From: Vibrio neonatus
GTDB taxonomy: Bacteria > Pseudomonadota > Gammaproteobacteria > Enterobacterales > Vibrionaceae
Direction: 5' to 3'
DNA: 64,000 nt
Assembly (NCBI RefSeq): GCF_024346975.1
Contig: NZ_AP024885.1
Location: 1,302,001-1,366,000, forward strand
Below, piece after piece: positions 1 to 64,000 of the stretch (its first letter is position 1; every line of letters starts with the position of its first letter). The notes under the pieces are model-generated. The model worked only from the letters and a program-made list of their open reading frames with translations. It was not told the DNA's origin and made no database searches. The position numbers and the translations under genes are program-made.

Positions 1-612
1 TAGCTCAGGAAGCATTTGAATGCTGATTGAACCATTAGCTTGTGTTGCAGCCACTTCTTTTCCGTCAATTTTGAAGCTGTAACCTAGAGGCTCACCGGCT
101 TCAAATGCAGAACCTTGCGCTTTTTTAACCGCAGCAAGTTGAATTTTAACGCCGTCTACGCTTACAAAGCCTTCTTCTTTGCTTGCGCCCATTAAGCTGT
201 GTTCTTCAGTGATTTCGTAAGAACCTACGGCTTTTCCGTCTTCTGTGATATCACATTTGAATGGTTGGCTACCTGAAAAATCAATGCCGCCCAAGCTTAG
301 GTTAGACTGTTCACCAGTACATTGAAGTTTCCAGTGTTTATCTGTTTTGCTATCAAGCTCAGCCATCATGCCGCCTTTGCTTGAACCAACAACACCAAAC
401 CAGCTAGATTTTGATGAATCACGAGTAAAGTGACCACTATATTGTTCAGCTACTTTAAATGAACCTTCGTCGCCGAAGCCGCCAAATTTACCGTCAACAG
501 TGACAGGAAGAACTGGCTGTGCATTGACTGCGTCTGACTTAACCATAATCGCAGTAGAGGCACAACCAAACAGGCTGCTTGCTACAAGTAGACCTAACGT
601 TAACTTTTTCAT
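1..612 (-). CDS. Putative lipoprotein, 3' end outside the window
   Basis: I do not recognise the family. The frame opens at an ATG at 612 with a clear AAGGA ribosome site just upstream on the minus strand and stays open to the window edge, so at least 204 residues are present and the C-terminus is missing. The N-terminus is a short basic stretch (MKKL), a hydrophobic segment and a lipobox ending LFGC, so it is probably exported and lipid-anchored. The rest is polar, rich in Gly, Ser, Glu and Lys, with repeated short beta-like segments and few cysteines, consistent with a periplasmic or outer-membrane-facing soluble domain. No catalytic motif was recognised. Confidence 0.75.
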   Translation of the reverse strand, partial: MKKLTLGLLVASSLFGCASTAIMVKSDAVNAQPVLPVTVDGKFGGFGDEGSFKVAEQYSGHFTRDSSKSSWFGVVGSSKGGMMAELDSKTDKHWKLQCTGEQSNLSLGGIDFSGSQPFKCDITEDGKAVGSYEITEEHSLMGASKEEGFVSVDGVKIQLAAVKKAQGSAFEAGEPLGYSFKIDGKEVAATQANGSISIQMLPEL

Positions 613-1108
613 AGTGTTCCTTATATTCTATTGATGGTTGAACTATATGAAACGAACGTTAATAAAAAGAGGAAGAGTCCGTGCAATTTAGTTCTGGTTT
701 TAAATTGAGCAACTTTTGCGAAATAGAGGGGAAGGTCTCAGACTTATGCTGAGATTTGCTCTCTAGAAATCGACATTTTTACGTAAGCCCTTTATATAAA
801 GGCAAATGTAGACAAACGGAAGGGAACAGTCGTGTGACTAAAATGCGAGAAACGCCATTCTGTATAGCTTGTGAAAGGCTTACACAGCTTGCTATATCGT
901 CAATATTGAAAGCAATGTTTGAGCATATGTCATCATATGACAAAGGACAGAATCCACGAAGGCTCGCCCTATAAGGGGTTACCTTAATTCAACCAGTTTT
1001 ATATGTGTCGAGGAAATAAAAGTGGAACTGTGGCAATGACACTGTTCGCTTTTTAAGTGTGATTTCGGTCGTATACTTTTTTGCATTGAAGTTATAGGAG
1101 AAATCACA
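613..1108. other. Intergenic region, no convincing gene
   Basis: About 500 bases between two divergently read genes. A 72-codon open frame (756-974) has no recognisable domain and no good ribosome site and is probably chance. The right end carries the ribosome site (TAGGAG) for the gene at 1109. I see no RNA gene or repeat array. Confidence 0.5.
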
Positions 1109-1690
1109 ATGAAAAATTTCAAGTGGGCTATTTTAGGTGTTGCGTTAGTAGCGGGCTATGCAAGTGCAAGCGAAGCGAATACAACAAGTTCTGAGGCTGG
1201 CTTTTTCTCTGGTATCACGATTGGTGGGGGTTACGCCAGTGACAGCAATGTGCAAGGCCATACTCTAAATGGTTACTCTGCTTACTCTCGCGGCTTTTTA
1301 GTACCTTCACTAAAAGATTATTTATTTACAGATTTCCGTTGGTCTCATACGACTAGTGATAATGAAGCTCCAACAGTTTCAGGTCAAAACTTTAGTGCAG
1401 TCACCTTTACTAAATATGACTTAGAACGTTATCAAGCAAACATCGGTGTTGATTACCCGTTTCACGCAACGCAAAGTATTACTATTAAACCTTACCTAAC
1501 AGCAGGTTGGGCGTGGGATACACTGGAAATTGCTTCTCAAAAAGATCATGACAACGGTATGGTTGGCGCATTGGGTCTCGAAACTCAATTTGGTCAACAT
1601 GTGGTGACAAATCTAGGTTACTCAGAGCAATTCTCTGGTGATTTGAAAGCAAATCAATTCATGCTTGATGTCGGTTACAAGTTCAAATAA
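1109..1690 (+). CDS. Small outer-membrane beta-barrel protein
   Basis: A 193-residue protein with a typical signal peptide (basic MKNFK, hydrophobic core, ASA-type cleavage near residue 20). The mature part alternates polar and aromatic residues in amphipathic strands and ends in an aromatic/basic strand (GYKFK), as in small eight-stranded outer-membrane barrels. It probably sits in the outer membrane; substrate or role is unknown. A TAGGAG ribosome site lies about 8 bases before the ATG, and a strong terminator follows, so it looks monocistronic. A second barrel of the same size and general type is at 10805-11392, but I saw no close sequence match between them. Confidence 0.7.
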   Translation: MKNFKWAILGVALVAGYASASEANTTSSEAGFFSGITIGGGYASDSNVQGHTLNGYSAYSRGFLVPSLKDYLFTDFRWSHTTSDNEAPTVSGQNFSAVTFTKYDLERYQANIGVDYPFHATQSITIKPYLTAGWAWDTLEIASQKDHDNGMVGALGLETQFGQHVVTNLGYSEQFSGDLKANQFMLDVGYKFK

Positions 1691-1725
1691 CCGCTCGTTT
1701 TAAGCCTGAAATAACAAAATTTACA

Positions 1726-1758
1726 GCCCCCAAATACTGAGGTATTTGGGGGCTTTTC
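1726..1758 (+). terminator. Rho-independent terminator after the barrel gene
   Basis: A long GC-rich inverted repeat (GCCCCCAAATAC / GTATTTGGGGGC, 3-base loop) is followed by TTTT. It lies 36 bases after the stop codon of the upstream gene. Confidence 0.85.
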
Positions 1759-1970
1759 TATATTGTGCGTTTTTGTGGCATGTAACCTGTAGGGAATCGA
1801 TTAACGATTGAGAAGCGTTAGCGGGTCATTTATTATCTAAAATTAGCCAATACTGCAATCGTACTTAGAACTTGTATTTTTCAGCCCGTATTTAAGTCTC
1901 AGTTACGTTTGTTGCTATCGGCCCTGATAAGGACATCTGGCACTTAAACCACTCTTACTCGTTGGTCTTA

Positions 1971-3191
1971 ATGAAAATATTGCACACCTCTGATTGGCAT
2001 CTTGGCCAAAACTTCTTCACCAAAACTCGTCTTTTTGAGCATCAACAGTTTATTAAATGGTTACTTGAAACCGTTCAGTCGGAGCAAGTCGATTGCGTGA
2101 TTATCGCTGGCGACGTATTCGATACGGGCACGCCGCCTAGTTACGCCCGTGAATTGTACAACCACTTTGTGGTGCAGATGCATAGCTTGAACTGTCAATT
2201 GGTGGTGCTTGGTGGCAACCATGATTCTGTTGCCATGCTCAATGAATCCAAACAATTGTTAAAGCAATTGCACACCCAAGTAGTCGCCAGTGCCAGTGAA
2301 GATGACACTATTTTAGAGCTAAAAAACGCGCAAGGAACAACTGGCGCAATTTTGTGTGCGGTGCCTTTTATTCGCCCAAGAGATGTGTTGAAAAGTACTG
2401 CTGGTGAGTCAGGTGCAGACAAACAAAAGGCGTTAGGTGAGGCAATCAAAGGGCACTACGCTAGCTTGTATCAACAAGCACTACAGCTTCGTCAAGCACA
2501 AGGCTTGCAAGTGCCGATCATTGCCACTGGGCATTTGACTGCACTAGGTGTCAGCCAGTCAGAGTCGGTGCGAGATATTTATATTGGCTCGTTAGACGGT
2601 TTTGCCGCAGACGGTTTTCCACCGGCGGACTACATTGCGCTAGGGCATATTCATCGACCACAAAAAGTGGCAAAAACTGAACACATTCGATATAGCGGTT
2701 CACCTATTTTCCTTAGCTTTGATGAACTTAAATCAGAAAAACAAGTGCTGCTAGTAGAATTTACCTTAGACAAATTAAGCAACATTGAAAGTAAAGCCGT
2801 ACTCAGTTTTCAAGCTATGTATAGCTTGAAAGGCGATCTTGCCAGCCTAGAACAGCAAATCAATCAGTTAGTGATCCCTGACGATCAAAGTGTATGGCTG
2901 TCTATTGAAGTTGAAGTGCAAGATTATCTGAGTGATTTACAGCAAGCGGTGCAAAAGTTGATTGGTGAGCGCAATATTGAAGTATTGCAATTGCGCCGCT
3001 CTCGTAAGCAAAAACAGCGCACCTTGTCGCAACAAAAATCAGAAACCTTATCGGAATTAACCCCGATGGAAGTATTTAAAAAGCGTTTAGATATTGAAGA
3101 TTTTGCTGATGAAAAAGATCAAGCACGCGCCAAACGCATGACAGGTAAATTTCAACAAATCGCGCTTGAAGTGCAGCAGGAAAGCAAATGA
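1971..3191 (+). CDS. sbcD: Exonuclease subunit SbcD (Mre11-type nuclease)
   Basis: SbcD is the nuclease subunit of the SbcCD complex, which cuts hairpins and protein-blocked DNA ends and processes palindromes after replication. The N-terminus shows the calcineurin-like phosphoesterase motifs: HTSDWHLGQ, a GDVFDTG block near residue 50, GNHDS near residue 85 and GHIHRPQ in the middle. Length (406 residues) matches the family (about 400). I place the start at ATG 1971 (MKILHTSDWH), which aligns with known SbcD N-termini; an in-frame TTG nine bases upstream adds only three residues. The stop overlaps the start of sbcC by four bases (ATGA), so the subunits are translationally coupled. Confidence 0.95.
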   Translation: MKILHTSDWHLGQNFFTKTRLFEHQQFIKWLLETVQSEQVDCVIIAGDVFDTGTPPSYARELYNHFVVQMHSLNCQLVVLGGNHDSVAMLNESKQLLKQLHTQVVASASEDDTILELKNAQGTTGAILCAVPFIRPRDVLKSTAGESGADKQKALGEAIKGHYASLYQQALQLRQAQGLQVPIIATGHLTALGVSQSESVRDIYIGSLDGFAADGFPPADYIALGHIHRPQKVAKTEHIRYSGSPIFLSFDELKSEKQVLLVEFTLDKLSNIESKAVLSFQAMYSLKGDLASLEQQINQLVIPDDQSVWLSIEVEVQDYLSDLQQAVQKLIGERNIEVLQLRRSRKQKQRTLSQQKSETLSELTPMEVFKKRLDIEDFADEKDQARAKRMTGKFQQIALEVQQESK

Positions 3192-6100
3192 AAATACTGC
3201 GTCTCACCTTTGAAAATTTAAACTCATTAAAAGGCAAATGGCACATAGATTTCACCTCAGATGCCTTTGTTGAAAGCGGTTTATTTGCCATTACTGGCCC
3301 GACAGGAGCCGGAAAAACCACCATTTTAGATGCCATTTGTTTAGCCATTTATCATGAAACCCCGCGTCTTGGGGGTATCTCCACCAGCAATAATGAAATC
3401 ATGACCCGAGGCTGCGCCAGTTGTAGTGCGGAAGTGGAGTTTGAAGTCAAAGGTAAGGCATATCGCGCACATTGGAGTATGCGCCGGTCTCGCAATAAGG
3501 CCGACGGCAACTTACAACCCGCTACGGTTGAATTGGCTGAGGTGGAGTCGGGGACAATTATTGCCGACAAGGTGAAAACCAAATTAGATCAGGTGAATAG
3601 CATTACCGGTTTAGATTTTGCGCGCTTCACTAAATCTATGATGCTGTCACAAGGGCAGTTTGCGGCCTTTTTAAACGCCAATGCAAATGACCGCGCTGAA
3701 TTGCTTGAAGAGTTAACCGGCACTGAGGTGTACGGTTTGATCTCTGAGCGTGTCCACCAAAGTTATAGCCAAGCGAAGATCGCGCTCGATCAATTACACG
3801 CCAGAGCCGATGGTGTTGCACTATTATCTCCAGAACAACTTGAAGAATTACACGCTCAATCAAAACACCTGACCGAGAGTAGCGACAAGCAGCAGAAGCT
3901 ATTAACTTTGCATCAACAGCAGCAGCAGTGGTGGCTTGAGAAAAATAAGCTACAACAAAACGTGACAGTGCAACAAAACGCGTTAGAGGTAGCAACTGTC
4001 GCGCACAACGCACTGCAACCACAGCGAGAGAAACTGCAACGCAGTCAACCTGCCGAGCGAATGCGCGCGGACTATGAGTTATGGAACAGTGCGCAACTTG
4101 AGCAAACCCGTATTACTGAGCAGCTGCAAACGCAAACAACACAACTTGCTTTACAGCAAGACGCGCTGCAACCGTTGCAGGCCGCAGTGCAGAGCTCAGA
4201 GCACACGCTACAACAGGCAAGAACTGCGCAAACATCGCTTCGCCAGTTGATCCAGCAACAAGTGGTGCCCATTGATACCCGACTGCAAGAGCTGCGAAAA
4301 TCTCTTGTCCAGCAACAACAAAAAACAAAGCAAGTAGACAGCGCAGTTAAACAGCTAAACGATAGAAAAGGCAAGCTAGAGAGTGAAAGACAAGCGGCTC
4401 AGCAGTCACTTGAAAAAGGTCAGACGTATTTAAAAGTCAATGCCAGCGATGCTATTTTGCAAAGCAAACTGGCTTTGTGGCAACAAAAGCATCAGCAGCG
4501 TGTGGAGGCGAGCCAAAAGGCAGATCAAGCAGAACGACTTGCCAAGCAACTGACGATACAAAGTAATGATAAACGTACTGTGTTAAGTCAGAAAAAGACT
4601 CAAGAACAACAGTTAATCAAAGAATTAGACACTTTTGAGCAGACGTTTAATACCGCGCAGCAGCAACTTGATGAATTACTAAAACAAGGTGATGAGTCGT
4701 CTCTTTTGACTCAGTTGCAGGCATTGCAAAATAATCACCCTAACTATCTGAAATTAGAGCAAGGCAATAGCCTGTATTCAGACACGGTAAAAGAGCGTGC
4801 ACAGCTTGTTAGTTCGATTGCTGATCAGCGGTTAAAACTTGATGCACAAACACAAAAAGTATCACAGCTTCGTCGCGAGCTTACTTTGTGTGAGCAAAGC
4901 ATTACTGACATTAATAAGCTGTTAGCCCAAGAAAGTGAATTGGCTAAATATCGCGCCCAGCTTAATGATCATCAGGCGTGTCCGCTGTGTGGCTCTATTG
5001 ATCATCCTGCATTAGTAAGTAAAGACAATGCCGATAATGATGTGCTCGCGCTCGGTCAACGCTTAACGCAGGCTCAATCTCGCGCTACTGATCTTAACAA
5101 TGACTATAAGCAGCAAGAGACTCAGCTAAATACTTTAAGCAGTCACTTGCAACACAGCGCTGAACAAGAGCAGCGGCTAATCAACAAATGCGCTGAGCTA
5201 GAACAGCGTTGGCAGAGCTTTACCAAATCATTAGGTCTAGCAATTGATTTGGGTGATGAGCAAGCGGTCACGCAGTTAATGGAGCATAATAAAGCGCAAC
5301 AAAACGCGATTAATCAACAGCTTAATGCGCTAGTCGCACTGCAAAAAAACACAGACCAAGCCAAACAGACACTGCATACACAGCAAAGTGCATTGGCCGA
5401 TGTTAGGCGCGCTCTTGATGGCGAGCAAAGTGCATTAACTTTAATTGACAGTAAATCAGATGCGGCAAGCCAAGAGTTCACACAGTGGCATGAGGCGAGC
5501 GCGTTATACACGGAGCAGCTAACCAATGAAATTCAAGAAGCCGGTTTTGATTTTGCCAATCTGTACGTAAATGACTCCACAAATGAAAAAGCAAATGAAC
5601 AAGCAAATGCGCATGCAAACGACTGGTTTGAGCAAAAGCATCGCGACCTAAGCCTATGGAATCAAACGCTTGAGCAAACCCGTTCAGCTGAGCAGTTGCA
5701 AGCTCAACTGCAAACGCAAATCGATGCCGTACTTGAATCAATACAAACCAACACGGTTTCGGCAAGCAATGAACAAGCTCGCTTACAGCAAATGCAATCA
5801 CAGCTGAGCGAGGATGAAACGCAAAGACGTGTTTTATTTGGCGATAAGTCTAGCAGTGAAGAGTCGGAGAAAATGCGCCTACAGCTCGATGCGTGTGAGT
5901 TGGCTTGCAGTCAGGCTCGCACAGCGCGTGATAGCGCTTTAGAGAGGGTAACGAAACTTTCTGGGCAACTAGATACCATGAAAGTACAGCATACTCAGCT
6001 AACGGCAGACGTTAAAAACAAAAGTGAGATTTGGCAGAGTCAACTTGAGCAAAGCCCATTTGTTGATGTAAGCGAATTTAAAAATGCGCTCTTGTCAGAG

Positions 6101-6928
6101 CAAGAAAGGGATACGCTGGCGGATGAAATTGAGCGCAGTAATCACGCCCTTGAAAACGCTAAGACGTTACTTAATAGCGCGCAGTCATCTTTAGCCTCAC
6201 ATCAGGGGCAATTTGAGCAAGCCGCATTAGAAAATGAACAATGGACTACTCTTTCACAAGCCGAAATTGAGTCCGTCATTGCTGAGCTTAGTGCGGCAGT
6301 GGAGCAGACGTTAAAAAGGCAAGGTGAGTTATCGCAACAGCTGATTAGCGATCAGAGCAATCGAGAGCGACTAAAAGATCTTATCGCTGAAATTGACGCC
6401 TTTGAACAAGAGTTTAGCGACATTTCACACCTTAATTCGCTGGTGGGCTCAGCCAAAGGCGATAAATTCAGAAAGTTTGCACAAGGTTTAACCCTTGAGA
6501 ATCTGGTGTATTTGGCTAATAAACACTTAACTCGTTTTCACGGCCGCTATGAGTTACAACGCAAATCCGATGATGGTTTATCTCTACAAGTGATTGATAC
6601 CTGGCAAGGCGATAGCGAGCGCGATACCAAAACCTTATCTGGCGGCGAAAGCTTCTTAGTCAGTCTGGCGTTGGCACTGGCGTTATCGGATTTAGTCAGC
6701 CACAAAACCAGTATTGATTCTTTATTCTTGGATGAAGGTTTTGGCACATTAGACGCCGAAACCTTAGATATGGCGCTTGATGCGCTAGATAATTTGAACG
6801 CATCTGGCAAAATGATCGGTGTGATCAGCCACGTTGAAGCGATGAAAGAGCGCATTCCATTACAAATCAAAGTGTCTAAACGTAGCGGGCTTGGGGTCAG
6901 TGCCCTTGAGCGTGAGTTTGCAGCGTAA
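3188..6928 (+). CDS. sbcC: Exonuclease subunit SbcC (Rad50-type ATPase)
   Basis: SbcC is the SMC-like ATPase that partners SbcD. Visible parts: Walker A GPTGAGKTT at about residues 37-45; long Gln/Glu/Leu-rich coiled coils on both sides of a zinc hook (CPLC, about residues 598-601); then the ABC signature LSGGES near 1150 and Walker B FLDEGFGTLD near 1178. At 1246 residues it is about 200 longer than E. coli SbcC, the excess lying in the coiled-coil arms. One arm holds a short Asn-rich tandem repeat (DNA 5581-5616). The sbcD-sbcC overlap indicates one operon; no terminator was seen before the kinase gene about 105 bases downstream. Confidence 0.95.
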   Translation: MKILRLTFENLNSLKGKWHIDFTSDAFVESGLFAITGPTGAGKTTILDAICLAIYHETPRLGGISTSNNEIMTRGCASCSAEVEFEVKGKAYRAHWSMRRSRNKADGNLQPATVELAEVESGTIIADKVKTKLDQVNSITGLDFARFTKSMMLSQGQFAAFLNANANDRAELLEELTGTEVYGLISERVHQSYSQAKIALDQLHARADGVALLSPEQLEELHAQSKHLTESSDKQQKLLTLHQQQQQWWLEKNKLQQNVTVQQNALEVATVAHNALQPQREKLQRSQPAERMRADYELWNSAQLEQTRITEQLQTQTTQLALQQDALQPLQAAVQSSEHTLQQARTAQTSLRQLIQQQVVPIDTRLQELRKSLVQQQQKTKQVDSAVKQLNDRKGKLESERQAAQQSLEKGQTYLKVNASDAILQSKLALWQQKHQQRVEASQKADQAERLAKQLTIQSNDKRTVLSQKKTQEQQLIKELDTFEQTFNTAQQQLDELLKQGDESSLLTQLQALQNNHPNYLKLEQGNSLYSDTVKERAQLVSSIADQRLKLDAQTQKVSQLRRELTLCEQSITDINKLLAQESELAKYRAQLNDHQACPLCGSIDHPALVSKDNADNDVLALGQRLTQAQSRATDLNNDYKQQETQLNTLSSHLQHSAEQEQRLINKCAELEQRWQSFTKSLGLAIDLGDEQAVTQLMEHNKAQQNAINQQLNALVALQKNTDQAKQTLHTQQSALADVRRALDGEQSALTLIDSKSDAASQEFTQWHEASALYTEQLTNEIQEAGFDFANLYVNDSTNEKANEQANAHANDWFEQKHRDLSLWNQTLEQTRSAEQLQAQLQTQIDAVLESIQTNTVSASNEQARLQQMQSQLSEDETQRRVLFGDKSSSEESEKMRLQLDACELACSQARTARDSALERVTKLSGQLDTMKVQHTQLTADVKNKSEIWQSQLEQSPFVDVSEFKNALLSEQERDTLADEIERSNHALENAKTLLNSAQSSLASHQGQFEQAALENEQWTTLSQAEIESVIAELSAAVEQTLKRQGELSQQLISDQSNRERLKDLIAEIDAFEQEFSDISHLNSLVGSAKGDKFRKFAQGLTLENLVYLANKHLTRFHGRYELQRKSDDGLSLQVIDTWQGDSERDTKTLSGGESFLVSLALALALSDLVSHKTSIDSLFLDEGFGTLDAETLDMALDALDNLNASGKMIGVISHVEAMKERIPLQIKVSKRSGLGVSALEREFAA
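5581..5616 (+). repeat. Three 12-bp tandem units inside sbcC
   Basis: Three in-frame units of the form AAATGMRNAWGC encode NEKA, NEQA and NAHA, followed by a partial unit. They lie in the distal coiled-coil arm of SbcC, so copy-number changes would keep the reading frame. Confidence 0.6.
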
Positions 6929-7033
6929 AGTAAGTGTATAAACAAGCGCACAAGGAAGGGCAAATACAGCAGTTCTAACTTTTATATCAAGGTTAATATG
7001 TCATATGTAACATAACTGCTGTATAAAGGCGCC

Positions 7034-7921
7034 ATGAAGATACCTAAGAGAATACAGCCTTTAGTTGACGATGGTTTAGTCGACGAGGTGAAAAGCCAGT
7101 TAATGAGTGGCAAAGAAGCGTCAGTGTACATTGTGCGCTGTGGCGAAACGATTCGTTGTGCCAAGGTGTACAAGGAAATCAGCCAACGTAGCTTTAAAAA
7201 AGCCGCTGCCTATCGTGAAGGTCGTAAGGTGCGCAACAGTCGTCGCGCCAGAGCGATGGAGAAAGGCTCGGGTTTTGGTCGCGATCAACAAGAAAAAGTG
7301 TGGCAAAACGCCGAAGTGGATGCGCTGTATAAACTGGCGGCCGCAGGCGTAAGAGTGCCGCAGCCCTTTGGCTGTTTTGATGGCGTGCTGTTGATGGAGC
7401 TCGTCACAGACGACGAAGGCTATGTCGCGCCTCGCCTAAACGATGTGTTGATGTCAGAAGAGCAAGCCATTGAAGATCATCTAGTAATGATGAGCTACGT
7501 GGTGAAAATGCTATGCGCAGGTTTGATTCACGGCGATTTATCAGAATTTAATGTGCTAGTTGATGAATACGGGCCAGTGATTATCGATTTACCGCAAGCG
7601 GTGGACGCAGCTGCTAATAACAACGCTGAATGGATGCTTACGCGCGATATTAATAACATTCGTGATTATTATGCGCAGTTTGCCCCGCAACTTGCCCAGA
7701 CAGAATACGCCAAAGAAATTTGGTCACTGTTTGAAAAGGGTGAGCTAAAGCCTGACAGTGAGCTAAGTGGCACATATCAGGAAGTGGAAACGGCGGCGGA
7801 TATTGACATGATCATGCAAGAAATTGATGCCGCGCGCGCAGCAGAGCTTGAACGCAGAGAGCGAGCGAAAGAAGCCAGTGAAGGGATAGACGATAGTAAG
7901 TTTAACTGGTCTGAGTCTTAA
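7034..7921 (+). CDS. RIO1-like serine/threonine protein kinase (PA4780 family)
   Basis: A 295-residue atypical protein kinase. The ATP-binding lysine is probably K44 in RCAKVYK. The catalytic loop IHGDLSEFN (D168, N173) and the metal-binding IIDLPQAVD (D185) are intact, so the enzyme should be active. The layout matches the bacterial PA4780-type RIO kinases, whose substrates are poorly known. The C-terminal 40 residues are highly charged and helical. It begins about 105 bases after sbcC and is followed by its own terminator. The cytoplasmic location is inferred from the lack of signal or membrane segments. Confidence 0.85.
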   Translation: MKIPKRIQPLVDDGLVDEVKSQLMSGKEASVYIVRCGETIRCAKVYKEISQRSFKKAAAYREGRKVRNSRRARAMEKGSGFGRDQQEKVWQNAEVDALYKLAAAGVRVPQPFGCFDGVLLMELVTDDEGYVAPRLNDVLMSEEQAIEDHLVMMSYVVKMLCAGLIHGDLSEFNVLVDEYGPVIIDLPQAVDAAANNNAEWMLTRDINNIRDYYAQFAPQLAQTEYAKEIWSLFEKGELKPDSELSGTYQEVETAADIDMIMQEIDAARAAELERRERAKEASEGIDDSKFNWSES

Positions 7922-7950
7922 TCTATTTTTTTATTACCAACACTATGAAT

Positions 7951-7997
7951 ATAGCCCTGCCATCGCTTCATCACAGTCTGCGATAGGGCTATTTTTG
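7951..7997 (+). terminator. Terminator after the RIO kinase gene
   Basis: ATAGCCCT and AGGGCTAT pair across a loop of about 26 bases that also contains CGATCG-like complementarity; ATTTTT follows the stem. Confidence 0.65.
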
Positions 7998-8138
7998 ATT
8001 TGCATCAGCGAATGCAAATTTAATTGTGAAATGTATATAACCGCGTTAAATTGTCAGAAAATCTCTACAAAACCTTACTTTTCTTAGCACAACGTATACC
8101 ATCAAACTGTCTCATTTATAAATTCAGGGAAGACAGTT

Positions 8139-8927
8139 ATGAGTGCACTACGCATCCCAATGACCAAGTTTGGCTTTGACTTCGATTTATTGATTAAATC
8201 TTGGGAGGATAAGTTAGATGGTTTTCGCGTGGTCGATGACACGCTTACGCCGCTTGAGGGCGGTTTAGGTATGGGCTTTGATATCCTCAGAGAGTTTGAT
8301 TCCACAGGTTGGCGCGAACAAATCCCCGCCAAACTGCTAGAGATCACCCAACCTTTTCCCGAATACCAATACCAAATGTTGTGGCTTGCTGCTAATGAAC
8401 CCACCGCACTAGAATTTTTATATCAACGTCCGATTTTATTGGCGCTGATTTGTCGTCACTGCAATGTGGATAGTAAAGTGGCGCAAATACTCTGCCGCAG
8501 AGGGCAGTTAGGTGCACTTGAAGCGTTAGGACTGGATGCCACTGATGGCGCGCTATCGTTTATTGACAAACTAGAGCTGGATTTTGATGTTGGTGACGAG
8601 TACGTGCACATTAGTCGCTTGTTGGATGCCAATCAAAAACGTTATCGCGAATTTAAAGATTACCCGCATGTGACTTATGCATGCTTAAGACTGGATAGCA
8701 TTTTTCCTGAGTTTAGCGGTAAACCGTTGGGCTTAGCCATGCTTAACAGTGGAGAGTCACAAATCAGCCCTGCTGATTTTCAAAAAATCTATGAAGTGGG
8801 CAAGCAATTAAACATAGACAATGTGCTAAGCGTAATGAGTGAGCAAGATTCCTCGCTGCAATTGAGCACGCTGTACGAGCGCTGGATAACATTGAAGCGC
8901 AAAGGAACTCATTTATCGATTGTTTGA
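8139..8927 (+). CDS. Conserved-looking protein of unknown function
   Basis: I do not recognise this 262-residue protein. It has no signal peptide or membrane segment and looks like an acidic cytoplasmic protein. The central part (about residues 95-140) contains two cysteines in ICRHCNVDSK and one in ILCRRGQ, too irregular to call a zinc site. Helix-rich composition and a repeated 'LE-LGLDATDG' style turn suggest a helical fold. Codon use resembles its neighbours, so I see no sign of recent transfer. It stands alone between two terminators, which suggests its own promoter. Confidence 0.7.
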   Translation: MSALRIPMTKFGFDFDLLIKSWEDKLDGFRVVDDTLTPLEGGLGMGFDILREFDSTGWREQIPAKLLEITQPFPEYQYQMLWLAANEPTALEFLYQRPILLALICRHCNVDSKVAQILCRRGQLGALEALGLDATDGALSFIDKLELDFDVGDEYVHISRLLDANQKRYREFKDYPHVTYACLRLDSIFPEFSGKPLGLAMLNSGESQISPADFQKIYEVGKQLNIDNVLSVMSEQDSSLQLSTLYERWITLKRKGTHLSIV

Positions 8928-8984
8928 ATGGCAAGGTTAGCTTGTATTTAAGCGTAACTGGCGATTTTTCAAAGAATTACCATT

Positions 8985-9022
8985 AAACCGCTCAATCACT
9001 TTATAGGGTGATTGGGCGGTTT
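8985..9022 (+). terminator. Hairpin, probable terminator of the upstream gene
   Basis: AACCGCTCAATCAC pairs with GTGATTGGGCGGTT through G-T and G-C pairs around a TTTATAGG loop. The tail TTGTGT is U-rich but not a pure U tract, so termination strength is uncertain. Confidence 0.55.
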
Positions 9023-9201
9023 GTGTATGAACAACTAATAAAGCCCTAATAAGCCCTCTATAAACAGCAGTAAGCACGCTAAATTCGTGATTTGCAGTTT
9101 TTACGTCTACACTCATCTGACCACTTTTTTGCACCAACTGAATTTAGGAACATTGAATCTAGGATCGGATTCTGCATGCCACTGTTTAGGGAGAGACGTA
9201 C

Positions 9202-9768
9202 ATGTACCCACTATTTCGCCTTGCGAAAGTCACTTGGCAAGCCAAGAAACAGCCACCACTGACTATCGCAGGTAAAAGCACGACTGAGTTTTATTGCCAT
9301 CCTTGGGATTTAGATATTTTCAATGAGTTAAATAATGGCCGCGTGCTGACTCTCTATGATTTGGGAAGAACCAACTTAGGTATCCGTTGTGGATTAATGA
9401 AAGTACTAGCGCGCAACAAATGGGCGTTAGTCGTCGCAGGCAGTTCTGTGCGTTATCGCAAGCGTGTACATCTTTTAAATAAAATCACCATGCACACTCA
9501 ATGTGTTGGTTTTGATGACAAATGGTTGTATGTAGAGCAATCCATGTGGGTGAAAGGAGAACCAAGTTCTTCCGTGTTGATTCGAGCGGGTATTACCTCC
9601 AAACAAGGTATTGTGAGCCCAGTGACCGCACTGGAATCTATGGGACAAGCCAATCCATTTGCTGAGCTTCCAATGTGGGTAAAAGAGTGGGTTGATTCAG
9701 AGCAGCACAGACCATGGCCACCCTTAGATGGCGAAATAGAAGCAGAAACGGCTCAGCAAAGCGTATAA
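9202..9768 (+). CDS. 4HBT-type acyl-CoA thioesterase
   Basis: A 188-residue hot-dog-fold thioesterase of the 4HBT/THEM6-like group. The family pattern is visible: an early strand 'FYCHPWDLDIFNELNNGRVLTLYDLGR' region (about residues 30-55) with the Asn-Asn-Gly turn before the central helix, then 'VAGSSVRYRKRV' strands. It would hydrolyse acyl-CoA thioesters in the cytosol; chain-length preference cannot be told. ATG 9202 has an AGGGAG ribosome site eight bases upstream. The C-terminal tail is Pro/Trp-rich and then acidic. No operon partner is evident. Confidence 0.75.
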   Translation: MYPLFRLAKVTWQAKKQPPLTIAGKSTTEFYCHPWDLDIFNELNNGRVLTLYDLGRTNLGIRCGLMKVLARNKWALVVAGSSVRYRKRVHLLNKITMHTQCVGFDDKWLYVEQSMWVKGEPSSSVLIRAGITSKQGIVSPVTALESMGQANPFAELPMWVKEWVDSEQHRPWPPLDGEIEAETAQQSV

Positions 9769-9949
9769 ATCGCACGCATCGATTAGTTGAATCCGTTAGT
9801 GCTGGGTACATCGAACCCAAAAGCGGCATAAAATGATAAGAGCACTATCTGCGATTAAGGTATTATCTTGGTTTTGATACACTACCGTTGTTGTCGAATT
9901 TTTGTTTATGGTTTCGTTTGGTGTTTTGGCTTAGTGCTAGGGTAAATTG

Positions 9950-10717
9950 ATGGATTGTGATTCAGAGAGCAGTTTTATTGGAGACTTGCTAGGCATGGCC
10001 TTATTTGGCTTCATGTTTTATGCACTGTATAAAATAGTCGTATTGTGCTTCAAAGCCCTTGGGTGGCTTTTCGTTGCGATATACAAAATTTTCGATTTCT
10101 GTGTGTTAGTGATTGCCTTGCTCATCAGCCGCTCTGAAAGAGAGGATCTTTGGTTTCATCGTACTGGTTTACGAGCCTTGATCACTGTACCGCTAATGCT
10201 GTTTACTTGTGTCTTTGTTATGAGCGATTCAAATGAACAAGCGAATATAGATAGAAATGACTTAGTACGCAGCGCCATTGCGCGACAATCTCAAACAGCA
10301 CCAACCCAAGCAGAAGCAAGTCAAACAAAGCAAGCCGCCACAAAGCCTCAAACAGTAAATGCGCAATTATTGAATATTCGCTCTAACCCCAACGCAAAAG
10401 CAGGCGTTGTTGGTCAAGTAGGGCAAGATAGCATTGTTTTGGTCAATAAAACTCAAGGCTCGTGGTCTGAAATTAGCTACAACAATACGCGAGGATGGGT
10501 AGCATCTCATTATTTAACAGCGGCAGAGAATGCGATTTACGCGCATGTTACGGCAATTAAGTTAAACGTGCGCAATGCACCACAAACTGGCGCAGTAGTG
10601 TTTCAGCTAAATAAAGGTGACACGATCACCATCGACTCTAGCCGCAATAATTGGGTAAAAATCAAATATAAAGAGAAGTCCGGTTGGGTTGCTCAAAGAT
10701 TTTTAGATTTCACTTAA
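9950..10717 (+). CDS. Membrane-anchored protein with two SH3b domains
   Basis: A 255-residue protein with hydrophobic segments near residues 15-50 and 75-90, a Gln/Ala/Thr-rich linker (about 95-125), then two bacterial SH3 domains. The first carries LLNIRSNPN...GWVASHYL and the second LNVRNAPQ...GWVAQRFL. Bacterial SH3 domains usually bind peptidoglycan or proteins in the periplasm, so the linker and SH3 part are probably periplasmic. I chose ATG 9950 over the in-frame TTG at 9947. A strong terminator follows. The binding partner is unknown. Confidence 0.8.
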   Translation: MDCDSESSFIGDLLGMALFGFMFYALYKIVVLCFKALGWLFVAIYKIFDFCVLVIALLISRSEREDLWFHRTGLRALITVPLMLFTCVFVMSDSNEQANIDRNDLVRSAIARQSQTAPTQAEASQTKQAATKPQTVNAQLLNIRSNPNAKAGVVGQVGQDSIVLVNKTQGSWSEISYNNTRGWVASHYLTAAENAIYAHVTAIKLNVRNAPQTGAVVFQLNKGDTITIDSSRNNWVKIKYKEKSGWVAQRFLDFT

Positions 10718-10721
10718 AAAA

Positions 10722-10750
10722 CGCCCGCATCAGAATGCGGGCATTTTTTT
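10722..10750 (+). terminator. Rho-independent terminator after the SH3 gene
   Basis: GCCCGCAT / ATGCGGGC stem with a CAGA loop and a run of seven T directly after it. Confidence 0.9.
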
Positions 10751-10804
10751 GTGAGAACATCTTTATAAGGGTAGTGAGCTTATCAGGATTAAACCGTTAA
10801 ACAC

Positions 10805-11392
10805 TTAGAACTTATAGCCAATAGTGGCTTCGATAGTACTAGTATTATCAAAGTCATCATCGGTATAGCCATCTTTTGTATAAGCAAGGTTTAAAACTGC
10901 ATGGCTGATTTGAACTTCAACGCCAAGACCAAGTTGGCCGTACGGAGTACCATCAGAACTGCTATAACCAAAAGCGGAACTTGAAATGCTTTGATAGCCG
11001 ATACCTGCGACAACATAAGGACGCAGAGTCAAAGAATCATCATAAAAAGTGGTGCCAATAAGAAAAGCACCGCCCCCACGAACAGTCGTTGATTTAAGTG
11101 TACTAGTCGAGTAATTGTAGATACTCACTGCATCTTCAGATAGGCGCATATATTCAAAGGTACTACGAAAAGCAACGTAGTCATTAATTTGACTTTTTAC
11201 ATTCAGTGATAAGCCACCAAACTTACCTTTAAAGCCTGCATCTCGAAGCTCTGGAGCTGTTAATTGAGCATAGCCGATGTTAAAACTTGTATTGGCAAAC
11301 TGGCTATTATCAGTGCTAGTAGAACTAGGATCAGAAGCTAAGGCGAATGAAGATATCGAGGAGAGAGCGACCGCTAAGATGATTTTTTTCAT
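10805..11392 (-). CDS. Small outer-membrane beta-barrel protein
   Basis: A 195-residue protein with a signal peptide (MKKIILAVALSSISSFALA) and a mature chain of alternating polar/hydrophobic residues ending in an aromatic strand (ATIGYKF). This is the usual signature of an eight-stranded OmpA/OmpX-size barrel inserted by BAM. The N-terminal mature part is Ser/Thr/Asp-rich. Function is unknown; adhesion, envelope integrity or small-molecule passage are all possible for such barrels. It is read toward the SH3 gene, with separate promoters in the 240 AT-rich bases upstream. Confidence 0.7.
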   Translation of the reverse strand: MKKIILAVALSSISSFALASDPSSTSTDNSQFANTSFNIGYAQLTAPELRDAGFKGKFGGLSLNVKSQINDYVAFRSTFEYMRLSEDAVSIYNYSTSTLKSTTVRGGGAFLIGTTFYDDSLTLRPYVVAGIGYQSISSSAFGYSSSDGTPYGQLGLGVEVQISHAVLNLAYTKDGYTDDDFDNTSTIEATIGYKF

Positions 11393-11631
11393 GTTTAACT
11401 CGATTATATATTGATAATTGATTTGGTTAGTGACGATTCGCTGAACTCAATTCAATTAGAAGGATGCATATTAAAAATAAAAACAAAGATTTCTTTTAAT
11501 TATGCAAATGATTTTAATCGATTAAATTAGGTATAAACATGAAAGGTGTATAGGTGGCTGTTCACCTTTTCTAATTAAGGAAAGGGAGTGTGGCAGTAGT
11601 GGTGAGCAAAGTCATCTTTCACGTAGGCTAA

Positions 11632-11668
11632 AAACAAAAACGCCAAGCAAAATGCTTGGCGTTTTTGT
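11632..11668 (-). terminator. Bidirectional terminator after the tRNA-Val genes
   Basis: CGCCAAGC / GCTTGGCG stem with AAAACGCC... upstream and ...GTTTTTG downstream, so a T tract follows it on both strands. It starts six bases past the 3' end of the first tRNA on the minus strand and is the likely end of that transcript. Confidence 0.8.
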
Positions 11669-11673
11669 AAATT

Positions 11674-11750
11674 TGGTGGGTCCGGGCGAACTCGAATCGC
11701 CGACCCCCGCCATGTCAAGGCGGTACTCTAACCAACTGAGCTACGGACCC
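11674..11750 (-). tRNA. tRNA-Val (GAC), distal copy
   Basis: A 77-nucleotide tRNA with encoded CCA. The acceptor stem is GGGTCCG/CGGACCC; the D arm has AGCTCAGTTGGTTAGAG; the anticodon loop TTGACAT gives anticodon GAC (Val codons GUC/GUU); the T arm contains TTCGAGT. The anticodon stem is CCGCC/GGCGG, unlike the upstream copy, which has CTACC/GGTAG. It is co-transcribed with that copy. Confidence 0.93.
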
Positions 11751-11788
11751 AAATTTTGTGGTGCAATTTGCATGTTAATGCAAGAGGA

Positions 11789-11865
11789 TGGTGGGTCCGG
11801 GCGAATTCGAATCGCCGACCCCTACCATGTCAAGGTAGTACTCTAACCAACTGAGCTACGGACCC
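11789..11865 (-). tRNA. tRNA-Val (GAC), promoter-proximal copy
   Basis: A 77-nucleotide tRNA with encoded CCA, the same acceptor stem and the same GAC anticodon loop (TTGACAT) as the copy 38 bases downstream. It differs mainly in the anticodon stem (CTACC/GGTAG) and the T loop (TTCGAAT). A good promoter lies just upstream. Confidence 0.93.
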
Positions 11866-11884
11866 ATCTTCTTGAACGAGATTG

Positions 11885-11913
11885 ATGTTAGCGATAAGCG
11901 CGGTTGGGTTCAA
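11885..11913 (-). promoter_or_regulatory. Sigma-70 type promoter of the tRNA-Val pair
   Basis: On the minus strand TTGAAC (-35) and TAACAT (-10) are separated by exactly 17 bases. Transcription would start about 12 bases before the first tRNA, a usual short tRNA leader. Confidence 0.6.
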
Positions 11914-12173
11914 GCACAAATCCTCGCTTTGTGAACTGTTTGCTGTTTTTGTAATCGAGATGGGGCTGATTCGGCTAAGTTAGAAGCGATTTCGGCAGCT
12001 TTCGGTTAGGAAATACTAAAGTATTTAAAAAAGGTTTCGATGATTAAACTCAGTAATGTAAGCCAAAATTTATTCGGTGGAACATTGATTTTAGTGGATG
12101 TCGCAAAATGACTATTTAGCATCTACATTTTAGATACAGTGAATGGATATCAACTAAAAAATCAAGGTGAAAC
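11914..12173. other. Intergenic region upstream of the porin gene
   Basis: No gene is visible between the tRNA promoter and the porin. The right end is AT-rich and carries an AAGGTG ribosome site before ATG 12174. I found no unambiguous operator. Confidence 0.4.
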
Positions 12174-13436
12174 ATGACGTTAACTCCGAGTTTATCTCGA
12201 ACGTGCTTATCTGTGGTGGCATTAGTTTCTTCATCTTCAGTATTGGCTAACTCGGCCAATTTTGAAGGGCCAGATTCGGTAGAAAACACGATTGCAACGC
12301 AAAAGGAAGATCAAAAAGATTGGCGCGAGGGATTAGCCGAACATGGTTTTGTTTTTGGCGCAGATTATTTTTCGCTTGGTCTGTATAGCGATGACGCCAC
12401 TGGTGGCGGTGATGCATCTTCCGCCTCTGGGGTAGCGCGTGTCTATGGTCAGTGGAGTTTAATTGGCAAGGACAGTGGCAACACCGGCAGCTTAGTATGG
12501 AAGTTTGAGCATCGTCATGGCTATAGCAGTACGCCACCTAAAGACTTTTCAGGGACCACGTTTAATCCCAAAGCCGATAATATTGGCTACCTTGGCATGA
12601 TAGCGCCAGCTTATAGCGATCAAGGCTTTCGCGTCACTGACCTTAACTGGAAGCAGCAATTTAATGGCGGAAGAAGTAGCGTAATTATTGGTTGGCAGGA
12701 TGTAACCAACTATGTGGACACCTATGCGTTGGCAAGTCCTTGGACGGGCTTCACTAACCTTGCATTTAGTACTGGTGCAGGCGCAATGGGTTTGCCTGAT
12801 GACGGTATATTGGCATTATCAGCCGGTCATATGTTGACGGATAACTTTTATATCGTCGCGGGTGTCGCCGATGCTAAAGGTCAGTCGGATGAAATTTTTA
12901 ATGGTTTTGATACTTTGTTTAACGACTACGCACTGTTTAGCACTTTAGAACTGGGTTGGACTGCTTCTCAAAATCAGATCTATACCGAGAACTTCCACGT
13001 TACGTTATGGCATATGGATGAAGGCTCTCGTCATAGCTTATCGTCATCAGTACTGCCTAATGGCGAAGTAGTCGGTGGCGAGTCAGGGCAAGGGGTTAAT
13101 TTTTCTTATAGCACTTTTATTACCCCAGACATTATGCCGTTTGTTCGTGGTGGGGTTTCTAGTGGGGATGTTGCCCTATACAACAAATCGATTTCCGCAG
13201 GTGTGGGCTATTTTGGCTTGGGCAGCGCTAAAAATAACTTAGGAGTAGCGGTCAACTGGTCAGAAACTAATGATGTTTTTGACAATAAAGATCAGTTTAC
13301 CGCTGAGATCTATTACAACATGCAGTTTGGCGATCATTTTCAGCTCACCCCTGATGTGCAATTTATCAATAATCCAGCGCTATCTAGTGAAGATACAGCG
13401 CTGGTGGTTGGTGTGCGAGGGCGAGTGTTTTTCTAA
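12174..13436 (+). CDS. OprB-family carbohydrate-selective porin
   Basis: A 420-residue outer-membrane porin. It has a signal peptide ending near VLANS, an N-terminal 'WREGLAEHGFVFGADYFSLGLYSDD' strand region typical of OprB-type barrels, many amphipathic strands, and the closing 'AEIYYNMQFGDHFQLTPDVQFI' region followed by 'VVGVRGRVFF' with the terminal Phe. OprB-type porins pass sugars into the periplasm. No sugar transporter or regulator lies next to it, so the substrate is open. It sits between the tRNA pair and a convergent efflux gene, with a terminator at its end. Confidence 0.8.
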   Translation: MTLTPSLSRTCLSVVALVSSSSVLANSANFEGPDSVENTIATQKEDQKDWREGLAEHGFVFGADYFSLGLYSDDATGGGDASSASGVARVYGQWSLIGKDSGNTGSLVWKFEHRHGYSSTPPKDFSGTTFNPKADNIGYLGMIAPAYSDQGFRVTDLNWKQQFNGGRSSVIIGWQDVTNYVDTYALASPWTGFTNLAFSTGAGAMGLPDDGILALSAGHMLTDNFYIVAGVADAKGQSDEIFNGFDTLFNDYALFSTLELGWTASQNQIYTENFHVTLWHMDEGSRHSLSSSVLPNGEVVGGESGQGVNFSYSTFITPDIMPFVRGGVSSGDVALYNKSISAGVGYFGLGSAKNNLGVAVNWSETNDVFDNKDQFTAEIYYNMQFGDHFQLTPDVQFINNPALSSEDTALVVGVRGRVFF

Positions 13437-13465
13437 CCTAATGGTTTAGCTCTCTTTTTATAAAC

Positions 13466-13506
13466 AGACGTTACTTATCATAAACCTTCAAAGTAACGTC
13501 TTTTTT
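13466..13506 (+). terminator. Terminator of the porin gene
   Basis: AGACGTTACTT and AAGTAACGTCT form an 11-bp stem followed by TTTTTT. It overlaps the last codons of the convergent efflux gene. Confidence 0.8.
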
Positions 13507-14643
13507 ATAAAAAATGAACCATGCTAAAGGGAGCGCCATAACGATAGCCATGATGTGTAGTGAAGCCATTGGCAATAAATTGACCAAACCTACCAGTGCT
13601 GATGCGCCTGCCATTTGGAAAAAGCCCAGTAGTGATGCGGCAGTACCAGCTCGCTTAGAAAATGGCGCTAATGCTGAGCTACAACAAATGCCTAAAATCA
13701 GACAAAAACCTGTGCTTGCGACAAAAATCGGTCCCATAAATGCAAATGGGTGAGCGATGTGGCTGAGTAATACAATCAGCAGTGCGGCGCAACTGCACAT
13801 TGTAATAGCAAGTTGTAGGGCTTTGGTTTTGCCCAGTTTTCTGATGACGATGGGCGCAATAAAGGAAGCGAGTATATTGATGATGGCGTTACTGCCAAAC
13901 CAAATAGAAAAAGTGGTGGAGTCTAAGCCCAGTTCAACCATTAATCGAATCGGTGCAATACTGACAAAGGCGATGATGATCGCCATCGCGAGCATGACAA
14001 GGCCAGTATTGAACTGAAAAATACTGTTGTGCAATATGGGCTTATATTGCGCCCAATTAATCAATTTTTCGCTGTAAACCGTGTTCTCTGGTCGTGTTTC
14101 AGGTAATCGCCAGAATGAAATAAGCCCAATTAATAGCGCGTAGCCAGTCATGAAATAAAAGGTCGCTCGCCAGTTCCATGTTTCGCTGAGCCATCCACCA
14201 ACAAAAGGTGCTAATGCGGGGATCACGCAGATAACGCCGTTGATATAGCTATAAATAGAGGCGGTTCGTTCGCTAGAGTAACTGTCTCTTACGCCAGACA
14301 TGACGCTCACCGATACCGCGCAAGTGCCTAGACCCTGAAATATGCGTGATAACCACAGCATTTCTATTTGTTGTGAGAGTGCCGCCACGGTAGAGCTGGC
14401 AATGTACAGCATCAACCCAACCATAATCAGTGGCTTACGGCCGTATCTATCCGCCAGTGGTCCTGCTATTAACTGCCCAATACCTAAAGCGGCAAGAAAC
14501 AAGGTAATGGTGACTTGGATATGACTAAGGGGAGTGTGCAGACTATCCGCTATTTGCGGAAAAGCGGGAAGATAAATATCAATCCCCATTGGGCTGACTA
14601 TGATAAGTAGCAAAAACAGGTAGATAGGAGGCTTAGTGTTCAT
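13471..14643 (-). CDS. Bcr/CflA-family drug efflux transporter (MFS)
   Basis: A 390-residue inner-membrane transporter of the 12-helix DHA1 class. Motif 'GPLADRYGRKPLI' (the MFS loop 2-3 signature) is at about residues 60-75, and 'IDIYLPAFPQIA' in helix 1 is typical of Bcr/CflA pumps, which expel drugs such as bicyclomycin and chloramphenicol with proton exchange. I start at ATG 14643 (MNTKPPIY); an upstream in-frame TTG would add ten residues with no signal value. It is divergent from a LysR gene 100 bases away, a usual arrangement for a regulator and its target. Confidence 0.85.
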   Translation of the reverse strand: MNTKPPIYLFLLLIIVSPMGIDIYLPAFPQIADSLHTPLSHIQVTITLFLAALGIGQLIAGPLADRYGRKPLIMVGLMLYIASSTVAALSQQIEMLWLSRIFQGLGTCAVSVSVMSGVRDSYSSERTASIYSYINGVICVIPALAPFVGGWLSETWNWRATFYFMTGYALLIGLISFWRLPETRPENTVYSEKLINWAQYKPILHNSIFQFNTGLVMLAMAIIIAFVSIAPIRLMVELGLDSTTFSIWFGSNAIINILASFIAPIVIRKLGKTKALQLAITMCSCAALLIVLLSHIAHPFAFMGPIFVASTGFCLILGICCSSALAPFSKRAGTAASLLGFFQMAGASALVGLVNLLPMASLHIMAIVMALPLAWFIFYKKDVTLKVYDK

Positions 14644-14744
14644 TTTAGCTGTCGTGATTAGGTGTTGGCGCAAAGCTTATCAATCTTGAGATATGAATAA
14701 TATTGAATTATTGTCATCTTAGAGTTTCCTTAATGGAATATTGT

Positions 14745-15692
14745 ATGAAGCTAGACCATATTGACCTTAATCTATTACGGTTGATGTTGATTCTGCTAGA
14801 AGATGGCAGTGTCAGTCGCGCCGCCACTAGGCTAAATCTTAGTCAGTCAGCGGTGAGTAAGCAATTAACGCGCCTTAGAGAGCAGTTAGGTGAAGTGCTT
14901 AACGATCCTTTATTTATCAGAACGGGAAGAGGGTTAACACCCACTGTGCGAGCCAGTAAATTGGAGCAGCCACTACGTCAGTGGTTACGAGACTCACATA
15001 CTATGCTATTGCCTGAGACGTTTGATCCCTACCAAGATGAGCGTAATTTTACGATAAGCATTTGCGAAACGGCATTTCCGGTGATCATTCCGCGCCTGAT
15101 GCCGTTACTGGCTAAGCGTGCTCCCGGTATGCAATTGAGCATAGTGCCGAAAACAAAGCACAGTTTGAACTTATTAAATCAAGGGGAGTTGGACTTACTG
15201 ATTAGTGCAAAAGATACAGACTTGCGGGCGCAAGCCTCAAACTCTATTTATGGTCTGCAGGATCAGCCAAATCTTGAGCTTTATCGCGATCGGCATATCT
15301 GCCTTATAGGTAAGAAGAATCATATACCTAAAACGCAATGGAATATTGAGTCATTTTTGCAAACTGATTTAGTGCGAATATACGTTGAAGAAAGTGAGTT
15401 TTGGTTATTAGATAGGGTAGCGGCGGATCAAGGGCGAAGGTTAAAAGACAAAGCTAAAGTGCCTGATTTTCATAGCGCAGCTCTTTTAGCGCAACATTCA
15501 AACATGATGCTGGTATGTACATCTATTTTTGCCGAGCAGTTAGCTCAGCGATACGCTTTACAGTCACAGCCTTTACCATTTGATTTAAAGCCCGTAAGTT
15601 ATCGAATGTTATGGACTAGTATGTTAGAGAGCGATTCCGCTCACCAATGGTTAAGAAATTTAATCATGCAATGCTGCCACGATCTTCAGTAA
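14745..15692 (+). CDS. LysR-family transcriptional regulator
   Basis: About 315 residues. The N-terminal winged helix-turn-helix reads 'GSVSRAATRLNLSQSAVSKQLTRLRE', followed by 'DPLFIRTGRGLTPT', the standard LysR pattern. The C-terminal periplasmic-binding-like domain covers the rest and binds the inducer. ATG 14745 (MKLDHIDLN) matches the usual start of this subgroup; ATG 14733 in the same frame is also possible. It is divergent from the Bcr/CflA pump, so it probably regulates that gene and itself, with D-lactate dehydrogenase downstream as another candidate. Effector is unknown. Confidence 0.85.
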   Translation: MKLDHIDLNLLRLMLILLEDGSVSRAATRLNLSQSAVSKQLTRLREQLGEVLNDPLFIRTGRGLTPTVRASKLEQPLRQWLRDSHTMLLPETFDPYQDERNFTISICETAFPVIIPRLMPLLAKRAPGMQLSIVPKTKHSLNLLNQGELDLLISAKDTDLRAQASNSIYGLQDQPNLELYRDRHICLIGKKNHIPKTQWNIESFLQTDLVRIYVEESEFWLLDRVAADQGRRLKDKAKVPDFHSAALLAQHSNMMLVCTSIFAEQLAQRYALQSQPLPFDLKPVSYRMLWTSMLESDSAHQWLRNLIMQCCHDLQ

Positions 15693-15788
15693 GATAACGT
15701 GATAAACCTCTCTTTTTGAGTTTAATTTGACCTATTCAAATTGAATTCGTGAATAAAGAATACCGCTCTTAATTTATAAGGAACAAAG

Positions 15789-16778
15789 ATGATCAACATT
15801 GCCTTTTTTAGTACAAAGTCATATGACCAAGACGCGTTTGAGCAAGGGAAGTCTGACTACGATGTGCAGTATCATTTTTATGATTTCTTACTTAACGAAC
15901 AGACTGCCAAAATGGCAAAAGGCTGTGAAGTAGTGTGTGCGTTTGTGAACGATGACTTATCTCGACCAGTTTTAGAAGAGCTAGCGGCAAGAGACGTTAA
16001 AATGATTGCTATGCGTTGCGCAGGCTTTAACAACGTTGATCTTGATGCTGCAAAAGAACTGGGTATTCAAGTAGCGCGCGTTCCAGGATATTCTCCGGAA
16101 GCCATCGCTGAGCACGCAGTGGGTTTGATGATGACCTTAAACCGTCGTTTTCATAAAGCTTACCAACGTACACGTGACGCAAACTTCTCTCTTGAGGGCT
16201 TAGTTGGCTTTAACTTTTTTGGACGCACAGCGGGCATTATCGGAACCGGTAAAATTGGTTGCGCGACTATTCGTATCCTTAAAGGCTTAGGAATGAACGT
16301 ACTTTGTTACGACCCATACCCAAATGATTTTGTGGTTGAAGCGGGTGCAACGTATTGCGATCTAGATACTCTTATTCAACAGTCTGATGTGATCTCTCTA
16401 CACTGTCCCATGACACCTGAAAATTATCACCTTTTAGATGCAACCGCCTTTGGTAAAATGAAAGACGGCGTCATGATCATTAACACCAGTCGTGGTGAAC
16501 TTGTCGATTCTATGGCTGCCATCGATGCACTAAAAGCTGGACGTATCGGTGCGCTAGGCTTGGATGTGTACGAAAGTGAGAAAGAACTGTTCTTCCACGA
16601 TAAATCGAATGACGTTATTGTCGATGATGTGTTCCGTCGTTTGTCTTCTTGTCACAACGTACTATTTACCGGTCACCAAGCCTTTTTGACTAGAGACGCA
16701 TTGAGCAGCATTGCTTCAACAACGCTTGCGAACATTGAAAACTTTAAGCAACAAAAAACGGATGCGAACTTCTTATAA
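15789..16778 (+). CDS. ldhA: D-lactate dehydrogenase (fermentative)
   Basis: A 329-residue NAD-dependent 2-hydroxyacid dehydrogenase, the same length as E. coli LdhA and very similar across its length. It reduces pyruvate to D-lactate during fermentation. Visible motifs: 'RCAGFNNVDLDAAKELG', nucleotide-binding 'GIIGTGKIG' (about residues 150-158), 'INTSRGELVDS' with the catalytic Arg, 'GLDVYE' with the Glu region, and 'FTGHQAFLT' with the catalytic His. An AAGGAA ribosome site precedes ATG 15789. It is followed by a terminator. Anaerobic induction would be expected, but no clear FNR box was seen upstream. Confidence 0.95.
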   Translation: MINIAFFSTKSYDQDAFEQGKSDYDVQYHFYDFLLNEQTAKMAKGCEVVCAFVNDDLSRPVLEELAARDVKMIAMRCAGFNNVDLDAAKELGIQVARVPGYSPEAIAEHAVGLMMTLNRRFHKAYQRTRDANFSLEGLVGFNFFGRTAGIIGTGKIGCATIRILKGLGMNVLCYDPYPNDFVVEAGATYCDLDTLIQQSDVISLHCPMTPENYHLLDATAFGKMKDGVMIINTSRGELVDSMAAIDALKAGRIGALGLDVYESEKELFFHDKSNDVIVDDVFRRLSSCHNVLFTGHQAFLTRDALSSIASTTLANIENFKQQKTDANFL

Positions 16779-16840
16779 GCACAATACATTTCTATAAGCA
16801 TATAGCTATGGTGATTAGATAGCACATCTTATGAACAGCA

Positions 16841-16872
16841 AAGGCTCTAGTATTACTAGGGTCTTTTTTTTT
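16841..16872 (+). terminator. Terminator after ldhA
   Basis: GGCTCTAGT / ACTAGGGTC stem (with a few G-T pairs), ATT loop, then ten T. Confidence 0.8.
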
Positions 16873-17101
16873 TGCTTCCGATTTACGCCCTAAAGCGCAT
16901 TAAAATCCCCTTAATCTAGCGCCCAATCTGAAAGATTAGAAAGGTATGACAAAGTGAGATCCGATTCACTTGGCCTTACGCATCCTTACTTCATTCAAAA
17001 TTTTATATCGAGGTGTTTCGCAAACTGAGTAAGCTCATGCCCCTTATTCTGCGGCTTTTATAAGCTAATAGCAGGATAAATTAAAGCAGGAGGTTGCAAG
17101 G
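16873..17101. other. Intergenic region between ldhA and the ligase gene
   Basis: About 230 bases past the terminator with no open frame of note. It should hold the ligase promoter. The right end carries a near-perfect ribosome site AGGAGG (17088-17093) eight bases before ATG 17102. Confidence 0.4.
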
Positions 17102-17971
17102 ATGAGCGTGGTTAATCCGTTAAATTCAGTTTCTTTGATGGCATTGTCGTGTGCTGCTATACCGTGTGTTGCTATACCGAGCCATAGCGCGTTAGCTGAC
17201 AACTTAATGCTTGCGAGTGTGTACCAAGGACAAGCATTATCAGAACAACATCTAGTCAGTGAAAAACTCGATGGTATTCGTGCGCTTTGGAACGGAAAAG
17301 AGTTAATTACGCGTAATGGTTCAAGCATCAATGCACCAGAATCTTTTATAAGTCAGATGCCCCCGTTTGCAGTAGAAGGCGAGCTTTGGGCTGGAAGAGG
17401 CGGCTTTGCTTTGGTGCAACAAACGGTTTTAGATGCAAAAGCTAATGAAAAGGCATGGTCAAAGATTAGTTTTGTATTGTTTGATAGACCAGATGTACTG
17501 ACCTCATACGCAAAACGTCACGACTCTCTGTTGCAATGGAAATCCAATGTTGCTCAAACACATACGCAAGTGATTGTTGCCGAGCAGCGCCCATTTCGTT
17601 CCTATCAATCTTTAGGCGAAGCACTACAAAAGGTGGTTAAATTGGGCGGCGAAGGGCTGATGGTTCGAAACAAGCATTCGGTTTATATCGCAGGGCGCAG
17701 TGAAGCGCTTTACAAAATTAAACTTCATCAAGATGCCGAAGCGCGAGTGATAGGTTACAAGCAAGGCAAAGGTAAATATCAACACCTAGTCGGTGCATTG
17801 CATGTAGAGTCACCCCAAGGAGTGCGTTTTTACATAGGCAGCGGCCTTACCGATGCACACCGACGTAATCCACCGAAAGTAGGCACCAATATCACCTATC
17901 GATACAACGACAAAACAGCAAACGGTGTGCCTAAGTTTGCACGATTTATGCGTGAGAGAAGTGAGTTTTAG
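17102..17971 (+). CDS. Exported ATP-dependent DNA ligase (LigE-like)
   Basis: A 289-residue minimal ATP-dependent DNA ligase. Motif I SEKLDGIRALW contains the lysine that is adenylated (K55), motif III is in 'FVLFDRP', motif IV in 'GGEGLMVRN' and motif V in 'ALYKIKLH', followed by a short OB domain. There is no DNA-binding zinc finger or helical domain, as in the small proteobacterial ligases. The first 32 residues include a hydrophobic stretch with an Ala-rich end that fits a signal peptide, so it probably acts in the periplasm, where such ligases have been linked to repair of incoming DNA. Its main cytoplasmic counterpart would be the NAD-dependent LigA elsewhere. Confidence 0.88.
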   Translation: MSVVNPLNSVSLMALSCAAIPCVAIPSHSALADNLMLASVYQGQALSEQHLVSEKLDGIRALWNGKELITRNGSSINAPESFISQMPPFAVEGELWAGRGGFALVQQTVLDAKANEKAWSKISFVLFDRPDVLTSYAKRHDSLLQWKSNVAQTHTQVIVAEQRPFRSYQSLGEALQKVVKLGGEGLMVRNKHSVYIAGRSEALYKIKLHQDAEARVIGYKQGKGKYQHLVGALHVESPQGVRFYIGSGLTDAHRRNPPKVGTNITYRYNDKTANGVPKFARFMRERSEF

Positions 17972-18115
17972 GTGAGGTGTTTAAATTACTAGTTTAACCT
18001 TATCAAGTTATAGGTACGTACTTGTTGTTTTTTATCAATGACTTAAGATATTCTCGTGAAGAGTTGATTTTCTTGGTTTCCATATAAATTATCAAGGTAG
18101 CGATGAACAAATGTT

Positions 18116-18532
18116 ATGAATAAATTAGACTTAGAAAATCTAGTGCAAATTAGGCTTTCGGAAGCTCAAGCGTTACTTGATTCTGGAAACTTCCATGGTG
18201 CTTATTATTTGGTTGGCTATTCACTAGAGTGTGCTTTAAAAGTATGTATCGACAAACAGGTTAAGGAATACGACTTTCCAAACAAACAGTTGGCAAATAA
18301 ATGTCATACTCATAACCTAACGGAGTTACTTGGTGTTGCAGGGTTAAAACAAAGGCTTGCAGAAAAAGAGAAGACGGATCTTGATTTTAAATTAAATTGG
18401 GCTGTCGCAAAAGATTGGTCTGAATCTGCAAGATATGAGTGTATTATTGGCGAAAATAAAGCAGTTGATCTATTTAACGCTATTAACGAACCGCAATCAG
18501 GAATATTGGTATGGCTAAAGACATTTTGGTAA
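18116..18532 (+). CDS. HEPN-domain protein, first gene of a two-gene module
   Basis: A 138-residue helical protein of the HEPN superfamily. The family pattern is clear: 'ARLLDSGN-type' helix 1 (about residues 16-30), then 'GYSLECALKVCIDKQ' (34-48), 'CHTHNLTELLG' (63-73) and 'WSESARYE' (101-108). Toxin HEPN RNases carry R-X4-6-H; here R106 is not followed by a matching His, so catalysis by that route is doubtful. The stop overlaps the next gene by 22 bases, so the two are coupled. Its base composition is visibly more AT-rich than its neighbours, which suggests acquisition. A six-codon frame (18103-18123) with a better ribosome site overlaps its start. Confidence 0.75.
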   Translation: MNKLDLENLVQIRLSEAQALLDSGNFHGAYYLVGYSLECALKVCIDKQVKEYDFPNKQLANKCHTHNLTELLGVAGLKQRLAEKEKTDLDFKLNWAVAKDWSESARYECIIGENKAVDLFNAINEPQSGILVWLKTFW

Positions 18533-18918
18533 CGAAAAGGCTTACCGATTCAATGATGGAAGCGGGTGCTGAATTGCTCAATCGTCTTGATGCGAGTGCA
18601 TCGGACGTGAAAAGTGCGTTTTGGCTGTTCTTATCGGAAGAGCACGTATGGAAGTTTATTGTGGCATCTCCTTTAGTTGAGTCACTAGGCCCTCGTAAGT
18701 ATTACAAGAAAATCAATGAGGCGAATCAACTTGCGAAAGGGACAGAAAGCGTCATTTCACTGAATGATATCAGTGTTTTAAATACCAATGATTCGATAGT
18801 AAAAGTACTAAATGATGCGCTTAAAACTGATAATGATTTATCGGGAATTCGTTTTTCTAGAAACACAATAAACGGCATGTTTATTGAAGATACCTATATC
18901 TACCGTTCAACTTTTTAA
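18511..18918 (+). CDS. Unknown partner of the HEPN protein
   Basis: I do not recognise this 135-residue family by name. It has no signal peptide, membrane segment or known catalytic motif. The first half is helical with the pattern 'LTDSMMEAGAELLNRLD..FWLFLSEEHVWKFIVASP', then 'GPRKYYKKIN'; the second half is strand-rich. The 22-base overlap with the HEPN gene and the shared terminator show that they form one unit. A toxin-antitoxin or sensor-effector pairing is an inference from context alone. AGGAA about seven bases before ATG 18511 could also allow independent initiation. Confidence 0.7.
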   Translation: MAKDILVTKRLTDSMMEAGAELLNRLDASASDVKSAFWLFLSEEHVWKFIVASPLVESLGPRKYYKKINEANQLAKGTESVISLNDISVLNTNDSIVKVLNDALKTDNDLSGIRFSRNTINGMFIEDTYIYRSTF

Positions 18919-18925
18919 GCCAGCA

Positions 18926-18962
18926 GTTTGCCCTTAGCTAAGTTTAGCAATTAAGGGCAAAC
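18926..18962. terminator. Bidirectional terminator between the HEPN module and norM
   Basis: GTTTGCCCTTA / TAAGGGCAAAC, an 11-bp perfect stem between convergent genes. T-rich flanks are present on both sides but short. Confidence 0.65.
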
Positions 18963-18975
18963 GATAATTTTCTCA

Positions 18976-20346
18976 CTACTGCGAAGCAAACTTCAATTGA
19001 ACCTCAGGCGCTTGACGGTGCATCCATCGAATACGTGAAGCTAGCAATATTGCGGCAACGGTAAGTCCGGCAATAAAACCATACCAGTAGCCGTGAGCGC
19101 CCATAGGTTCGACTATCCAGTTGGTTGAACCCAGTACGTAGCCTAATGGCAAGCCGATCACCCAATAGGCGATAAAGGTTCGATTGAAAATTGATTTCAT
19201 GTCTTTATAGCCGCGTAACGCACCTGCGGCGACCACTTGTACTGTGTCACTAAATTGGTAAATAGCGGCAAGCAGAAGTAACTGCACTGATATTGTGGTT
19301 ACGGCTCTGTTGTCGGTGTACAGGTCAGCGATATTCTCTCTAAATACCACGGTCAGAATCGCGGTTACAAGAGCGAGGGCAAGGCCTAATAAAATCGCCA
19401 CATGGGTAGCCACTTTCGCGCCATCAATATCTTCTTCACCGAGTTTGTGTCCCACTCGAATACTGACTGCGCCGCCAATACTCATCGGTATCATAAACAC
19501 CATTCCAGATACGTTGATGGCGATTTGATGCGCGGCCACCATTACAGGGCCGAGTGGAGAAATCAGTAACGCCACCACAGCAAACAGCGTCACTTCAAAG
19601 AAGATAGCCAAAGCCACTGGCAGACCAAGTTTAAACAAACGATATTGCGCTTTGAGTACGGGCTTGTGCCATTGCTTAAATAGCCCAATGTGTGCAAGGC
19701 GCTTTGAGGTCATGGTGTATAACAGCAAGAACGAGAACATGACCCAATACACAATGGTAGTGGCAACGCCACAGCCTATACCGCCAAGGGAGGGCATACC
19801 GAGTTTTCCGTATACAAAGATGTAGTTAAGGGGAATATTGATGAGTAGCCCCAAAAAACCAATGACCATGGCCGGTTTGGTTAATGACATGCCATCGGTA
19901 AAACTGCGTAAGGTTTGGAAAAACAAAAAAGCAGGAACGGCAGGCAACATGGCATGCATGTAACCTGTGGTAATGGTAGCCATAGTGGCATCGACATCCA
20001 TTAATCGCAAAATGGTGCTGGTTTGTAGCAGGACAAAGGCGATAGGGAAACCAATCAAAATCGCTAAACTGGCACCTTGCTGTATTTCATTGGCAATTTT
20101 ATGCTGGTGGCCGCGTCCGTTGAGCTGCGCGACAATTGGAATAAGCGCCATTAAAATGCCGATGCCAAACAATATTGATGGTAACCAAATACTAGAAGCA
20201 ATGGCGACTGCCGCCATATCGGTTGCACTTACGCCACCGGCCATTATCGTGTCCACGACACCCATGCCGGTTTGGGCGATGGAGGCAATAAGAATTGGTG
20301 TGGCAAGTTTGATAAGGTTTTTGGCTTCTTTTTGGTATCGATGCAC
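18976..20346 (-). CDS. norM: MATE-family multidrug/Na+ antiporter NorM
   Basis: A 456-residue inner-membrane MATE transporter, exactly the length of Vibrio NorM and very similar to it. It exports cationic drugs and fluoroquinolones with sodium coupling. Twelve hydrophobic segments are visible, with 'IASIAQTGMGVVDTIMAGG' in helix 1 and the conserved 'RSFTDGMSLTKPAMVIGF' and 'ALRGYKDM' segments. I start at a GTG (20346, MHRYQKEAKNLIKL), which aligns with known NorM starts and has GGAAG nine bases upstream; the open frame extends 14 codons further. It is divergent from riboflavin synthase, as in other vibrios. Confidence 0.93.
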   Translation of the reverse strand: MHRYQKEAKNLIKLATPILIASIAQTGMGVVDTIMAGGVSATDMAAVAIASSIWLPSILFGIGILMALIPIVAQLNGRGHQHKIANEIQQGASLAILIGFPIAFVLLQTSTILRLMDVDATMATITTGYMHAMLPAVPAFLFFQTLRSFTDGMSLTKPAMVIGFLGLLINIPLNYIFVYGKLGMPSLGGIGCGVATTIVYWVMFSFLLLYTMTSKRLAHIGLFKQWHKPVLKAQYRLFKLGLPVALAIFFEVTLFAVVALLISPLGPVMVAAHQIAINVSGMVFMIPMSIGGAVSIRVGHKLGEEDIDGAKVATHVAILLGLALALVTAILTVVFRENIADLYTDNRAVTTISVQLLLLAAIYQFSDTVQVVAAGALRGYKDMKSIFNRTFIAYWVIGLPLGYVLGSTNWIVEPMGAHGYWYGFIAGLTVAAILLASRIRWMHRQAPEVQLKFASQ

Positions 20347-20500
20347 GGCAGGCTTCCAGTATTTATTTGCAGCGAATAGTAATACCAAATGCTTGAGCGT
20401 GCTATGTTTTTATGTCATGTTTTGTATCGTTTGGTTCGGCTAAGTGTGTGATGTGCGCACAGCGTACTGTTTGGATATAACCTTTATTTGAGGAATTAAT

Positions 20501-21109
20501 ATGTTTACTGGGATCGTGCAAGGGATGGCAAAGGTTGTCTCTATTGATGCAAAACAAGATTTTCATACTCACGTCCTGGAACTTCCAGCTCAGCTCAGTG
20601 AAAACATCAATATTGGAGCGTCGATCGCGCACAATGGTTGTTGTTTGACCGTGACTAAAGTGTCAGGGCAACAAGTGCATTTTGATTTAATGAAGGCCAC
20701 CTTAGATCTCACTAACCTTGGTGCTCTGAATCAAGGTGATTGGGTTAATGTAGAGCGTGCGGCTCGTTTCGGTGATGAAGTCGGTGGTCATTATATGTCG
20801 GGGCATATCTCGGATACGGTGACGATAGTAGATATTGTACGTAGCCCGAACAACCAAACGATTTGGTTTGAGAGCAACGCGCAAAACATGGGCTACATAC
20901 TGAAAAAAGGCTATATCGGCTTAGACGGCTGTTCACTGACCATTGCTGAAGTTGAGGGGAATCGATTTAGCGTAAATTTGATCCCAGAAACCCTATCGCG
21001 CACCTTGTTTGGGCAACGTAGTGTTGGAGACAAGGTGAATTTAGAGGTCGACCCTCAAACTCAAGCTATTGTTGATACCGTCGAGCGCGTGTTAGCCAGC
21101 AGAGGTTAG
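20501..21109 (+). CDS. ribE: Riboflavin synthase alpha chain
   Basis: A 202-residue enzyme that dismutates two 6,7-dimethyl-8-ribityllumazine to riboflavin. It shows the two-fold lumazine-binding repeat: repeat 1 begins MFTGIVQGMAKV with 'GASIAHNGCCLTV', and repeat 2 begins near 'GGHYMSGHI' with 'GYIGLDGCSLTI'. The C-terminus 'IVDTVERVLA' is standard. A GAGGAAT ribosome site precedes the ATG. The short upstream region has no room for an FMN riboswitch, so it is likely expressed from a simple promoter shared back to back with norM. Confidence 0.95.
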   Translation: MFTGIVQGMAKVVSIDAKQDFHTHVLELPAQLSENINIGASIAHNGCCLTVTKVSGQQVHFDLMKATLDLTNLGALNQGDWVNVERAARFGDEVGGHYMSGHISDTVTIVDIVRSPNNQTIWFESNAQNMGYILKKGYIGLDGCSLTIAEVEGNRFSVNLIPETLSRTLFGQRSVGDKVNLEVDPQTQAIVDTVERVLASRG

Positions 21110-21152
21110 CCAATACAGGCTAGATAGCAGAGCTTAATAAACTGACTATCGA

Positions 21153-21356
21153 CTAAAAAATTTGCTCATCATCAGAGTCAATATCCAGATCAATCTTGTC
21201 TCGCACTTGATTAAGCTGCATACGCAGATGAATAGGGTGGCAACATATAGGGCAATCTTCGTAAAAGTCTTGATTGCCCTGTGTGGTATCTAAAGTCACA
21301 CCTACGTGTCCGCCGCAGTGAGGGCAAGAGATGAATTGTTCGCCGTACTTTTTCAT
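21153..21356 (-). CDS. CPXCG-motif cysteine-rich small protein
   Basis: A 67-residue protein with two cysteine pairs, CPHCGGHVG near residue 11 and DCPICCHP near residue 35, which should bind one zinc. The C-terminus is acidic (DLDIDSDDEQ). It belongs to the CPXCG-motif family, whose role is unknown. It lies 15 bases downstream of the fructosamine kinase-like gene on the same strand and is probably co-transcribed. Confidence 0.8.
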   Translation of the reverse strand: MKKYGEQFISCPHCGGHVGVTLDTTQGNQDFYEDCPICCHPIHLRMQLNQVRDKIDLDIDSDDEQIF

Positions 21357-21370
21357 AATAACACTCCCAC

Positions 21371-22243
21371 TTAATAATAACGTTCTAACAAATGGTCAAT
21401 TCGTTGTTGAGCCTCACCTAAATAGTGCCCAGCAAATAGGTTGCAGTGATTCAATATATGATAAAGATTATAGATGTGTTTCCGCTCTTCATAACCATCT
21501 ATAAAAGGCTTAATGGTTTGATAGCCTTGGTAAAATGAGTCAGGGAAGTCACCAAACAGTTCGGTCATGGCTAAATCACATTCATGATCGCCCCAATAAC
21601 AGGCAGGATCATAACAAATAGGCCCAAACGGCGATTCGGCGCAGTTTCCATGCCATAGGTCGCCATGTAATAAGGATGGTTTTGGCTGGTGGTTAGCAAG
21701 GCCTAATCTTACACAGTTGATGATCTGTTCTTGATCGCCAAATTCAATGCCTTTTTCTTTTAATAACTGCAACTGCCAACCAATGCGTTGCTCGGCAAAG
21801 AAAGCGCACCATTTCTTTTGCCAACGGTTAGGTTGCAAAGTGGCCCCGATATAATTGTCATGATCAAAGCCATACTCTTGTTGCTCTCCCCATAAATGCA
21901 AGCGAGCAATCTCTTGCCCAAATTGATAGCTACTTTCATGGTGAGTTAAGGGGTGTGTAGGCAGATAGTTTAAGATCAAAAACGCACAATCTTTGGTAGA
22001 GCCAAGATGCACGATTTCGGGGGTATACACCGTATTTGAGCGTTGCAATTGGGTGAGATTGTCGACTTCGGCGGTAAACTTACTGAGAAAGGCTTTGTTA
22101 TTTAGCTTTATAAAGTAGCGCTGCTCACCATCGCTGATCATATAACTTTCGTTGATATTGCCAGAGGTAATACGGCTTTTCTCTTCGATCTTAAATTCAA
22201 ACATTAAGATATCGGAAAGTTGCTGAGTTATCGCTTGCCACAT
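21371..22243 (-). CDS. Fructosamine kinase family protein
   Basis: About 290 residues of the fructosamine/ketosamine-3-kinase family (E. coli YniA type), which phosphorylates sugar adducts on proteins so that they fall off. The catalytic block 'LLHGDLWHGNCA' and the metal-binding 'CYDPACYWGDHECDLAM' are intact; 'RYFIKLN' holds the ATP lysine. I choose ATG 22243 (MWQAITQQ) because GTGAGGCA lies at proper spacing; the frame starts two codons earlier. It heads a short operon with the CPXCG protein. Physiological substrate is not known. Confidence 0.88.
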   Translation of the reverse strand: MWQAITQQLSDILMFEFKIEEKSRITSGNINESYMISDGEQRYFIKLNNKAFLSKFTAEVDNLTQLQRSNTVYTPEIVHLGSTKDCAFLILNYLPTHPLTHHESSYQFGQEIARLHLWGEQQEYGFDHDNYIGATLQPNRWQKKWCAFFAEQRIGWQLQLLKEKGIEFGDQEQIINCVRLGLANHQPKPSLLHGDLWHGNCAESPFGPICYDPACYWGDHECDLAMTELFGDFPDSFYQGYQTIKPFIDGYEERKHIYNLYHILNHCNLFAGHYLGEAQQRIDHLLERYY

Positions 22244-22400
22244 AATCAATGCCTCACGGTTTGCCTATATGAGTAAGTTTAGGTCAAATCTAGCCAGCGA
22301 ATAGCAATAGAGTGTGATTCTCTAATTTGGATCAAATATTAGAGCTCAGATACAAAGGTTGTTTGATTTTCTTCACAGTTTGTAAGGCAGTTTTACCCAA

Positions 22401-22910
22401 TCAATTTACCCGCCGAATTTGCCAAAAGGTATCAGCCCAATATGGGGAATCTAGCCTTGAAATAATCACCCCCTTTGATGAGGAAGCGTGCATAAAACTG
22501 TTGTCTTCGAGGTAAAAGCCGACATGTAGCGTGTTAAAACCGGTTTTAAAAAACACAAGGTCACCATATTGTCGGTCTTCATAGTCTATGGGTGTACCTA
22601 CATGGCTTTGTAGATGGGTAGTGCGCGGGATGGATTGATGAAACAACTGCGCAAATGCGATTTTTACAAACCCTGAGCAATCGATACCTTTGCGAGAGTT
22701 ACCCCCGTAGCGATACGGCGTTTTGTGCCAAGTTTTGTAAAAGTGAAACAGTGCGTCGCTTTCTTTTTGAGGGACGTCTTTTTCAAGTTGAGTGTCAATT
22801 TGTTTAATGTTGACTCGCGCTGTGGGGTTATTTTCAGGGCCACTCGCACAAGCGGTTAATAAAAACACGGCCACTATCGTTATCAGTGTCTGTGTGGCGG
22901 AGTGTTTCAT
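22401..22910 (-). CDS. NlpC/P60-family lipoprotein (putative peptidoglycan hydrolase)
   Basis: A 169-residue lipoprotein with lipobox LLTAC (Cys21) and a C-terminal NlpC/P60 domain. The catalytic triad is visible: C78 in GIDCSGF, H129 in TLHVGFY and H141 in FMHASSS. Such enzymes cut D-Glu to diaminopimelate peptide bonds in the cell wall from the outer-membrane inner leaflet or periplasm. It resembles the NlpC/YafL/MepS group; I cannot say which. Its ATG overlaps the stop of the upstream sterol-desaturase-type gene (TAATG), so the two are translationally coupled. Confidence 0.85.
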   Translation of the reverse strand: MKHSATQTLITIVAVFLLTACASGPENNPTARVNIKQIDTQLEKDVPQKESDALFHFYKTWHKTPYRYGGNSRKGIDCSGFVKIAFAQLFHQSIPRTTHLQSHVGTPIDYEDRQYGDLVFFKTGFNTLHVGFYLEDNSFMHASSSKGVIISRLDSPYWADTFWQIRRVN

Positions 22911-23695
22911 TATTTCTTCCTAAAAGGCTGAGTTAACATTTTATCTAATCGCTGTTCTTTACGAGAGCGAAATTGGGAAATACCAATATTCATTTTATAG
23001 TGACCCAGTTTCGGTCTTTCGGTATGGGTATCGAATAAATGATCCCATATGGATAAGAAAAACCCGAAATTAGAGTCAGCTTCGGTGCGGATTGTTGAAT
23101 GATGCACCCTATGCATATCAGGAGTCACAATCAATTTGCGTAGCCGCTTATCCCACACTCTAGGGATACTGATATTGCTATGATTAAACATAGCACTGCC
23201 ATTCAATAAGATCTCGAATACGATGACCGCGATTGGCGGAATCCCAAAACTGATGACGATGCAGATCTTAATCCACATAGAAATCCAAATTTCTAGAGGA
23301 TGAAAACGTGCTCCGGTGGTGACATCGATGTCTTGATCAGCATGATGCACCTTATGTAAGTTCCAACAAATGGGTGCACTATGAAACAGGCGGTGCTGCC
23401 AATAAATCGCAAAGTCCAAAATGAGCACGCTAATTACAACAATAACGGCAAAGTTAATCGACAATTCGTTGAATAGACCAATTTGTAAACTCTGCGCCCA
23501 TAGTGCTGCCTCAACCGCGAGCAAAGGCATAGTAATGTAAATTAATACTGAATTTAAGCCTGTCAGTCCTAAATTATTCGCCCAGCGATACAGTTTTGGT
23601 TGTCGAAGTGGGCGTTTAGGTTTCCAGTATTCAGCTAAAGCGCAACTCACGAGCACTGCAGTGAAAATACTAACCCTAATATAAGCAACGTCCAT
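22910..23695 (-). CDS. Sterol desaturase/fatty acid hydroxylase family membrane protein
   Basis: A 261-residue membrane protein with about four hydrophobic segments and the di-iron histidine motifs of the fatty-acid hydroxylase superfamily: HRLFH, then HKVHHADQ and HRVHHST. Bacterial members modify lipid chains or quinone-type substrates at the inner membrane; the substrate here is unknown. GGAGA precedes ATG 23695. It is divergent from tapT (start codons about 80 bases apart) and coupled to the NlpC/P60 gene, which hints at an envelope role for both. Confidence 0.85.
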   Translation of the reverse strand: MDVAYIRVSIFTAVLVSCALAEYWKPKRPLRQPKLYRWANNLGLTGLNSVLIYITMPLLAVEAALWAQSLQIGLFNELSINFAVIVVISVLILDFAIYWQHRLFHSAPICWNLHKVHHADQDIDVTTGARFHPLEIWISMWIKICIVISFGIPPIAVIVFEILLNGSAMFNHSNISIPRVWDKRLRKLIVTPDMHRVHHSTIRTEADSNFGFFLSIWDHLFDTHTERPKLGHYKMNIGISQFRSRKEQRLDKMLTQPFRKK

Positions 23696-23772
23696 TAATT
23701 ATTTTCTCCAAGATGGTGACAAGCATCGTGTGCTTGATTACTCTTACTTTCTTTTTCGTGACAGGGCAAATA

Positions 23773-24507
23773 ATGCGTGTACATGCTGTTCATCAATTAG
23801 TTGAATATAGACTCAGCCAAGCAACCAAACCTTTTAGTGCTAGGGGCTCAAAAGTAGAACGCTGTCCATATTGCCGTATTGCACGTACCTATTGTATCTG
23901 TGCTCATCAGCCGGATCCGACAGCTGGATTTGCGATCTTGTTGCTGTATTCAGATAACGAAGTACTAAAACCAAGCAATACCGGAAGGCTAATTGCTGAC
24001 GTTTGCAGTGAAGTTCATGCGTATCAATGGAGTAGGACAGAACCTGATTCTAACATGCTTTCCTTGTTACAAAACCCAAGCTATCAACCAATTCTGGTAT
24101 TTCCTGAGAGTTATCTGTTTGATTCTAATGCTCTTGTCCCTGATGATAAACAGGCCTTTGTGCAAGATAAAATCCCTCTGTTTGTGTTTTTAGATGCCAG
24201 TTGGCGAGAAGCGCGTCGTATTTATCGCAAATCAGAATACCTACATCATCTCCCCGTGATCTCAATTCAACCAGAGAAGATATCCGAATATGTGATGAGA
24301 AAATCAGATCAAGAGCAACATCTTGCAACATGTGAAGTGGCGGCCTTGGTTTTACAAGAGTTCGATATGTATGACGTTAGCCTTGGATTGCAAGCCTGGT
24401 TTGAAGTGTTTAAAGAGAGCTATATGTTGAGTAAAACCCGTGAGAAACGAGACTTTAGTCGTCCAGTGTTAACCCAGTATTTATCTAACGCTAGCCTCGA
24501 AAAGTAG
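23773..24507 (+). CDS. tapT: DTW-domain tRNA-uridine aminocarboxypropyltransferase
   Basis: A 244-residue DTW-domain protein like E. coli TapT (YfiP), which makes acp3U at position 47 of tRNAs from S-adenosylmethionine. The N-terminal zinc-type cluster 'CPYCRIARTYCIC' is present, then 'LLLYSDNEVLKPSNTGRLI' and the active-site block 'FLDASWREARRIYRKS', where the usual DTW/DGTW reads DASW as in related proteins. I prefer ATG 23773 (MRVHAVHQ) because the open frame before it (from 23713) encodes a hydrophobic stretch not expected in a tRNA enzyme. It ends before nagK by 150 bases. Confidence 0.85.
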   Translation: MRVHAVHQLVEYRLSQATKPFSARGSKVERCPYCRIARTYCICAHQPDPTAGFAILLLYSDNEVLKPSNTGRLIADVCSEVHAYQWSRTEPDSNMLSLLQNPSYQPILVFPESYLFDSNALVPDDKQAFVQDKIPLFVFLDASWREARRIYRKSEYLHHLPVISIQPEKISEYVMRKSDQEQHLATCEVAALVLQEFDMYDVSLGLQAWFEVFKESYMLSKTREKRDFSRPVLTQYLSNASLEK

Positions 24508-24657
24508 TCGTTTAAATTAGGTTGATATCAATCGGTGAGTCACAATCTATTATGCACACCTTGTTTTATGGCAGTCATCACGGTAAGTGCGGCTAAAGAT
24601 CGCGATAATGAACTTAATTTGTTAATGAATTTAAGTGTTTAGGTTAGGAGAAGTATG

Positions 24658-25566
24658 ATGTTTTATGGCTTTGATGTAGGCGGAACCAAAATTGAGTTTG
24701 GTGCGTTTAACGACAGTCTAGAGCGTGTCGCCACAGAACGTGTGCCTACGCCGGGTGATGACTACCCAAAGCTTGTTGAAACCTTAGCCGCGCTGGTTGA
24801 AAAATACGATGCTCAATTTGCTGTTGAGGGGTTAATTGGTTTTGGTCTTCCGGGGATGGAAGATCCTAAAGATGACACCATTCTTACGGTAAATGTACCT
24901 GCGGCAAAAGGTAAGCCATTGCGTGCCGATCTTGAAGCGCGCATCGGTCGTAGCGTTAAAATCGAAAACGATGCCAACTGTTTTGCCTTGTCTGAAGCGT
25001 GGGATGATGAGTTAAAAGATGAGAAATCAGTGATGGGGCTTATCTTAGGCACAGGCTTTGGTGGCGGAATTATTCACGAAGGCAAAGTGTTCTCTGGCTG
25101 TAATCACGTTGCAGGCGAGGTAGGGCATACGCGTTTACCTATTGATGCATGGTTCCATTTAGGGGACAACGCGCCACTATTAGATTGTGGTTGCGGCAAA
25201 AAAGGCTGTTTGGATAGCTATTTGTCGGGGCGTGGTTTTGAATTGATTTACGCTCATTACTTTGCTGAAAAGAAAAAAGCCATCGATATCATTAATGCTT
25301 TTTATGAAGGCGAGCCAAAGGCGTGTGAACACGTAGAGCGCTTTATGGAGTTGTTGGCTATTTGCTTTGCGAACATCTTTACCGCTTACGATCCGCATGT
25401 GGTTACGCTAGGTGGTGGTCTATCTAATTTCGATCTGATTTATGAAGAAATGCCAAAACGAGTGCCTAAGTATCTATTATCTGTTGCCAGCTGTCCGAAA
25501 ATCATCAAAGCAAAACACGGTGACTCCGGTGGTGTGCGTGGCGCAGCTTTCTTAAATATTCGCTAG
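24658..25566 (+). CDS. nagK: N-acetyl-D-glucosamine kinase
   Basis: A 302-residue ROK-family sugar kinase, close to E. coli NagK (303 residues). It phosphorylates GlcNAc released from cell wall or chitin turnover. Motifs: ATP-binding '[11 protein letters not shown]', '[16 protein letters not shown]' with the catalytic Asp, '[10 protein letters not shown]', the ROK zinc motif '[17 protein letters not shown]', and 'TLGGGLSNF'. GGAG lies seven bases before ATG 24658 but only four before the preceding ATG at 24655, so the second is preferred. A strong terminator follows. No nag operon surrounds it. Confidence 0.93.
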
Positions 25567-25640
25567 TTCAGCAAAATAAATGACTAACATTGAGTTACTT
25601 TTGTAAGCTGCTGGTGGCTTAAACTCGCCGAATCTTTGAC

Positions 25641-25688
25641 TAACACTGCTATACTGTATATTTAAACAGTATGGCGGTGTTTTTTTAT
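25641..25688 (+). terminator. Strong terminator after nagK
   Basis: AACACTGCTATACTGT pairs with ACAGTATGGCGGTGTT (16 pairs including G-T) and is followed by TTTTTTATTTTT. Confidence 0.85.
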
Positions 25689-25929
25689 TTTTGTACATAA
25701 TTGCTATGCGATATTCTCTGAAAAAACAGCAGCGATAAAATACATAATCAATCGTTATTTTATGTGGCGGCATGAGGTTTTTTTGTTAACTTATTGATTT
25801 TGCGCATATAAAGAATGTAAATTTAGGCGGTTGTGAGAGTAAAGGTCTGTAAATTGTCTTCTGATTTTGCTATAAACCACGTTTCAAATTTCCATACCGT
25901 CTGAAAGCCGTGAATAGGGGAATCATTTA
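25689..25929. other. Intergenic region, no gene seen
   Basis: AT-rich spacer between the nagK terminator and the next gene. A short antisense open frame here looks like chance. It should contain the promoter for the gene at 25930, whose ribosome site is AGGGGAAT. Confidence 0.4.
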
Positions 25930-26322
25930 ATGAGACTTGCACATAAACGTAACGTGCAGATGAAATTGCAAAAGCGTACTAAAGCTACTGCTAGTAACAC
26001 TTCATCTAAGCCTTCAATTCAATCTACTGAGCAGCGTGTTGCAACCGCGCCAGTAGTTGAGCCTAAAGTTGAAGCTAAGATAGAAAAAACCGCTGACGTA
26101 GAAGTGCCAGTAATTGCACTTACACCAAAGCAACAACAAGTTTTAGACATTGTTGCTGCGAATGCTGAAGGCATCAATTCTAAAGGAATTGGTCTAGCTG
26201 CAGGTCAAGAAGAAGCAAAAGCGGCTGCATGGGCAACCGGTGCTCTGAAAAAACTAATTAGCGAAAGCCTTGTTCAAAAAGAACAACTTTCAGGAAACAA
26301 AGTTATTTATAAACCTGCATAA
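25930..26322 (+). CDS. Small basic protein with a winged-helix-like C-terminus
   Basis: A 130-residue protein. The first 60 residues are basic and Ser/Thr/Ala/Val-rich, like a disordered nucleic-acid-binding tail. The C-terminal 65 residues ('LTPKQQQVLDIVAANAEGINSKGIGLAAGQEEAKAAAWATGALKKL') follow the helix-helix-strand pattern of a winged helix and end in a 'KVIYKPA' wing. A DNA-binding role is an inference; I do not know a named family. It has its own terminator and looks monocistronic. Confidence 0.65.
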   Translation: MRLAHKRNVQMKLQKRTKATASNTSSKPSIQSTEQRVATAPVVEPKVEAKIEKTADVEVPVIALTPKQQQVLDIVAANAEGINSKGIGLAAGQEEAKAAAWATGALKKLISESLVQKEQLSGNKVIYKPA

Positions 26323-26348
26323 TTTTTAGCGGTTTAGCTATAACTAGA

Positions 26349-26376
26349 ATGCCTCGACTTGTCGGGGCATTGTTGT
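26349..26376 (+). terminator. Terminator after the winged-helix-like gene
   Basis: ATGCCTCGAC / GTCGGGGCAT stem with a TT loop, followed by TGTTGT. Good stem, weak T tract. Confidence 0.65.
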
Positions 26377-26426
26377 ATTTGCGCTCTACATTCGCGCATT
26401 TGTACCTATCTATTGTGGTCGGCTTA

Positions 26427-26452
26427 AAAAAAAAGAGCCTTACGGCTCTTTA
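26427..26452 (-). terminator. Bidirectional terminator, end of the DUF2960 operon
   Basis: AAAGAGCC TTAC GGCTCTTT with A-runs on the left and TTTAATA on the right; on the minus strand the stem is followed by a run of T. Confidence 0.8.
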
Positions 26453-26491
26453 ATACAATATTTGGCCCGATCTCAGATAATAAGTGCGCTG

Positions 26492-26752
26492 CTATTTCTT
26501 ACCAATCGGTCTATTTTCTTTAGGCTTCAAAGTGATTTTGCCAAAGCCCAGTTTTCTAAAGTAGTTGTCACGATAATCACGAACGGCTTTGGTGTCAGAT
26601 ACGGCTTCAACTTGCAGTTCCATTTTTAGAAACTCAGTTAAATCGATGCCTTCTGCATCCGCTACGGCTTCGTGAATGTTACGAAACTGCTGATAAGAGA
26701 ATAGCAGCTCTTTGTGCTCTTTTTTGTATACGTACTGGATGGTTCTAGACAT
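26492..26752 (-). CDS. DUF2960 family protein
   Basis: An 86-residue basic cytoplasmic protein of the DUF2960 family, found mainly in vibrios and relatives. It starts MSRTIQYVYKKEHKELLFSYQQF and contains the family block 'AVADAEGIDLTEFL'. The function is unknown. ATG 26752 is preferred to the longer frame from 26782 because the family begins M-(S/A)RTIQY and AGAGAG lies just upstream. It follows the MscS gene by 33 bases on the same strand and may be its third operon member. Confidence 0.85.
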   Translation of the reverse strand: MSRTIQYVYKKEHKELLFSYQQFRNIHEAVADAEGIDLTEFLKMELQVEAVSDTKAVRDYRDNYFRKLGFGKITLKPKENRPIGKK

Positions 26753-26785
26753 TGTTCTCTCTTCTGCCTCTTGTGTGTACAAGGG

Positions 26786-27670
26786 CTAAATAGTTTGGGT
26801 GTTCACGGCAATTCTTGGTGGAGTGATGCCGTTTTTCTTAAATTCTTTCATCACTCGTAAGGTGATATCGGTTTCAAACAGTTTCTCATATCCTGTATCA
26901 ACAACATAGGCTTTACAGGTTAATTGTATCGCCAAATAGTTATCAGTGATGGTTTGCTTAACTAAAACGACTACAGGCTTTGGTAGATGGATGTATCGGC
27001 TAGAGGAGGCAGCTTCTTGAATTAAGTTACGTGCCAAATCGATATCTTGGTCCATTCCCACATAGAAAGGGATCACCACCTGCATATCCAGTGCGCCGTA
27101 GTTGCCGCTCACTGTAACTTCATTAAGAAATTTATTGTTTGGTATCGTGATGATGTCATCGTTTAAGGTGCGCATACGTACTGAGCGTAAACCAATGGTA
27201 ATAATATCACCATAATTCCCTTCAAACGTGACGCGGTCACCAACCTGGAACGGGCGGTCAATCATTACGGTTAAACCAGCGATGAAGGAGGCCGCCAGAT
27301 CTTTTAAGGCGAAACCAACCGATACCGCAAGAGTACCACCGATGAGCGCCAGAATATGATCGTTGATTCTAAAGCTGATCATAAACACCACAATACCGGC
27401 AGTAATATAGATAAAGAACTGCAAGAAGGATTGGGCTTTTTGCAAAATCATGCGGTATTGCACAAATTGGCTACTGACACTGGCAACAATAGAGTCGATG
27501 AACCTGAGCAGTAACCAAGTACAGGCGATAATCAGCACTGAAAATAGTACGCCGCCCCAACGTACTAAGCTGGCAAAGTCTTGAATGGCGGCAACATCAG
27601 GCACTTCTTCTATAGCAAAACAGTGGCTACTGAATGAAAGGCTGATAAGAATAAAGAGTAGTCTTAGCAT
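26786..27670 (-). CDS. MscS-family mechanosensitive channel
   Basis: A 294-residue small-conductance channel protein. It has a cleavable-looking signal or first hydrophobic segment (MLRLLFILISLSFSSHCFA), two further transmembrane helices, and the pore helix 'GGTLAVSVGFALKDLAASFIAGLTVMIDRPFQVGDRV', which leads into the beta domain ('RMRTLNDDIITIPNNKF') and the C-terminal domain. It should open under membrane tension at the inner membrane. Its ATG lies one base after the stop of the membrane ATPase gene, so the two are surely co-translated. That pairing is unusual for MscS. Confidence 0.88.
   Translation of the reverse strand: MLRLLFILISLSFSSHCFAIEEVPDVAAIQDFASLVRWGGVLFSVLIIACTWLLLRFIDSIVASVSSQFVQYRMILQKAQSFLQFFIYITAGIVVFMISFRINDHILALIGGTLAVSVGFALKDLAASFIAGLTVMIDRPFQVGDRVTFEGNYGDIITIGLRSVRMRTLNDDIITIPNNKFLNEVTVSGNYGALDMQVVIPFYVGMDQDIDLARNLIQEAASSSRYIHLPKPVVVLVKQTITDNYLAIQLTCKAYVVDTGYEKLFETDITLRVMKEFKKNGITPPRIAVNTQTI
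27228..27240. promoter_or_regulatory. matS-like palindrome in the MscS gene
   Basis: GTGACGCGGTCAC has both perfect matS arms; the central triplet breaks the R-N-Y rule at one position. Confidence 0.35.
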
Positions 27671-27671
27671 G

Positions 27672-30023
27672 TTATTTTACCAAAAGATGTTGACGGTGAA
27701 GGACATTGGTAATGTGGCGATACCAGTGATCAGAAACTTTAGCTTTATCATCGCTCCAATCGATATAACCACGGCTCTGGAAGTAACGTAGCGTACCAAG
27801 CACTTCGGCATGACTAAGCTGAGTACACTCAGATAGGGCTTCTTGGCTTGCGACTTCTAATTGCACGATAGAGCGCAATACAGCCAGCATCGGCTTAGGC
27901 ATTTTCTCTAGCTCTTCGGACTCGGGCGCTCTAAATAAACGCACCACAACGTTGTCGTTGGCTTTGTTGCGACGCAGTGAAAGCCTAAAGAATCTTAGCG
28001 CCACGGTAGGGTTACCGTCGGCGTAATGCCAAAGGATTCGATAAAAGCCGTTACGTGCACGGTCTTCTTCACTGATGTTTTCATGATCCCACTGTTTTGG
28101 CACCACTAATCCTTCAAAAGAGACTTTGTATTGCGCGTCATCGGACTGATTGATGCGTGAAGCGAGTAGGTCGGCCACTTGAGCTTCGCTCCATTTAGGC
28201 AAAAATGTCACCCAATCAAACAGCAAACGTTCACCACGCGCGCGGTCAACAAAACGCCAACTGGCTTTTTCGATGGCTAAGATGGCGCGGTGGTTTTTCT
28301 TAGAGCGGCGCAGTAGGTTAGTAAACTTGAGTAAGCCACTGAGTCCGCCCACCATAGGTTTCACCAAGCGTTGACCGTTATCCAGTGCAATGAGATAGCT
28401 TTCATTGCTCTTGCGTAGATGATTCAAGATTTGAATTTCACCTGCATCACGGTTTAAGCCAAGCTGCTCGGCAAACTCTTGAATAAGCTCTGGGTAACCG
28501 GCATAAGGGCAGTTTAGGTAAATGGGTGTGGCATTTTTAACCTTAAACAGCAATTGCTTTAAGAAGGTTGTAGTACCTACACCACGCTCGCCAGAAATAA
28601 CGCACACCGCGGGGTTATTGGATAATACATAGCGTGAAACTTCTTTAAATTCATCGGATGCATAGTTAATTAAGGTGCTGTCTTCGTGTCCTGGCGTTAT
28701 GTATTTAAAGGTTTCGTCGCCTTTAATGCGCACAAAGTTGTGCGATTGAAGCTCATTTTCATTTTGCTTAGCCACTTCAATTTTAAATAAGTAGGCAAGC
28801 CCTTGACTAAAGAAGGTGTAACTAGACAGTTTGGTGACAAAGATTGATTGGCAGGTTGTGGTAATGATCCACACAATCCCAATCGCAGTAGCAAGAATAT
28901 TAAGTAAAAATGTACTTTCGTTTTTTTCTGCCCAAACGACCCACAGCGGCTTGTCAGAGACTTTAGCTATGCGACGAAATACGATAGGACGCCACTTGCG
29001 CAGTATTTTTAAGGTAATTAGGACAAACCAGAAGAACACTAGGCTCGATATCCAGTAATAGATGGTACCTTTACCGACCATGCGCGAGGAAATCTGTAGA
29101 ATAACCCCGACAAAAATGAAGCTCCATACATACCAACGTATGGTCGATAATCGAAGTCGGGTGATCTCTTTACTGGACGCGCGACTGTTGCGGTAGGCAA
29201 ATTCTAAGATGAAACTGATGGCAATGGAGCCGCCTAGAATCCACCAAGTGAAAATCTCTAATACAATCAGCTGACTTAGGCTCGGAATGGTAGACAAAAC
29301 CCGCAGCGAAAGGGTGATTGCGATTAAGACTGCAATGGCTCGGTGCGCGCGACTGATATACCAAATGAGGCGTATCCATAGTGGCGGGCGTGTACTGCTT
29401 TCTAATTGTACTTTCTTAAAGCCTTCGATAAAGCGTTTGCTATTGGCAAGCCACCACATTAAGGCGAAGTAGATAAACAGCACCTTGATAATTGCCCATA
29501 CCAGCGGCACTGGAGAAATAAATATGTCTTTTATCAGTGATTTAAAGCTGCGAATTTGCAAATGAACAAGAAACTCGCCGTTTAAGCGAGTAATATACCA
29601 CTCTTGTTTAAACTGAATGACGCCAGATGGACCAAAGCCTGTGACTAGCTCTTGAGTCGCATGACTGGAGAGTTTGATGAGATCTTGTTTGCTTTTGCCA
29701 AGGCTACGTAGCGTTAACCAAGTACGTTCAGCTTCGTTCCAGTGCTTATCGCTGTCGTCATTTCGATAGGCTTTAATTTGAGAAGCAAATTGATCGGCGT
29801 GAGCACGCTGTTCATTAATCACGGCCTCCATCAATTGATTGACTTTTTCTCTGTCCTTACGGCCCATGAATAAGGGGTCTGGAAGTTTATTCACTTCGGC
29901 GGATATTTTGACGGCAACCTCATCAATTTGAGGCTCATCAGCAAGTTTGTATTCCCAGTTTGCTTGAGCACTAAAAGAAAGTAGCATCAATAACATAGGA
30001 AGAAAGAAGAGTTTTGCTCGCAT
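27672..30023 (-). CDS. Membrane-anchored AAA/STAND-type ATPase, MscS partner
   Basis: A 783-residue protein without a family name I can give. Order of parts: signal peptide (1-21), a charged periplasmic helical domain (about 22-165), six hydrophobic segments (about 172-192, 227-246, 255-275, 295-312, 321-341, 371-392), then a cytoplasmic P-loop domain with Walker A GERGVGTTT (478-486), a Walker-B-like YLIALDN (about 543-549), and a C-terminal winged-helix-like region ending LLVK. The P-loop part resembles ExeA/Cdc6-like or STAND ATPases. I start at ATG 30023 (MRAKLFFLP), which begins a good signal peptide; the open frame extends 19 codons further up. It is directly coupled to an MscS channel gene. 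Confidence 0.8.
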   Translation of the reverse strand: MRAKLFFLPMLLMLLSFSAQANWEYKLADEPQIDEVAVKISAEVNKLPDPLFMGRKDREKVNQLMEAVINEQRAHADQFASQIKAYRNDDSDKHWNEAERTWLTLRSLGKSKQDLIKLSSHATQELVTGFGPSGVIQFKQEWYITRLNGEFLVHLQIRSFKSLIKDIFISPVPLVWAIIKVLFIYFALMWWLANSKRFIEGFKKVQLESSTRPPLWIRLIWYISRAHRAIAVLIAITLSLRVLSTIPSLSQLIVLEIFTWWILGGSIAISFILEFAYRNSRASSKEITRLRLSTIRWYVWSFIFVGVILQISSRMVGKGTIYYWISSLVFFWFVLITLKILRKWRPIVFRRIAKVSDKPLWVVWAEKNESTFLLNILATAIGIVWIITTTCQSIFVTKLSSYTFFSQGLAYLFKIEVAKQNENELQSHNFVRIKGDETFKYITPGHEDSTLINYASDEFKEVSRYVLSNNPAVCVISGERGVGTTTFLKQLLFKVKNATPIYLNCPYAGYPELIQEFAEQLGLNRDAGEIQILNHLRKSNESYLIALDNGQRLVKPMVGGLSGLLKFTNLLRRSKKNHRAILAIEKASWRFVDRARGERLLFDWVTFLPKWSEAQVADLLASRINQSDDAQYKVSFEGLVVPKQWDHENISEEDRARNGFYRILWHYADGNPTVALRFFRLSLRRNKANDNVVVRLFRAPESEELEKMPKPMLAVLRSIVQLEVASQEALSECTQLSHAEVLGTLRYFQSRGYIDWSDDKAKVSDHWYRHITNVLHRQHLLVK

Positions 30024-30216
30024 GATTCTCACTTGTTCGTTTAATTCCAAGCAAAGTTTAGTGCAGAGATAGACATTCACGAAACTTTTTTAAAGAAAAC
30101 ATAAAATTAGACGCAATCTATTTCGGTAAAAGTTGAGAACTGTGTCTCTTTATTAATTCCATGTATGAATGTTAATCTTTATTAACATTTCATTAGCACT
30201 GCGATAAGGCTTCATG

Positions 30217-30933
30217 ATGGTATTTCCATATAAGAATATAGTGATATTAACGGGTGCGGGAATTTCAGCTGAGTCTGGAATTCAAACTTTTAGAGCGCAA
30301 GACGGGCTTTGGGAGAATCATCGTATTGAAGACGTTGCAACGCCTGAGGGGTTCGATAGAGATCCGATATTGGTGCACTCTTTCTATAATATGCGCCGCC
30401 AAAAGCTCTTATCAGCCACGATTAAACCTAACACTGCTCATATAGCTTTAGGCCATCTAGAAAGCGCCATTCAAGGTTCGGTGACGTTAGTAACGCAAAA
30501 TATCGATAACCTGCATGAACGTGGTGGATCAAAGAACATTATTCACATGCACGGCGAGTTACTGAAAGTCCGTTGCAGTGGTTCTGGACAGGTGATCGAG
30601 CAGGATTCTGATTTAAATGATGGCGATCTTTGTCACTGCTGTCAGATCCCACAGCAAATGCGCCCACACATTGTTTGGTTTGGCGAAATGCCACTGCAAA
30701 TGGATAAAATTTATTCTGCGATTGAACAAGCTGACTTGTTTATTTCTATTGGCACATCGGGCGTTGTGTATCCAGCGGCAGGTTTTGTGCATGATGCAAA
30801 ACTGCATGGTGCGCATACTATTGAGATTAATCTTGAACCCAGCGCGGTTCAAAGCGAGTTTGATGAGAAGCGCTACGGACTGGCCAGTGTTGAAGTACCT
30901 AAATTAGTGGGTGAGTTGCTCGGGCAGCAATGA
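30217..30933 (+). CDS. cobB: NAD-dependent protein deacylase CobB (sirtuin)
   Basis: A class III sirtuin of about 238 residues that removes acetyl and succinyl groups from lysines, activating acetyl-CoA synthetase among others. NAD-binding [14 protein letters not shown] is near residue 14; the catalytic His is in IIHMHGEL; zinc cysteines are in 'VRCSGSG' and 'LCHCCQ'. The Y-x-x-R pair (FYNMRR) that marks desuccinylases is present. Two ATGs sit at 30214 and 30217; the second gives [15 protein letters not shown]. It is divergent from the membrane-ATPase operon and appears monocistronic. Confidence 0.94.
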
Positions 30934-31174
30934 TGTAAAAAATAATAAGCTAAGGCTGAGTTTTGGCTAAAATTATCCCAGTGATTTATCGTGTAGCGTT
31001 ATGAATGCTTAAAGTATTGAAAGAAAACCAAAAGTGGAGAGTTTTCACTCACTATTTTTTTAATATCCTCGGATAAGTGATATGACCATCCCCTTAGGGC
31101 TATGCTCTAACAACGGTTTGCAGGTATACTTGCGCCAGAATAATTTCTTTTAAAGGCAAGGACCTAAAGAGCAA

Positions 31175-32029
31175 ATGAGCAATCCGATAGAGAAGAGCTT
31201 TAACCTTGGTGGAAGCATTGAAAAGGCATTAGCCGGAGATTTTGAGCTAAAGCCTGTAAGTGTCATTACGGAAGCATGGCAATTAACCATGCGCAATTTT
31301 TTGTCATTTTCTCCAGCCGTAATTCTCTTGATTGCGATCCAAGCTATTGTATTTATTATTGCGCTTAAGCTGCAGCTTGGAGATGTGTCAGTTGTCTTGA
31401 GTATGTTCCAAAGCCCTGAATCATTAGATCCTTCGATTTTTCAGTCTATTTTTGTAGCTAACTTTAGCTTTGAAGTGGTGGCTGCGCCGATTTATGCCGG
31501 TGTTGCGCTGATGGCAATGAGCCATGCCGCGGGTTTAGCGACTCGTACAGGGCACATCACCAAAGGCTTGTCCTTTATGATGCCGGTGATTCTGGTCACT
31601 ATGATTAATTTACTTTTGCAAGCCGTTGCCGGGGCAATAGTACCGTTTATCTCTATCTATCTTTCGCTTGCGTTTAGTAACGCCATTTTACTGGTTTGCG
31701 AAAAACGTTTGAGCCCAATTCAAGCCATGTGGACTTCACTGCGTGGCGTGAACAAACGCATCTTCTCGATTGCGGTGATTTATCTTGTCACTATGTTGGC
31801 ATTTGTGGCGGGTATGATGATGTACGGTTTGGGCCTTGTTGTGGCAGTGCCATTTTTCTTTCACGCGAAAGGCATTATCTATCGCAATATGTTCGGCATT
31901 CGTTTGCAAGTTGTTGCCAGTGGTAATCCATCTCCAGAGACTAACGAACAAGACAATAGTGCATCAGACGACGATACTACTCCGCCAAGTTCTGGCACAT
32001 CTGGTGGTTCAAACACTTTTGACGCATAG
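31175..32029 (+). CDS. Integral membrane protein of unknown function
   Basis: A 284-residue protein with about six hydrophobic helices between residues 45 and 240, a cytoplasmic-looking N-terminus, and a low-complexity Ser/Asp/Thr/Gly tail. I do not recognise a named family, though the pattern of a repeated three-helix unit resembles glycerophosphoryl-diester-associated or DUF-type inner-membrane proteins. The next gene starts 13 bases after its stop, so the two form an operon of envelope proteins. Confidence 0.72.
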   Translation: MSNPIEKSFNLGGSIEKALAGDFELKPVSVITEAWQLTMRNFLSFSPAVILLIAIQAIVFIIALKLQLGDVSVVLSMFQSPESLDPSIFQSIFVANFSFEVVAAPIYAGVALMAMSHAAGLATRTGHITKGLSFMMPVILVTMINLLLQAVAGAIVPFISIYLSLAFSNAILLVCEKRLSPIQAMWTSLRGVNKRIFSIAVIYLVTMLAFVAGMMMYGLGLVVAVPFFFHAKGIIYRNMFGIRLQVVASGNPSPETNEQDNSASDDDTTPPSSGTSGGSNTFDA

Positions 32030-32042
32030 GGATTGCGACTAA

Positions 32043-32693
32043 ATGAAAACTCGTTTTTTAACGGCCGCTTTATTGATGGCGGGTTTAAGCTCTTCAGCTT
32101 TTGCCCAAGAGTACATGTTTACCTACAGTAAATTATATTCTCCATTAAAACATAACCTTAAGAACCCAAATAGCGAAGCAAAAGTGGGGCTATTTTTTAC
32201 TAACTTTGCCACTAAACAGCCATGCAGTATTGAGAAAGCATGGATGGAAAAAGAGCAGCACCATGAAGAATTGGTGATCAGTAAAAATGGTGAGGTGAAT
32301 GTTCCTGTTGATGATAATTTAAAAAGTGCTAATCCATTAGTTTATATCCATACCCAAACAGAGGCTCGATGCGATTACTCTTTGGTGGTATTAAGTAAAC
32401 AGCCGTTCTATGGGCAAGTGGATTATGCAAAATTGGACAGTTTGACCTTGCAGATGCAAGAAGTGCTTGGCGAGTTGGGTGGGATGTTCTCTAGTTGGTT
32501 TGCCCCTGATATTGAAGGGGTTACTTTAGAGTTTAAACCTGATGCACTCAATCAGATTATGTTATCTAACGGTAAAGTGATTCCGGTATCAGAGCAGGGT
32601 AAAGCGGTACTTAAATTGACTGATTTGAGTGACGGTGTAACGGTTACTATTCCTGTTGAAACTCAAAGGGTTATGCCGTTTATCAAAAAATAA
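32043..32693 (+). CDS. DUF2987 family exported protein
   Basis: A 216-residue exported protein. It has a signal peptide ending AFAQ and then 'YMFTYSKLYSPLKHNLKNP', the hallmark N-terminus of DUF2987, which is typical of vibrios and shewanellas. Two cysteines (PCSIEKAW and EARCDYSL) may form a disulfide in the periplasm. The function is unknown. It is co-transcribed with the upstream membrane protein and ends at a strong bidirectional terminator. Confidence 0.85.
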   Translation: MKTRFLTAALLMAGLSSSAFAQEYMFTYSKLYSPLKHNLKNPNSEAKVGLFFTNFATKQPCSIEKAWMEKEQHHEELVISKNGEVNVPVDDNLKSANPLVYIHTQTEARCDYSLVVLSKQPFYGQVDYAKLDSLTLQMQEVLGELGGMFSSWFAPDIEGVTLEFKPDALNQIMLSNGKVIPVSEQGKAVLKLTDLSDGVTVTIPVETQRVMPFIKK

Positions 32694-32731
32694 TAATATG
32701 AATTTCATTACTTACTATTAAATGTGAATCT

Positions 32732-32775
32732 AAAAAAAGGTGCGAAGCAAACTTAGTTGCTTCGCACCTTTTTTA
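32732..32775. terminator. Strong bidirectional terminator (DUF2987 / ttcA)
   Basis: AAAAAAAGGTGCGAAGCAA pairs with TTGCTTCGCACCTTTTTT across an ACTTAG loop. It serves both convergent genes. Confidence 0.93.
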
Positions 32776-32795
32776 TGTGATTGTCTCATTTGCAA

Positions 32796-33722
32796 TTAAA
32801 CGTTAGTCACATCTAATTGCAGGCTAGGATCAAACTCAACCGGTTCAATTTCACTAGAAACTACGGGTAACTCTTCTTTATCAAAACCGATGTCACCGCC
32901 ATTGATCACGCCTGAATCTTTGTCGATAGATTTAAAGTCAAACAAGTTAAAATCAGCAAGGTGGCTTGGCACTACGTTTTGTACAGCGCGGAACATAGTT
33001 TCGATACGACCTGGGAATTGTTTGTCCCATGCATTAAGCATTTGCTTAACGTTTTGACGCTGCATGTTCGGCTGTGAACCACATAAGTTACATGGAATGA
33101 TAGGGTAATCACGCATGTCAGCAAATTTGATGATGTCTTTTTCACGGCAGTAAGCCAACGGACGAATCACAACGTGCTCACCATTGTCAGAGACTAATTT
33201 TGGTGGCATGGCTTTCATTTTTCCGCCATGGAACATGTTTAAGAACAAAGTTTCTAGGATGTCGTCTCTATGATGTCCTAATGCAATTTTTGTCGCGCCC
33301 AGTTCGTTTGCTGTGCGGTATAAAATTCCGCGACGCAGTCTAGAACACAAAGAACAAGTGGTTTTGCCTTCAGGGATTTTATCTTGAACAATAGAGTAGG
33401 TGTCTTCTTCTACGATTTTATATTCAATACCTAGCTTCTCTAGGTATTCAGGCAGAATATGATCAGGGAAACCCGGTTGCTTCTGATCTAGGTTGACGGC
33501 AATGAGAGAAAAATCGATAGGTGCGCTTTTTTTCAAGCTCATAAGAATTTCAAGCATAGTAAAACTGTCTTTACCGCCAGAGAGACAAACCATAATACGG
33601 TCGCCTTCTTCAATCATGTTGAAATCTCTAATGGCATTGCCTGTATCGCGACGGAGGCGTTTTTGCAACTTGTTGAAGTTGTACTGTTGTGCTTTGGTAC
33701 GTTCTTGAACTTGTTCGCTCAT
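32796..33722 (-). CDS. ttcA: tRNA 2-thiocytidine(32) synthetase TtcA
   Basis: A 308-residue enzyme that thiolates C32 of several tRNAs using ATP, an iron-sulfur cluster and cysteine-derived sulfur. The PP-loop motif CLSGGKDSF is at about residues 46-54; two Cys-x2-Cys pairs ([18 protein letters not shown]) bind the cluster; 'LGHHRDD' is conserved. The C-terminal tail beyond about residue 265 is acidic. The position downstream of fnr and uspE matches the order in other vibrios and in enterics. Confidence 0.95.
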
Positions 33723-33821
33723 TTGACTATCCGAATTCTTACTTAAAAATAGAGAACGTATGATACGGATATCTGGAGTAGATTCCAGTGAAAATTGATA
33801 GTCTTTATAGGTAGATGACGA

Positions 33822-33848
33822 GAAAAAGCGGTGTTTGCACCGCTTTTT
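33822..33848 (-). terminator. Terminator after uspE
   Basis: AAAAAGCGGTG TTTG CACCGCTTTTT, a near-symmetrical stem with T tracts on both strands; on the minus strand it ends the uspE transcript. Confidence 0.85.
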
Positions 33849-33885
33849 AGTTGTTTATCGTGTTTTAGCAATCGTAGCTAAGCTG

Positions 33886-34833
33886 TTAGCTTTGGTTTGG
33901 ATCCAATGGGCTGATATAGCCTGAAGGTTTGAGCGCCAAAACATCACAATTGATTTGATCAATAATGTTTTCTGCAGTGTTACCAAGGAAAACAGCAGAC
34001 AGGCCAGTTCTTCCTGATGTACCCACCACCACAAGGCCAGCGCCAAGATCTTTGACCACTTTAGGAATAACATCTTGAGGTAAACCTTGTTCAACAACGG
34101 TTTGCTCTTCAGGAATGCCGTATTCTTGTCGCAGTGCTTTCATGCTGGTTAAATGGTGACCACGAACAGAATCGGTATAAATGGTCGGATCAAATTCTGG
34201 CAATTCAACCGTGATATTCGGTGGCGTCATTGGATAAGAGTTGGCTAAATGCAGCTGCGCGCCTAAGCGATTCGCAATATCCATTCCTTGTTCAACCATT
34301 CTATGGTTAAGCTCAAGGTGCGCTTCAATTTCTGAACCTACGTGAACAGAAACGACCACGTGTCCGTTTTCTGGCCAGTATTGATTTTTAACCAATAATA
34401 CAGGGCAAGGACATTTTCTGAGAAGATGCCAATCGGTAGGAGTAAACAAAACTGATTCAATAAGATCATGTTGACGCGTAGTTTTGATGACCAGTTCATA
34501 GTCATTGGCAAAGACTTCGCTGATAATGGCTTCGTAAGGTCTATTATGCCAAACCACTTTAATGTCGAGCTGAATATGCTCGTCATCTCGGTAGGGTTTT
34601 GCCACTTCTTTCATCCATTGTTCACGTTGGTGAATCACTCCCGCTCGCATTGCATTGCGCTCGTCGGGGGAGAGCATAGATGTCATTTCATAAGAAAAAT
34701 CATAGATAACGAGGAAAAAAGTAATCTTACTTGGCGATTTACTTTTTTTTCCAATCTGCATGGCTCTCGCCAAGGCTGGCTGTTGTTCTTTGTCGATATT
34801 GGCAACAACCAAGATGTTGTTGTAAATACTCAT
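33886..34833 (-). CDS. uspE: Universal stress protein UspE (tandem Usp domains)
   Basis: A 315-residue protein with two Usp domains, similar in length and sequence to E. coli UspE. Domain 1 spans roughly 1-145 (with 'TPTDWHLLRKCPCPVLLVK') and domain 2 roughly 150-305 with the nucleotide-binding style 'VVVGTSGRTGLSAVFLGNTAENI'. UspE is linked to stress survival, iron and motility; its exact role is unclear. It lies downstream of fnr on the same strand, separated by a hairpin, as in E. coli. Confidence 0.94.
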   Translation of the reverse strand: MSIYNNILVVANIDKEQQPALARAMQIGKKSKSPSKITFFLVIYDFSYEMTSMLSPDERNAMRAGVIHQREQWMKEVAKPYRDDEHIQLDIKVVWHNRPYEAIISEVFANDYELVIKTTRQHDLIESVLFTPTDWHLLRKCPCPVLLVKNQYWPENGHVVVSVHVGSEIEAHLELNHRMVEQGMDIANRLGAQLHLANSYPMTPPNITVELPEFDPTIYTDSVRGHHLTSMKALRQEYGIPEEQTVVEQGLPQDVIPKVVKDLGAGLVVVGTSGRTGLSAVFLGNTAENIIDQINCDVLALKPSGYISPLDPNQS

Positions 34834-34976
34834 AGACCACCCACTTTATTTTGTTAGCGATTGAATACACTATATCTTATATCTCGCCGATGAAAATACG
34901 TGTTAGTTTGCAATCTAAGATTAGCTGAAAAAGGGGATAATTATTAGTGATTTAGGACAAATAGTTGCGGAATTTG

Positions 34977-35003
34977 AAGTGACTCAAGTTTGAGTCACTT
35001 ATT
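34977..35003 (-). terminator. Inverted repeat after fnr, probable terminator
   Basis: A perfect 24-base inverted repeat (AAGTGACTCAAG / TTGAGTCACTT) just beyond the fnr stop. On the minus strand the following bases are CAAATT, a poor T tract, so efficiency is uncertain. Confidence 0.6.
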
Positions 35004-35013
35004 GGATAGGGTG

Positions 35014-35766
35014 CTAGTTACGGCAAGCACCTGCAAGTTTAGCTAATGCGTCATGATCGTTAATGGTGATGTATTTACCTTTAACGGCCAAAATATCAGC
35101 TTTTTGGAAGCGACCTAATAAACGACTGATGGTTTCAACTGTCAGTCCTAAGTAGTTACCAATATCACCGCGAGTCATAGTAAGACGGAATTCGCGTGGG
35201 CTAAAGCCTCGTTTTGAAAAACGCTCAGATAAGTTATAAAGAAAAGCGGCGAGGCGTTCTTCTGCGTTTTTCTTTGAAAGTAACAAAATCATGTCTTGAT
35301 CGCCTTTGATCTCGCTGCTCATTAGACGCATGATTTGTTGACGAAGCTTAGGCATTTTTCCGGATAAGTCGTCTAAGATTTCGTATGGGATTTCACATAC
35401 CATAGACGTTTCTAATGCCTGAGCAAAACTTGGGTGAGACTGTGTATTGATGGCATCAAAACCCACCAAATCACCTGCCAAATGGAAGGCTGTTATCTGT
35501 TCATCACCTTGCTCCGTAATCGTATAACTCTTAATCGTACCAGAGCGAATAGCGTATAGGGATTTCAATTCATCGCCGGCTTTAAATAGCTCTTGGCTTT
35601 TTTGAATCGGCTTTTTACGCTCAATGATCTGATCAAGCTGGTCTAGCTCGGTATCATTAAGTGTAAACGGTATGCACAGTTGTGAAATGCTACAGTCTTG
35701 GCAGTGGATCGCACATCCGCCGGACTGTATGCGCTTTGTTACTTGTTTTTCAGTATTAATAATCAT
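35014..35766 (-). CDS. fnr: Oxygen-sensing global regulator FNR
   Basis: A 250-residue CRP/FNR-family regulator that binds a 4Fe-4S cluster under anoxia, dimerises and binds TTGAT-N4-ATCAA sites. The N-terminal cluster cysteines are at residues 18, 22, 25 and 31, with a further conserved cysteine in SMVCEIPYE near residue 123. The helix-turn-helix reads '[24 protein letters not shown]', whose recognition helix matches E. coli FNR. An FNR box lies 22 bases before the ATG, so it probably represses itself. The adjacent cbb3 oxidase genes are likely targets. Confidence 0.96.
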
Positions 35767-35787
35767 ACTTTTCAGACATACATAAAA

Positions 35788-35801
35788 TTGATATACGTCA
35801 A
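35788..35801 (-). promoter_or_regulatory. FNR box in the fnr promoter
   Basis: TTGAT ATAC GTCAA matches the FNR consensus TTGAT-N4-ATCAA at nine of ten positions. It lies so near the fnr ATG that it must overlap the promoter or start site, which favours autorepression. Confidence 0.75.
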
Positions 35802-35879
35802 TATATTAGCACTTTAACCCTGAAATGTGTAGCAGTATAATTGTGAGTGATGTGTGCTCTCTCGCAAATTAAACACTGC

Positions 35880-36536
35880 TTATATGATTATGTATAGAGA
35901 ATAAACAGCATAAACAATCATTAAGCTACCAATTATGCGGCGAGTGAGCGGTAATCGTAACATTTTTGAAAACTGACTAGAGCCTGCGCCAATCAGCAGC
36001 ATAGCGGGCAAAGTGCCTAAACCAAAGCAGCCCATAATCAATAGCCCGTTGCTGGCACTGCCAGAAACGGCCGCCCAACTGAGCATAGAGTAGACCATTC
36101 CGCAGGGGATCCATCCCCATACAATACCGACAGGATAGGCATACCATAATGAGCGCAGTGGCAGCATCTTTGTGGCAACCGGTGCGATTAATTTCCACAG
36201 CATTTGCCCCAGTTTTTCAATTTTAAGTAAGCCATTCCACCATTGGGCGAGATATAAGCCCAAAAGTAATATCATAATAGCCGCGAGTGCGCGCAGTGCG
36301 GTTAAAACATAAGTAGAATCAAATAGATTGACGCTACTGGCAACGGCGCCGCCAATCAGTGCGCCGACCATTAGATAAGACGATATCCGCCCAAGATTGT
36401 ACAGCAGGGTAACCGTAAATGAGTGATGGTGTCCGTTTAATGCTACAGCACTGGCAATGCCACCGCACATGCCCATGCAGTGTCCTGCACCCGCTAAGCC
36501 AATGAAAAATGCGCCGATCCAGTCAATATTGCTCAT
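35880..36536 (-). CDS. TauE/SafE-type membrane protein of the cbb3 assembly cluster
   Basis: A 218-residue inner-membrane protein with about six helices, annotated in this position in vibrios as a sulfite exporter TauE/SafE family member. The start 'IDWIGAFFIGLAGAGHCMGMCGGIASAV' has the conserved Gly/Cys/His pattern of the DsbD/CcdA-like subgroup, whose cysteines (HCMGMCGG) suit copper or thiol handling rather than sulfite export. Its ATG overlaps the ccoS stop by four bases, so it belongs to the ccoH-I-S operon. A role in copper delivery or oxidase assembly is inferred from this context. Confidence 0.85.
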   Translation of the reverse strand: MSNIDWIGAFFIGLAGAGHCMGMCGGIASAVALNGHHHSFTVTLLYNLGRISSYLMVGALIGGAVASSVNLFDSTYVLTALRALAAIMILLLGLYLAQWWNGLLKIEKLGQMLWKLIAPVATKMLPLRSLWYAYPVGIVWGWIPCGMVYSMLSWAAVSGSASNGLLIMGCFGLGTLPAMLLIGAGSSQFSKMLRLPLTRRIIGSLMIVYAVYSLYIII

Positions 36537-36706
36537 GAGTCGTCTTTTTTGCTTGTGTTGGCAGCGTCGTCCTCTTCAAAAAGGATGGTGTGACCTTGAC
36601 GGTCAAGATCTTCAAATTGCTCGGTTTTAACTGCCCACAGAAACACGGCCACCGCGATGGCGACTAGAATGATTGCTATGGGAATTAGTATGTAAAGACT
36701 TTCCAT
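36533..36706 (-). CDS. ccoS: cbb3 oxidase assembly protein CcoS
   Basis: A 57-residue single-helix protein needed to load haem and copper into cbb3 oxidase. It begins MESLYILIPIAIILVAIAVAVF (one transmembrane helix), continues 'LWAVKTEQFEDLDRQGHTILFEEDD' with the family's conserved F-D-D/E-L tail motif, and ends in an acidic/lysine tail. It overlaps the 3' end of ccoI by 80 bases in another frame and the TauE/SafE start by four bases. Confidence 0.92.
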   Translation of the reverse strand: MESLYILIPIAIILVAIAVAVFLWAVKTEQFEDLDRQGHTILFEEDDAANTSKKDDS

Positions 36707-39074
36707 TTTTATTTAGTAATCTCAGTGAGTTAGTGACTACGATGATGGAGCTTGCTGACATGCCCACCACAGCAATATAAGGAGCGACCAAACCACAAAC
36801 AGCCAGTGGCAAGATCAATAAGTTATAGCCTAAAGACCAGGCAAGGTTTTCTCTTATAATCTTGCGTGTCTTAATTGCAAGAGATCGTGCTTCAACCAGT
36901 TTATCCAGTTTATCGCCTAACAATACCATATCAGCGGAAGATTTCGCGACGTCAGTGCCGCCACCCATTGCCACGGATAGGTGTGCACCTGCCAAGGTTG
37001 GCGCATCATTGATGCCATCACCGACCATCAAGGTCAGCTGTGACTTATCCAAGCTGTGCAAGTACGCCAATTTGCCTTCAGGATTTACCCCACACACTAA
37101 CTTATCTATGCCCAACTGTTCTGCTACAGGCTGTGCGTTAATTTCATTGTCACCGGTAAGCAGGGTGGTTTGAATGCCGAGCTGTTTTAAGGATTGAATA
37201 AAATGCTGGCTACTTTCTCGTAGAGGGTCGCTATAGGTAAAGGTCGCCACAACGCGATCGTCAATGGATAAATACACGGTGTGCGGCTGATTTGGAATAT
37301 CTTCCTGACAGACAAAAGCATAGCTGCCTATCTTGCACATCTGTCCATTAATTACGCCTGTCAGGCCTGAGCCTATGTGGTTCTCGATGGATTCCGCTTG
37401 CTTGGTTTCGTCAAAATATGGGCGAAAGGCGGCCGCTATTGGATGATTGGCATGCGATTCAAGGCTTGCGGCAATGCAAAGCACTTGTTGTTTTGTCCAA
37501 TCACCAAAGATTTGCGTATGCGACAGGGATATTTTGCCCTCGGTGAGAGTACCGGTTTTATCGACAATCACATGATTAATTTTACAAAGGGTCTCAATGG
37601 CGTGGGACTTACGCAATAAAATACCAAGTTCACCCATTCGTGAGGTAGAGCAAGTAATCGCGGTTGGGGTAGCTAAAGACAAGGCGCAAGGGCAGGTAGC
37701 TACTAATACCGCCAACATGATCCAGAATGCATCTTCAGGCTGATTGTGTTGCCAATACAGATAAGTACAGGCCGAAACAAGCAAAATAACCGCCACAAAG
37801 TAACGGGCGACAATATCGGCAATTTCAGCAATTTTAGGCTTAGTGGCCTGCGCTTCATCTTGCAAGCGCACTATATTGGCGATCATGCTTTCTTGCTTGC
37901 GACAGGCAACCTCTAAGGTAAATGTCTGCTCGCCGTTAATAGTGCCGGCATACACAGTTTCGCCAGTATTTTTCTTAACGTGTAAAGACTCACCCGTGAG
38001 CATAGATTCGTCCACGTACACGGCTTTATCCACCACATAACCGTCCGCAGGAACATGTTCACCGGCGAGTACACGTACGCGGTCGCCAATGTTTAAAGTT
38101 TTGACAGGGATTTGGCTACCATCTTCTAAGGTTGCCATTGCCGGCACCAGTTTTAAAAGATTGGCACTGGCAGCTGCGGCTTTTCGGCGTGCGCGCATTT
38201 CTAAGAAGCGGCCAAGTAGCAAGAAGAAGGTGAACATGGAAATAGATTCAAAGAACACCTCACCACTTTGGGTAAAGGTGGCAACTAAACTGGCCACATA
38301 GGCAAAAATAAGGGCAATGGAGACGGGAACGTCCATACCTAAGGTGCGCGCTTTTAAACTGCGCCATGCGTTCATGTAAAACGGTAGCGCCGAATACAGT
38401 AGCACTGGGGTGGCAAAAATAAGGCTTACGATGCGAAAATAGTGTTTAAATTCAGGTTCTAAATTACCAAACACTTCTAGATACAATGCGACTGCCAGCA
38501 TCATCACCTGCATAGTGGCAAGCCCGGCGATACCTAGCTTATAAAGGTATTGCTTCATGGCGCGATAGTAGCTTTCTTCTTGTTTATCTGCTTCAAAAGG
38601 GGCGGCTTTGTAACCCAGTTTATGAATGCTGTTTAGCAGTTCGCTGAGTTTGGTTTCGGTTTTATCCCATGCTAGAAGCGCGCGGTGGGTTGCTGTATTG
38701 ACGCGAATTCGCACCACACCCGTGTGGCCATTCATTTGTCTTTCGATTAACCAAGCACAGGCGGCGCAAGAGACCCCCTCTAGTGACAGTGTCACCTCGG
38801 AAATGTTATCTTGATTGCGCACAAACTCCGCTTGCACTTGTTCATTGTCGTAATGAATCAAGGCTTGCAGTTGTTCTGGCACCAAAGCGACGCGCTCGGC
38901 TTTTTCGGTGCGATATTGGTAATAAGAGCTTAAGCCGCTGTCGACTATGGTCTGCGCCACGGATTCACATCCGGGGCAGCACATGCTTCTCGGTTCATCT
39001 AAAATAGTGACACAAAAGTCAGTGTTCTCTGGTACATCTTCACCGCAGTGATAACACGATTTATCCATAGTCAT
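36627..39074 (-). CDS. ccoI: Copper-transporting P-type ATPase CcoI
   Basis: About 815 residues. It pumps copper to the periplasm for CcoN assembly. Order: an N-terminal Cys-rich segment (CYHCG, CCPGCESV), a heavy-metal-associated domain with 'GVSCAACAWLIE', transmembrane helices, the CPC metal site 'ATCPCALSLATP', the phosphorylation site DKTGTLT, and the hinge MVGDGINDAP. ATG 39074 overlaps the ccoH stop (TAATG); ATG 39068 is also possible. The C-terminus runs 80 bases into ccoS with a His/Ser/Arg-rich tail (HTNSHSNHSSRHRGG), longer than usual. A perfect matS sequence lies inside the gene. Confidence 0.93.
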   Translation of the reverse strand: MTMDKSCYHCGEDVPENTDFCVTILDEPRSMCCPGCESVAQTIVDSGLSSYYQYRTEKAERVALVPEQLQALIHYDNEQVQAEFVRNQDNISEVTLSLEGVSCAACAWLIERQMNGHTGVVRIRVNTATHRALLAWDKTETKLSELLNSIHKLGYKAAPFEADKQEESYYRAMKQYLYKLGIAGLATMQVMMLAVALYLEVFGNLEPEFKHYFRIVSLIFATPVLLYSALPFYMNAWRSLKARTLGMDVPVSIALIFAYVASLVATFTQSGEVFFESISMFTFFLLLGRFLEMRARRKAAAASANLLKLVPAMATLEDGSQIPVKTLNIGDRVRVLAGEHVPADGYVVDKAVYVDESMLTGESLHVKKNTGETVYAGTINGEQTFTLEVACRKQESMIANIVRLQDEAQATKPKIAEIADIVARYFVAVILLVSACTYLYWQHNQPEDAFWIMLAVLVATCPCALSLATPTAITCSTSRMGELGILLRKSHAIETLCKINHVIVDKTGTLTEGKISLSHTQIFGDWTKQQVLCIAASLESHANHPIAAAFRPYFDETKQAESIENHIGSGLTGVINGQMCKIGSYAFVCQEDIPNQPHTVYLSIDDRVVATFTYSDPLRESSQHFIQSLKQLGIQTTLLTGDNEINAQPVAEQLGIDKLVCGVNPEGKLAYLHSLDKSQLTLMVGDGINDAPTLAGAHLSVAMGGGTDVAKSSADMVLLGDKLDKLVEARSLAIKTRKIIRENLAWSLGYNLLILPLAVCGLVAPYIAVVGMSASSIIVVTNSLRLLNKNGKSLHTNSHSNHSSRHRGGRVSVGS
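38783..38795. promoter_or_regulatory. Perfect matS-type site (MatP binding)
   Basis: GTGACAGTGTCAC fits the enteric matS consensus GTGACRNYGTCAC exactly. It lies in ccoI, about 7.8 kb left of dif. Confidence 0.75.
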
Positions 39075-39553
39075 TAATTCATCAAAGGAGTAGGAGTTGA
39101 ACTTGGGAACGACATGCGACCTTGAATAAGCCATTGCTTGTCGTGCGGTTGTAACTCGATAAACCAAGGGCCTTGTAATGGCTCCTTTAAATGCACTTTG
39201 TAGGTGCCAGATGGATTGGCTGTTGCTAAATAGTCAAAGTCTCTATCGGCTAAGGTGCGATGAGAGAATTCAATATTGAGCGCAGGGAAATGAGTTAATT
39301 GCCCTTTGCTCAGTTCAATCACTATGTCTTGCCCATCGGAATAAATCATCGCCGACAGCTTGAGATCTTGCGCCACGCTAACCTTAGACAGGTCAACATT
39401 GATGCCTTTACCTTTTTTATAGTAATCCTCAGAGACTAAAGAAACGGTGTGTTGAGACAATATGTACACTCTAAGTAAAGTGCCAAAAATAGTCGTTAGG
39501 ATGATGATTAGAATGAACCAAGCCCAAAACTGCTTATACCAAGGCTTTACCAT
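39074..39553 (-). CDS. ccoH: FixH/CcoH-family cbb3 assembly protein
   Basis: A 159-residue membrane-anchored protein with a short cytoplasmic start (MVKPWYKQFWAWFILIIILTTIFGTLLRV), one transmembrane helix and a periplasmic immunoglobulin-like domain. It contains 'SEDYYKKGKGIN', the hallmark of FixH/CcoH, which stabilises cbb3 oxidase assembly. Its stop overlaps the CcoI start by one base. The oxidase gene ccoP ends about 80 bases upstream with a hairpin between. No ccoG gene is present in this cluster. Confidence 0.9.
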   Translation of the reverse strand: MVKPWYKQFWAWFILIIILTTIFGTLLRVYILSQHTVSLVSEDYYKKGKGINVDLSKVSVAQDLKLSAMIYSDGQDIVIELSKGQLTHFPALNIEFSHRTLADRDFDYLATANPSGTYKVHLKEPLQGPWFIELQPHDKQWLIQGRMSFPSSTPTPLMN

Positions 39554-39601
39554 AAAAATGTTCTCTAAATTAGAAATGAAAGGGTGATTGTACGGAAATG
39601 T

Positions 39602-39623
39602 CAGCCCCTTTTTACAGGGGCTG
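39602..39623 (-). other. Hairpin between ccoP and ccoH
   Basis: CAGCCCC / GGGGCTG stem with a TTTTTACA loop and no T tract behind it on the minus strand. It could be a partial terminator or an mRNA-stability hairpin separating structural from assembly genes. Confidence 0.55.
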
Positions 39624-39634
39624 CTATTAGCTTG

Positions 39635-40615
39635 TTACTCTTTATCTGTATTGCTTAAGCTCCATACGTAAGCAGACACAAGTTGCACTTTTTCTTTGCC
39701 CAAAATGTCTTTCCACGCAGGCATAACGCCAATACGACCATGAGCGACGGTTTCTGTTACTGCCGCGCGTGAATCGCCATATAACCAGATGTTATCGGTT
39801 AAATCAGGCGCGCCAAGAGCTGGGTTACCTTTGCCATCGGTGCCGTGACAAGCCGCGCACACTACAAAGCGTGTTTTACCGGCAGCGGCTTCGCGCGCAT
39901 TAACTTTACGACCAGAAAGGGAAAGCGTGTAGGTGACAACTTCTTCCACACCTTCTGCGCCCAGCACATCAATCCATGCTGGCATCTCGCCGATGCGGCC
40001 GTGCATAACAGTAGTCACAATCGCTTCAGGCTCGCCACCATAGAGCCATGCGCTGTCGGTTAGGCTAGGGAAGCCCAATTGACCGCGAGCATCAGAGCCA
40101 TGACATTGTGAACAGTTTTGCAAGAACAGACGTTGTCCAACTTTGATTGCTTCTTCGTTGCTGGCGATGTCTTCAATAGCGCGCAGGCTTTGCCCGTCAT
40201 CAGTCATGGCAAGCTTTCTAAAGGCTTCACCAAAGTGGGCATCGGCGTCATCAAGCTCTTTTGCGTATTGGTCTAACTGCTTGTTAGCTTGAGCTCGCGC
40301 AATAGAAGCGTTTGATTCTTCGATGCTAGTGACGGTTTGATCAGAGCTCTGCCAACCAAGTAGACCTTTAAAATTCCCTAAACCAGGGTATAGGGCAAGG
40401 TATACAGCAGCAAAGATGAAGGTTGACACAAATAGGTAAGTCCACCATTTGGGTAAGTCGTTATTGAGCTCGCGAATACCATCGTATTCGTGCCCCATAT
40501 CCTCACCACTGGGTACACCCATTTTGTCTTTAACACACCAGCGCAGGATGATAGCAACACCTACTAACGTTCCGACGGTGATGATGATTATCCAAAGACT
40601 CCAAAACGTACTCAT
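39635..40615 (-). CDS. ccoP: cbb3 cytochrome oxidase subunit III (dihaem cytochrome c)
   Basis: A 326-residue membrane-anchored dihaem cytochrome c that feeds electrons to CcoN. Two haem sites are visible: CSQCHGSDARG near residue 170 and CAACHGTDGKG near residue 255, each followed by a Met ligand region ('RIGEMPAW', 'RIGVMPAW'). The N-terminus has two hydrophobic helices, as usual for CcoP. Its ATG overlaps the ccoQ stop by four bases. Confidence 0.96.
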   Translation of the reverse strand: MSTFWSLWIIIITVGTLVGVAIILRWCVKDKMGVPSGEDMGHEYDGIRELNNDLPKWWTYLFVSTFIFAAVYLALYPGLGNFKGLLGWQSSDQTVTSIEESNASIARAQANKQLDQYAKELDDADAHFGEAFRKLAMTDDGQSLRAIEDIASNEEAIKVGQRLFLQNCSQCHGSDARGQLGFPSLTDSAWLYGGEPEAIVTTVMHGRIGEMPAWIDVLGAEGVEEVVTYTLSLSGRKVNAREAAAGKTRFVVCAACHGTDGKGNPALGAPDLTDNIWLYGDSRAAVTETVAHGRIGVMPAWKDILGKEKVQLVSAYVWSLSNTDKE

Positions 40616-40791
40616 GATTTAGTCTCTCCTTGCGGGTTCGCTTTAGGGGGCTGTTGCTCGTCTGCAAAGATCATATTTGCATCCTCTTCAAAGCGAGCTT
40701 TACGGCTTTTACCGAAAGCCCACCACACCACGCCACCAAAGCTGACAAATAGCACAATGGTCCAAATGCTGTGAATAATGCTGATATCCAT
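40612..40791 (-). CDS. ccoQ: cbb3 oxidase subunit CcoQ
   Basis: A 59-residue single-helix subunit. It reads MDISIIHSIWTIVLFVSFGGVVWWAFG, then a basic SRKARFEEDAN stretch and a polar tail (EQQPPKANPQGE), the standard CcoQ/FixQ pattern. It stabilises the CcoNOP complex. It sits 9 bases after ccoO and overlaps ccoP by four bases. Confidence 0.92.
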   Translation of the reverse strand: MDISIIHSIWTIVLFVSFGGVVWWAFGKSRKARFEEDANMIFADEQQPPKANPQGETKS

Positions 40792-40800
40792 AGTGCCCCC

Positions 40801-41421
40801 TTATTTCATCGCATGGCCAAGAGATTGCAGGTAGGCGATCAGAGCATCCATCTCTGTTTTACCTGCTACGTCTTGCTGCGCGGATTGAACTTGCTCGTCG
40901 GTGTACGGGACGCCAAATTGATTTTTGAAGATCTCTAGTTTCTTCTGGGTCAATTTGCCATCTAATACGTTCTCTTCAAGCCAAGGGAAACCAGGCATGT
41001 TCGACTCTGGCACCAACTCTCTAGGGTTGATCAGGTGTACGCGGTGCCATTCATCAGAATAACGGCCGCCGACACGAGCCAAATCAGGGCCTGTACGTTT
41101 TGAGCCCCATAGGAATGGATGTTCCCAGACACTTTCACCGGCAACTGAGTAGTGGCCGTAACGTTCAGTTTCAGAGCGGAAAGGGCGAATCATCTGGCTA
41201 TGACAAACCGTACAGCCTTCACGGATGTAGATGTCACGACCTTCCATTTCTAATGCTGAGTACACTCTAAGGTTCTTCACCGGTTCAGTGGTTTGCTTTT
41301 GGAAAATCAACGGAGTGATTTCGACCAATGCCCCCAAACTGATTGCAAACACAATCAAGATTGCCATTAAGCCAACGTTCTTCTCAACGAGCTCGTGGCG
41401 ATTTTTTGAATTGTTAGCCAT
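40801..41421 (-). CDS. ccoO: cbb3 oxidase subunit II (monohaem cytochrome c)
   Basis: A 206-residue membrane-anchored cytochrome c. One N-terminal helix ([20 protein letters not shown]), haem motif [12 protein letters not shown] near residue 70 and '[17 protein letters not shown]' with the axial Met match CcoO/FixO. It passes electrons from CcoP to CcoN. It follows ccoN by 11 bases. Confidence 0.96.
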
Positions 41422-41432
41422 CTTATCGTCTC

Positions 41433-42863
41433 CTATTGTGCAGGTTGAGGAATAGCTTTCAGGCTATTCTTGGGAGCGTTGATAGTCTTGTAGGTGTTGT
41501 ATGCCATTAAAAACATACCCGACAAGAAGATGGCGCCACCGATAAAGCGCACCGTATAGTACGGATAAGACGCTTGCACAGATTCGACAAAGCTGTAAGT
41601 CAAGGTGCCGTCAGCGTTAACACTGCGCCACATCAAGCCTTGCATTACACCTGAAATCCACATTGCAACGATGTACAAAACGGTGCCAACAGTGGCTAAC
41701 CAGAAGTGCACATTGATAAGGCTGACCGAGTACATGCGCTCTTGGCCAAACAGTTTCGGTACCAAGTGGTACACCGAACCAATAGATACCATCGCCACCC
41801 AGCCTAATGCGCCAGAGTGTACGTGACCAATGGTCCAGTCGGTGTAGTGTGACAGTGCGTTTACTGTCTTAATTGCCATCATTGGCCCTTCAAAGGTCGA
41901 CATACCGTAGAAAGAAAGCGAGACAATTAAGAAACGTAGAATTGGGTCGTAACGCAATTTATGCCAAGCGCCAGATAGGGTCATAATACCGTTGATCATG
42001 CCACCCCAAGACGGAGCGAACAGAACCAAAGACATCACCATACCTAACGATTGAGTCCAATCAGGAAGTGCCGTGTAGTGTAGGTGGTGTGGACCTGCCC
42101 AAATGTACAAAGAAACCAGTGCCCAAAAGTGAACGATAGAAAGACGGTATGAATAAACGGGACGTTCAGCTTGTTTGGGTACGAAGTAATACATCATACC
42201 AAGGAAACCAGCCGTTAATAGGAAGCCTACTGCATTGTGTCCGTACCACCACTGTACCATGGCATCCACTGCGCCAGAGTAGATAGAGTAAGACTTCATG
42301 CCAGAAACAGGAATCGCTAAGCTATTGACGATATGTAGGACAGCAACGGTCAGAATGAAGGCTCCAAAGAACCAGTTAGCAACGTAAATATGCGATGTTT
42401 TACGCTTGATGAGAGTTCCAAAGAACACCACAGCATAAGCTACCCAAACGATAGTGATTGCGATATCGATTGGCCATTCAAGTTCTGCGTATTCCTTGCC
42501 TGAGGTAAACCCAAGCGGCAGTGAAATAGCAGCGGCTAAAATGATCGCCTGCCAACCCCAGAAGGTGAATGCCACTAACGGGCCACCAAATAGGCGTGCT
42601 TGACAGGTACGTTGAACCACATAATAAGATGTGGCGAATAGGGCGCTTGTACCAAACGCAAAGATAACTGCGTTTGTGTGAAGCGGTCGTAGACGGGAGT
42701 AGGTTAACCACGGCGTATCAAAGTTAAGCTGTGGCCAAACCAACTGAGCGGCAATCAAAACACCCACACCCATTCCGACAATACCCCACAAAATTGTGAC
42801 TAAGGTAAATTGACGAACTACGGTGTAGTTGTAGTTTTGTTCAAGCTGCTTTTCTTGGCTCAT
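41433..42863 (-). CDS. ccoN: cbb3 oxidase catalytic subunit I
   Basis: A 476-residue, 12-helix haem-copper oxidase subunit that reduces oxygen at high affinity. The low- and high-spin haem and CuB histidines are visible in '[12 protein letters not shown]', 'YGHNAVGF', '[12 protein letters not shown]' and '[14 protein letters not shown]'-type blocks. GGAAG stands seven bases before ATG 42863, so I take that one rather than the ATG six bases upstream. It opens the ccoNOQP operon. A weak FNR-like site lies about 55 bases upstream. Confidence 0.96.
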
Positions 42864-42916
42864 TTGCATGCTTCCAATTATTAGTAACTACACTTTTCCA
42901 ACACAACGCCAACAAG

Positions 42917-42930
42917 TTGACGCACGACAA
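42917..42930 (-). promoter_or_regulatory. Weak FNR-like box upstream of ccoN
   Basis: TTGAC GCAC GACAA has seven of ten consensus FNR positions. It sits about 55 bases before the ccoN start, a suitable place for activation, but the match is imperfect. Confidence 0.35.
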
Positions 42931-43118
42931 ATATCACCAAAATCAAAGGCAAATGAGTTAAAGTTACTCTAATTCCTAAAATCCATTTTAAAAGGCGACA
43001 TTAACACCAAGAATTATACGGATTTAACATTTGAATGACAGGTGTTTAACGTTGGGTATGGTTAGAGTTTTACGATTTAATGTAAAAAGTTTGAAGTTTG
43101 TTACAAAGGAAGCATTTA

Positions 43119-43481
43119 ATGGCTGCAGAAAAATTGACCAAAGGGCGTTTAATTCAAATTATTGTGACTTTTTCGGTGCTTATCATCGCCTTTAGTTGGC
43201 GAACTTTTACGCACGATCAAAGTAATGTCATCAAAAAAATGGAATGCAACATAGAAGAAAGCTGTCGAATAACGTTAAATAATAAAGAATATCAGTTAGA
43301 TTTAGACGTAAAAAACAGTCAATTTAAGCTTACAACAGATAGAAGTGATAAAAATAAAGGCTTTGTGGAGTTTAAAGGGGCTACCTACCAAATATCAGAG
43401 TTTATTGGGGTAGATAGCCTTGATAATTTCGATTTTACTATAAAAAATGGTCAACATAGCATCAATGTAAATGTTAAATAA
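43119..43481 (+). CDS. Small membrane-anchored protein of unknown function
   Basis: A 120-residue protein with a basic N-terminus, one transmembrane helix (LIQIIVTFSVLIIAFSW, about residues 10-27) and a periplasmic strand-rich, Lys/Asp-rich domain with two cysteines (MECNIEESCRI) eight residues apart... likely a disulfide. I know no family name. ATG 43119 has AAAGGAAG upstream; the open frame continues seven codons further. It is AT-rich and divergent from ccoN; a copper or oxidase link is only positional. Confidence 0.6.
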   Translation: MAAEKLTKGRLIQIIVTFSVLIIAFSWRTFTHDQSNVIKKMECNIEESCRITLNNKEYQLDLDVKNSQFKLTTDRSDKNKGFVEFKGATYQISEFIGVDSLDNFDFTIKNGQHSINVNVK

Positions 43482-43500
43482 GGGTGATATTTAACATTGA

Positions 43501-44697
43501 TTAATGATCCACTGCGACTTTTACATCTCTGGCGCTTAACGCGCCAAAAAACGCACATCCACAACCGACAATAGCAATGCTCCACAAAGACAATGCCCAA
43601 CTGCCGCTGCTTTGATAAAAATACCCAAGCAGTGGTGGCCCTATGGTCGCAATCCCATAGCCAATACTTTGTGACATGGCAGAGAGCGCTGCAGCTTGAG
43701 GGGCGTTGTGGGTGCGTAATCCTATAAATGAAAGACCAATAACAAAGGTCGCACAGTTAAAGAAACCGAACATCAGTGTCCATAATATGGCCCATTGCGG
43801 AACATAGAGGGTGCCAAGGGTGGCGATCACTGCGCCCATTGCGGTGCCGACAAACAACCACTTGGTGCTCTTTAATATGGATAGGAACGGAATTAACACT
43901 AAGCCAGGCAACATAGTGGCAAACTGTAATAAGCCATAGATGTAGCCCGCTTCAGTTTCTGTCATACCGTGATCGATTAAAATCTTTGGTAGCCAACCGG
44001 CGAAAGAATAGAAAGTAAAAGAGTTTAGCCCTAATGCCAATGTCACTTGCCAAGCGATTGGGCTTCGTAATAATTGTTTGATATTTATGGGTTTATGCGA
44101 TTCATTGCGACTTTTATCTTTGGCTGAAAATAGCCAAAAAACCAATGCAATGAACACCAGTAGCAAGTTAAATAGCAATGCAAACTGCCATCCAGAAATC
44201 GACGAAAACACTGTGCTTGAAAAAGACCAATGCGATAAAGGTACCATCGCCGTAGACGATAGCGCTGAGCCTATTCCCATAGTAAAGGTATATAAAGAGC
44301 TAACCACCGCAATACGCGCAGGAAAACTGACTTTAACCGCCACAGGAAGCAATACGTTGCCCACCGCAATACCGGCACCGATGAATACTGTGCCTATATA
44401 GAGGCTATATACATCACCATAGGAGCGTAAACATACACCGAAGAATATGGAGAGCAACGCAATGCAGATACTGTTCTTAAGCCCAGCATATTTGAGTATG
44501 ACAAGCGCGAACGGAGAGATAAGTGCAAATGAAAGCAGCGGTAGTGAAGATAACATCCCCAAAATGGTTGAGCTTAGATGCAACTGGGTCATTATTTGGT
44601 CGAGCAAAGGCGCAAGACTGGTAAACGGGCCGCGTAAATTTGCCGCCAGCAATAGAATTCCGATAAAGGCGAGGGTATGTTTGCGTGAGAGAGCCAC
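43501..44697 (-). CDS. MFS transporter of the CynX/NimT family
   Basis: A 398-residue inner-membrane transporter with 12 helices. The N-terminus 'LAFIGILLLAANLRGPFTSLAPLLDQI' is the signature of CynX/NimT-type carriers (cyanate or 2-nitroimidazole exporters). The start is GTG at 44697 with AGGAAAC just upstream. No cyanase gene is nearby, so the substrate is open. It is divergent from the polysaccharide-lyase-like gene. Confidence 0.85.
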   Translation of the reverse strand: MALSRKHTLAFIGILLLAANLRGPFTSLAPLLDQIMTQLHLSSTILGMLSSLPLLSFALISPFALVILKYAGLKNSICIALLSIFFGVCLRSYGDVYSLYIGTVFIGAGIAVGNVLLPVAVKVSFPARIAVVSSLYTFTMGIGSALSSTAMVPLSHWSFSSTVFSSISGWQFALLFNLLLVFIALVFWLFSAKDKSRNESHKPINIKQLLRSPIAWQVTLALGLNSFTFYSFAGWLPKILIDHGMTETEAGYIYGLLQFATMLPGLVLIPFLSILKSTKWLFVGTAMGAVIATLGTLYVPQWAILWTLMFGFFNCATFVIGLSFIGLRTHNAPQAAALSAMSQSIGYGIATIGPPLLGYFYQSSGSWALSLWSIAIVGCGCAFFGALSARDVKVAVDH

Positions 44698-44903
44698 GAT
44701 GTTTCCTAACGAAGAACGAGCAGCGAGTATAAGCCTTTGCCAAGCCGTTGTTGAGCTTTAATCGACGGTCTATCCTTAAATCTATTCGTTCACCGTAAAT
44801 AAAACTGAAACATTTGCCAAAAGAGTTGATGCTAGGCGCGCTTTGCTCTTTTTCTAAGTGTTACACTCATACTTAATTCATTTCTAGTGCTTACGGAAAT
44901 AGC

Positions 44904-45860
44904 ATGCTTAAAAAACTACTCACATTAAATGCCTTTCTTATTTTAAGCGGTTGTACTTCTACTAGTGACGTTGCGCCAAAGCCCATGCTCCATACTCAAA
45001 GCGGTGAGGTTATTGTGAGTCAAACTAAATTAAAAGCCGATGGCCCAGGTGGAGAAGATACTTATACCTTGATTCGCAATGCTTTTGGCCCTCGCTCTAT
45101 TGAAGCCCCTGATCTGTATGGCAGTGCTAATCATGCAGGTGCGCCGCACATTACGGAAGCGGTTGACGAGACTGTAGGTAACTATTTTAAATTCGTTATT
45201 CATAGAGATGATGATCATGACCGTGATGTACTGTCAAAAAGCGATCGTCAGCGTAACGAAATCAAAGTGTATGGCCGTTCTGATTCGTCATTGAAAGGTT
45301 ACTTAGGCACTACTTTTGAGTATCGCTGGAAATTCAGAATTGGTGATAATCTCGCGGTAACAAAGCACTTTACCCATATTTTCCAACTTAAAGCTGTAAA
45401 AGGTAAAGGCAGTGATGCTATCACCAGTTCACCTATATTGACTTTGACCGCCAACGTACGCCAAGGAAAAAGTGGCTTAGAAGTACGACATGTTCGCTAC
45501 AACGATAATAAAACGGGGACAGTTAATAAAACTCTCTATCACTCCGTTCGTCACGATGTAGATTGGAAAAATGATCTTCGTGGGCACTGGTTTGAAGTGT
45601 ACGTCAAAGCAAACTACGCCGAGTCGGGCAGTTTATATATGACCGTCACACCACTGGGTGAAACAACGCCTATGATTGAAGTAAACGAAAGTAATATCGA
45701 AATGTGGCGCTCTGGTGATGACGCAAGCCATGCTAACTTTGTGCGACCTAAATGGGGTATCTATCGCTCATTAAAAGCCATCGATCAGCTGAATAAAGAA
45801 GAAGACGAAGTGGATTTTGCTGATTTTGAAGTGACTCAGGTTAAGCCAGTTACGGAGTAA
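44904..45860 (+). CDS. Putative concanavalin-fold polysaccharide lyase lipoprotein
   Basis: A 318-residue lipoprotein (lipobox LILSGC, Cys17). The mature part looks like a beta-sandwich lyase: 'DRQRNEIKVYGRSD' recalls the R-x-E motif of PL7/13/18/20 lyases, followed by 'EYRWKFRI', 'KHFTHIFQLK', and the closing 'KWGIYRSL' strand. Such enzymes cleave uronate-containing polysaccharides (alginate, glucuronan) by elimination. I cannot assign substrate. It lies near the terminus with no sugar transport or processing genes beside it, so it may be a stand-alone exoenzyme on the cell surface. Confidence 0.6.
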   Translation: MLKKLLTLNAFLILSGCTSTSDVAPKPMLHTQSGEVIVSQTKLKADGPGGEDTYTLIRNAFGPRSIEAPDLYGSANHAGAPHITEAVDETVGNYFKFVIHRDDDHDRDVLSKSDRQRNEIKVYGRSDSSLKGYLGTTFEYRWKFRIGDNLAVTKHFTHIFQLKAVKGKGSDAITSSPILTLTANVRQGKSGLEVRHVRYNDNKTGTVNKTLYHSVRHDVDWKNDLRGHWFEVYVKANYAESGSLYMTVTPLGETTPMIEVNESNIEMWRSGDDASHANFVRPKWGIYRSLKAIDQLNKEEDEVDFADFEVTQVKPVTE

Positions 45861-45891
45861 GTGTCATTAGCTAAACATAAGCATAATTGAG

Positions 45892-45920
45892 CATCAGTGA
45901 TAAATATCGCTGATGTTTTA
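45892..45920 (+). terminator. Terminator after the lyase-like gene
   Basis: CATCAGTGAT / ATCGCTGATG stem around a AAAT loop, followed by TTTTACTTATT. Confidence 0.75.
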
Positions 45921-46579
45921 CTTATTCTAATGCACTATAACTAAGTGGTTATCGAGTATAATTTGTCATACTAACCATTGTTTTTTGAGGTTAAACTTAA
46001 ATATATTCAATAGGATAGCGGTGATTTTACTACTTGTGTAGAGAAAAAGAGTTTCGGTAATCTAAGTTTATAGAGACGGAATATAGACTAAGCTGATCGT
46101 CGGTATGATTGGGGCTAATGGGTTAATAATCTAACTGTGTTGAATGCTGCATTTTGCTCTAGAAATCTCTTGCTTTGTAACTTAGTCATTCAAGTCGCTG
46201 TTATGGATACGCCCGTATAGATTGCACTTGCTGAATTTTAAAGGAGTGTTGGTTAGAACGTAATTAGGTGGTCACAAATAGCCTAGTAAATGGCTAAAGT
46301 TATTAGGTTAATCGAACGAAGCTAACAATGATATTTGAGCGACTGCCAATTAGTACAATCTTAGTGCAATACGGTTTTGTTCGGTGACATTGTTTGGAAA
46401 TAAGGAGAGCGGTATTAACGACAAACAAATGGCAAGCGATCATCTTTAACGGATGTTATCGCATTGAATGAGTTAACGAGCAGGTACAAATGCTCAAGTG
46501 ACCACTAAACGAAAAAGAGGGGCTAAACAAACAGAGATAGCAAAGCTGCAGATATAAGATAACCGGTTCAATAAACCCT
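45921..46579. other. Gene-free stretch beside dif
   Basis: About 660 bases with frequent stops in all frames, no tRNA, no clear repeat and no hairpin of note. It ends exactly at the dif site. Nothing is recognised in it; a degenerate remnant or an unannotated small RNA cannot be excluded. Confidence 0.5.
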
Positions 46580-46607
46580 ATTTAACATAATATACATAAT
46601 GCGCACT
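46580..46607 (-). other. dif: Chromosome dimer resolution site dif
   Basis: Read on the minus strand: XerC arm AGTGCGCATTA, centre TGTATA, XerD arm TTATGTTAAAT. This equals the E. coli dif except for two bases in the XerC arm, and the recalled V. cholerae dif1 except for one base in the centre. XerC and XerD resolve chromosome dimers here at division under FtsK control. An insertion sequence lies five bases beyond the XerC arm. Confidence 0.95.
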
Positions 46608-46612
46608 TAAAT
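46608..46612. repeat. Target-site duplication, left copy (TAAAT)
   Basis: TAAAT fills the five bases between the XerC arm of dif and the IS left end; the same five bases follow the IS at 48149-48153. Confidence 0.9.
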
Positions 46613-46638
46613 TGTAAGTCCAAAGTTGTAATGTCACT
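46613..46638 (+). repeat. IS left terminal inverted repeat
   Basis: Begins TGTAAGTCCAAAG and includes AATGTCACT; pairs imperfectly with the right end at 48123-48148. Confidence 0.75.
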
Positions 46639-46718
46639 TTTTATCAAAGTTAAAATGTCACTATAACTGAGTCTTGAACTATCGTTTTAATATCTGACTT
46701 AGTTTTGGAGGCTTAGGA

Positions 46719-48083
46719 ATGTTGATAGCTATGAGTGATAATGAAATCGATCGTCTTAAAGTAATTCAAGATGTATGTGAACGCCGACTCCGCCGTATTG
46801 ATGCGGCTGAACTTTTAAATCTTAGTGTTAGACAAGTTCAACGTCTGATGAATCGGCTACGCCAATATGGCGCAGCCGGTTTGTCTCATAAGTCACGAGG
46901 TAAACCCAGCAATAATAAACTCCCATCGGATTATCGAAGTTATATTTTAGATACTATTACTCAGTATTATCCTGATTTTGGTCCTTCGTTGGCTCATGAA
47001 AAATTATCTGAAATCCATAACCTCCGAGTATCTGTTGAAACTTTACGGCAATGGATGATAGCTGATGGCCTCTGGATCCCTCATTCTCAACGTAAGCCCC
47101 GAGTTTACCAACCACGTTATCGTCGAGATTGCCTTGGTGAACTAATTCAAATTGATGGCTCTCACCATGACTGGTTTGAAGGACGCAGTGATAAGTGTTG
47201 TCTTCTGGTGTTTATTGACGATGCCACTGGTCGCCTAATGAACCTTCGTTTCAGTGAAACTGAGTCTGCATTTGACTATATGCTTGCGACTCGTGAATAC
47301 CTGAATGAACACGGAAAACCAGTTGCGTTCTACAGCGATAAACACTCGATATTTCGTGTAAATCAAGAAAAACATAAACGTGTTGGTGAAACGCAATATG
47401 GCCGTATTCTTAGAGAGCTTGGCATTGAGTTAATATGTGCTAATAGCTCTCAAGCTAAAGGCCGTGTTGAGCGAGCTAATTTGACGCTTCAAGATCGTTT
47501 AGTTAAGGAAATGAGACTACAAGGTATTAATACCATTGAGGAAGCTAATACATGGTTGCCCTACTTTATTGACGACTTTAACCTCCGTTTTAGTAAGCCT
47601 GCAAACTACCCAAAAGACATGCACCGTAAGGTTCGCGAATCTTCTGAAGAACTTGATGATATCTTTAGTTGGCAAGAAACAAGAAAGCTCTCAAATGCAC
47701 TGACATTCCAGTATGACAAGGTTGTTTACCTAATTGAAAACACTGAAGAAAACGCTCGATTGGTTCATGAAACAGTGAAAGTACTCGACTATCCAGATGG
47801 ACATATTGCCATTTGTTATGGCTACAAAAAGCTTAACTTCAAAATCTTCGATAAGTTAGAAAATGTAAATCAAGCTCAAATAGTCGATAACAAACGTTTA
47901 GGCAATGTACTGAAGTTTGCTAAGCAAAAACAAGATGACTTTGATGAACAACAAAAACGCAGTAGAAGTAAAAAATCACCAAGACGAAAAGCCCAACAAC
48001 GAGCTTTAAAAGAACAACTCAGGGCTATTAATCCAGTTCTAACCAATCCTGAGTTATTCAAATCCTCCAATACCAAAGAATAG
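46719..48083 (+). CDS. DDE transposase of the IS1202 family
   Basis: A 454-residue transposase. The N-terminal helix-turn-helix ('RIDAAELLNLSVRQVQRLMNRLRQYG', about 27-51) binds the ends; a second winged region follows to about 120. The DDE/RNase-H core shows D146 in IQIDGSHHDWF, D207 in FYSDKHS and E251 in KGRVERANLTLQDR, so all three acidic residues are intact. The C-terminal tail is very basic (RSRSKKSPRRKAQQR). GGAGG lies seven bases before ATG 46719. It is the only gene of the element. Confidence 0.93.
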   Translation: MLIAMSDNEIDRLKVIQDVCERRLRRIDAAELLNLSVRQVQRLMNRLRQYGAAGLSHKSRGKPSNNKLPSDYRSYILDTITQYYPDFGPSLAHEKLSEIHNLRVSVETLRQWMIADGLWIPHSQRKPRVYQPRYRRDCLGELIQIDGSHHDWFEGRSDKCCLLVFIDDATGRLMNLRFSETESAFDYMLATREYLNEHGKPVAFYSDKHSIFRVNQEKHKRVGETQYGRILRELGIELICANSSQAKGRVERANLTLQDRLVKEMRLQGINTIEEANTWLPYFIDDFNLRFSKPANYPKDMHRKVRESSEELDDIFSWQETRKLSNALTFQYDKVVYLIENTEENARLVHETVKVLDYPDGHIAICYGYKKLNFKIFDKLENVNQAQIVDNKRLGNVLKFAKQKQDDFDEQQKRSRSKKSPRRKAQQRALKEQLRAINPVLTNPELFKSSNTKE

Positions 48084-48122
48084 TCAATCTTTAAAAAGTG
48101 ACATTTCTAATTAGAAAAATAG

Positions 48123-48148
48123 AGAGACATTTTTAAATTGGATTGACA
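48123..48148 (-). repeat. IS right terminal inverted repeat
   Basis: Reversed it reads TGTCAATCCAATTT... with AATGTCTCT, matching the left end at about 17 of 26 positions. Confidence 0.75.
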
Positions 48149-48153
48149 TAAAT
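48149..48153. repeat. Target-site duplication, right copy (TAAAT)
   Basis: Identical to 46608-46612; together they fix both IS ends to the base. Confidence 0.9.
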
Positions 48154-48322
48154 ATAGTGCTTATAAATCAATTAGCTACCTTGTTCTTCCATGGTTCTTG
48201 CCGTGCGTATAACTATATTGTGCAGTACGCACTGTTATTGCTTAACGCTTACTGCACCTCTATCTATACAACGCGGTAAATTGTAATGCTCTTTTAAACA
48301 ATGCACTCAAACACAAATGCGA

Positions 48323-48622
48323 TTAACGCTTTTTAGCTTGCGCTTTTGCGTTTGGTAATGCGTTACGTAAAATGTGGCGTGTTTTGTTCGGTACATTTTT
48401 GGAAAACTTCACACGAAACTGTTTTCTAGTTTTGTAGATTTTAACTGTGCCATTAAATGGATGTTGCTTGGCAATGTCTTTGCATCTGTGTAGAAACGTT
48501 TTATCAATCCCTGCTGAATGTGAGCTAACTTCACCGTCTTTAAAGACCAGTTTCATTTTAGGTTTGTCGTAAAGGATGATCGCAAAAATTAATGCGGCCG
48601 CAACTAAAATGACGTACAACAT
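48323..48622 (-). CDS. DUF3634 family protein
   Basis: A 99-residue protein of a vibrio-type DUF family. One N-terminal transmembrane helix (LYVILVAAALIFAIIL) is followed by a basic domain ('FKDGEVSSHSAGIDKTFLHRCKDIAKQH') and a Lys/Arg-rich tail ending AKAQAKKR. Function is unknown. It lies 27 bases downstream of matP on the same strand and is probably co-transcribed. Confidence 0.8.
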   Translation of the reverse strand: MLYVILVAAALIFAIILYDKPKMKLVFKDGEVSSHSAGIDKTFLHRCKDIAKQHPFNGTVKIYKTRKQFRVKFSKNVPNKTRHILRNALPNAKAQAKKR

Positions 48623-48649
48623 GCTTTATCTCCTACTTATAGATAATGA

Positions 48650-49099
48650 TTAGTCGGCTAAGAGTTTATTGAGATCTTCTTTAAGGAGATTCACTTTTTC
48701 ATTGGCTTTTTCACTGCGCTGGGCTTCACTGAGCAAGTATTCAATGGCATCTGATAAGGTACAGCCAAGTTCGTTGGCTCGATAAGAGAGTTTTTCCCAA
48801 ACGCGGTAGTCTAAATCAATGGATTTCTTACGTGTATGAACTTGTTCGGCGTTAAAATGGCGCTTTCGTTTAGCTCGAATCGCTTGTTTGAGCTTGTTAT
48901 CAAGCTCGATGGACATGTGCTTATCAATCCACTCTAAAACTTGAACCGGTTCGTGTTCAATGGCGCGCAGTAGTTCAACCGCGGCAGCATCAGCGCTACT
49001 GTCAATATGGCGAGTGATTGTTTCTCCTTCTTTCCATTTTTTGACCAGGTAGTTCCATTTCCAACCACATTCTAGGTTTTCTAGCTGTTGATATTTCAT
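48650..49099 (-). CDS. matP: Macrodomain Ter protein MatP
   Basis: A 149-residue DNA-binding protein that bridges matS sites and keeps the Ter region compact and at the divisome. It begins MKYQQLENLECGWKWNYLVKKW like E. coli MatP, has the central 'IRAKRKRHFNAEQVHTRKKSIDLDYRVWEKLSYRANELGCTLSDAIEYLL' ribbon-helix-helix block and a C-terminal coiled coil. ATG 49099 is chosen by that alignment over the open frame from 49123. A near-perfect matS lies about 38 bases upstream, and perfect sites lie on both sides of dif. Confidence 0.95.
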   Translation of the reverse strand: MKYQQLENLECGWKWNYLVKKWKEGETITRHIDSSADAAAVELLRAIEHEPVQVLEWIDKHMSIELDNKLKQAIRAKRKRHFNAEQVHTRKKSIDLDYRVWEKLSYRANELGCTLSDAIEYLLSEAQRSEKANEKVNLLKEDLNKLLAD

Positions 49100-49136
49100 G
49101 AGTTTAAAGTTAAGTCCATTCATTTAAAGGCATACA

Positions 49137-49149
49137 GTGACAGCGTAAC
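49137..49149. promoter_or_regulatory. Near-consensus matS upstream of matP
   Basis: GTGACAGCGTAAC has one mismatch to GTGACRNYGTCAC. It lies between the divergent matP and lonH genes, where MatP binding could affect matP transcription. Confidence 0.5.
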
Positions 49150-49319
49150 CCTAGACGATGATTTTGACAATGAGATGACTTCTGATATTTGTGATAAAGC
49201 ACAAAATGATGCAACGTGTCGTAAAAATGACCTTCAATAAAGCGTGAAAGCACTATTTTTCGGGTTATCTTTTATTACCTTAGGTATACTAGCGCCATAG
49301 TATATTTTAGTAAGCATTT

Positions 49320-50972
49320 ATGAAATCCATAGATTGGCGCCTCGCTACCCCTCAACATGATATAGACTCAAGTCGTACATTGTTTCAATACACTGAAACG
49401 CCTTTTATTGCACTGCAGCCACGCTTAGACGCAACGCTGAAACGATTTGTCGTTCTTGGACAAAGAGCTCCTTTACTTGCCATCAACAGTTCAGATACTG
49501 TTTTGTCGCGTAAAGAAATCACATCGGTGCTGTCTACATTGACTGATTTATCTGTGCTACACAGTGAAACGCTTTCAGCTGAAGAATTATTCGGTAGTTA
49601 CATTGTCACAGACTCTGGAGAGGTGCAATCGACCACAGGTTTGCTCGAACAACAGCATAATGGGTATCTGCTTATTTCAGCAAATGCTTTGTTGGTTCAA
49701 CCCACTACTCTATTAGCCATTCGTTCACTGCTCGCTGGCGAAGCGGTTTCTCGCATCAACACTGGTAAAACGGGTTATGCGCCTAATCAGCGCTTTACCA
49801 GTTCAGTAAGAGTGATTGTGGTTGGCGATCGAAGCCAACTGGCAGACTTAGACTATTTAGATCCTGCATTTTCATCTTCACATACCATGTTTACTGAAGT
49901 TGAAATGGATGTGCGCATTGATGCGACAACCGTTGCCGCTTACTTAGGTTATGTTGCTTGTGTAGCGCGCAGCGCTGGACTGCCGGATATGTCAGCCGGA
50001 GCTATCTATAATTTTCTGACTGCGGGTGCGCGAGTTTGTGAAGAACAGCACTTTGTACCACTGTCATCCTCATGGATTCAGTCTTTATTGATTGAAGCAT
50101 CCATTGAATCAGCAGCGGAAAGCATCGAACCTAAATGTATTGAATCTAAGCATATTGATGCTGCGTTAGATGCGCGTTATTACCGTGAATCGTATCTTCC
50201 TAATCGAGCGCTAGACGATATCCTTGATGGACAGGTATTGATTCAAACCGAAGGTAAACAAGTGGGTCAAGTCAATGGCCTGACTGTGGTTGATATGCCG
50301 GGACACCCGGTTTCTTACGGTGAGCCTGCTCGAATTTCCTGTGTGATTCACTTTGGTGACGGCGACGTTTCCGATGTTGAGCGCAAAGCTGAACTGGGCG
50401 GCAATCTGCATGCTAAAGGCATGATGATTATGCAGGCATTTCTCAGTAGCGCACTGGATTTAGATGAACCACTGCCATATTCAGCGTCAATTGTATTTGA
50501 ACAATCGTACAGTGAAGTTGATGGTGACAGCGCTTCGTTGGCAGAGCTGTGTGCTTTTGTCAGTGCATTATCAGGTTATGAAATAAATCAAAATATCGCT
50601 GTGACTGGCGCGGTTGATCAGTTTGGTCGTGTACAGGCTGTAGGCGGACTTAATGAAAAAATTGAAGGTTTCTTCTATGTGTGCGCTCACCAAGGGTTAA
50701 CGGGCGAACAAGGTGTTATCTTACCCAAATCTAATCTACGTCATTTATCTTTACATAAAGACGTAGTCGAGGCGATAAAACAAGGCAAGTTCCACATTTG
50801 GAGCGTAGAGGATGTTCATCAAGCTCTGCCTATTATCACCGGACAACAATTTAGCGGCGACTGCGAAGATACGATTCTCAATAAGATTGCAGAACGCATC
50901 GACAGGCTCAATCAGCATGATTTAGGCGAAAGTTTGCTTGAACGCTTAAAAAGAAGGCTGTTTAGAGACTGA
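49320..50972 (+). CDS. lonH: LonH-type protease (Lon family, YcbZ)
   Basis: A 550-residue Lon-like protein, the order matP-lonH-fabA being shared with E. coli (ycbZ). The C-terminal Lon protease domain is intact: catalytic Ser in [10 protein letters not shown] and catalytic Lys in [11 protein letters not shown]. The N-terminal half lacks a usual Walker A motif, so ATP use by it is doubtful. Substrates are not known. The N-terminus [11 protein letters not shown] begins at ATG 49320 with only a weak ribosome site. It is divergent from matP. A FadR-like site for fabA overlaps its stop. Confidence 0.85.
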
Positions 50973-50982
50973 TCGGAGTTGT
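50968..50982 (+). promoter_or_regulatory. Putative FadR site upstream of fabA
   Basis: CTGATCGGAGTTG matches the FadR consensus CTGGTCNGACCAG at nine of twelve defined positions and resembles the E. coli fabA site (CTGATCGGACTTG). It overlaps the lonH stop codon and lies about 60 bases before the fabA ATG, right for activation by FadR. Confidence 0.45.
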
Positions 50983-51039
50983 AAGTACCATACTGCATCA
51001 CATAAGATGCAGGTTCAAAAAATCTGGAGACTCAATACA

Positions 51040-51570
51040 ATGCAACAAAAACCTTGCGATATCGCAAACTCATATGATCGTGATGACCTATTAGCATCAA
51101 GCCGTGGTGAACTATTTGGCCCTCAAGGTCCACAACTACCTGCGCCTAACATGCTGATGATGGACCGTGTGACTAAAATGTCACAAACCGAAGGTGAGTT
51201 TGGCAAAGGTCTTATTACTGCAGAATTAGATATTACTCCAGACCTATGGTTTTTCGATTGCCACTTCCCTGGTGACCCAGTAATGCCTGGTTGTCTTGGA
51301 CTTGACGCAATGTGGCAACTGGTTGGTTTCTTCCTTGGCTGGATTGGCGGCGAAGGTAAAGGACGCGCACTAGGTGTAGGTGAAGTTAAATTCACAGGCC
51401 AAGTATTGCCAACCGCGAAAAAAGTGACTTACGAAATCCATATGAAGCGCGTAGTCAACCGCAAACTGGTTATGGGCATGGCTGATGGCCGCGTTCTAGT
51501 TGACGGTAAAGAAATCTACGTTGCTAAAGATCTTAAAGTGGGCTTATTTAAAGACACTTCTAAGTTCTAA
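51040..51570 (+). CDS. fabA: 3-hydroxydecanoyl-ACP dehydratase/isomerase
   Basis: A 176-residue enzyme that makes the cis double bond for unsaturated fatty acids. It is nearly identical in layout to E. coli FabA: '[17 protein letters not shown]', '[15 protein letters not shown]', the active-site His in [13 protein letters not shown], and '[14 protein letters not shown]'. I start at ATG 51040 ([14 protein letters not shown]) with GGAG about ten bases upstream rather than at 51007, which would add eleven unexpected residues. A FadR-like site and a strong terminator flank it. Confidence 0.96.
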
Positions 51571-51594
51571 GTTCAGTCACAGAACATCTTTTTC

Positions 51595-51624
51595 AAAGCC
51601 ACGATATTTATCGTGGCTTTTTTG
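51595..51624 (+). terminator. Terminator after fabA
   Basis: AAAGCCACGATA TTTA? TATCGTGGCTTT stem followed by a run of T; high-quality intrinsic terminator. Confidence 0.9.
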
Positions 51625-51752
51625 TTTTCTGCCCTATTGAATTTGTACTGTGGCTCGAATGCTTAATGGTATGATATTTTTGGATAAATATATTTAGTTA
51701 TAGTGCGTTAGAGTGGTAAAAACAAACCCCTTTATGGGGTCTGCTCCTAAGG

Positions 51753-51926
51753 CTATTTATAAAGACCGGACTCTAGGTCACCTTTCGCGTCTCGCCAACC
51801 TCCCAACCATTGTGATTTAGCGTCTGTCTGTTGATATGGGCAAGTATCACTTGAGCGACCATTAAGCCCCGCTTTGTAACCTTGGGACTGTGCTCTCTCA
51901 AGACGGTCGCGTTTTTGTCTCTTCAT
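51753..51926 (-). CDS. rmf: Ribosome modulation factor RMF
   Basis: A 57-residue basic protein that dimerises 70S ribosomes into inactive 100S particles in stationary phase. It begins MKRQKRDRLERAQSQGYKAG and holds 'CPYQQTDAKSQWLGGWRDA', matching E. coli RMF closely. ATG 51926 is chosen by that alignment; the open frame continues ten codons upstream. It has no close operon partner. Stringent and growth-phase control is expected from the family. Confidence 0.95.
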   Translation of the reverse strand: MKRQKRDRLERAQSQGYKAGLNGRSSDTCPYQQTDAKSQWLGGWRDAKGDLESGLYK

Positions 51927-52075
51927 AGTTAAATCCTCTAACCTTTCGATAAACAAATGGGCAAATCACCTTTTATTTCAACAAACGGTTGCTGAACTGC
52001 GAAACTCTACTGTAGTCGCAAGATGGAAAACACCCTTTATAAGATTCGTTCAAAAATGAACTTTTCTCAAGGTTA

Positions 52076-52112
52076 AAAAAAGGACAATATCCGAATTGTG
52101 ATATTGTCCCTT
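52076..52112 (-). terminator. Terminator of the DUF3466 gene
   Basis: GGACAATATC / GATATTGTCC stem around CGAATTGT, with a run of seven A on the plus strand, so T on the minus transcript. Confidence 0.85.
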
Positions 52113-52140
52113 ATTCTTCGATTTAAAATCGCGCTACATT

Positions 52141-54117
52141 TTATTTTTTAATGCGACGTCGTAAGCCGACTAAGCCTAACAAACCGATCATCCATGGTCC
52201 TAAACTGCCACCTTGGCGAGTGATCTGCTCTTCAGCAACACTACGCGGAGTAATTGTTGCGGTTGCGGTATCGTCATTAAGGTCAACGGTTGGCACCAGC
52301 TTAACGGCAACAATGGTTTCAACACCTTTGCCTTCGCCACAATAGGCGTTATGTCCGGTATTGTCGTAACCACCGGCACAATATAAAGCTGTCGCTGAGA
52401 TCTCACCGTTATCGTTAATATCTGATGCTGCAATGATGCGGTAATGGTTGTTTGTACCATCAGTAACTTCATCATTGGTCAAATCATCCAGCCACCAAGC
52501 GCGGTTTTCAAACAATTTACGACGAGCATCATGGGTGCCGTTAAAATCATAAGGGTTAATAAAACCACGGTGTCTACGTTGCTTACCGCCGTATTCACGC
52601 GCTGTTTCAGCATCGATAGTACCGACGATTTCATTGTAGTTATTCACCGCTTGCGCTTCACCGCCAGAGCCTCTAAAGAAAATAGACTCTCCCGTATCGG
52701 CTAAGTATTTAGCCGTAGGCGTATCTAGACTCGCATCTGCAACAAACATTCGGTTGGCCGCTGCGCCATTTTCCGGAATATAACCGCTGCGTTTTGATTC
52801 ACCAATAACCAATAAGTTGTTATTGATGTCGGTCGCTTTAGTATTGGAATAGATGAAATCACTGCCGCTTTTCACTTTAGCGCCGTTGATAAATACGGTT
52901 TTCCAAGCTTCAGATTGCGTGATATCAAAGTCACCACTGTCTTCATCTGGAACAAAAATTGCAGCTTGCATCATTAGGTTGTTATCATCACGATCTGTGT
53001 TGTAACCGACCAAAACAGGCTTGCCGTTATATTTAGTTTCGTCAGGATTGGTGCCGTCTTCGTTTGGAATGAGAGTGTTATCTGGCACTACTGCGCCGCG
53101 AACACTAGACATATAAGACTTAGCATCACGAATCCCAGAATCCTCTTCAGCGGCAGTCATATTCACCCAACCACTGACCGCAACACCTTTGTCTGGCGTA
53201 GAGACATCCCAAACAAAGCCTTTAGTCGAGAATGCAAAGTTTTGACAATAACTCTCCGCTCCCGGATCATCAATTGCCGTACCACCACTCATACATAGGC
53301 CGACATCACGACCATCGTAGTCTTTACCGCTGTCTCCGTAATCAAACGGCGTGACGGAAGCACTACCGACCACATAGGTCTTACTATCATAAGTAAATGA
53401 ATCAAATGCCATAGTACGGCCCATCTTAGTGACAATGTCACTAACAGGCTTGCCGTTATTGGTTTCAGCTGGAAGTAATATAGTATCGCCAACAAAACCA
53501 CGTTCTCTAAACGCTAAGCCGTAATTACCGAAGTCGTAATAACCACTGCTAGTGGTGCCCATAACATCGCCATCAACACTGAATTTGTTGACTACAACAT
53601 TGTTGGAGCCAGCAACCCACGTACCACCACCAGGTTGATAGGTAGCAGACGGCTCTGTAGTAAATAATTGAGTGGATGCCCCAGGCGTCGAACTATCAGT
53701 GAAAGGCGTTGAAAACCCTTTCGCATTGGCTTGGTAGTTATTTTGGTAATACGCTTCTCGTTCGCGCTCTAAACCGCCTTTGTCATTGATACCACGCCAT
53801 TCTCGTTCAGCCCAGTTTTCACAACTGTTATAACCAAGCTGTTGATAACAGTAGCTTTCTAGATCGTACCAATCGACATAGGTGAACGTATTATCAACCC
53901 CAAAAGGCGCTTCATCACGAAATGGAATGCCGTCAGTACCGTCTCGGGTATCGCCAGCCACATTCCCGTTTTCATCTATAGCGCTCGCATAAGATTCAAC
54001 GCCAAAGTTAGCTGGAACAGTCACCTGCACAACATTATAAAGGTTGGCATTAGCGCCATACGAAGCCATAACCAAACTGGCTACGGCTGAAAGTTTAAAG
54101 ATACGACTACGGTTCAA
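52141..54117 (-). CDS. DUF3466 exported protein with GlyGly-CTERM tail
   Basis: A 658-residue exported protein. The signal peptide ends near GANANLYN. A long Asp/Asn/Gly-rich body contains several short repeats of the type 'GYNTDRDDNN', 'ATDINNNLLVIGES', 'AVNNYNEIVGTID', 'ASDINDNGEISAT', which recall beta-propeller-like HAF repeats. The end is 'RQGGSLGPWMIGLLGLVGLRRRIKK', a GlyGly-CTERM sorting signal (Gly-Gly, hydrophobic helix, Arg-Lys) cut by rhombosortase in vibrios. The start is a TTG (54117) with AGGA at the uup stop; the gap to uup is six bases, so they are coupled. Function is unknown; surface display is likely. Confidence 0.82.
   Translation of the reverse strand: MNRSRIFKLSAVASLVMASYGANANLYNVVQVTVPANFGVESYASAIDENGNVAGDTRDGTDGIPFRDEAPFGVDNTFTYVDWYDLESYCYQQLGYNSCENWAEREWRGINDKGGLEREREAYYQNNYQANAKGFSTPFTDSSTPGASTQLFTTEPSATYQPGGGTWVAGSNNVVVNKFSVDGDVMGTTSSGYYDFGNYGLAFRERGFVGDTILLPAETNNGKPVSDIVTKMGRTMAFDSFTYDSKTYVVGSASVTPFDYGDSGKDYDGRDVGLCMSGGTAIDDPGAESYCQNFAFSTKGFVWDVSTPDKGVAVSGWVNMTAAEEDSGIRDAKSYMSSVRGAVVPDNTLIPNEDGTNPDETKYNGKPVLVGYNTDRDDNNLMMQAAIFVPDEDSGDFDITQSEAWKTVFINGAKVKSGSDFIYSNTKATDINNNLLVIGESKRSGYIPENGAAANRMFVADASLDTPTAKYLADTGESIFFRGSGGEAQAVNNYNEIVGTIDAETAREYGGKQRRHRGFINPYDFNGTHDARRKLFENRAWWLDDLTNDEVTDGTNNHYRIIAASDINDNGEISATALYCAGGYDNTGHNAYCGEGKGVETIVAVKLVPTVDLNDDTATATITPRSVAEEQITRQGGSLGPWMIGLLGLVGLRRRIKK
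53429..53441. promoter_or_regulatory. Perfect matS-type site (MatP binding)
   Basis: GTGACAATGTCAC fits GTGACRNYGTCAC exactly. It lies in the DUF3466 gene about 6.8 kb right of dif, nearly mirroring the site at 38783. Confidence 0.75.
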
Positions 54118-54123
54118 AATCTG

Positions 54124-56049
54124 TTATTCCTGCTGCATTGCTTCAAGCTCTTCCCAGCGCTCAAATGCTATTTCTAGTTCCTGCTCCTTGGAAGCTAACT
54201 CCTCAAGCACAGGCTGTGTTTCCTCTACAGGAAGAGAGAAAAAAGCGGAGTCGTTGACTCGTTCCTGTAGACTTTCAATGTGTTCTTCAAGTTGTTCTAG
54301 AAGTTGTGGTAGCGATTCTAACTCACGTAGCAACTTATACGACAACTTTTTGCTGTTATTGCGACTTGGTTTGCTACTTGCTTTTTTAGTTGCTTTATCT
54401 GTAACCACTACGTCACTTTTGCTTGCCACAAATTCCTGACGAGAGGCTTTCACTTGAGCGCGCTGCTGCTGCGCATCATGGTAACCGCCAACGAACTCCT
54501 CGATACGACCATTACCTTCAAAAATCCAACTCGCCATGACCGTGTTGTCCACAAACTCACGGTCGTGACTCACTAAAAGCAACGTCCCCTGATAGTTGGC
54601 AAGCAAATCTTCTAAAAGTTCCAATGTTTCGATATCTAAATCGTTGGTTGGTTCATCCAAAACCAATAAATTGTTCGATTTAAGGAAAATTCGCGCTAAT
54701 AATAGACGGTTTTTCTCGCCGCCAGATAAGGCTTTTACCGGAGAACGCGCACGTCTTGGCGAAAATAAGAAATCTTGCAAGTAACTGAGCGCGTGACGCT
54801 CACGTCCGCCCACAGTAACCTCTTGTTTACCATCCGCTAAGTTATCAATAACGGTTTTTTCTGGGTCAAGCGCTTCACGGTATTGGTCAAAATAAGCAAT
54901 TTCGAGCTTAGTACCGCAATGTAAACGCCCGGTATCGGGTTTAATGTCGCCTAACATCAGTTTAAGCAAGGTACTCTTACCACAACCGTTAGGGCCAATT
55001 AGGGCTACCTTATCGCCACGCATCACTGAGAAGCTAAAGTCGTCAATAATGGTTTTACCATCAATAGCGTAGCTAATGTTTTCCGCTTCAAAGACGATTT
55101 TGCCACTGCGAGTGCCATCATCAATCTGAATGTTCGCCTTGCCCTGCACTTCAATGCGATCTTTACGTTCACGACGCAATTGTTTCAGCGCTCTCACGCG
55201 TCCTTCATTACGCGTACGACGCGCCTTGATGCCCTGACGTATCCAAGTCTCTTCTTGAGCCAGTTTCTTATCAAATTCGGCGTTTTGCGCTTCTTCAACG
55301 CGAATCGCTTCTTCTTTATCGATGAGATATTGCTGATAGTTGCCAGGGAATGAAGAAAGCTTGCCTCTATCGAGATCGACAATACGTGTTGCCATTGATT
55401 GAATAAAGCTTCTATCGTGCGAAATAAAGATGATTGAACCGCGGAAATCCTTCAAAAAGGTTTCTAGCCATTCAATGGTGGTCACATCAAGGTGGTTGGT
55501 TGGCTCATCCAGTAGCAATACATCAGGATCGCACACCAAAGCGCGTGCTAATGCCGCTTTACGCTGCCAGCCACCGGATAAATCTGTTAATAGAGTATTC
55601 GCATCCAGTGCCAATGCTTCCAACACATTGGTAATGCGGCTTTCAAAACGCCATGCACCGCTATGATCAAGAGTTTCTTGAACCTTGGATAAACGATTAA
55701 TGTTCTTTTCGCTTGGGTCTTCTGCCACTAGATCCAACAGATCTTGGTAGATCTTAAGCTGTTTACCGATTTCAGCTAAGCCTTCAGAGACGTATTCATA
55801 GACAGTGCCCTGTTGATTACGCGGTGGATCTTGCTCTAAGCGCGAGATAACCACATCTTGAGTTATCTGCATATTGCCATCGTCCATTTGCACGCTGCCT
55901 GCAATCACCTTCATTAAGGTGGATTTACCTGCGCCGTTGCGTCCCACGAGACAAACACGTTCGTTTTCTTGTAGCTGAAAATCAGCGTTATCCAGCAGTG
56001 GGATATCACCGAAAGCCAATTGACCATTATGAATGGTAAGTAATGCCAT
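54124..56049 (-). CDS. uup: ABC-F ATPase Uup
   Basis: A 641-residue soluble ABC-F protein with two ATPase domains. First: Walker A GRNGAGKST near residue 37, signature LSGGWQRKAAL near 158, Walker B LLLDEPTNHLD near 180. Second: Walker A GPNGCGKST near 352, signature LSGGEKNRLL near 440 and LVLDEPTNDLD. A C-terminal coiled coil (about 560-641) is the Uup hallmark that binds DNA. Uup limits precise transposon excision and helps ribosomes and replication forks. It overlaps the glutaredoxin-like gene by 23 bases. Confidence 0.95.
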   Translation of the reverse strand: MALLTIHNGQLAFGDIPLLDNADFQLQENERVCLVGRNGAGKSTLMKVIAGSVQMDDGNMQITQDVVISRLEQDPPRNQQGTVYEYVSEGLAEIGKQLKIYQDLLDLVAEDPSEKNINRLSKVQETLDHSGAWRFESRITNVLEALALDANTLLTDLSGGWQRKAALARALVCDPDVLLLDEPTNHLDVTTIEWLETFLKDFRGSIIFISHDRSFIQSMATRIVDLDRGKLSSFPGNYQQYLIDKEEAIRVEEAQNAEFDKKLAQEETWIRQGIKARRTRNEGRVRALKQLRRERKDRIEVQGKANIQIDDGTRSGKIVFEAENISYAIDGKTIIDDFSFSVMRGDKVALIGPNGCGKSTLLKLMLGDIKPDTGRLHCGTKLEIAYFDQYREALDPEKTVIDNLADGKQEVTVGGRERHALSYLQDFLFSPRRARSPVKALSGGEKNRLLLARIFLKSNNLLVLDEPTNDLDIETLELLEDLLANYQGTLLLVSHDREFVDNTVMASWIFEGNGRIEEFVGGYHDAQQQRAQVKASRQEFVASKSDVVVTDKATKKASSKPSRNNSKKLSYKLLRELESLPQLLEQLEEHIESLQERVNDSAFFSLPVEETQPVLEELASKEQELEIAFERWEELEAMQQE

Positions 56050-56266
56050 TATTGTCTAACCATTGTTGTAATTGTTGTAAATCGAAGGGCCAGTTGAGTT
56101 CTTGCTTATTATATTGAACTACAGGTATCGTGACACCGTAACGCGCAAACAAGGCGTCATCAAAAGCAATATCGATAACCTGTAGTTCAATGCCAACTTG
56201 GCTGAGCAAGGCATACGCTTGCTCGCAAAGATGACACCCTTCGGTACTGTACAGAGTTACTTTCAC
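56027..56266 (-). CDS. Glutaredoxin-like thioredoxin-fold protein
   Basis: A 79-residue glutaredoxin-family protein. The redox motif is EGCHLCEQA (C-x2-C, residues 10-13), followed by '[21 protein letters not shown]' with the cis-Pro (TIPVV). The short length and lack of other domains match the small glutaredoxin family found beside uup/rlmKL in vibrios. The start is GTG (56266), overlapping the rlmKL stop by four bases; it also overlaps uup. Its partner is unknown. Confidence 0.85.
56130..56142. promoter_or_regulatory. Near-consensus matS in the glutaredoxin gene
   Basis: GTGACACCGTAAC has one mismatch to GTGACRNYGTCAC, the same mismatch as the site upstream of matP. Confidence 0.4.
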
Positions 56267-58404
56267 TCAGTATCGCCCGCCAGTGTGACTAACCAGCAGT
56301 TGTGGATGTGCTTGTTACGCGCAAAATCCAGCGGCAGTGTCTTATCTGAAATATTCTGAGCGCGTAACCCAAGCTCCGCTAACCCTTCCATATCCATTTT
56401 AAACTGACGTTTATTGTTGGAGAACACGATAGTGCCCTGTGGACGTAACAAGCGTTTTAGATGCGTCATAAGCTGAATATGGTCGCGTTGAATATCAAAA
56501 GTTTGCTTCATACGCTTTGAATTAGAAAACGTTGGTGGATCAATAAAGATCAAATCATACTGACCGGTTGCCGTTTCAAGCCATTGTAAGCAATCGGCTT
56601 GGATAAACTCATGTTGTTTACCCTTAATGCCGTTAATAGCTAAATTTTCTTTTGCCCAATCAAGATAGGTATTTGACATATCAATGGTAGTGGTCGACTT
56701 AGCGCCGCCAACCGCTGCATGTACCGTGGCACTGCCCGTATAAGCAAATAGGTTTAAGAAATCGCAACCTGCCGCCATTTGACCTATTTTACGGCGCGTC
56801 AGTTTGTGATCCAAAAATAGACCCGTATCTAAATAATCAAACAAGTTAACTTTAAGCTTAACGCCATATTCAGACACTTCCATCTGATGCGATTTTTGCG
56901 CCAGTTTTTGGTATTGATTAGTGCCCTTTTGTCTTTGACGAACTTTGAGAACCACATTGTTCGCTTCCACGCCCGTCACTTGAATACTGGCACGAATGAT
57001 GTCAGTAAGGCGACGCTTTGCCGTCTCCGGATCAATTGTTTTAGGCGCAGCGTATTCTTGAATGACTAAGTGACCTGGATACACATCAATAGCCACATTG
57101 TAGTCAGGCAAGTCCGCATCATAGATGCGGTAGCAGTCGAGTTGCTCGCGTTTCGCCCATTTGCCAATCTTAGCGATGTTCTTTTTCAGACGGTTGGCAA
57201 AATCAGGAGCAACCACGGCTTCTACAGGCTGTGAGTCATTGCCGTTTGTTATCGCTCTTGGCTTATCAGAAATGCCGTAGTTCTTTTGTAGACAGTTTAG
57301 CGCGCCGTTATTCACTTTATATTGCTTATCAGCACGCATGCGCAGACAGCTCAATAGCTCGTCAGAGCTTGAGAAAATAGACGCATTCCAACCGCCAAAC
57401 TCTGCTTTTAACTGGGCGCCAAACTCTGAATATAGAGCAATCAAACCCGGCTCTGTACTTAGTCGCTCACCATAAGGAGGGTTACAAATAATAGAGCCTG
57501 TACCGGCGTCTTTAGGCGCAGTAATGCGAGTTGCATCACCCAGTCTAAAGTCGATTAAACCGTCAATTCCGGCGCGAACGGCGTTCTTCTTAGCCGTTTC
57601 CAATACTCGCGGATCGTTATCATAACCAATCACCGGCACGTCAAATTTGTTGATGCCGCGACGACCAACCACTTTCGCCTCAGATTTCACTTCAGCCCAC
57701 AATGCGTAGTCAAAGTCTTTTAGGTTCTCAAGGCTCCAGTTAGTGCGTGCATGACCCGGCGCAACGTTTGCAGCCAGCATAACCGCTTCAATCAGTAACG
57801 TACCCGAACCACACATAGGATCGATAAGAGGCGATTGGGTATCCCATCCACTGCGCATAACAATAGAGGCCGCCAGAGTTTCGCGTAAAGGTGCACGACC
57901 GGCTTCAGTACGGTAGCCACGCTGGTTAAGACCTTGGCCGACCATATCGATGCCCAGTATGGCGTCATCTCTGTGTAGACGAACATGAATGCGAAGATCT
58001 GGACGATCTTTGCTGATCTCAGGTCTTGGTAGGTTTGCTTTAGTGAAAGTATCCACAATCGCATCCTTAACCTTCATCGCGCCATATTGGCTATTACGGA
58101 TCTGGCCATTGGTACCGTTGAAGTCAACAATAATCGATTTGCCTGCATCAAAATGGTTCTGCCAACGAATCGACATACAAGAGAGGTACAAATCCATGTC
58201 ATCTTGACACTTAAACTCAGACAGAATTCGCACAAATCGGGACGCGGTTCGACAAGATAAACACGCTCTATAGATCTGTTCTAGGCTCGCCTTAAACCGC
58301 ACGCCCGCTTGCACGGGTTTTGGGTTTTCAATTCCCAATTTATTAAGTTCTTCTACCAATAGATTTTCTAAGCCATTGGCCGTTACGGCAAGGTATTGAT
58401 GCAT
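56263..58404 (-). CDS. rlmL: Bifunctional 23S rRNA methyltransferase RlmKL
   Basis: A 713-residue fused enzyme that methylates 23S rRNA G2445 (N2, RlmL part) and G2069 (N7, RlmK part). An N-terminal THUMP domain (about 40-155) precedes the first methyltransferase (SAM site '[13 protein letters not shown]', catalytic NPPYGERL) and the second one ('[19 protein letters not shown]', '[11 protein letters not shown]'). I start at ATG 58404 ([13 protein letters not shown]), as in the family, not at the GTG nine bases upstream. It heads a minus-strand operon with the glutaredoxin, uup and DUF3466. Confidence 0.95.
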
Positions 58405-58902
58405 GTTAATCACTAAGCTGCTAATAAAATGGCGTTAATTATAAACTGTAATAGTTTTAAATTCCGATATTTCTCAGTCAAAACCCTCTATTTGTTCATT
58501 TCTACAGCAAAGCCAACTGTTGGTTAACTTTCAACAGCTCCGATTAACGCCTTTTTATCTCTAGCCAAAGCAGAACCTGTTTATAGTCATTTTGGCGATA
58601 GTGAATACTTATTCGCATGCAATTTGGTCTATACCACCAACCAAAAATAACTGAAAGTTACTTACAAAATAGGCTAAACAAGGAAAAATAAAGGGGAACG
58701 CCCCTACTTTTGTATGAAATTAAGACAGGTTTGAGGAAAAAAAGAATGTAAAAAATGTGCGCTTGCAACACCTAATGTCACACTAACGATGTTTAATTGG
58801 CGCAAACTTTAAGAATGTGTGAGCTAATCGTATAGTCAACAGTATGAATATTGCGCAAAGAAGTGATGTCCAGACGGTGAAAAGCACGGATGACAGGCAA
58901 CA
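58405..58902. other. Gene-free region between rlmKL and zapC
   Basis: About 500 bases with no convincing open frame on either strand. It should include the rlmKL promoter at its left end. I see no strong hairpin outside the zapC terminator; a small RNA cannot be excluded. Confidence 0.45.
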
Positions 58903-58937
58903 AAAAGGCCGTTTTAGCGTGAACTAAAACGGCCTAT
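58903..58937 (-). terminator. Terminator after zapC
   Basis: AGGCCGTTTTAG / CTAAAACGGCCT stem (12 perfect pairs, 6-base loop) with AAAAA on the plus side, so TTTTT on the minus transcript. Confidence 0.9.
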
Positions 58938-58989
58938 TCGACATTAATTTGGCTTTTCCCATTACCCTTTTAAACTGGCTGAGGAAAGA

Positions 58990-59532
58990 TTAAGACACCA
59001 TCTGTATTTGTGCTTGGAAGAACAACGCATTGGCTGAACGCATGCGGTCGTGCATCACTTTGATGGGCTGGCAGAACGAAAGGTGTTTGCTGCCCGTTAA
59101 ATAGAAGTCTTCGCTATTCACGGACACAACGATACTGGCGGTATCGGAACTCTCAACCACCATAAAGTAACCGGTGTTGTATTCATTCTGCAGCTCCACA
59201 ACCTCCCCTTCCTGTGGCTGATAGCCATTGGACTGAGTATCAAAAAACCAGCTTTTAGGCTGTACAGGCTTATGGAAGCGTTTAACGGCAACAGCTTTGA
59301 GTACCAGCTCAGCTTGGCGAGGGATAGAAAGTGGAAGACCTTTTACGGAGTCTTGGAAGACATGGTAGATATCCGCATCTTCAACAGAAAATTTTTGTGG
59401 TTTAAAAGCTGATTCAATAAGCACTTTACGAGGTAAGTTAGAGCGAAATACCATCTCTTCACTTATCTCAAGCATTAGCGAGGATTGCTCCTCGTCGTAG
59501 TACCAATTCCATGTATCGTTTAGCTTAAGCAT
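58990..59532 (-). CDS. zapC: Cell division protein ZapC
   Basis: A 180-residue FtsZ-ring stabiliser, the same length as E. coli ZapC. The start 'DTWNWYYDEEQSSLMLEISEEMVFRSNLPRK' and the end region 'QPIKVMHDRM' match the family. It binds and bundles FtsZ filaments at midcell. It lies between rlmKL and pyrD as in E. coli (pyrD-zapC-...-rlmKL-uup), but with its own terminator and a spacer. Confidence 0.92.
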   Translation of the reverse strand: MLKLNDTWNWYYDEEQSSLMLEISEEMVFRSNLPRKVLIESAFKPQKFSVEDADIYHVFQDSVKGLPLSIPRQAELVLKAVAVKRFHKPVQPKSWFFDTQSNGYQPQEGEVVELQNEYNTGYFMVVESSDTASIVVSVNSEDFYLTGSKHLSFCQPIKVMHDRMRSANALFFQAQIQMVS

Positions 59533-59631
59533 AACCCTGTCCTGTCTTTAAACTCAGTTTAAGTAAGACGCTACACCATCCCTGTTTTACGAGGTCCACG
59601 TTACTTTCTGATAATTCTACTAACAGAAAAC

Positions 59632-59664
59632 GAAAAAAAAAGGGGAAATGATTCCCCTTTTTTT
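59632..59664 (-). terminator. Terminator after pyrD
   Basis: AAAAGGGGAA ATGA TTCCCCTTTT with A-run and T-run on both sides; it ends pyrD on the minus strand. Confidence 0.88.
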
Positions 59665-59695
59665 ACGCTAAACAATTGGTTTTACTGCAACTTGA

Positions 59696-60706
59696 TTACA
59701 GGTTTTTCACGATATCGCGTACTAAGTTTGGTCCATGGAAAATAAAGCCTGAGTAGACTTGAACCAATTTTGCGCCCGCTTGCAGTTTTTCTTTTGCAGA
59801 CACAAAAGAATCGATACCACCAACGCCGATGATCGGAATATCTTCACCCAGTTCCTGATAAAGCTTCGCAACCACTTCAGTACTGCGCAGTTGCAGAGGA
59901 CGACCGCTTAAACCGCCGGTTTCTTCTGCATGCTTCATGCCTTCAACAATACTACGATCCAGCGTCGTGTTCGTTGCAATAACACCATCAATAGCGTGTT
60001 TACGCAAAGAATCACAAATCTGTACGATTTCATCGTCAGTAAGATCAGGTGCAATTTTTAACGCAAGCGGTACATAGTTACCACGTAACTCATACAGCTC
60101 TTTTTGCTTGGCTTTTAAATCACCCAGCAGTGAATCCAGAGCATCGCCGTATTGTAGCGTACGCAGATCCGGAGTATTCGGTGAAGAAATGTTTACCGCA
60201 ATGTAATCAGCGTACTGATAGACCTTTTCCATACAAATTAGGTAATCGCTGTTACCCTCTTCGATAGGCGTGTCTTTGTTCTTGCCGATGTTAATGCCAA
60301 GAATACAATCAAATTTTGCCTTCTTCACATTTTCCACTAAAGCATCTACACCTAGGTTATTGAAACCCATACGGTTGATAATGCCTTCAGCTTCTAGTAG
60401 ACGGAACATACGAGGTTTATCGTTGCCAGGTTGAGGACGTGGCGTTACCGTCCCTACTTCTACGCAGCCAAAACCCATTGCATCAAATGCTTCAATACAT
60501 TCCGCATTCTTATCAAGTCCCGCGGCTAAGCCAACAGGGTTTTTAAACGTTAGGCCCATACATTCGACTGGACGATTTGGTAATTTTTGACGATAAAACA
60601 GATCTAACGGTGTACCTGTTAATTTAGGTAAATAGTTGATCGCAAGATCGTGCGCCTTTTCGGCGTTGAATTGAAATAAGCCAGTTCTGGCAAGACGGTA
60701 GAGCAT
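59696..60706 (-). CDS. pyrD: Dihydroorotate dehydrogenase (quinone), class 2
   Basis: A 336-residue membrane-associated flavoenzyme that oxidises dihydroorotate to orotate with quinone. The N-terminal amphipathic helix ([23 protein letters not shown]) marks class 2. '[12 protein letters not shown]', '[11 protein letters not shown]' with the catalytic Ser, and the FMN/phosphate-binding 'GVGGIDS' are visible. TCGGAGG lies just before ATG 60706. A hairpin-terminator sits directly upstream of this ribosome site. Confidence 0.96.
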
Positions 60707-60718
60707 TGTGCCTCCGAT

Positions 60719-60746
60719 AAAAAAAGCCCCGTGTAAACGGGGCTGT
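60719..60746 (-). terminator. Terminator of NAD-GDH, abutting the pyrD ribosome site
   Basis: On the minus strand AGCCCCG TTTACA CGGGGCT is followed by TTTTTTT and then ATCGGAGG, the pyrD ribosome site. Either readthrough or a promoter inside this region is needed for pyrD. Confidence 0.8.
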
Positions 60747-60751
60747 ATTAT

Positions 60752-63700
60752 TTACTTTGTTGCTTCACAATTCAAGTTTAAAAGCATTAACTCTCTTAAT
60801 GCGACAGAAAATTTAGCAAATTCATGCACATTCCCCACTTTGAACTCGTTTAAGGTGTTTTCCCAGCGCTGCAATGCTAACTGGTTATTGTTGATCCAAT
60901 TATCAATGGTGGTCTCTTCGTTTGCTGGATTATCACCGCAACCGCAGTTGAGCACTTGCACTGTCAGTTGACGCTGTTGCCAGTCAAGATCTTCTCTAAA
61001 GGCGGCTCTTGCAAGTGCCTGCCAATTGTTATCCACCACCTTATTATTGATTTGATCTAAGAACCAATGCAGAGATAAGCGATCCCCTAGATAGAAGTAC
61101 ATTTTGGCGGTGCGCTCGATGCTCGTAGCGCATTCCTTAGCGGCCAGAGAAATATCATAGCAGCAGTACAGACTAGACAATCGAGCCAGATAATTGGCCA
61201 GTTTTTTATCGACGCCTTGTGCTATCCATTCATCGGCGACCGTTTGATGTTGCAAGACTTCATCCGGCACCAAGAATTGATCTAACTTACTCACAATAAC
61301 GTCTACGTCGGATCTAAAACGATCCACCAATTCTTTGACACTGCTATTGTGGGAACGATTTCTTAGCATCCAACGAGTGAGACGACGTAATGTACGGCGA
61401 ATCACAATCATCAGTTGGTATTGCAAGCTAGCGTCAATGCGATTGTCGTGCTCACGAATATTGCTAAACACCTCCGAGAATTTGAATAGCTCTTTGGAAG
61501 CCACAAATGCATTGGCGATATCCACCACATTGGCGCCCGTCTCTTCTTGCAGACGAGTCACAAAGTTGCATCCCATTTCATTGACAATATCATTGGCTAA
61601 TGCAGTGGCAATGATCTCGGTGCGCAGTGGATGTGAGTCCATGCTAGATTTATAGTTACGGCGTAACCTATCAGGAAAGTATTGCACTAACTGTTTGGCG
61701 TGATACGCATCTTGGGCAATAGCATCAGTGGCAAGTTGTTCTTTTAACAGCATTTTACCATACGCCACCAGCACAGAGAGCTCTGGTCTTGATAGACCGA
61801 TACCCTGCTTTTCACGCTCTTGCAGCTGTTCATCGTCAGGAATGTATTCAAGTTGACGGTCAAGATGCCCCGCTTTTTCCATGGTATGGATAAAGCGCAT
61901 CTGCTCTTTCATCCCCACAATGCCTTGCTCTTCAGTGACAGAAATTGATTCTGACTGACAATAGGCATGATGCAACACAATCTCTGACACGTCCGCTTCC
62001 ATTGAATCGAGAATTTCATTGCGCTGTTTTAACGTCAGGTCACTGTTTTGCACTAAACCATTAAGCAAAATCTTAATATTAACTTCATTGTCGGAGCTAT
62101 CCACGCCACCCACATTATCAATAAAGTCGGTATTGACGTATCCGCCATTTAAGGCAAATTCAATACGGCCAAGTTGGGTTAAGCCTAAGTTGCCTCCTTC
62201 GCCGACCACTTTCGCTCGCAACTGATTACCATTAATGCGCAAAATGTCGTTGGCGCGATCACCAACATCGGCGTGGCTCTCTTTACTGGATTTCACATAA
62301 GTGCCGATGCCACCGTTCCATAACAAGTCAACTTGCATCATCAAAAGATGCTTAATCAAGTCATTGGGCGCTAACACATCAACCTCTATGCCTAGCATAG
62401 CTTTGATTTCAGGTGACAGGGTCACAGATTTAGCTTTGCGCGAGAATACGCCGCCACCTTTAGAAATCAATGTCTTATCGTAATCATCCCAACCTGTACG
62501 TGGCGTAGTAAACAGACGTTCACGCTCAGCGTAAGAAATCGCAGCATCTGGATTTGGGTCGATAAAGATGTGTAAGTGGTTAAATGCCGCTTGCAGTAAG
62601 ATGTGCTTGGATAACAACATGCCATTGCCAAATACATCTCCAGCCATGTCCCCCACACCTACAACGGTAAAGTTGGTGGTTTGGCAATTAATGCCCAGCT
62701 CTCGGAAATGACGTTTTACCGACTCCCAACCACCTTTGGCAGTTATGCCCATCACTTTATGATCGTAACCATTTGATCCGCCAGAGGCGAACGCATCACC
62801 AAGCCAGAAGTTGTATTCTTGAGAAACACTGTTTGCAATATCAGAGAAAGTTGCCGTGCCCTTATCAGCAGCGACTACCAAATAAGAATCGTCTTCATCG
62901 TGGCGCACCACATTTGGTGGCGGAACCAACTCGCCTTCGACAATGTTATCGGCGACATCCAATAGCGAACTGATAAACTTGCGATAACAACGCTGACCTT
63001 CGGCAAAAATCTCATCTCGACCTGTCATCAAGTGCTGCTTCTTACACACAAAGCCGCCTTTTGCGCCCACAGGCAAAATCACAGTATTTTTCACCTGTTG
63101 TGCTTTAACCAAGCCAAGCACTTCGGTGCGAAAATCCTCTTGCCTGTCTGACCAACGTAATCCGCCTCGAGCCACTTTACCGCCGCGAAGATGTACACCT
63201 TCTACATCTGGCGCATAAACAAACATTTCAAACTCAGGCACTGGCTTAGGTATTTCAGGAATATTTTTCGGTCTCAGCTTTAACGCCAAACACGGTTTAC
63301 GTTCCCCTTGCTCGGATAACTGATAGTAGTTGGTGCGTAGCGTTGCGCGAATCATCTCAACATAACGACGCACAATTCTATCGTCATCAAGGCTTTCGAC
63401 TTTTTCAAGTTGCGCATTGATTTTCTCAACCACTTTCAGTTGCGAAGCTTCATCACCTTGATTACTTGGCAAGAAACGTTTTTCAAATAAGCTCACCAAA
63501 AAGTTAGCCAGTTTAGGATGCGCGGCTAACGTATCACCAATGTATTGTTGGCTAAACGGAAAGCCCACTTGACGCATATATTTAGCATAAGCACGTAAAA
63601 TCGTTGTTTCGACACCGGTTAACCCAGCGCCGAGAATCAATCGGTTGAAACCATCGTTTTCTAACTGACCTTGCCACACACCCGCAAAGGCCTGTTGGAA

Positions 63701-64000
63701 ACGATCGCGCACCTTGTTGAAATCGACAACCGTGTTTCCTTTATGCAACATAGAAAAATCTAAAATCCAATACGTTTGACCGCTTTTGGTTTCCACTTGA
63801 TACGGCGACTCGCCAATAATGCGCAAATCAAAATTCTCTAGCATAGGCATAACATCAGACAGATGTATCGGTGAGTCTTTATGGTAGAGCTTTAAATGAA
63901 CGACTTTTGAATCCATCAACTCTTCTTGGGGACGATAGAACAGCATTCCCAAAGGATTCGCTTCATTTAACTGCTGTAAACGTTCAATATCTGCCACAGC
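60752..64000 (-). CDS. gdhB: NAD-specific glutamate dehydrogenase, large class, 5' end missing
   Basis: At least 1082 residues of the large (about 180 kDa) NAD-glutamate dehydrogenase family, which converts glutamate to 2-oxoglutarate and ammonia. The frame is open through the right window edge, so about 500 N-terminal residues are missing. Visible: the catalytic block 'KVARGGLRWSDRQEDFRTEVLGLVKAQQVKN' with 'PVGAKGGFVCK', and the Rossmann part 'VVGVGDMAGDVFGNGML'. The long C-terminal helical domain follows. Upstream control is outside the window. The same gene lies beside pyrD in other vibrios. Confidence 0.93.
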   Translation of the reverse strand, partial: AVADIERLQQLNEANPLGMLFYRPQEELMDSKVVHLKLYHKDSPIHLSDVMPMLENFDLRIIGESPYQVETKSGQTYWILDFSMLHKGNTVVDFNKVRDRFQQAFAGVWQGQLENDGFNRLILGAGLTGVETTILRAYAKYMRQVGFPFSQQYIGDTLAAHPKLANFLVSLFEKRFLPSNQGDEASQLKVVEKINAQLEKVESLDDDRIVRRYVEMIRATLRTNYYQLSEQGERKPCLALKLRPKNIPEIPKPVPEFEMFVYAPDVEGVHLRGGKVARGGLRWSDRQEDFRTEVLGLVKAQQVKNTVILPVGAKGGFVCKKQHLMTGRDEIFAEGQRCYRKFISSLLDVADNIVEGELVPPPNVVRHDEDDSYLVVAADKGTATFSDIANSVSQEYNFWLGDAFASGGSNGYDHKVMGITAKGGWESVKRHFRELGINCQTTNFTVVGVGDMAGDVFGNGMLLSKHILLQAAFNHLHIFIDPNPDAAISYAERERLFTTPRTGWDDYDKTLISKGGGVFSRKAKSVTLSPEIKAMLGIEVDVLAPNDLIKHLLMMQVDLLWNGGIGTYVKSSKESHADVGDRANDILRINGNQLRAKVVGEGGNLGLTQLGRIEFALNGGYVNTDFIDNVGGVDSSDNEVNIKILLNGLVQNSDLTLKQRNEILDSMEADVSEIVLHHAYCQSESISVTEEQGIVGMKEQMRFIHTMEKAGHLDRQLEYIPDDEQLQEREKQGIGLSRPELSVLVAYGKMLLKEQLATDAIAQDAYHAKQLVQYFPDRLRRNYKSSMDSHPLRTEIIATALANDIVNEMGCNFVTRLQEETGANVVDIANAFVASKELFKFSEVFSNIREHDNRIDASLQYQLMIVIRRTLRRLTRWMLRNRSHNSSVKELVDRFRSDVDVIVSKLDQFLVPDEVLQHQTVADEWIAQGVDKKLANYLARLSSLYCCYDISLAAKECATSIERTAKMYFYLGDRLSLHWFLDQINNKVVDNNWQALARAAFREDLDWQQRQLTVQVLNCGCGDNPANEETTIDNWINNNQLALQRWENTLNEFKVGNVHEFAKFSVALRELMLLNLNCEATK
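62413..62425. promoter_or_regulatory. matS-like palindrome in the GDH gene
   Basis: GTGACAGGGTCAC has both perfect matS arms but a G where the consensus has a pyrimidine. Confidence 0.35.

Follow-up and report, generated by a model that had tools for sequence, protein, structure and literature searches.

An ISAjo2-group insertion sequence five bases from the XerC arm of dif in Vibrio neonatus, and stacked and partial relatives at the dif sites of other vibrios

How does an insertion sequence (IS) come to lie exactly five bases from the chromosomal dif site of a vibrio, and is this position a property of the element or of the single copy? The question arose from a stretch of 64,000 nucleotides of Vibrio neonatus (contig NZ_AP024885.1, positions 1,302,001 to 1,366,000), referred to here as the window. 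A 28-bp site at 46580–46607, ATTTAACATAA TATACA TAATGCGCACT, reads in reverse complement as a perfect Vibrio dif1 (22 of 22 arm matches by pattern), and we take it to be dif1. It lies on the minus strand and consists of the XerD arm (46580–46590), the spacer (46591–46596) and the XerC arm (46597–46607). The XerC arm abuts the dif-side copy of a 5-bp target duplication, TAAAT (46608–46612, plus strand), which is followed by an IS of 1536 bp (46613–48148, plus strand, TGT...ACA) and by the distal TAAAT (48149–48153, plus strand). An earlier sequence-only reading had marked the interval 46608–48153, which takes in both TAAAT copies, and had described an IS placed 5 bp from the XerC arm and flanked by a TAAAT pair; reading of 46580–48153 showed this to be correct to the base. 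The cumulative GC skew, computed inside the window, peaks around dif, as expected for the terminus. The gene of the terminus-organising protein, matP (48650–49123, minus strand; Pfam MatP, 145 bits), lies close by, some 0.5 kb away from the IS and 2 kb away from dif1.

The left (46613–46638, plus strand) and right (48123–48148, minus strand) terminal inverted repeats of the IS match at 18 of 26 positions. Inward of them lie two further stretches (46644–46662, plus strand; 48097–48115, minus strand), and the second inner site at each end showed 16/19 and 14/19 matches. With a threshold of 60 amino acids, the open reading frames between the ends are an intact transposase gene (46719–48083, plus strand, 454 amino acids) and a frame of 66 amino acids on the other strand. 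The transposase scored 510 bits against NCBIfam NF033594 ISNCY_2 (cut-off 250), and Pfam located helix-turn-helix (HTH) domains within residues 8–113; residues 18–79 gave a weak sequence match to TnsB structures (E 0.0035). The DDE triad, which had been called intact, is present as D146, D207 and E251 and is followed by Q258, seven residues past E. In an alignment of 27 rows, D207, E251 and Q258 were invariant and D146 was found in at least 90%. The spacing of 61/44 is the same as in TnpAjo2 (D142, D203, E247).

The ISAjo2 group of the IS1202 family was described by Harmer, Pong and Hall (2023; PMC10132070). According to that paper, its members are about 1.5 kb long, encode one transposase of 394–507 amino acids and generate target duplications of 3–5 bp; the ends are TGT/ACA with imperfect repeats of 24–26 bp and an inner second site at each end, and the transposase has a DDE triad with Q seven residues past E and a TnsB-like fold (two HTH, RNase H, beta barrel and C-terminal domain). 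At pdif and dif, ISAjo2-type elements sit 5 bp from the XerC site in a single orientation and with 5-bp duplications, which bears out the habit that the sequence-only reading had named, and contact of the transposase with bound XerC was proposed earlier for them (PMC10132070). The V. neonatus element fits these traits in its size and transposase length, in its ends (TGT/ACA, 18/26, inner sites), in Q258 after D146/D207/E251, in its duplication (TAAAT at dif1; TAAAG for a V. halioticoli plasmid copy, see below) and in its placement, the left end and the XerC arm being 5 bp apart in both genomic copies. The transposase family agrees as well, by the NF033594 match and 56.5% identity to a relative on the Acinetobacter plasmid pAV2 (WP_019384184.1). 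Judged by these sequence traits, the element is a new member of the ISAjo2 group and thus of a kind already known, in line with its initial assignment.

The Acinetobacter elements ISAjo2, ISAba71 and ISAba32 resemble the V. neonatus IS in ends, repeats, 5-bp duplication, 61/44 spacing, Q and placement; the latter differs in length (1536 versus 1481–1482 bp), in its Vibrio host and in the occupation of both dif sites of the genome (compared with the available part of PMC10132070). ISKpn21, ISSen13 and other short-duplication members from Enterobacterales likewise occur on the XerC side of dif-like sites at a distance of 5 (or 3) bp, and ISKpn21 has an extra gene that the V. neonatus IS lacks (same source). 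A Klebsiella pneumoniae plasmid relative, 66.8% identical, is by eye also located 5 bp from a dif-like site. The long-duplication elements ISVbsp4 and ISVisp7 have family and genus in common with the V. neonatus IS but differ in their 16-bp duplications and a transposase of about 505 amino acids, and no dif targeting by them was found in the available part of PMC10132070. Proteins 31–34% identical to the transposase, often of about 510 amino acids, occur in other Vibrio genomes among the matches listed, and a whole-genome protein search found none in V. neonatus. Three genomes (G202, G081, G207) carry such distant relatives (about 31% identity, frame of about 510 amino acids) in at least four to six copies each.

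Tn7 TnsB and the Mu transposase are DDE transposases like that of V. neonatus, and transposition of both Tn7 and Mu yields 5-bp duplications. Tn7 also shares the TGT/ACA ends and the presence of several binding sites at each end (PMC10132070). Unlike Tn7 and Mu, the V. neonatus IS has no partner gene of the TnsA, TnsC, TnsD or MuB type. The genes for target choice that accompany a Tn7-like transposase are absent, the transposase frame and the 66-residue frame on the opposite strand being all that was found between the ends.

Whole-genome searches with DNA and with protein each revealed two copies of the IS in V. neonatus. The second copy differs from that in the window at 0 of 1536 bases and is located on the second contig. 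A pattern search with up to three mismatches revealed a single further dif in the genome, and the XerC arm of this site is 5 bp from the second copy. The suggestion that all genomic copies lie 5 bp from dif-like sites thus holds for 2/2 copies, both at dif itself, and the contrary outcome named at the time, further copies scattered at random, was not seen anywhere in the genome. The duplication is a different matter: the TAAAT pair stands at dif1, whereas the second copy is flanked by an unmatched TAGAG at dif and TGAAG outside. This mismatch speaks against a simple unaltered insertion at the second dif, and recombination through the IS or loss of an old flank would account for it. An exact 28-base search of the named genomes with the second-contig dif gave no match.

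Close relatives provided an empty site and further copies. In one relative (G128), a dif1 with two base differences in the XerC arm is followed by a TAAAT and by about 0.2 kb without match to the window, with no IS, and the flanks further out are homologous to the window on both sides. The predicted empty site with a single TAAAT beside dif therefore exists. In V. halioticoli NBRC 102217 (G064), the right part of the IS was found at the dif1 position with 99.65% identity over 573 bp, although the downstream flank is only 90% identical over 1677 bp. CAAAG follows the IS as its 5-mer, and the dif side lies beyond the contig. A V. halioticoli plasmid (AP024877.1) carries the IS with three differences in 1536 bp, 5 bp from the dif-like sequence ATTTAACATAA GATTGA TAATATGAACT and with TAAAG on both sides. 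Near-identical copies at dif or dif-like sites with different 5-mers point to independent insertions. The V. halioticoli plasmid pIAM14596 has a dif-like site (L228, 2362–2389) with a perfect XerD arm and 8/11 matches in the XerC arm.

Transposase matches were present in at least 89 of 227 Vibrio genomes, distant long-duplication relatives included. For placement we read 60 Vibrio loci (40 chosen for long copies and 20 with shorter ones), 79 named loci from a second collection that is largely Photobacterium, Vibrio and Enterobacterales, and L001, L002 and L228. After six edge cases and 13 cases without a recognisable end had been dropped, 138 copies were reduced to 126 distinct ones whose left end could be recognised, 107 of them primary and 19 behind another IS; a few 'primary' copies are really stacked and were missed by the rule (L040 and L071, for instance, each have a second copy of this sort). 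The Vibrio consensus was used for scoring in all genera, non-Vibrio included, and dif arms with at least 16/22 matches stood at exactly 5 bp from 72 of the 107 primary copies. At each of 11 other offsets (−6 to +5, excluding 0) the same score was reached by 0–1 of 107, and at random positions of the same loci by 34 of 214,000. The position is thus beyond chance, and most copies read from Vibrio and Photobacterium follow the 5-bp placement. The single V. neonatus copy had been put forward as a natural test of how the transposase finds Xer sites; with general placement, stacks and remnants the test is broader than one copy.

The alternative that insertions are scattered over the terminus and that only those near dif are seen, by chance or survivorship, may appeal to the probably harmless nature of intergenic insertions there. 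It is contradicted by the single-base register (72/107 versus at most 1/107) and by the lack of IS copies elsewhere in the V. neonatus genome in whole-genome searches, and we regard its probability as negligible. Random scatter was accordingly rejected on the placement test and on the 2/2 genomic copies at dif. At least seven other genomes (G015, G039, G046, G114, G139, G200 and G208) likewise have copies, incomplete in some cases, at the dif of each of two contigs that exceed 1.3 Mb.

The remaining primary copies (35/107) scored below 16/22. By eye, 14 of them have a XerC arm with at least 8/11 matches at 5 bp and an altered spacer or XerD arm, and in 13 of these 14 a stretch resembling the XerD arm follows after a spacer of 7–12 bp. 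In four copies (L053, L040, L261 and L302) the distance to the XerC arm is 4, 6, 6 and 7 bp, respectively, and six copies outside the vibrio family (L252, L253, L259, L273, L276, L277) showed no clear dif. Exact 5-bp duplications flank 21 of the 40 long copies. Among those counted as not exact are L053, where a 4-bp GAAT is common to both sides, and L040 with its 6-bp gap. For the 19/40 without exact duplication, as for the second genomic copy, one has to assume flank loss or recombination at a later time, the latter possibly through the IS. In several copies of this kind (L038, L042, L045, L048, L062, L002 and others), the distal 5-mer resembles the dif-side 5-mer of another genome.

Taken as a whole, the locus is very probably explained by an active or recently active DDE element of the ISAjo2 group that is targeted to a point on the outer side of the XerC arm of dif, 5 bp away from it. 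The 5-bp placement, the orientation, the duplication at dif1, the empty site and the presence of several elements at one landing site are observed; the cut-and-join step is deduced from them. In this step, the DDE transposase would join the ends of the IS across a 5-bp stagger whose position would be set by the XerC side of the Xer site. We consider it rather probable that positioning occurs via XerC, or XerC/XerD, bound at dif. The data are compatible with such a contact, and a serious rival is direct reading of the dif DNA by the transposase without XerC, to which we give a smaller but substantial probability. The high conservation of the XerC arm at 5 bp (at least 9/11 in 71/107 targets) suits DNA reading, and XerC contact is, as far as seen here, a deduction from sequence patterns. 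Some weak sites (L037, L044, L063), whose XerD arm is better preserved than the XerC arm, count against positioning via XerC. On the other hand, the V. neonatus genome contains four perfect XerC-arm 11-mers and the IS is found only at the two inside dif, although the two unoccupied ones are small numbers. Furthermore, either arm and the spacer differ among accepted sites while the distance is mostly constant, which a bound protein complex fits at least equally well. The phage-hybrid sites described below may postdate insertion and hence are not decisive between the two.

The XerC-arm sites with spacers of 7–12 bp are probably hybrid phage attachment sites. Xer-exploiting Vibrio phages (filamentous, IMEX) land at dif without destroying it and integrate inside dif by tyrosine recombination. 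Both they and the V. neonatus IS spare dif, but the IS transposes beside the site. Two records of V. cyclitrophicus filamentous phages (L229, L230) end inside a transposase of the ISAjo2 type, and the end is probably host DNA. In L229, the IS starts 5 bp from a sequence resembling the XerC arm with a 7-bp spacer, and the reading of such sites as hybrid attachment sites is based on its location where a filamentous phage record ends; with the threshold used, no dif-like site was found at the transposase end of L230. In two genomes, G039 (L312) and G081 (L313), about 14.6 kb separate dif from a hybrid site bearing the IS. Among ten proteins scanned from the G039 stretch, one contains the two Pfam domains of viral coat protein P2, presumably that of the PM2 group, which suggests that the L312 element may be a PM2-like prophage using Xer recombination.

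These arrangements also bear on the idea that the IS is brought in by a Xer-mobile module or phage and placed by XerC/XerD recombination instead of transposition. A phage record whose end is such an IS, next to an att-like site (L229), and an element between dif and the IS-bearing site (L312, L313) are what this idea would lead one to expect. Exact 5-bp duplications on both sides (21/40) and the empty site in G128 are, however, signatures of transposition, and we hold Xer-mediated placement to be very improbable in general. For the copy in the window it was rejected, being largely refuted by the TAAAT pair and the G128 empty site.

Because an insertion spares dif and its neighbouring 5 bp, copies stack outwards, and any second insertion has to reuse the same 5-mer. 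Eleven pairs of neighbouring IS were found beside dif, and the 5-mer is shared in nine of them (exceptions L239 and L248). In L036 the order is dif-TGGAG-IS-TGGAG-IS-TGGAG followed by a third left end. Tandem duplication of a copy already in place might also give rise to stacks, and the neighbours in L036 and L047 indeed have identical left ends. In the other 9/11 pairs, however, the left 90 bp are only 40–56% alike (ungapped) and 7 of the 9 share the 5-mer, as expected for different elements at the same place; simple duplication is excluded for these nine pairs and is, for stacks in general, unlikely. As to the order of the copies, the transposase match is longer in the copy nearer dif in nine pairs, longer in the outer copy in one and equal in one. 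Completeness was taken here as how far the tblastn match with the window protein extends; a diverged outer copy can thus seem shorter, and the choice of 40 loci for a long copy favours stacks holding one complete member. The newest copy is likely the one nearest dif. The left end faces dif in both V. neonatus copies and in most relatives read, and dif with its adjacent 5 bp is kept, as seen in the sequence; the landing site is thereby renewed and can be hit again, which gives stacks.

We then considered the fate of old copies. By exact pattern, 86 dif1 sites were found in 138 genomes and all were read (5/86 with less than 1.6 kb downstream). A dif1 was called occupied when a left-end match stood at the right place, and all transposase matches were used for checking one-sided decay. 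A left-end match at the +6 position was detected at 25/86 sites, and a repeat-like end on the XerD side at 0/86. By transposase coverage, the 25 occupied sites comprise 5 full copies, 8 parts starting at the N terminus and 12 with the end only. At the remaining 61 sites there were a fragment of the N-terminal region beside dif (L223), an N-terminal piece about 1.6 kb off (L192) and no C-terminal remnants. Among the matches listed in genomes of at most 10 contigs (identity of at least 45%, V. neonatus set aside), 70 copies consist of 33 full, 29 N-terminal only, 1 C-terminal only and 7 internal; the single C-terminal case also retains residues 1–25 and the left end at dif. Symmetric decay was rejected on the strength of the 29 N-terminal remnants versus one C-terminal and of the absence of C-terminal ones from the 61 sites.

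On a simple reading, old copies would lose the dif-distal end since deletions on the far side are free and those on the near side tend to remove dif, the loss of which would be costly. In 20 of the 29 N-terminal remnants the match ends at residues 106–194, approximately where the HTH domains stop, these being match ends and not mapped breakpoints. One-sided deletion does not explain this clustering. Retention of the N-terminal half as a repressor was considered for it and set aside; several partial matches carry stops (among the matches listed).

In the openly licensed literature (titles and abstract openings) we found no description of ISAjo2-type elements at Vibrio dif, nor of stacks of such elements beside dif or of their one-sided loss, which is not proof of absence in print. 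The available text of PMC10132070 contains neither 'tandem' nor 'truncated', and 'Vibrio' appears there twice, both times in a table row of long-duplication members. Compared with that text, an ISAjo2-group member in a genus without a dif occurrence reported there is new.

A helper-free IS with nearly single-base landing accuracy is uncommon, and the Vibrio and Photobacterium set supplies many natural targets, including some with altered arms and spacers. Taking stacks and remnants together, we lean slightly towards regarding dif as a self-renewing landing pad, beside which unlike IS, along with Xer-using phages, would layer outwards with the newest nearest dif and erode from the far side, leaving an ordered arrival record produced by a transposase that takes bound XerC as its point of reference. 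The flanks of dif gather layered mobile DNA, which matters for the annotation of chromosome termini and for dif-using phages. If the landing-pad reading is true, the dif flank would be an ordered record of mobile-element arrivals.
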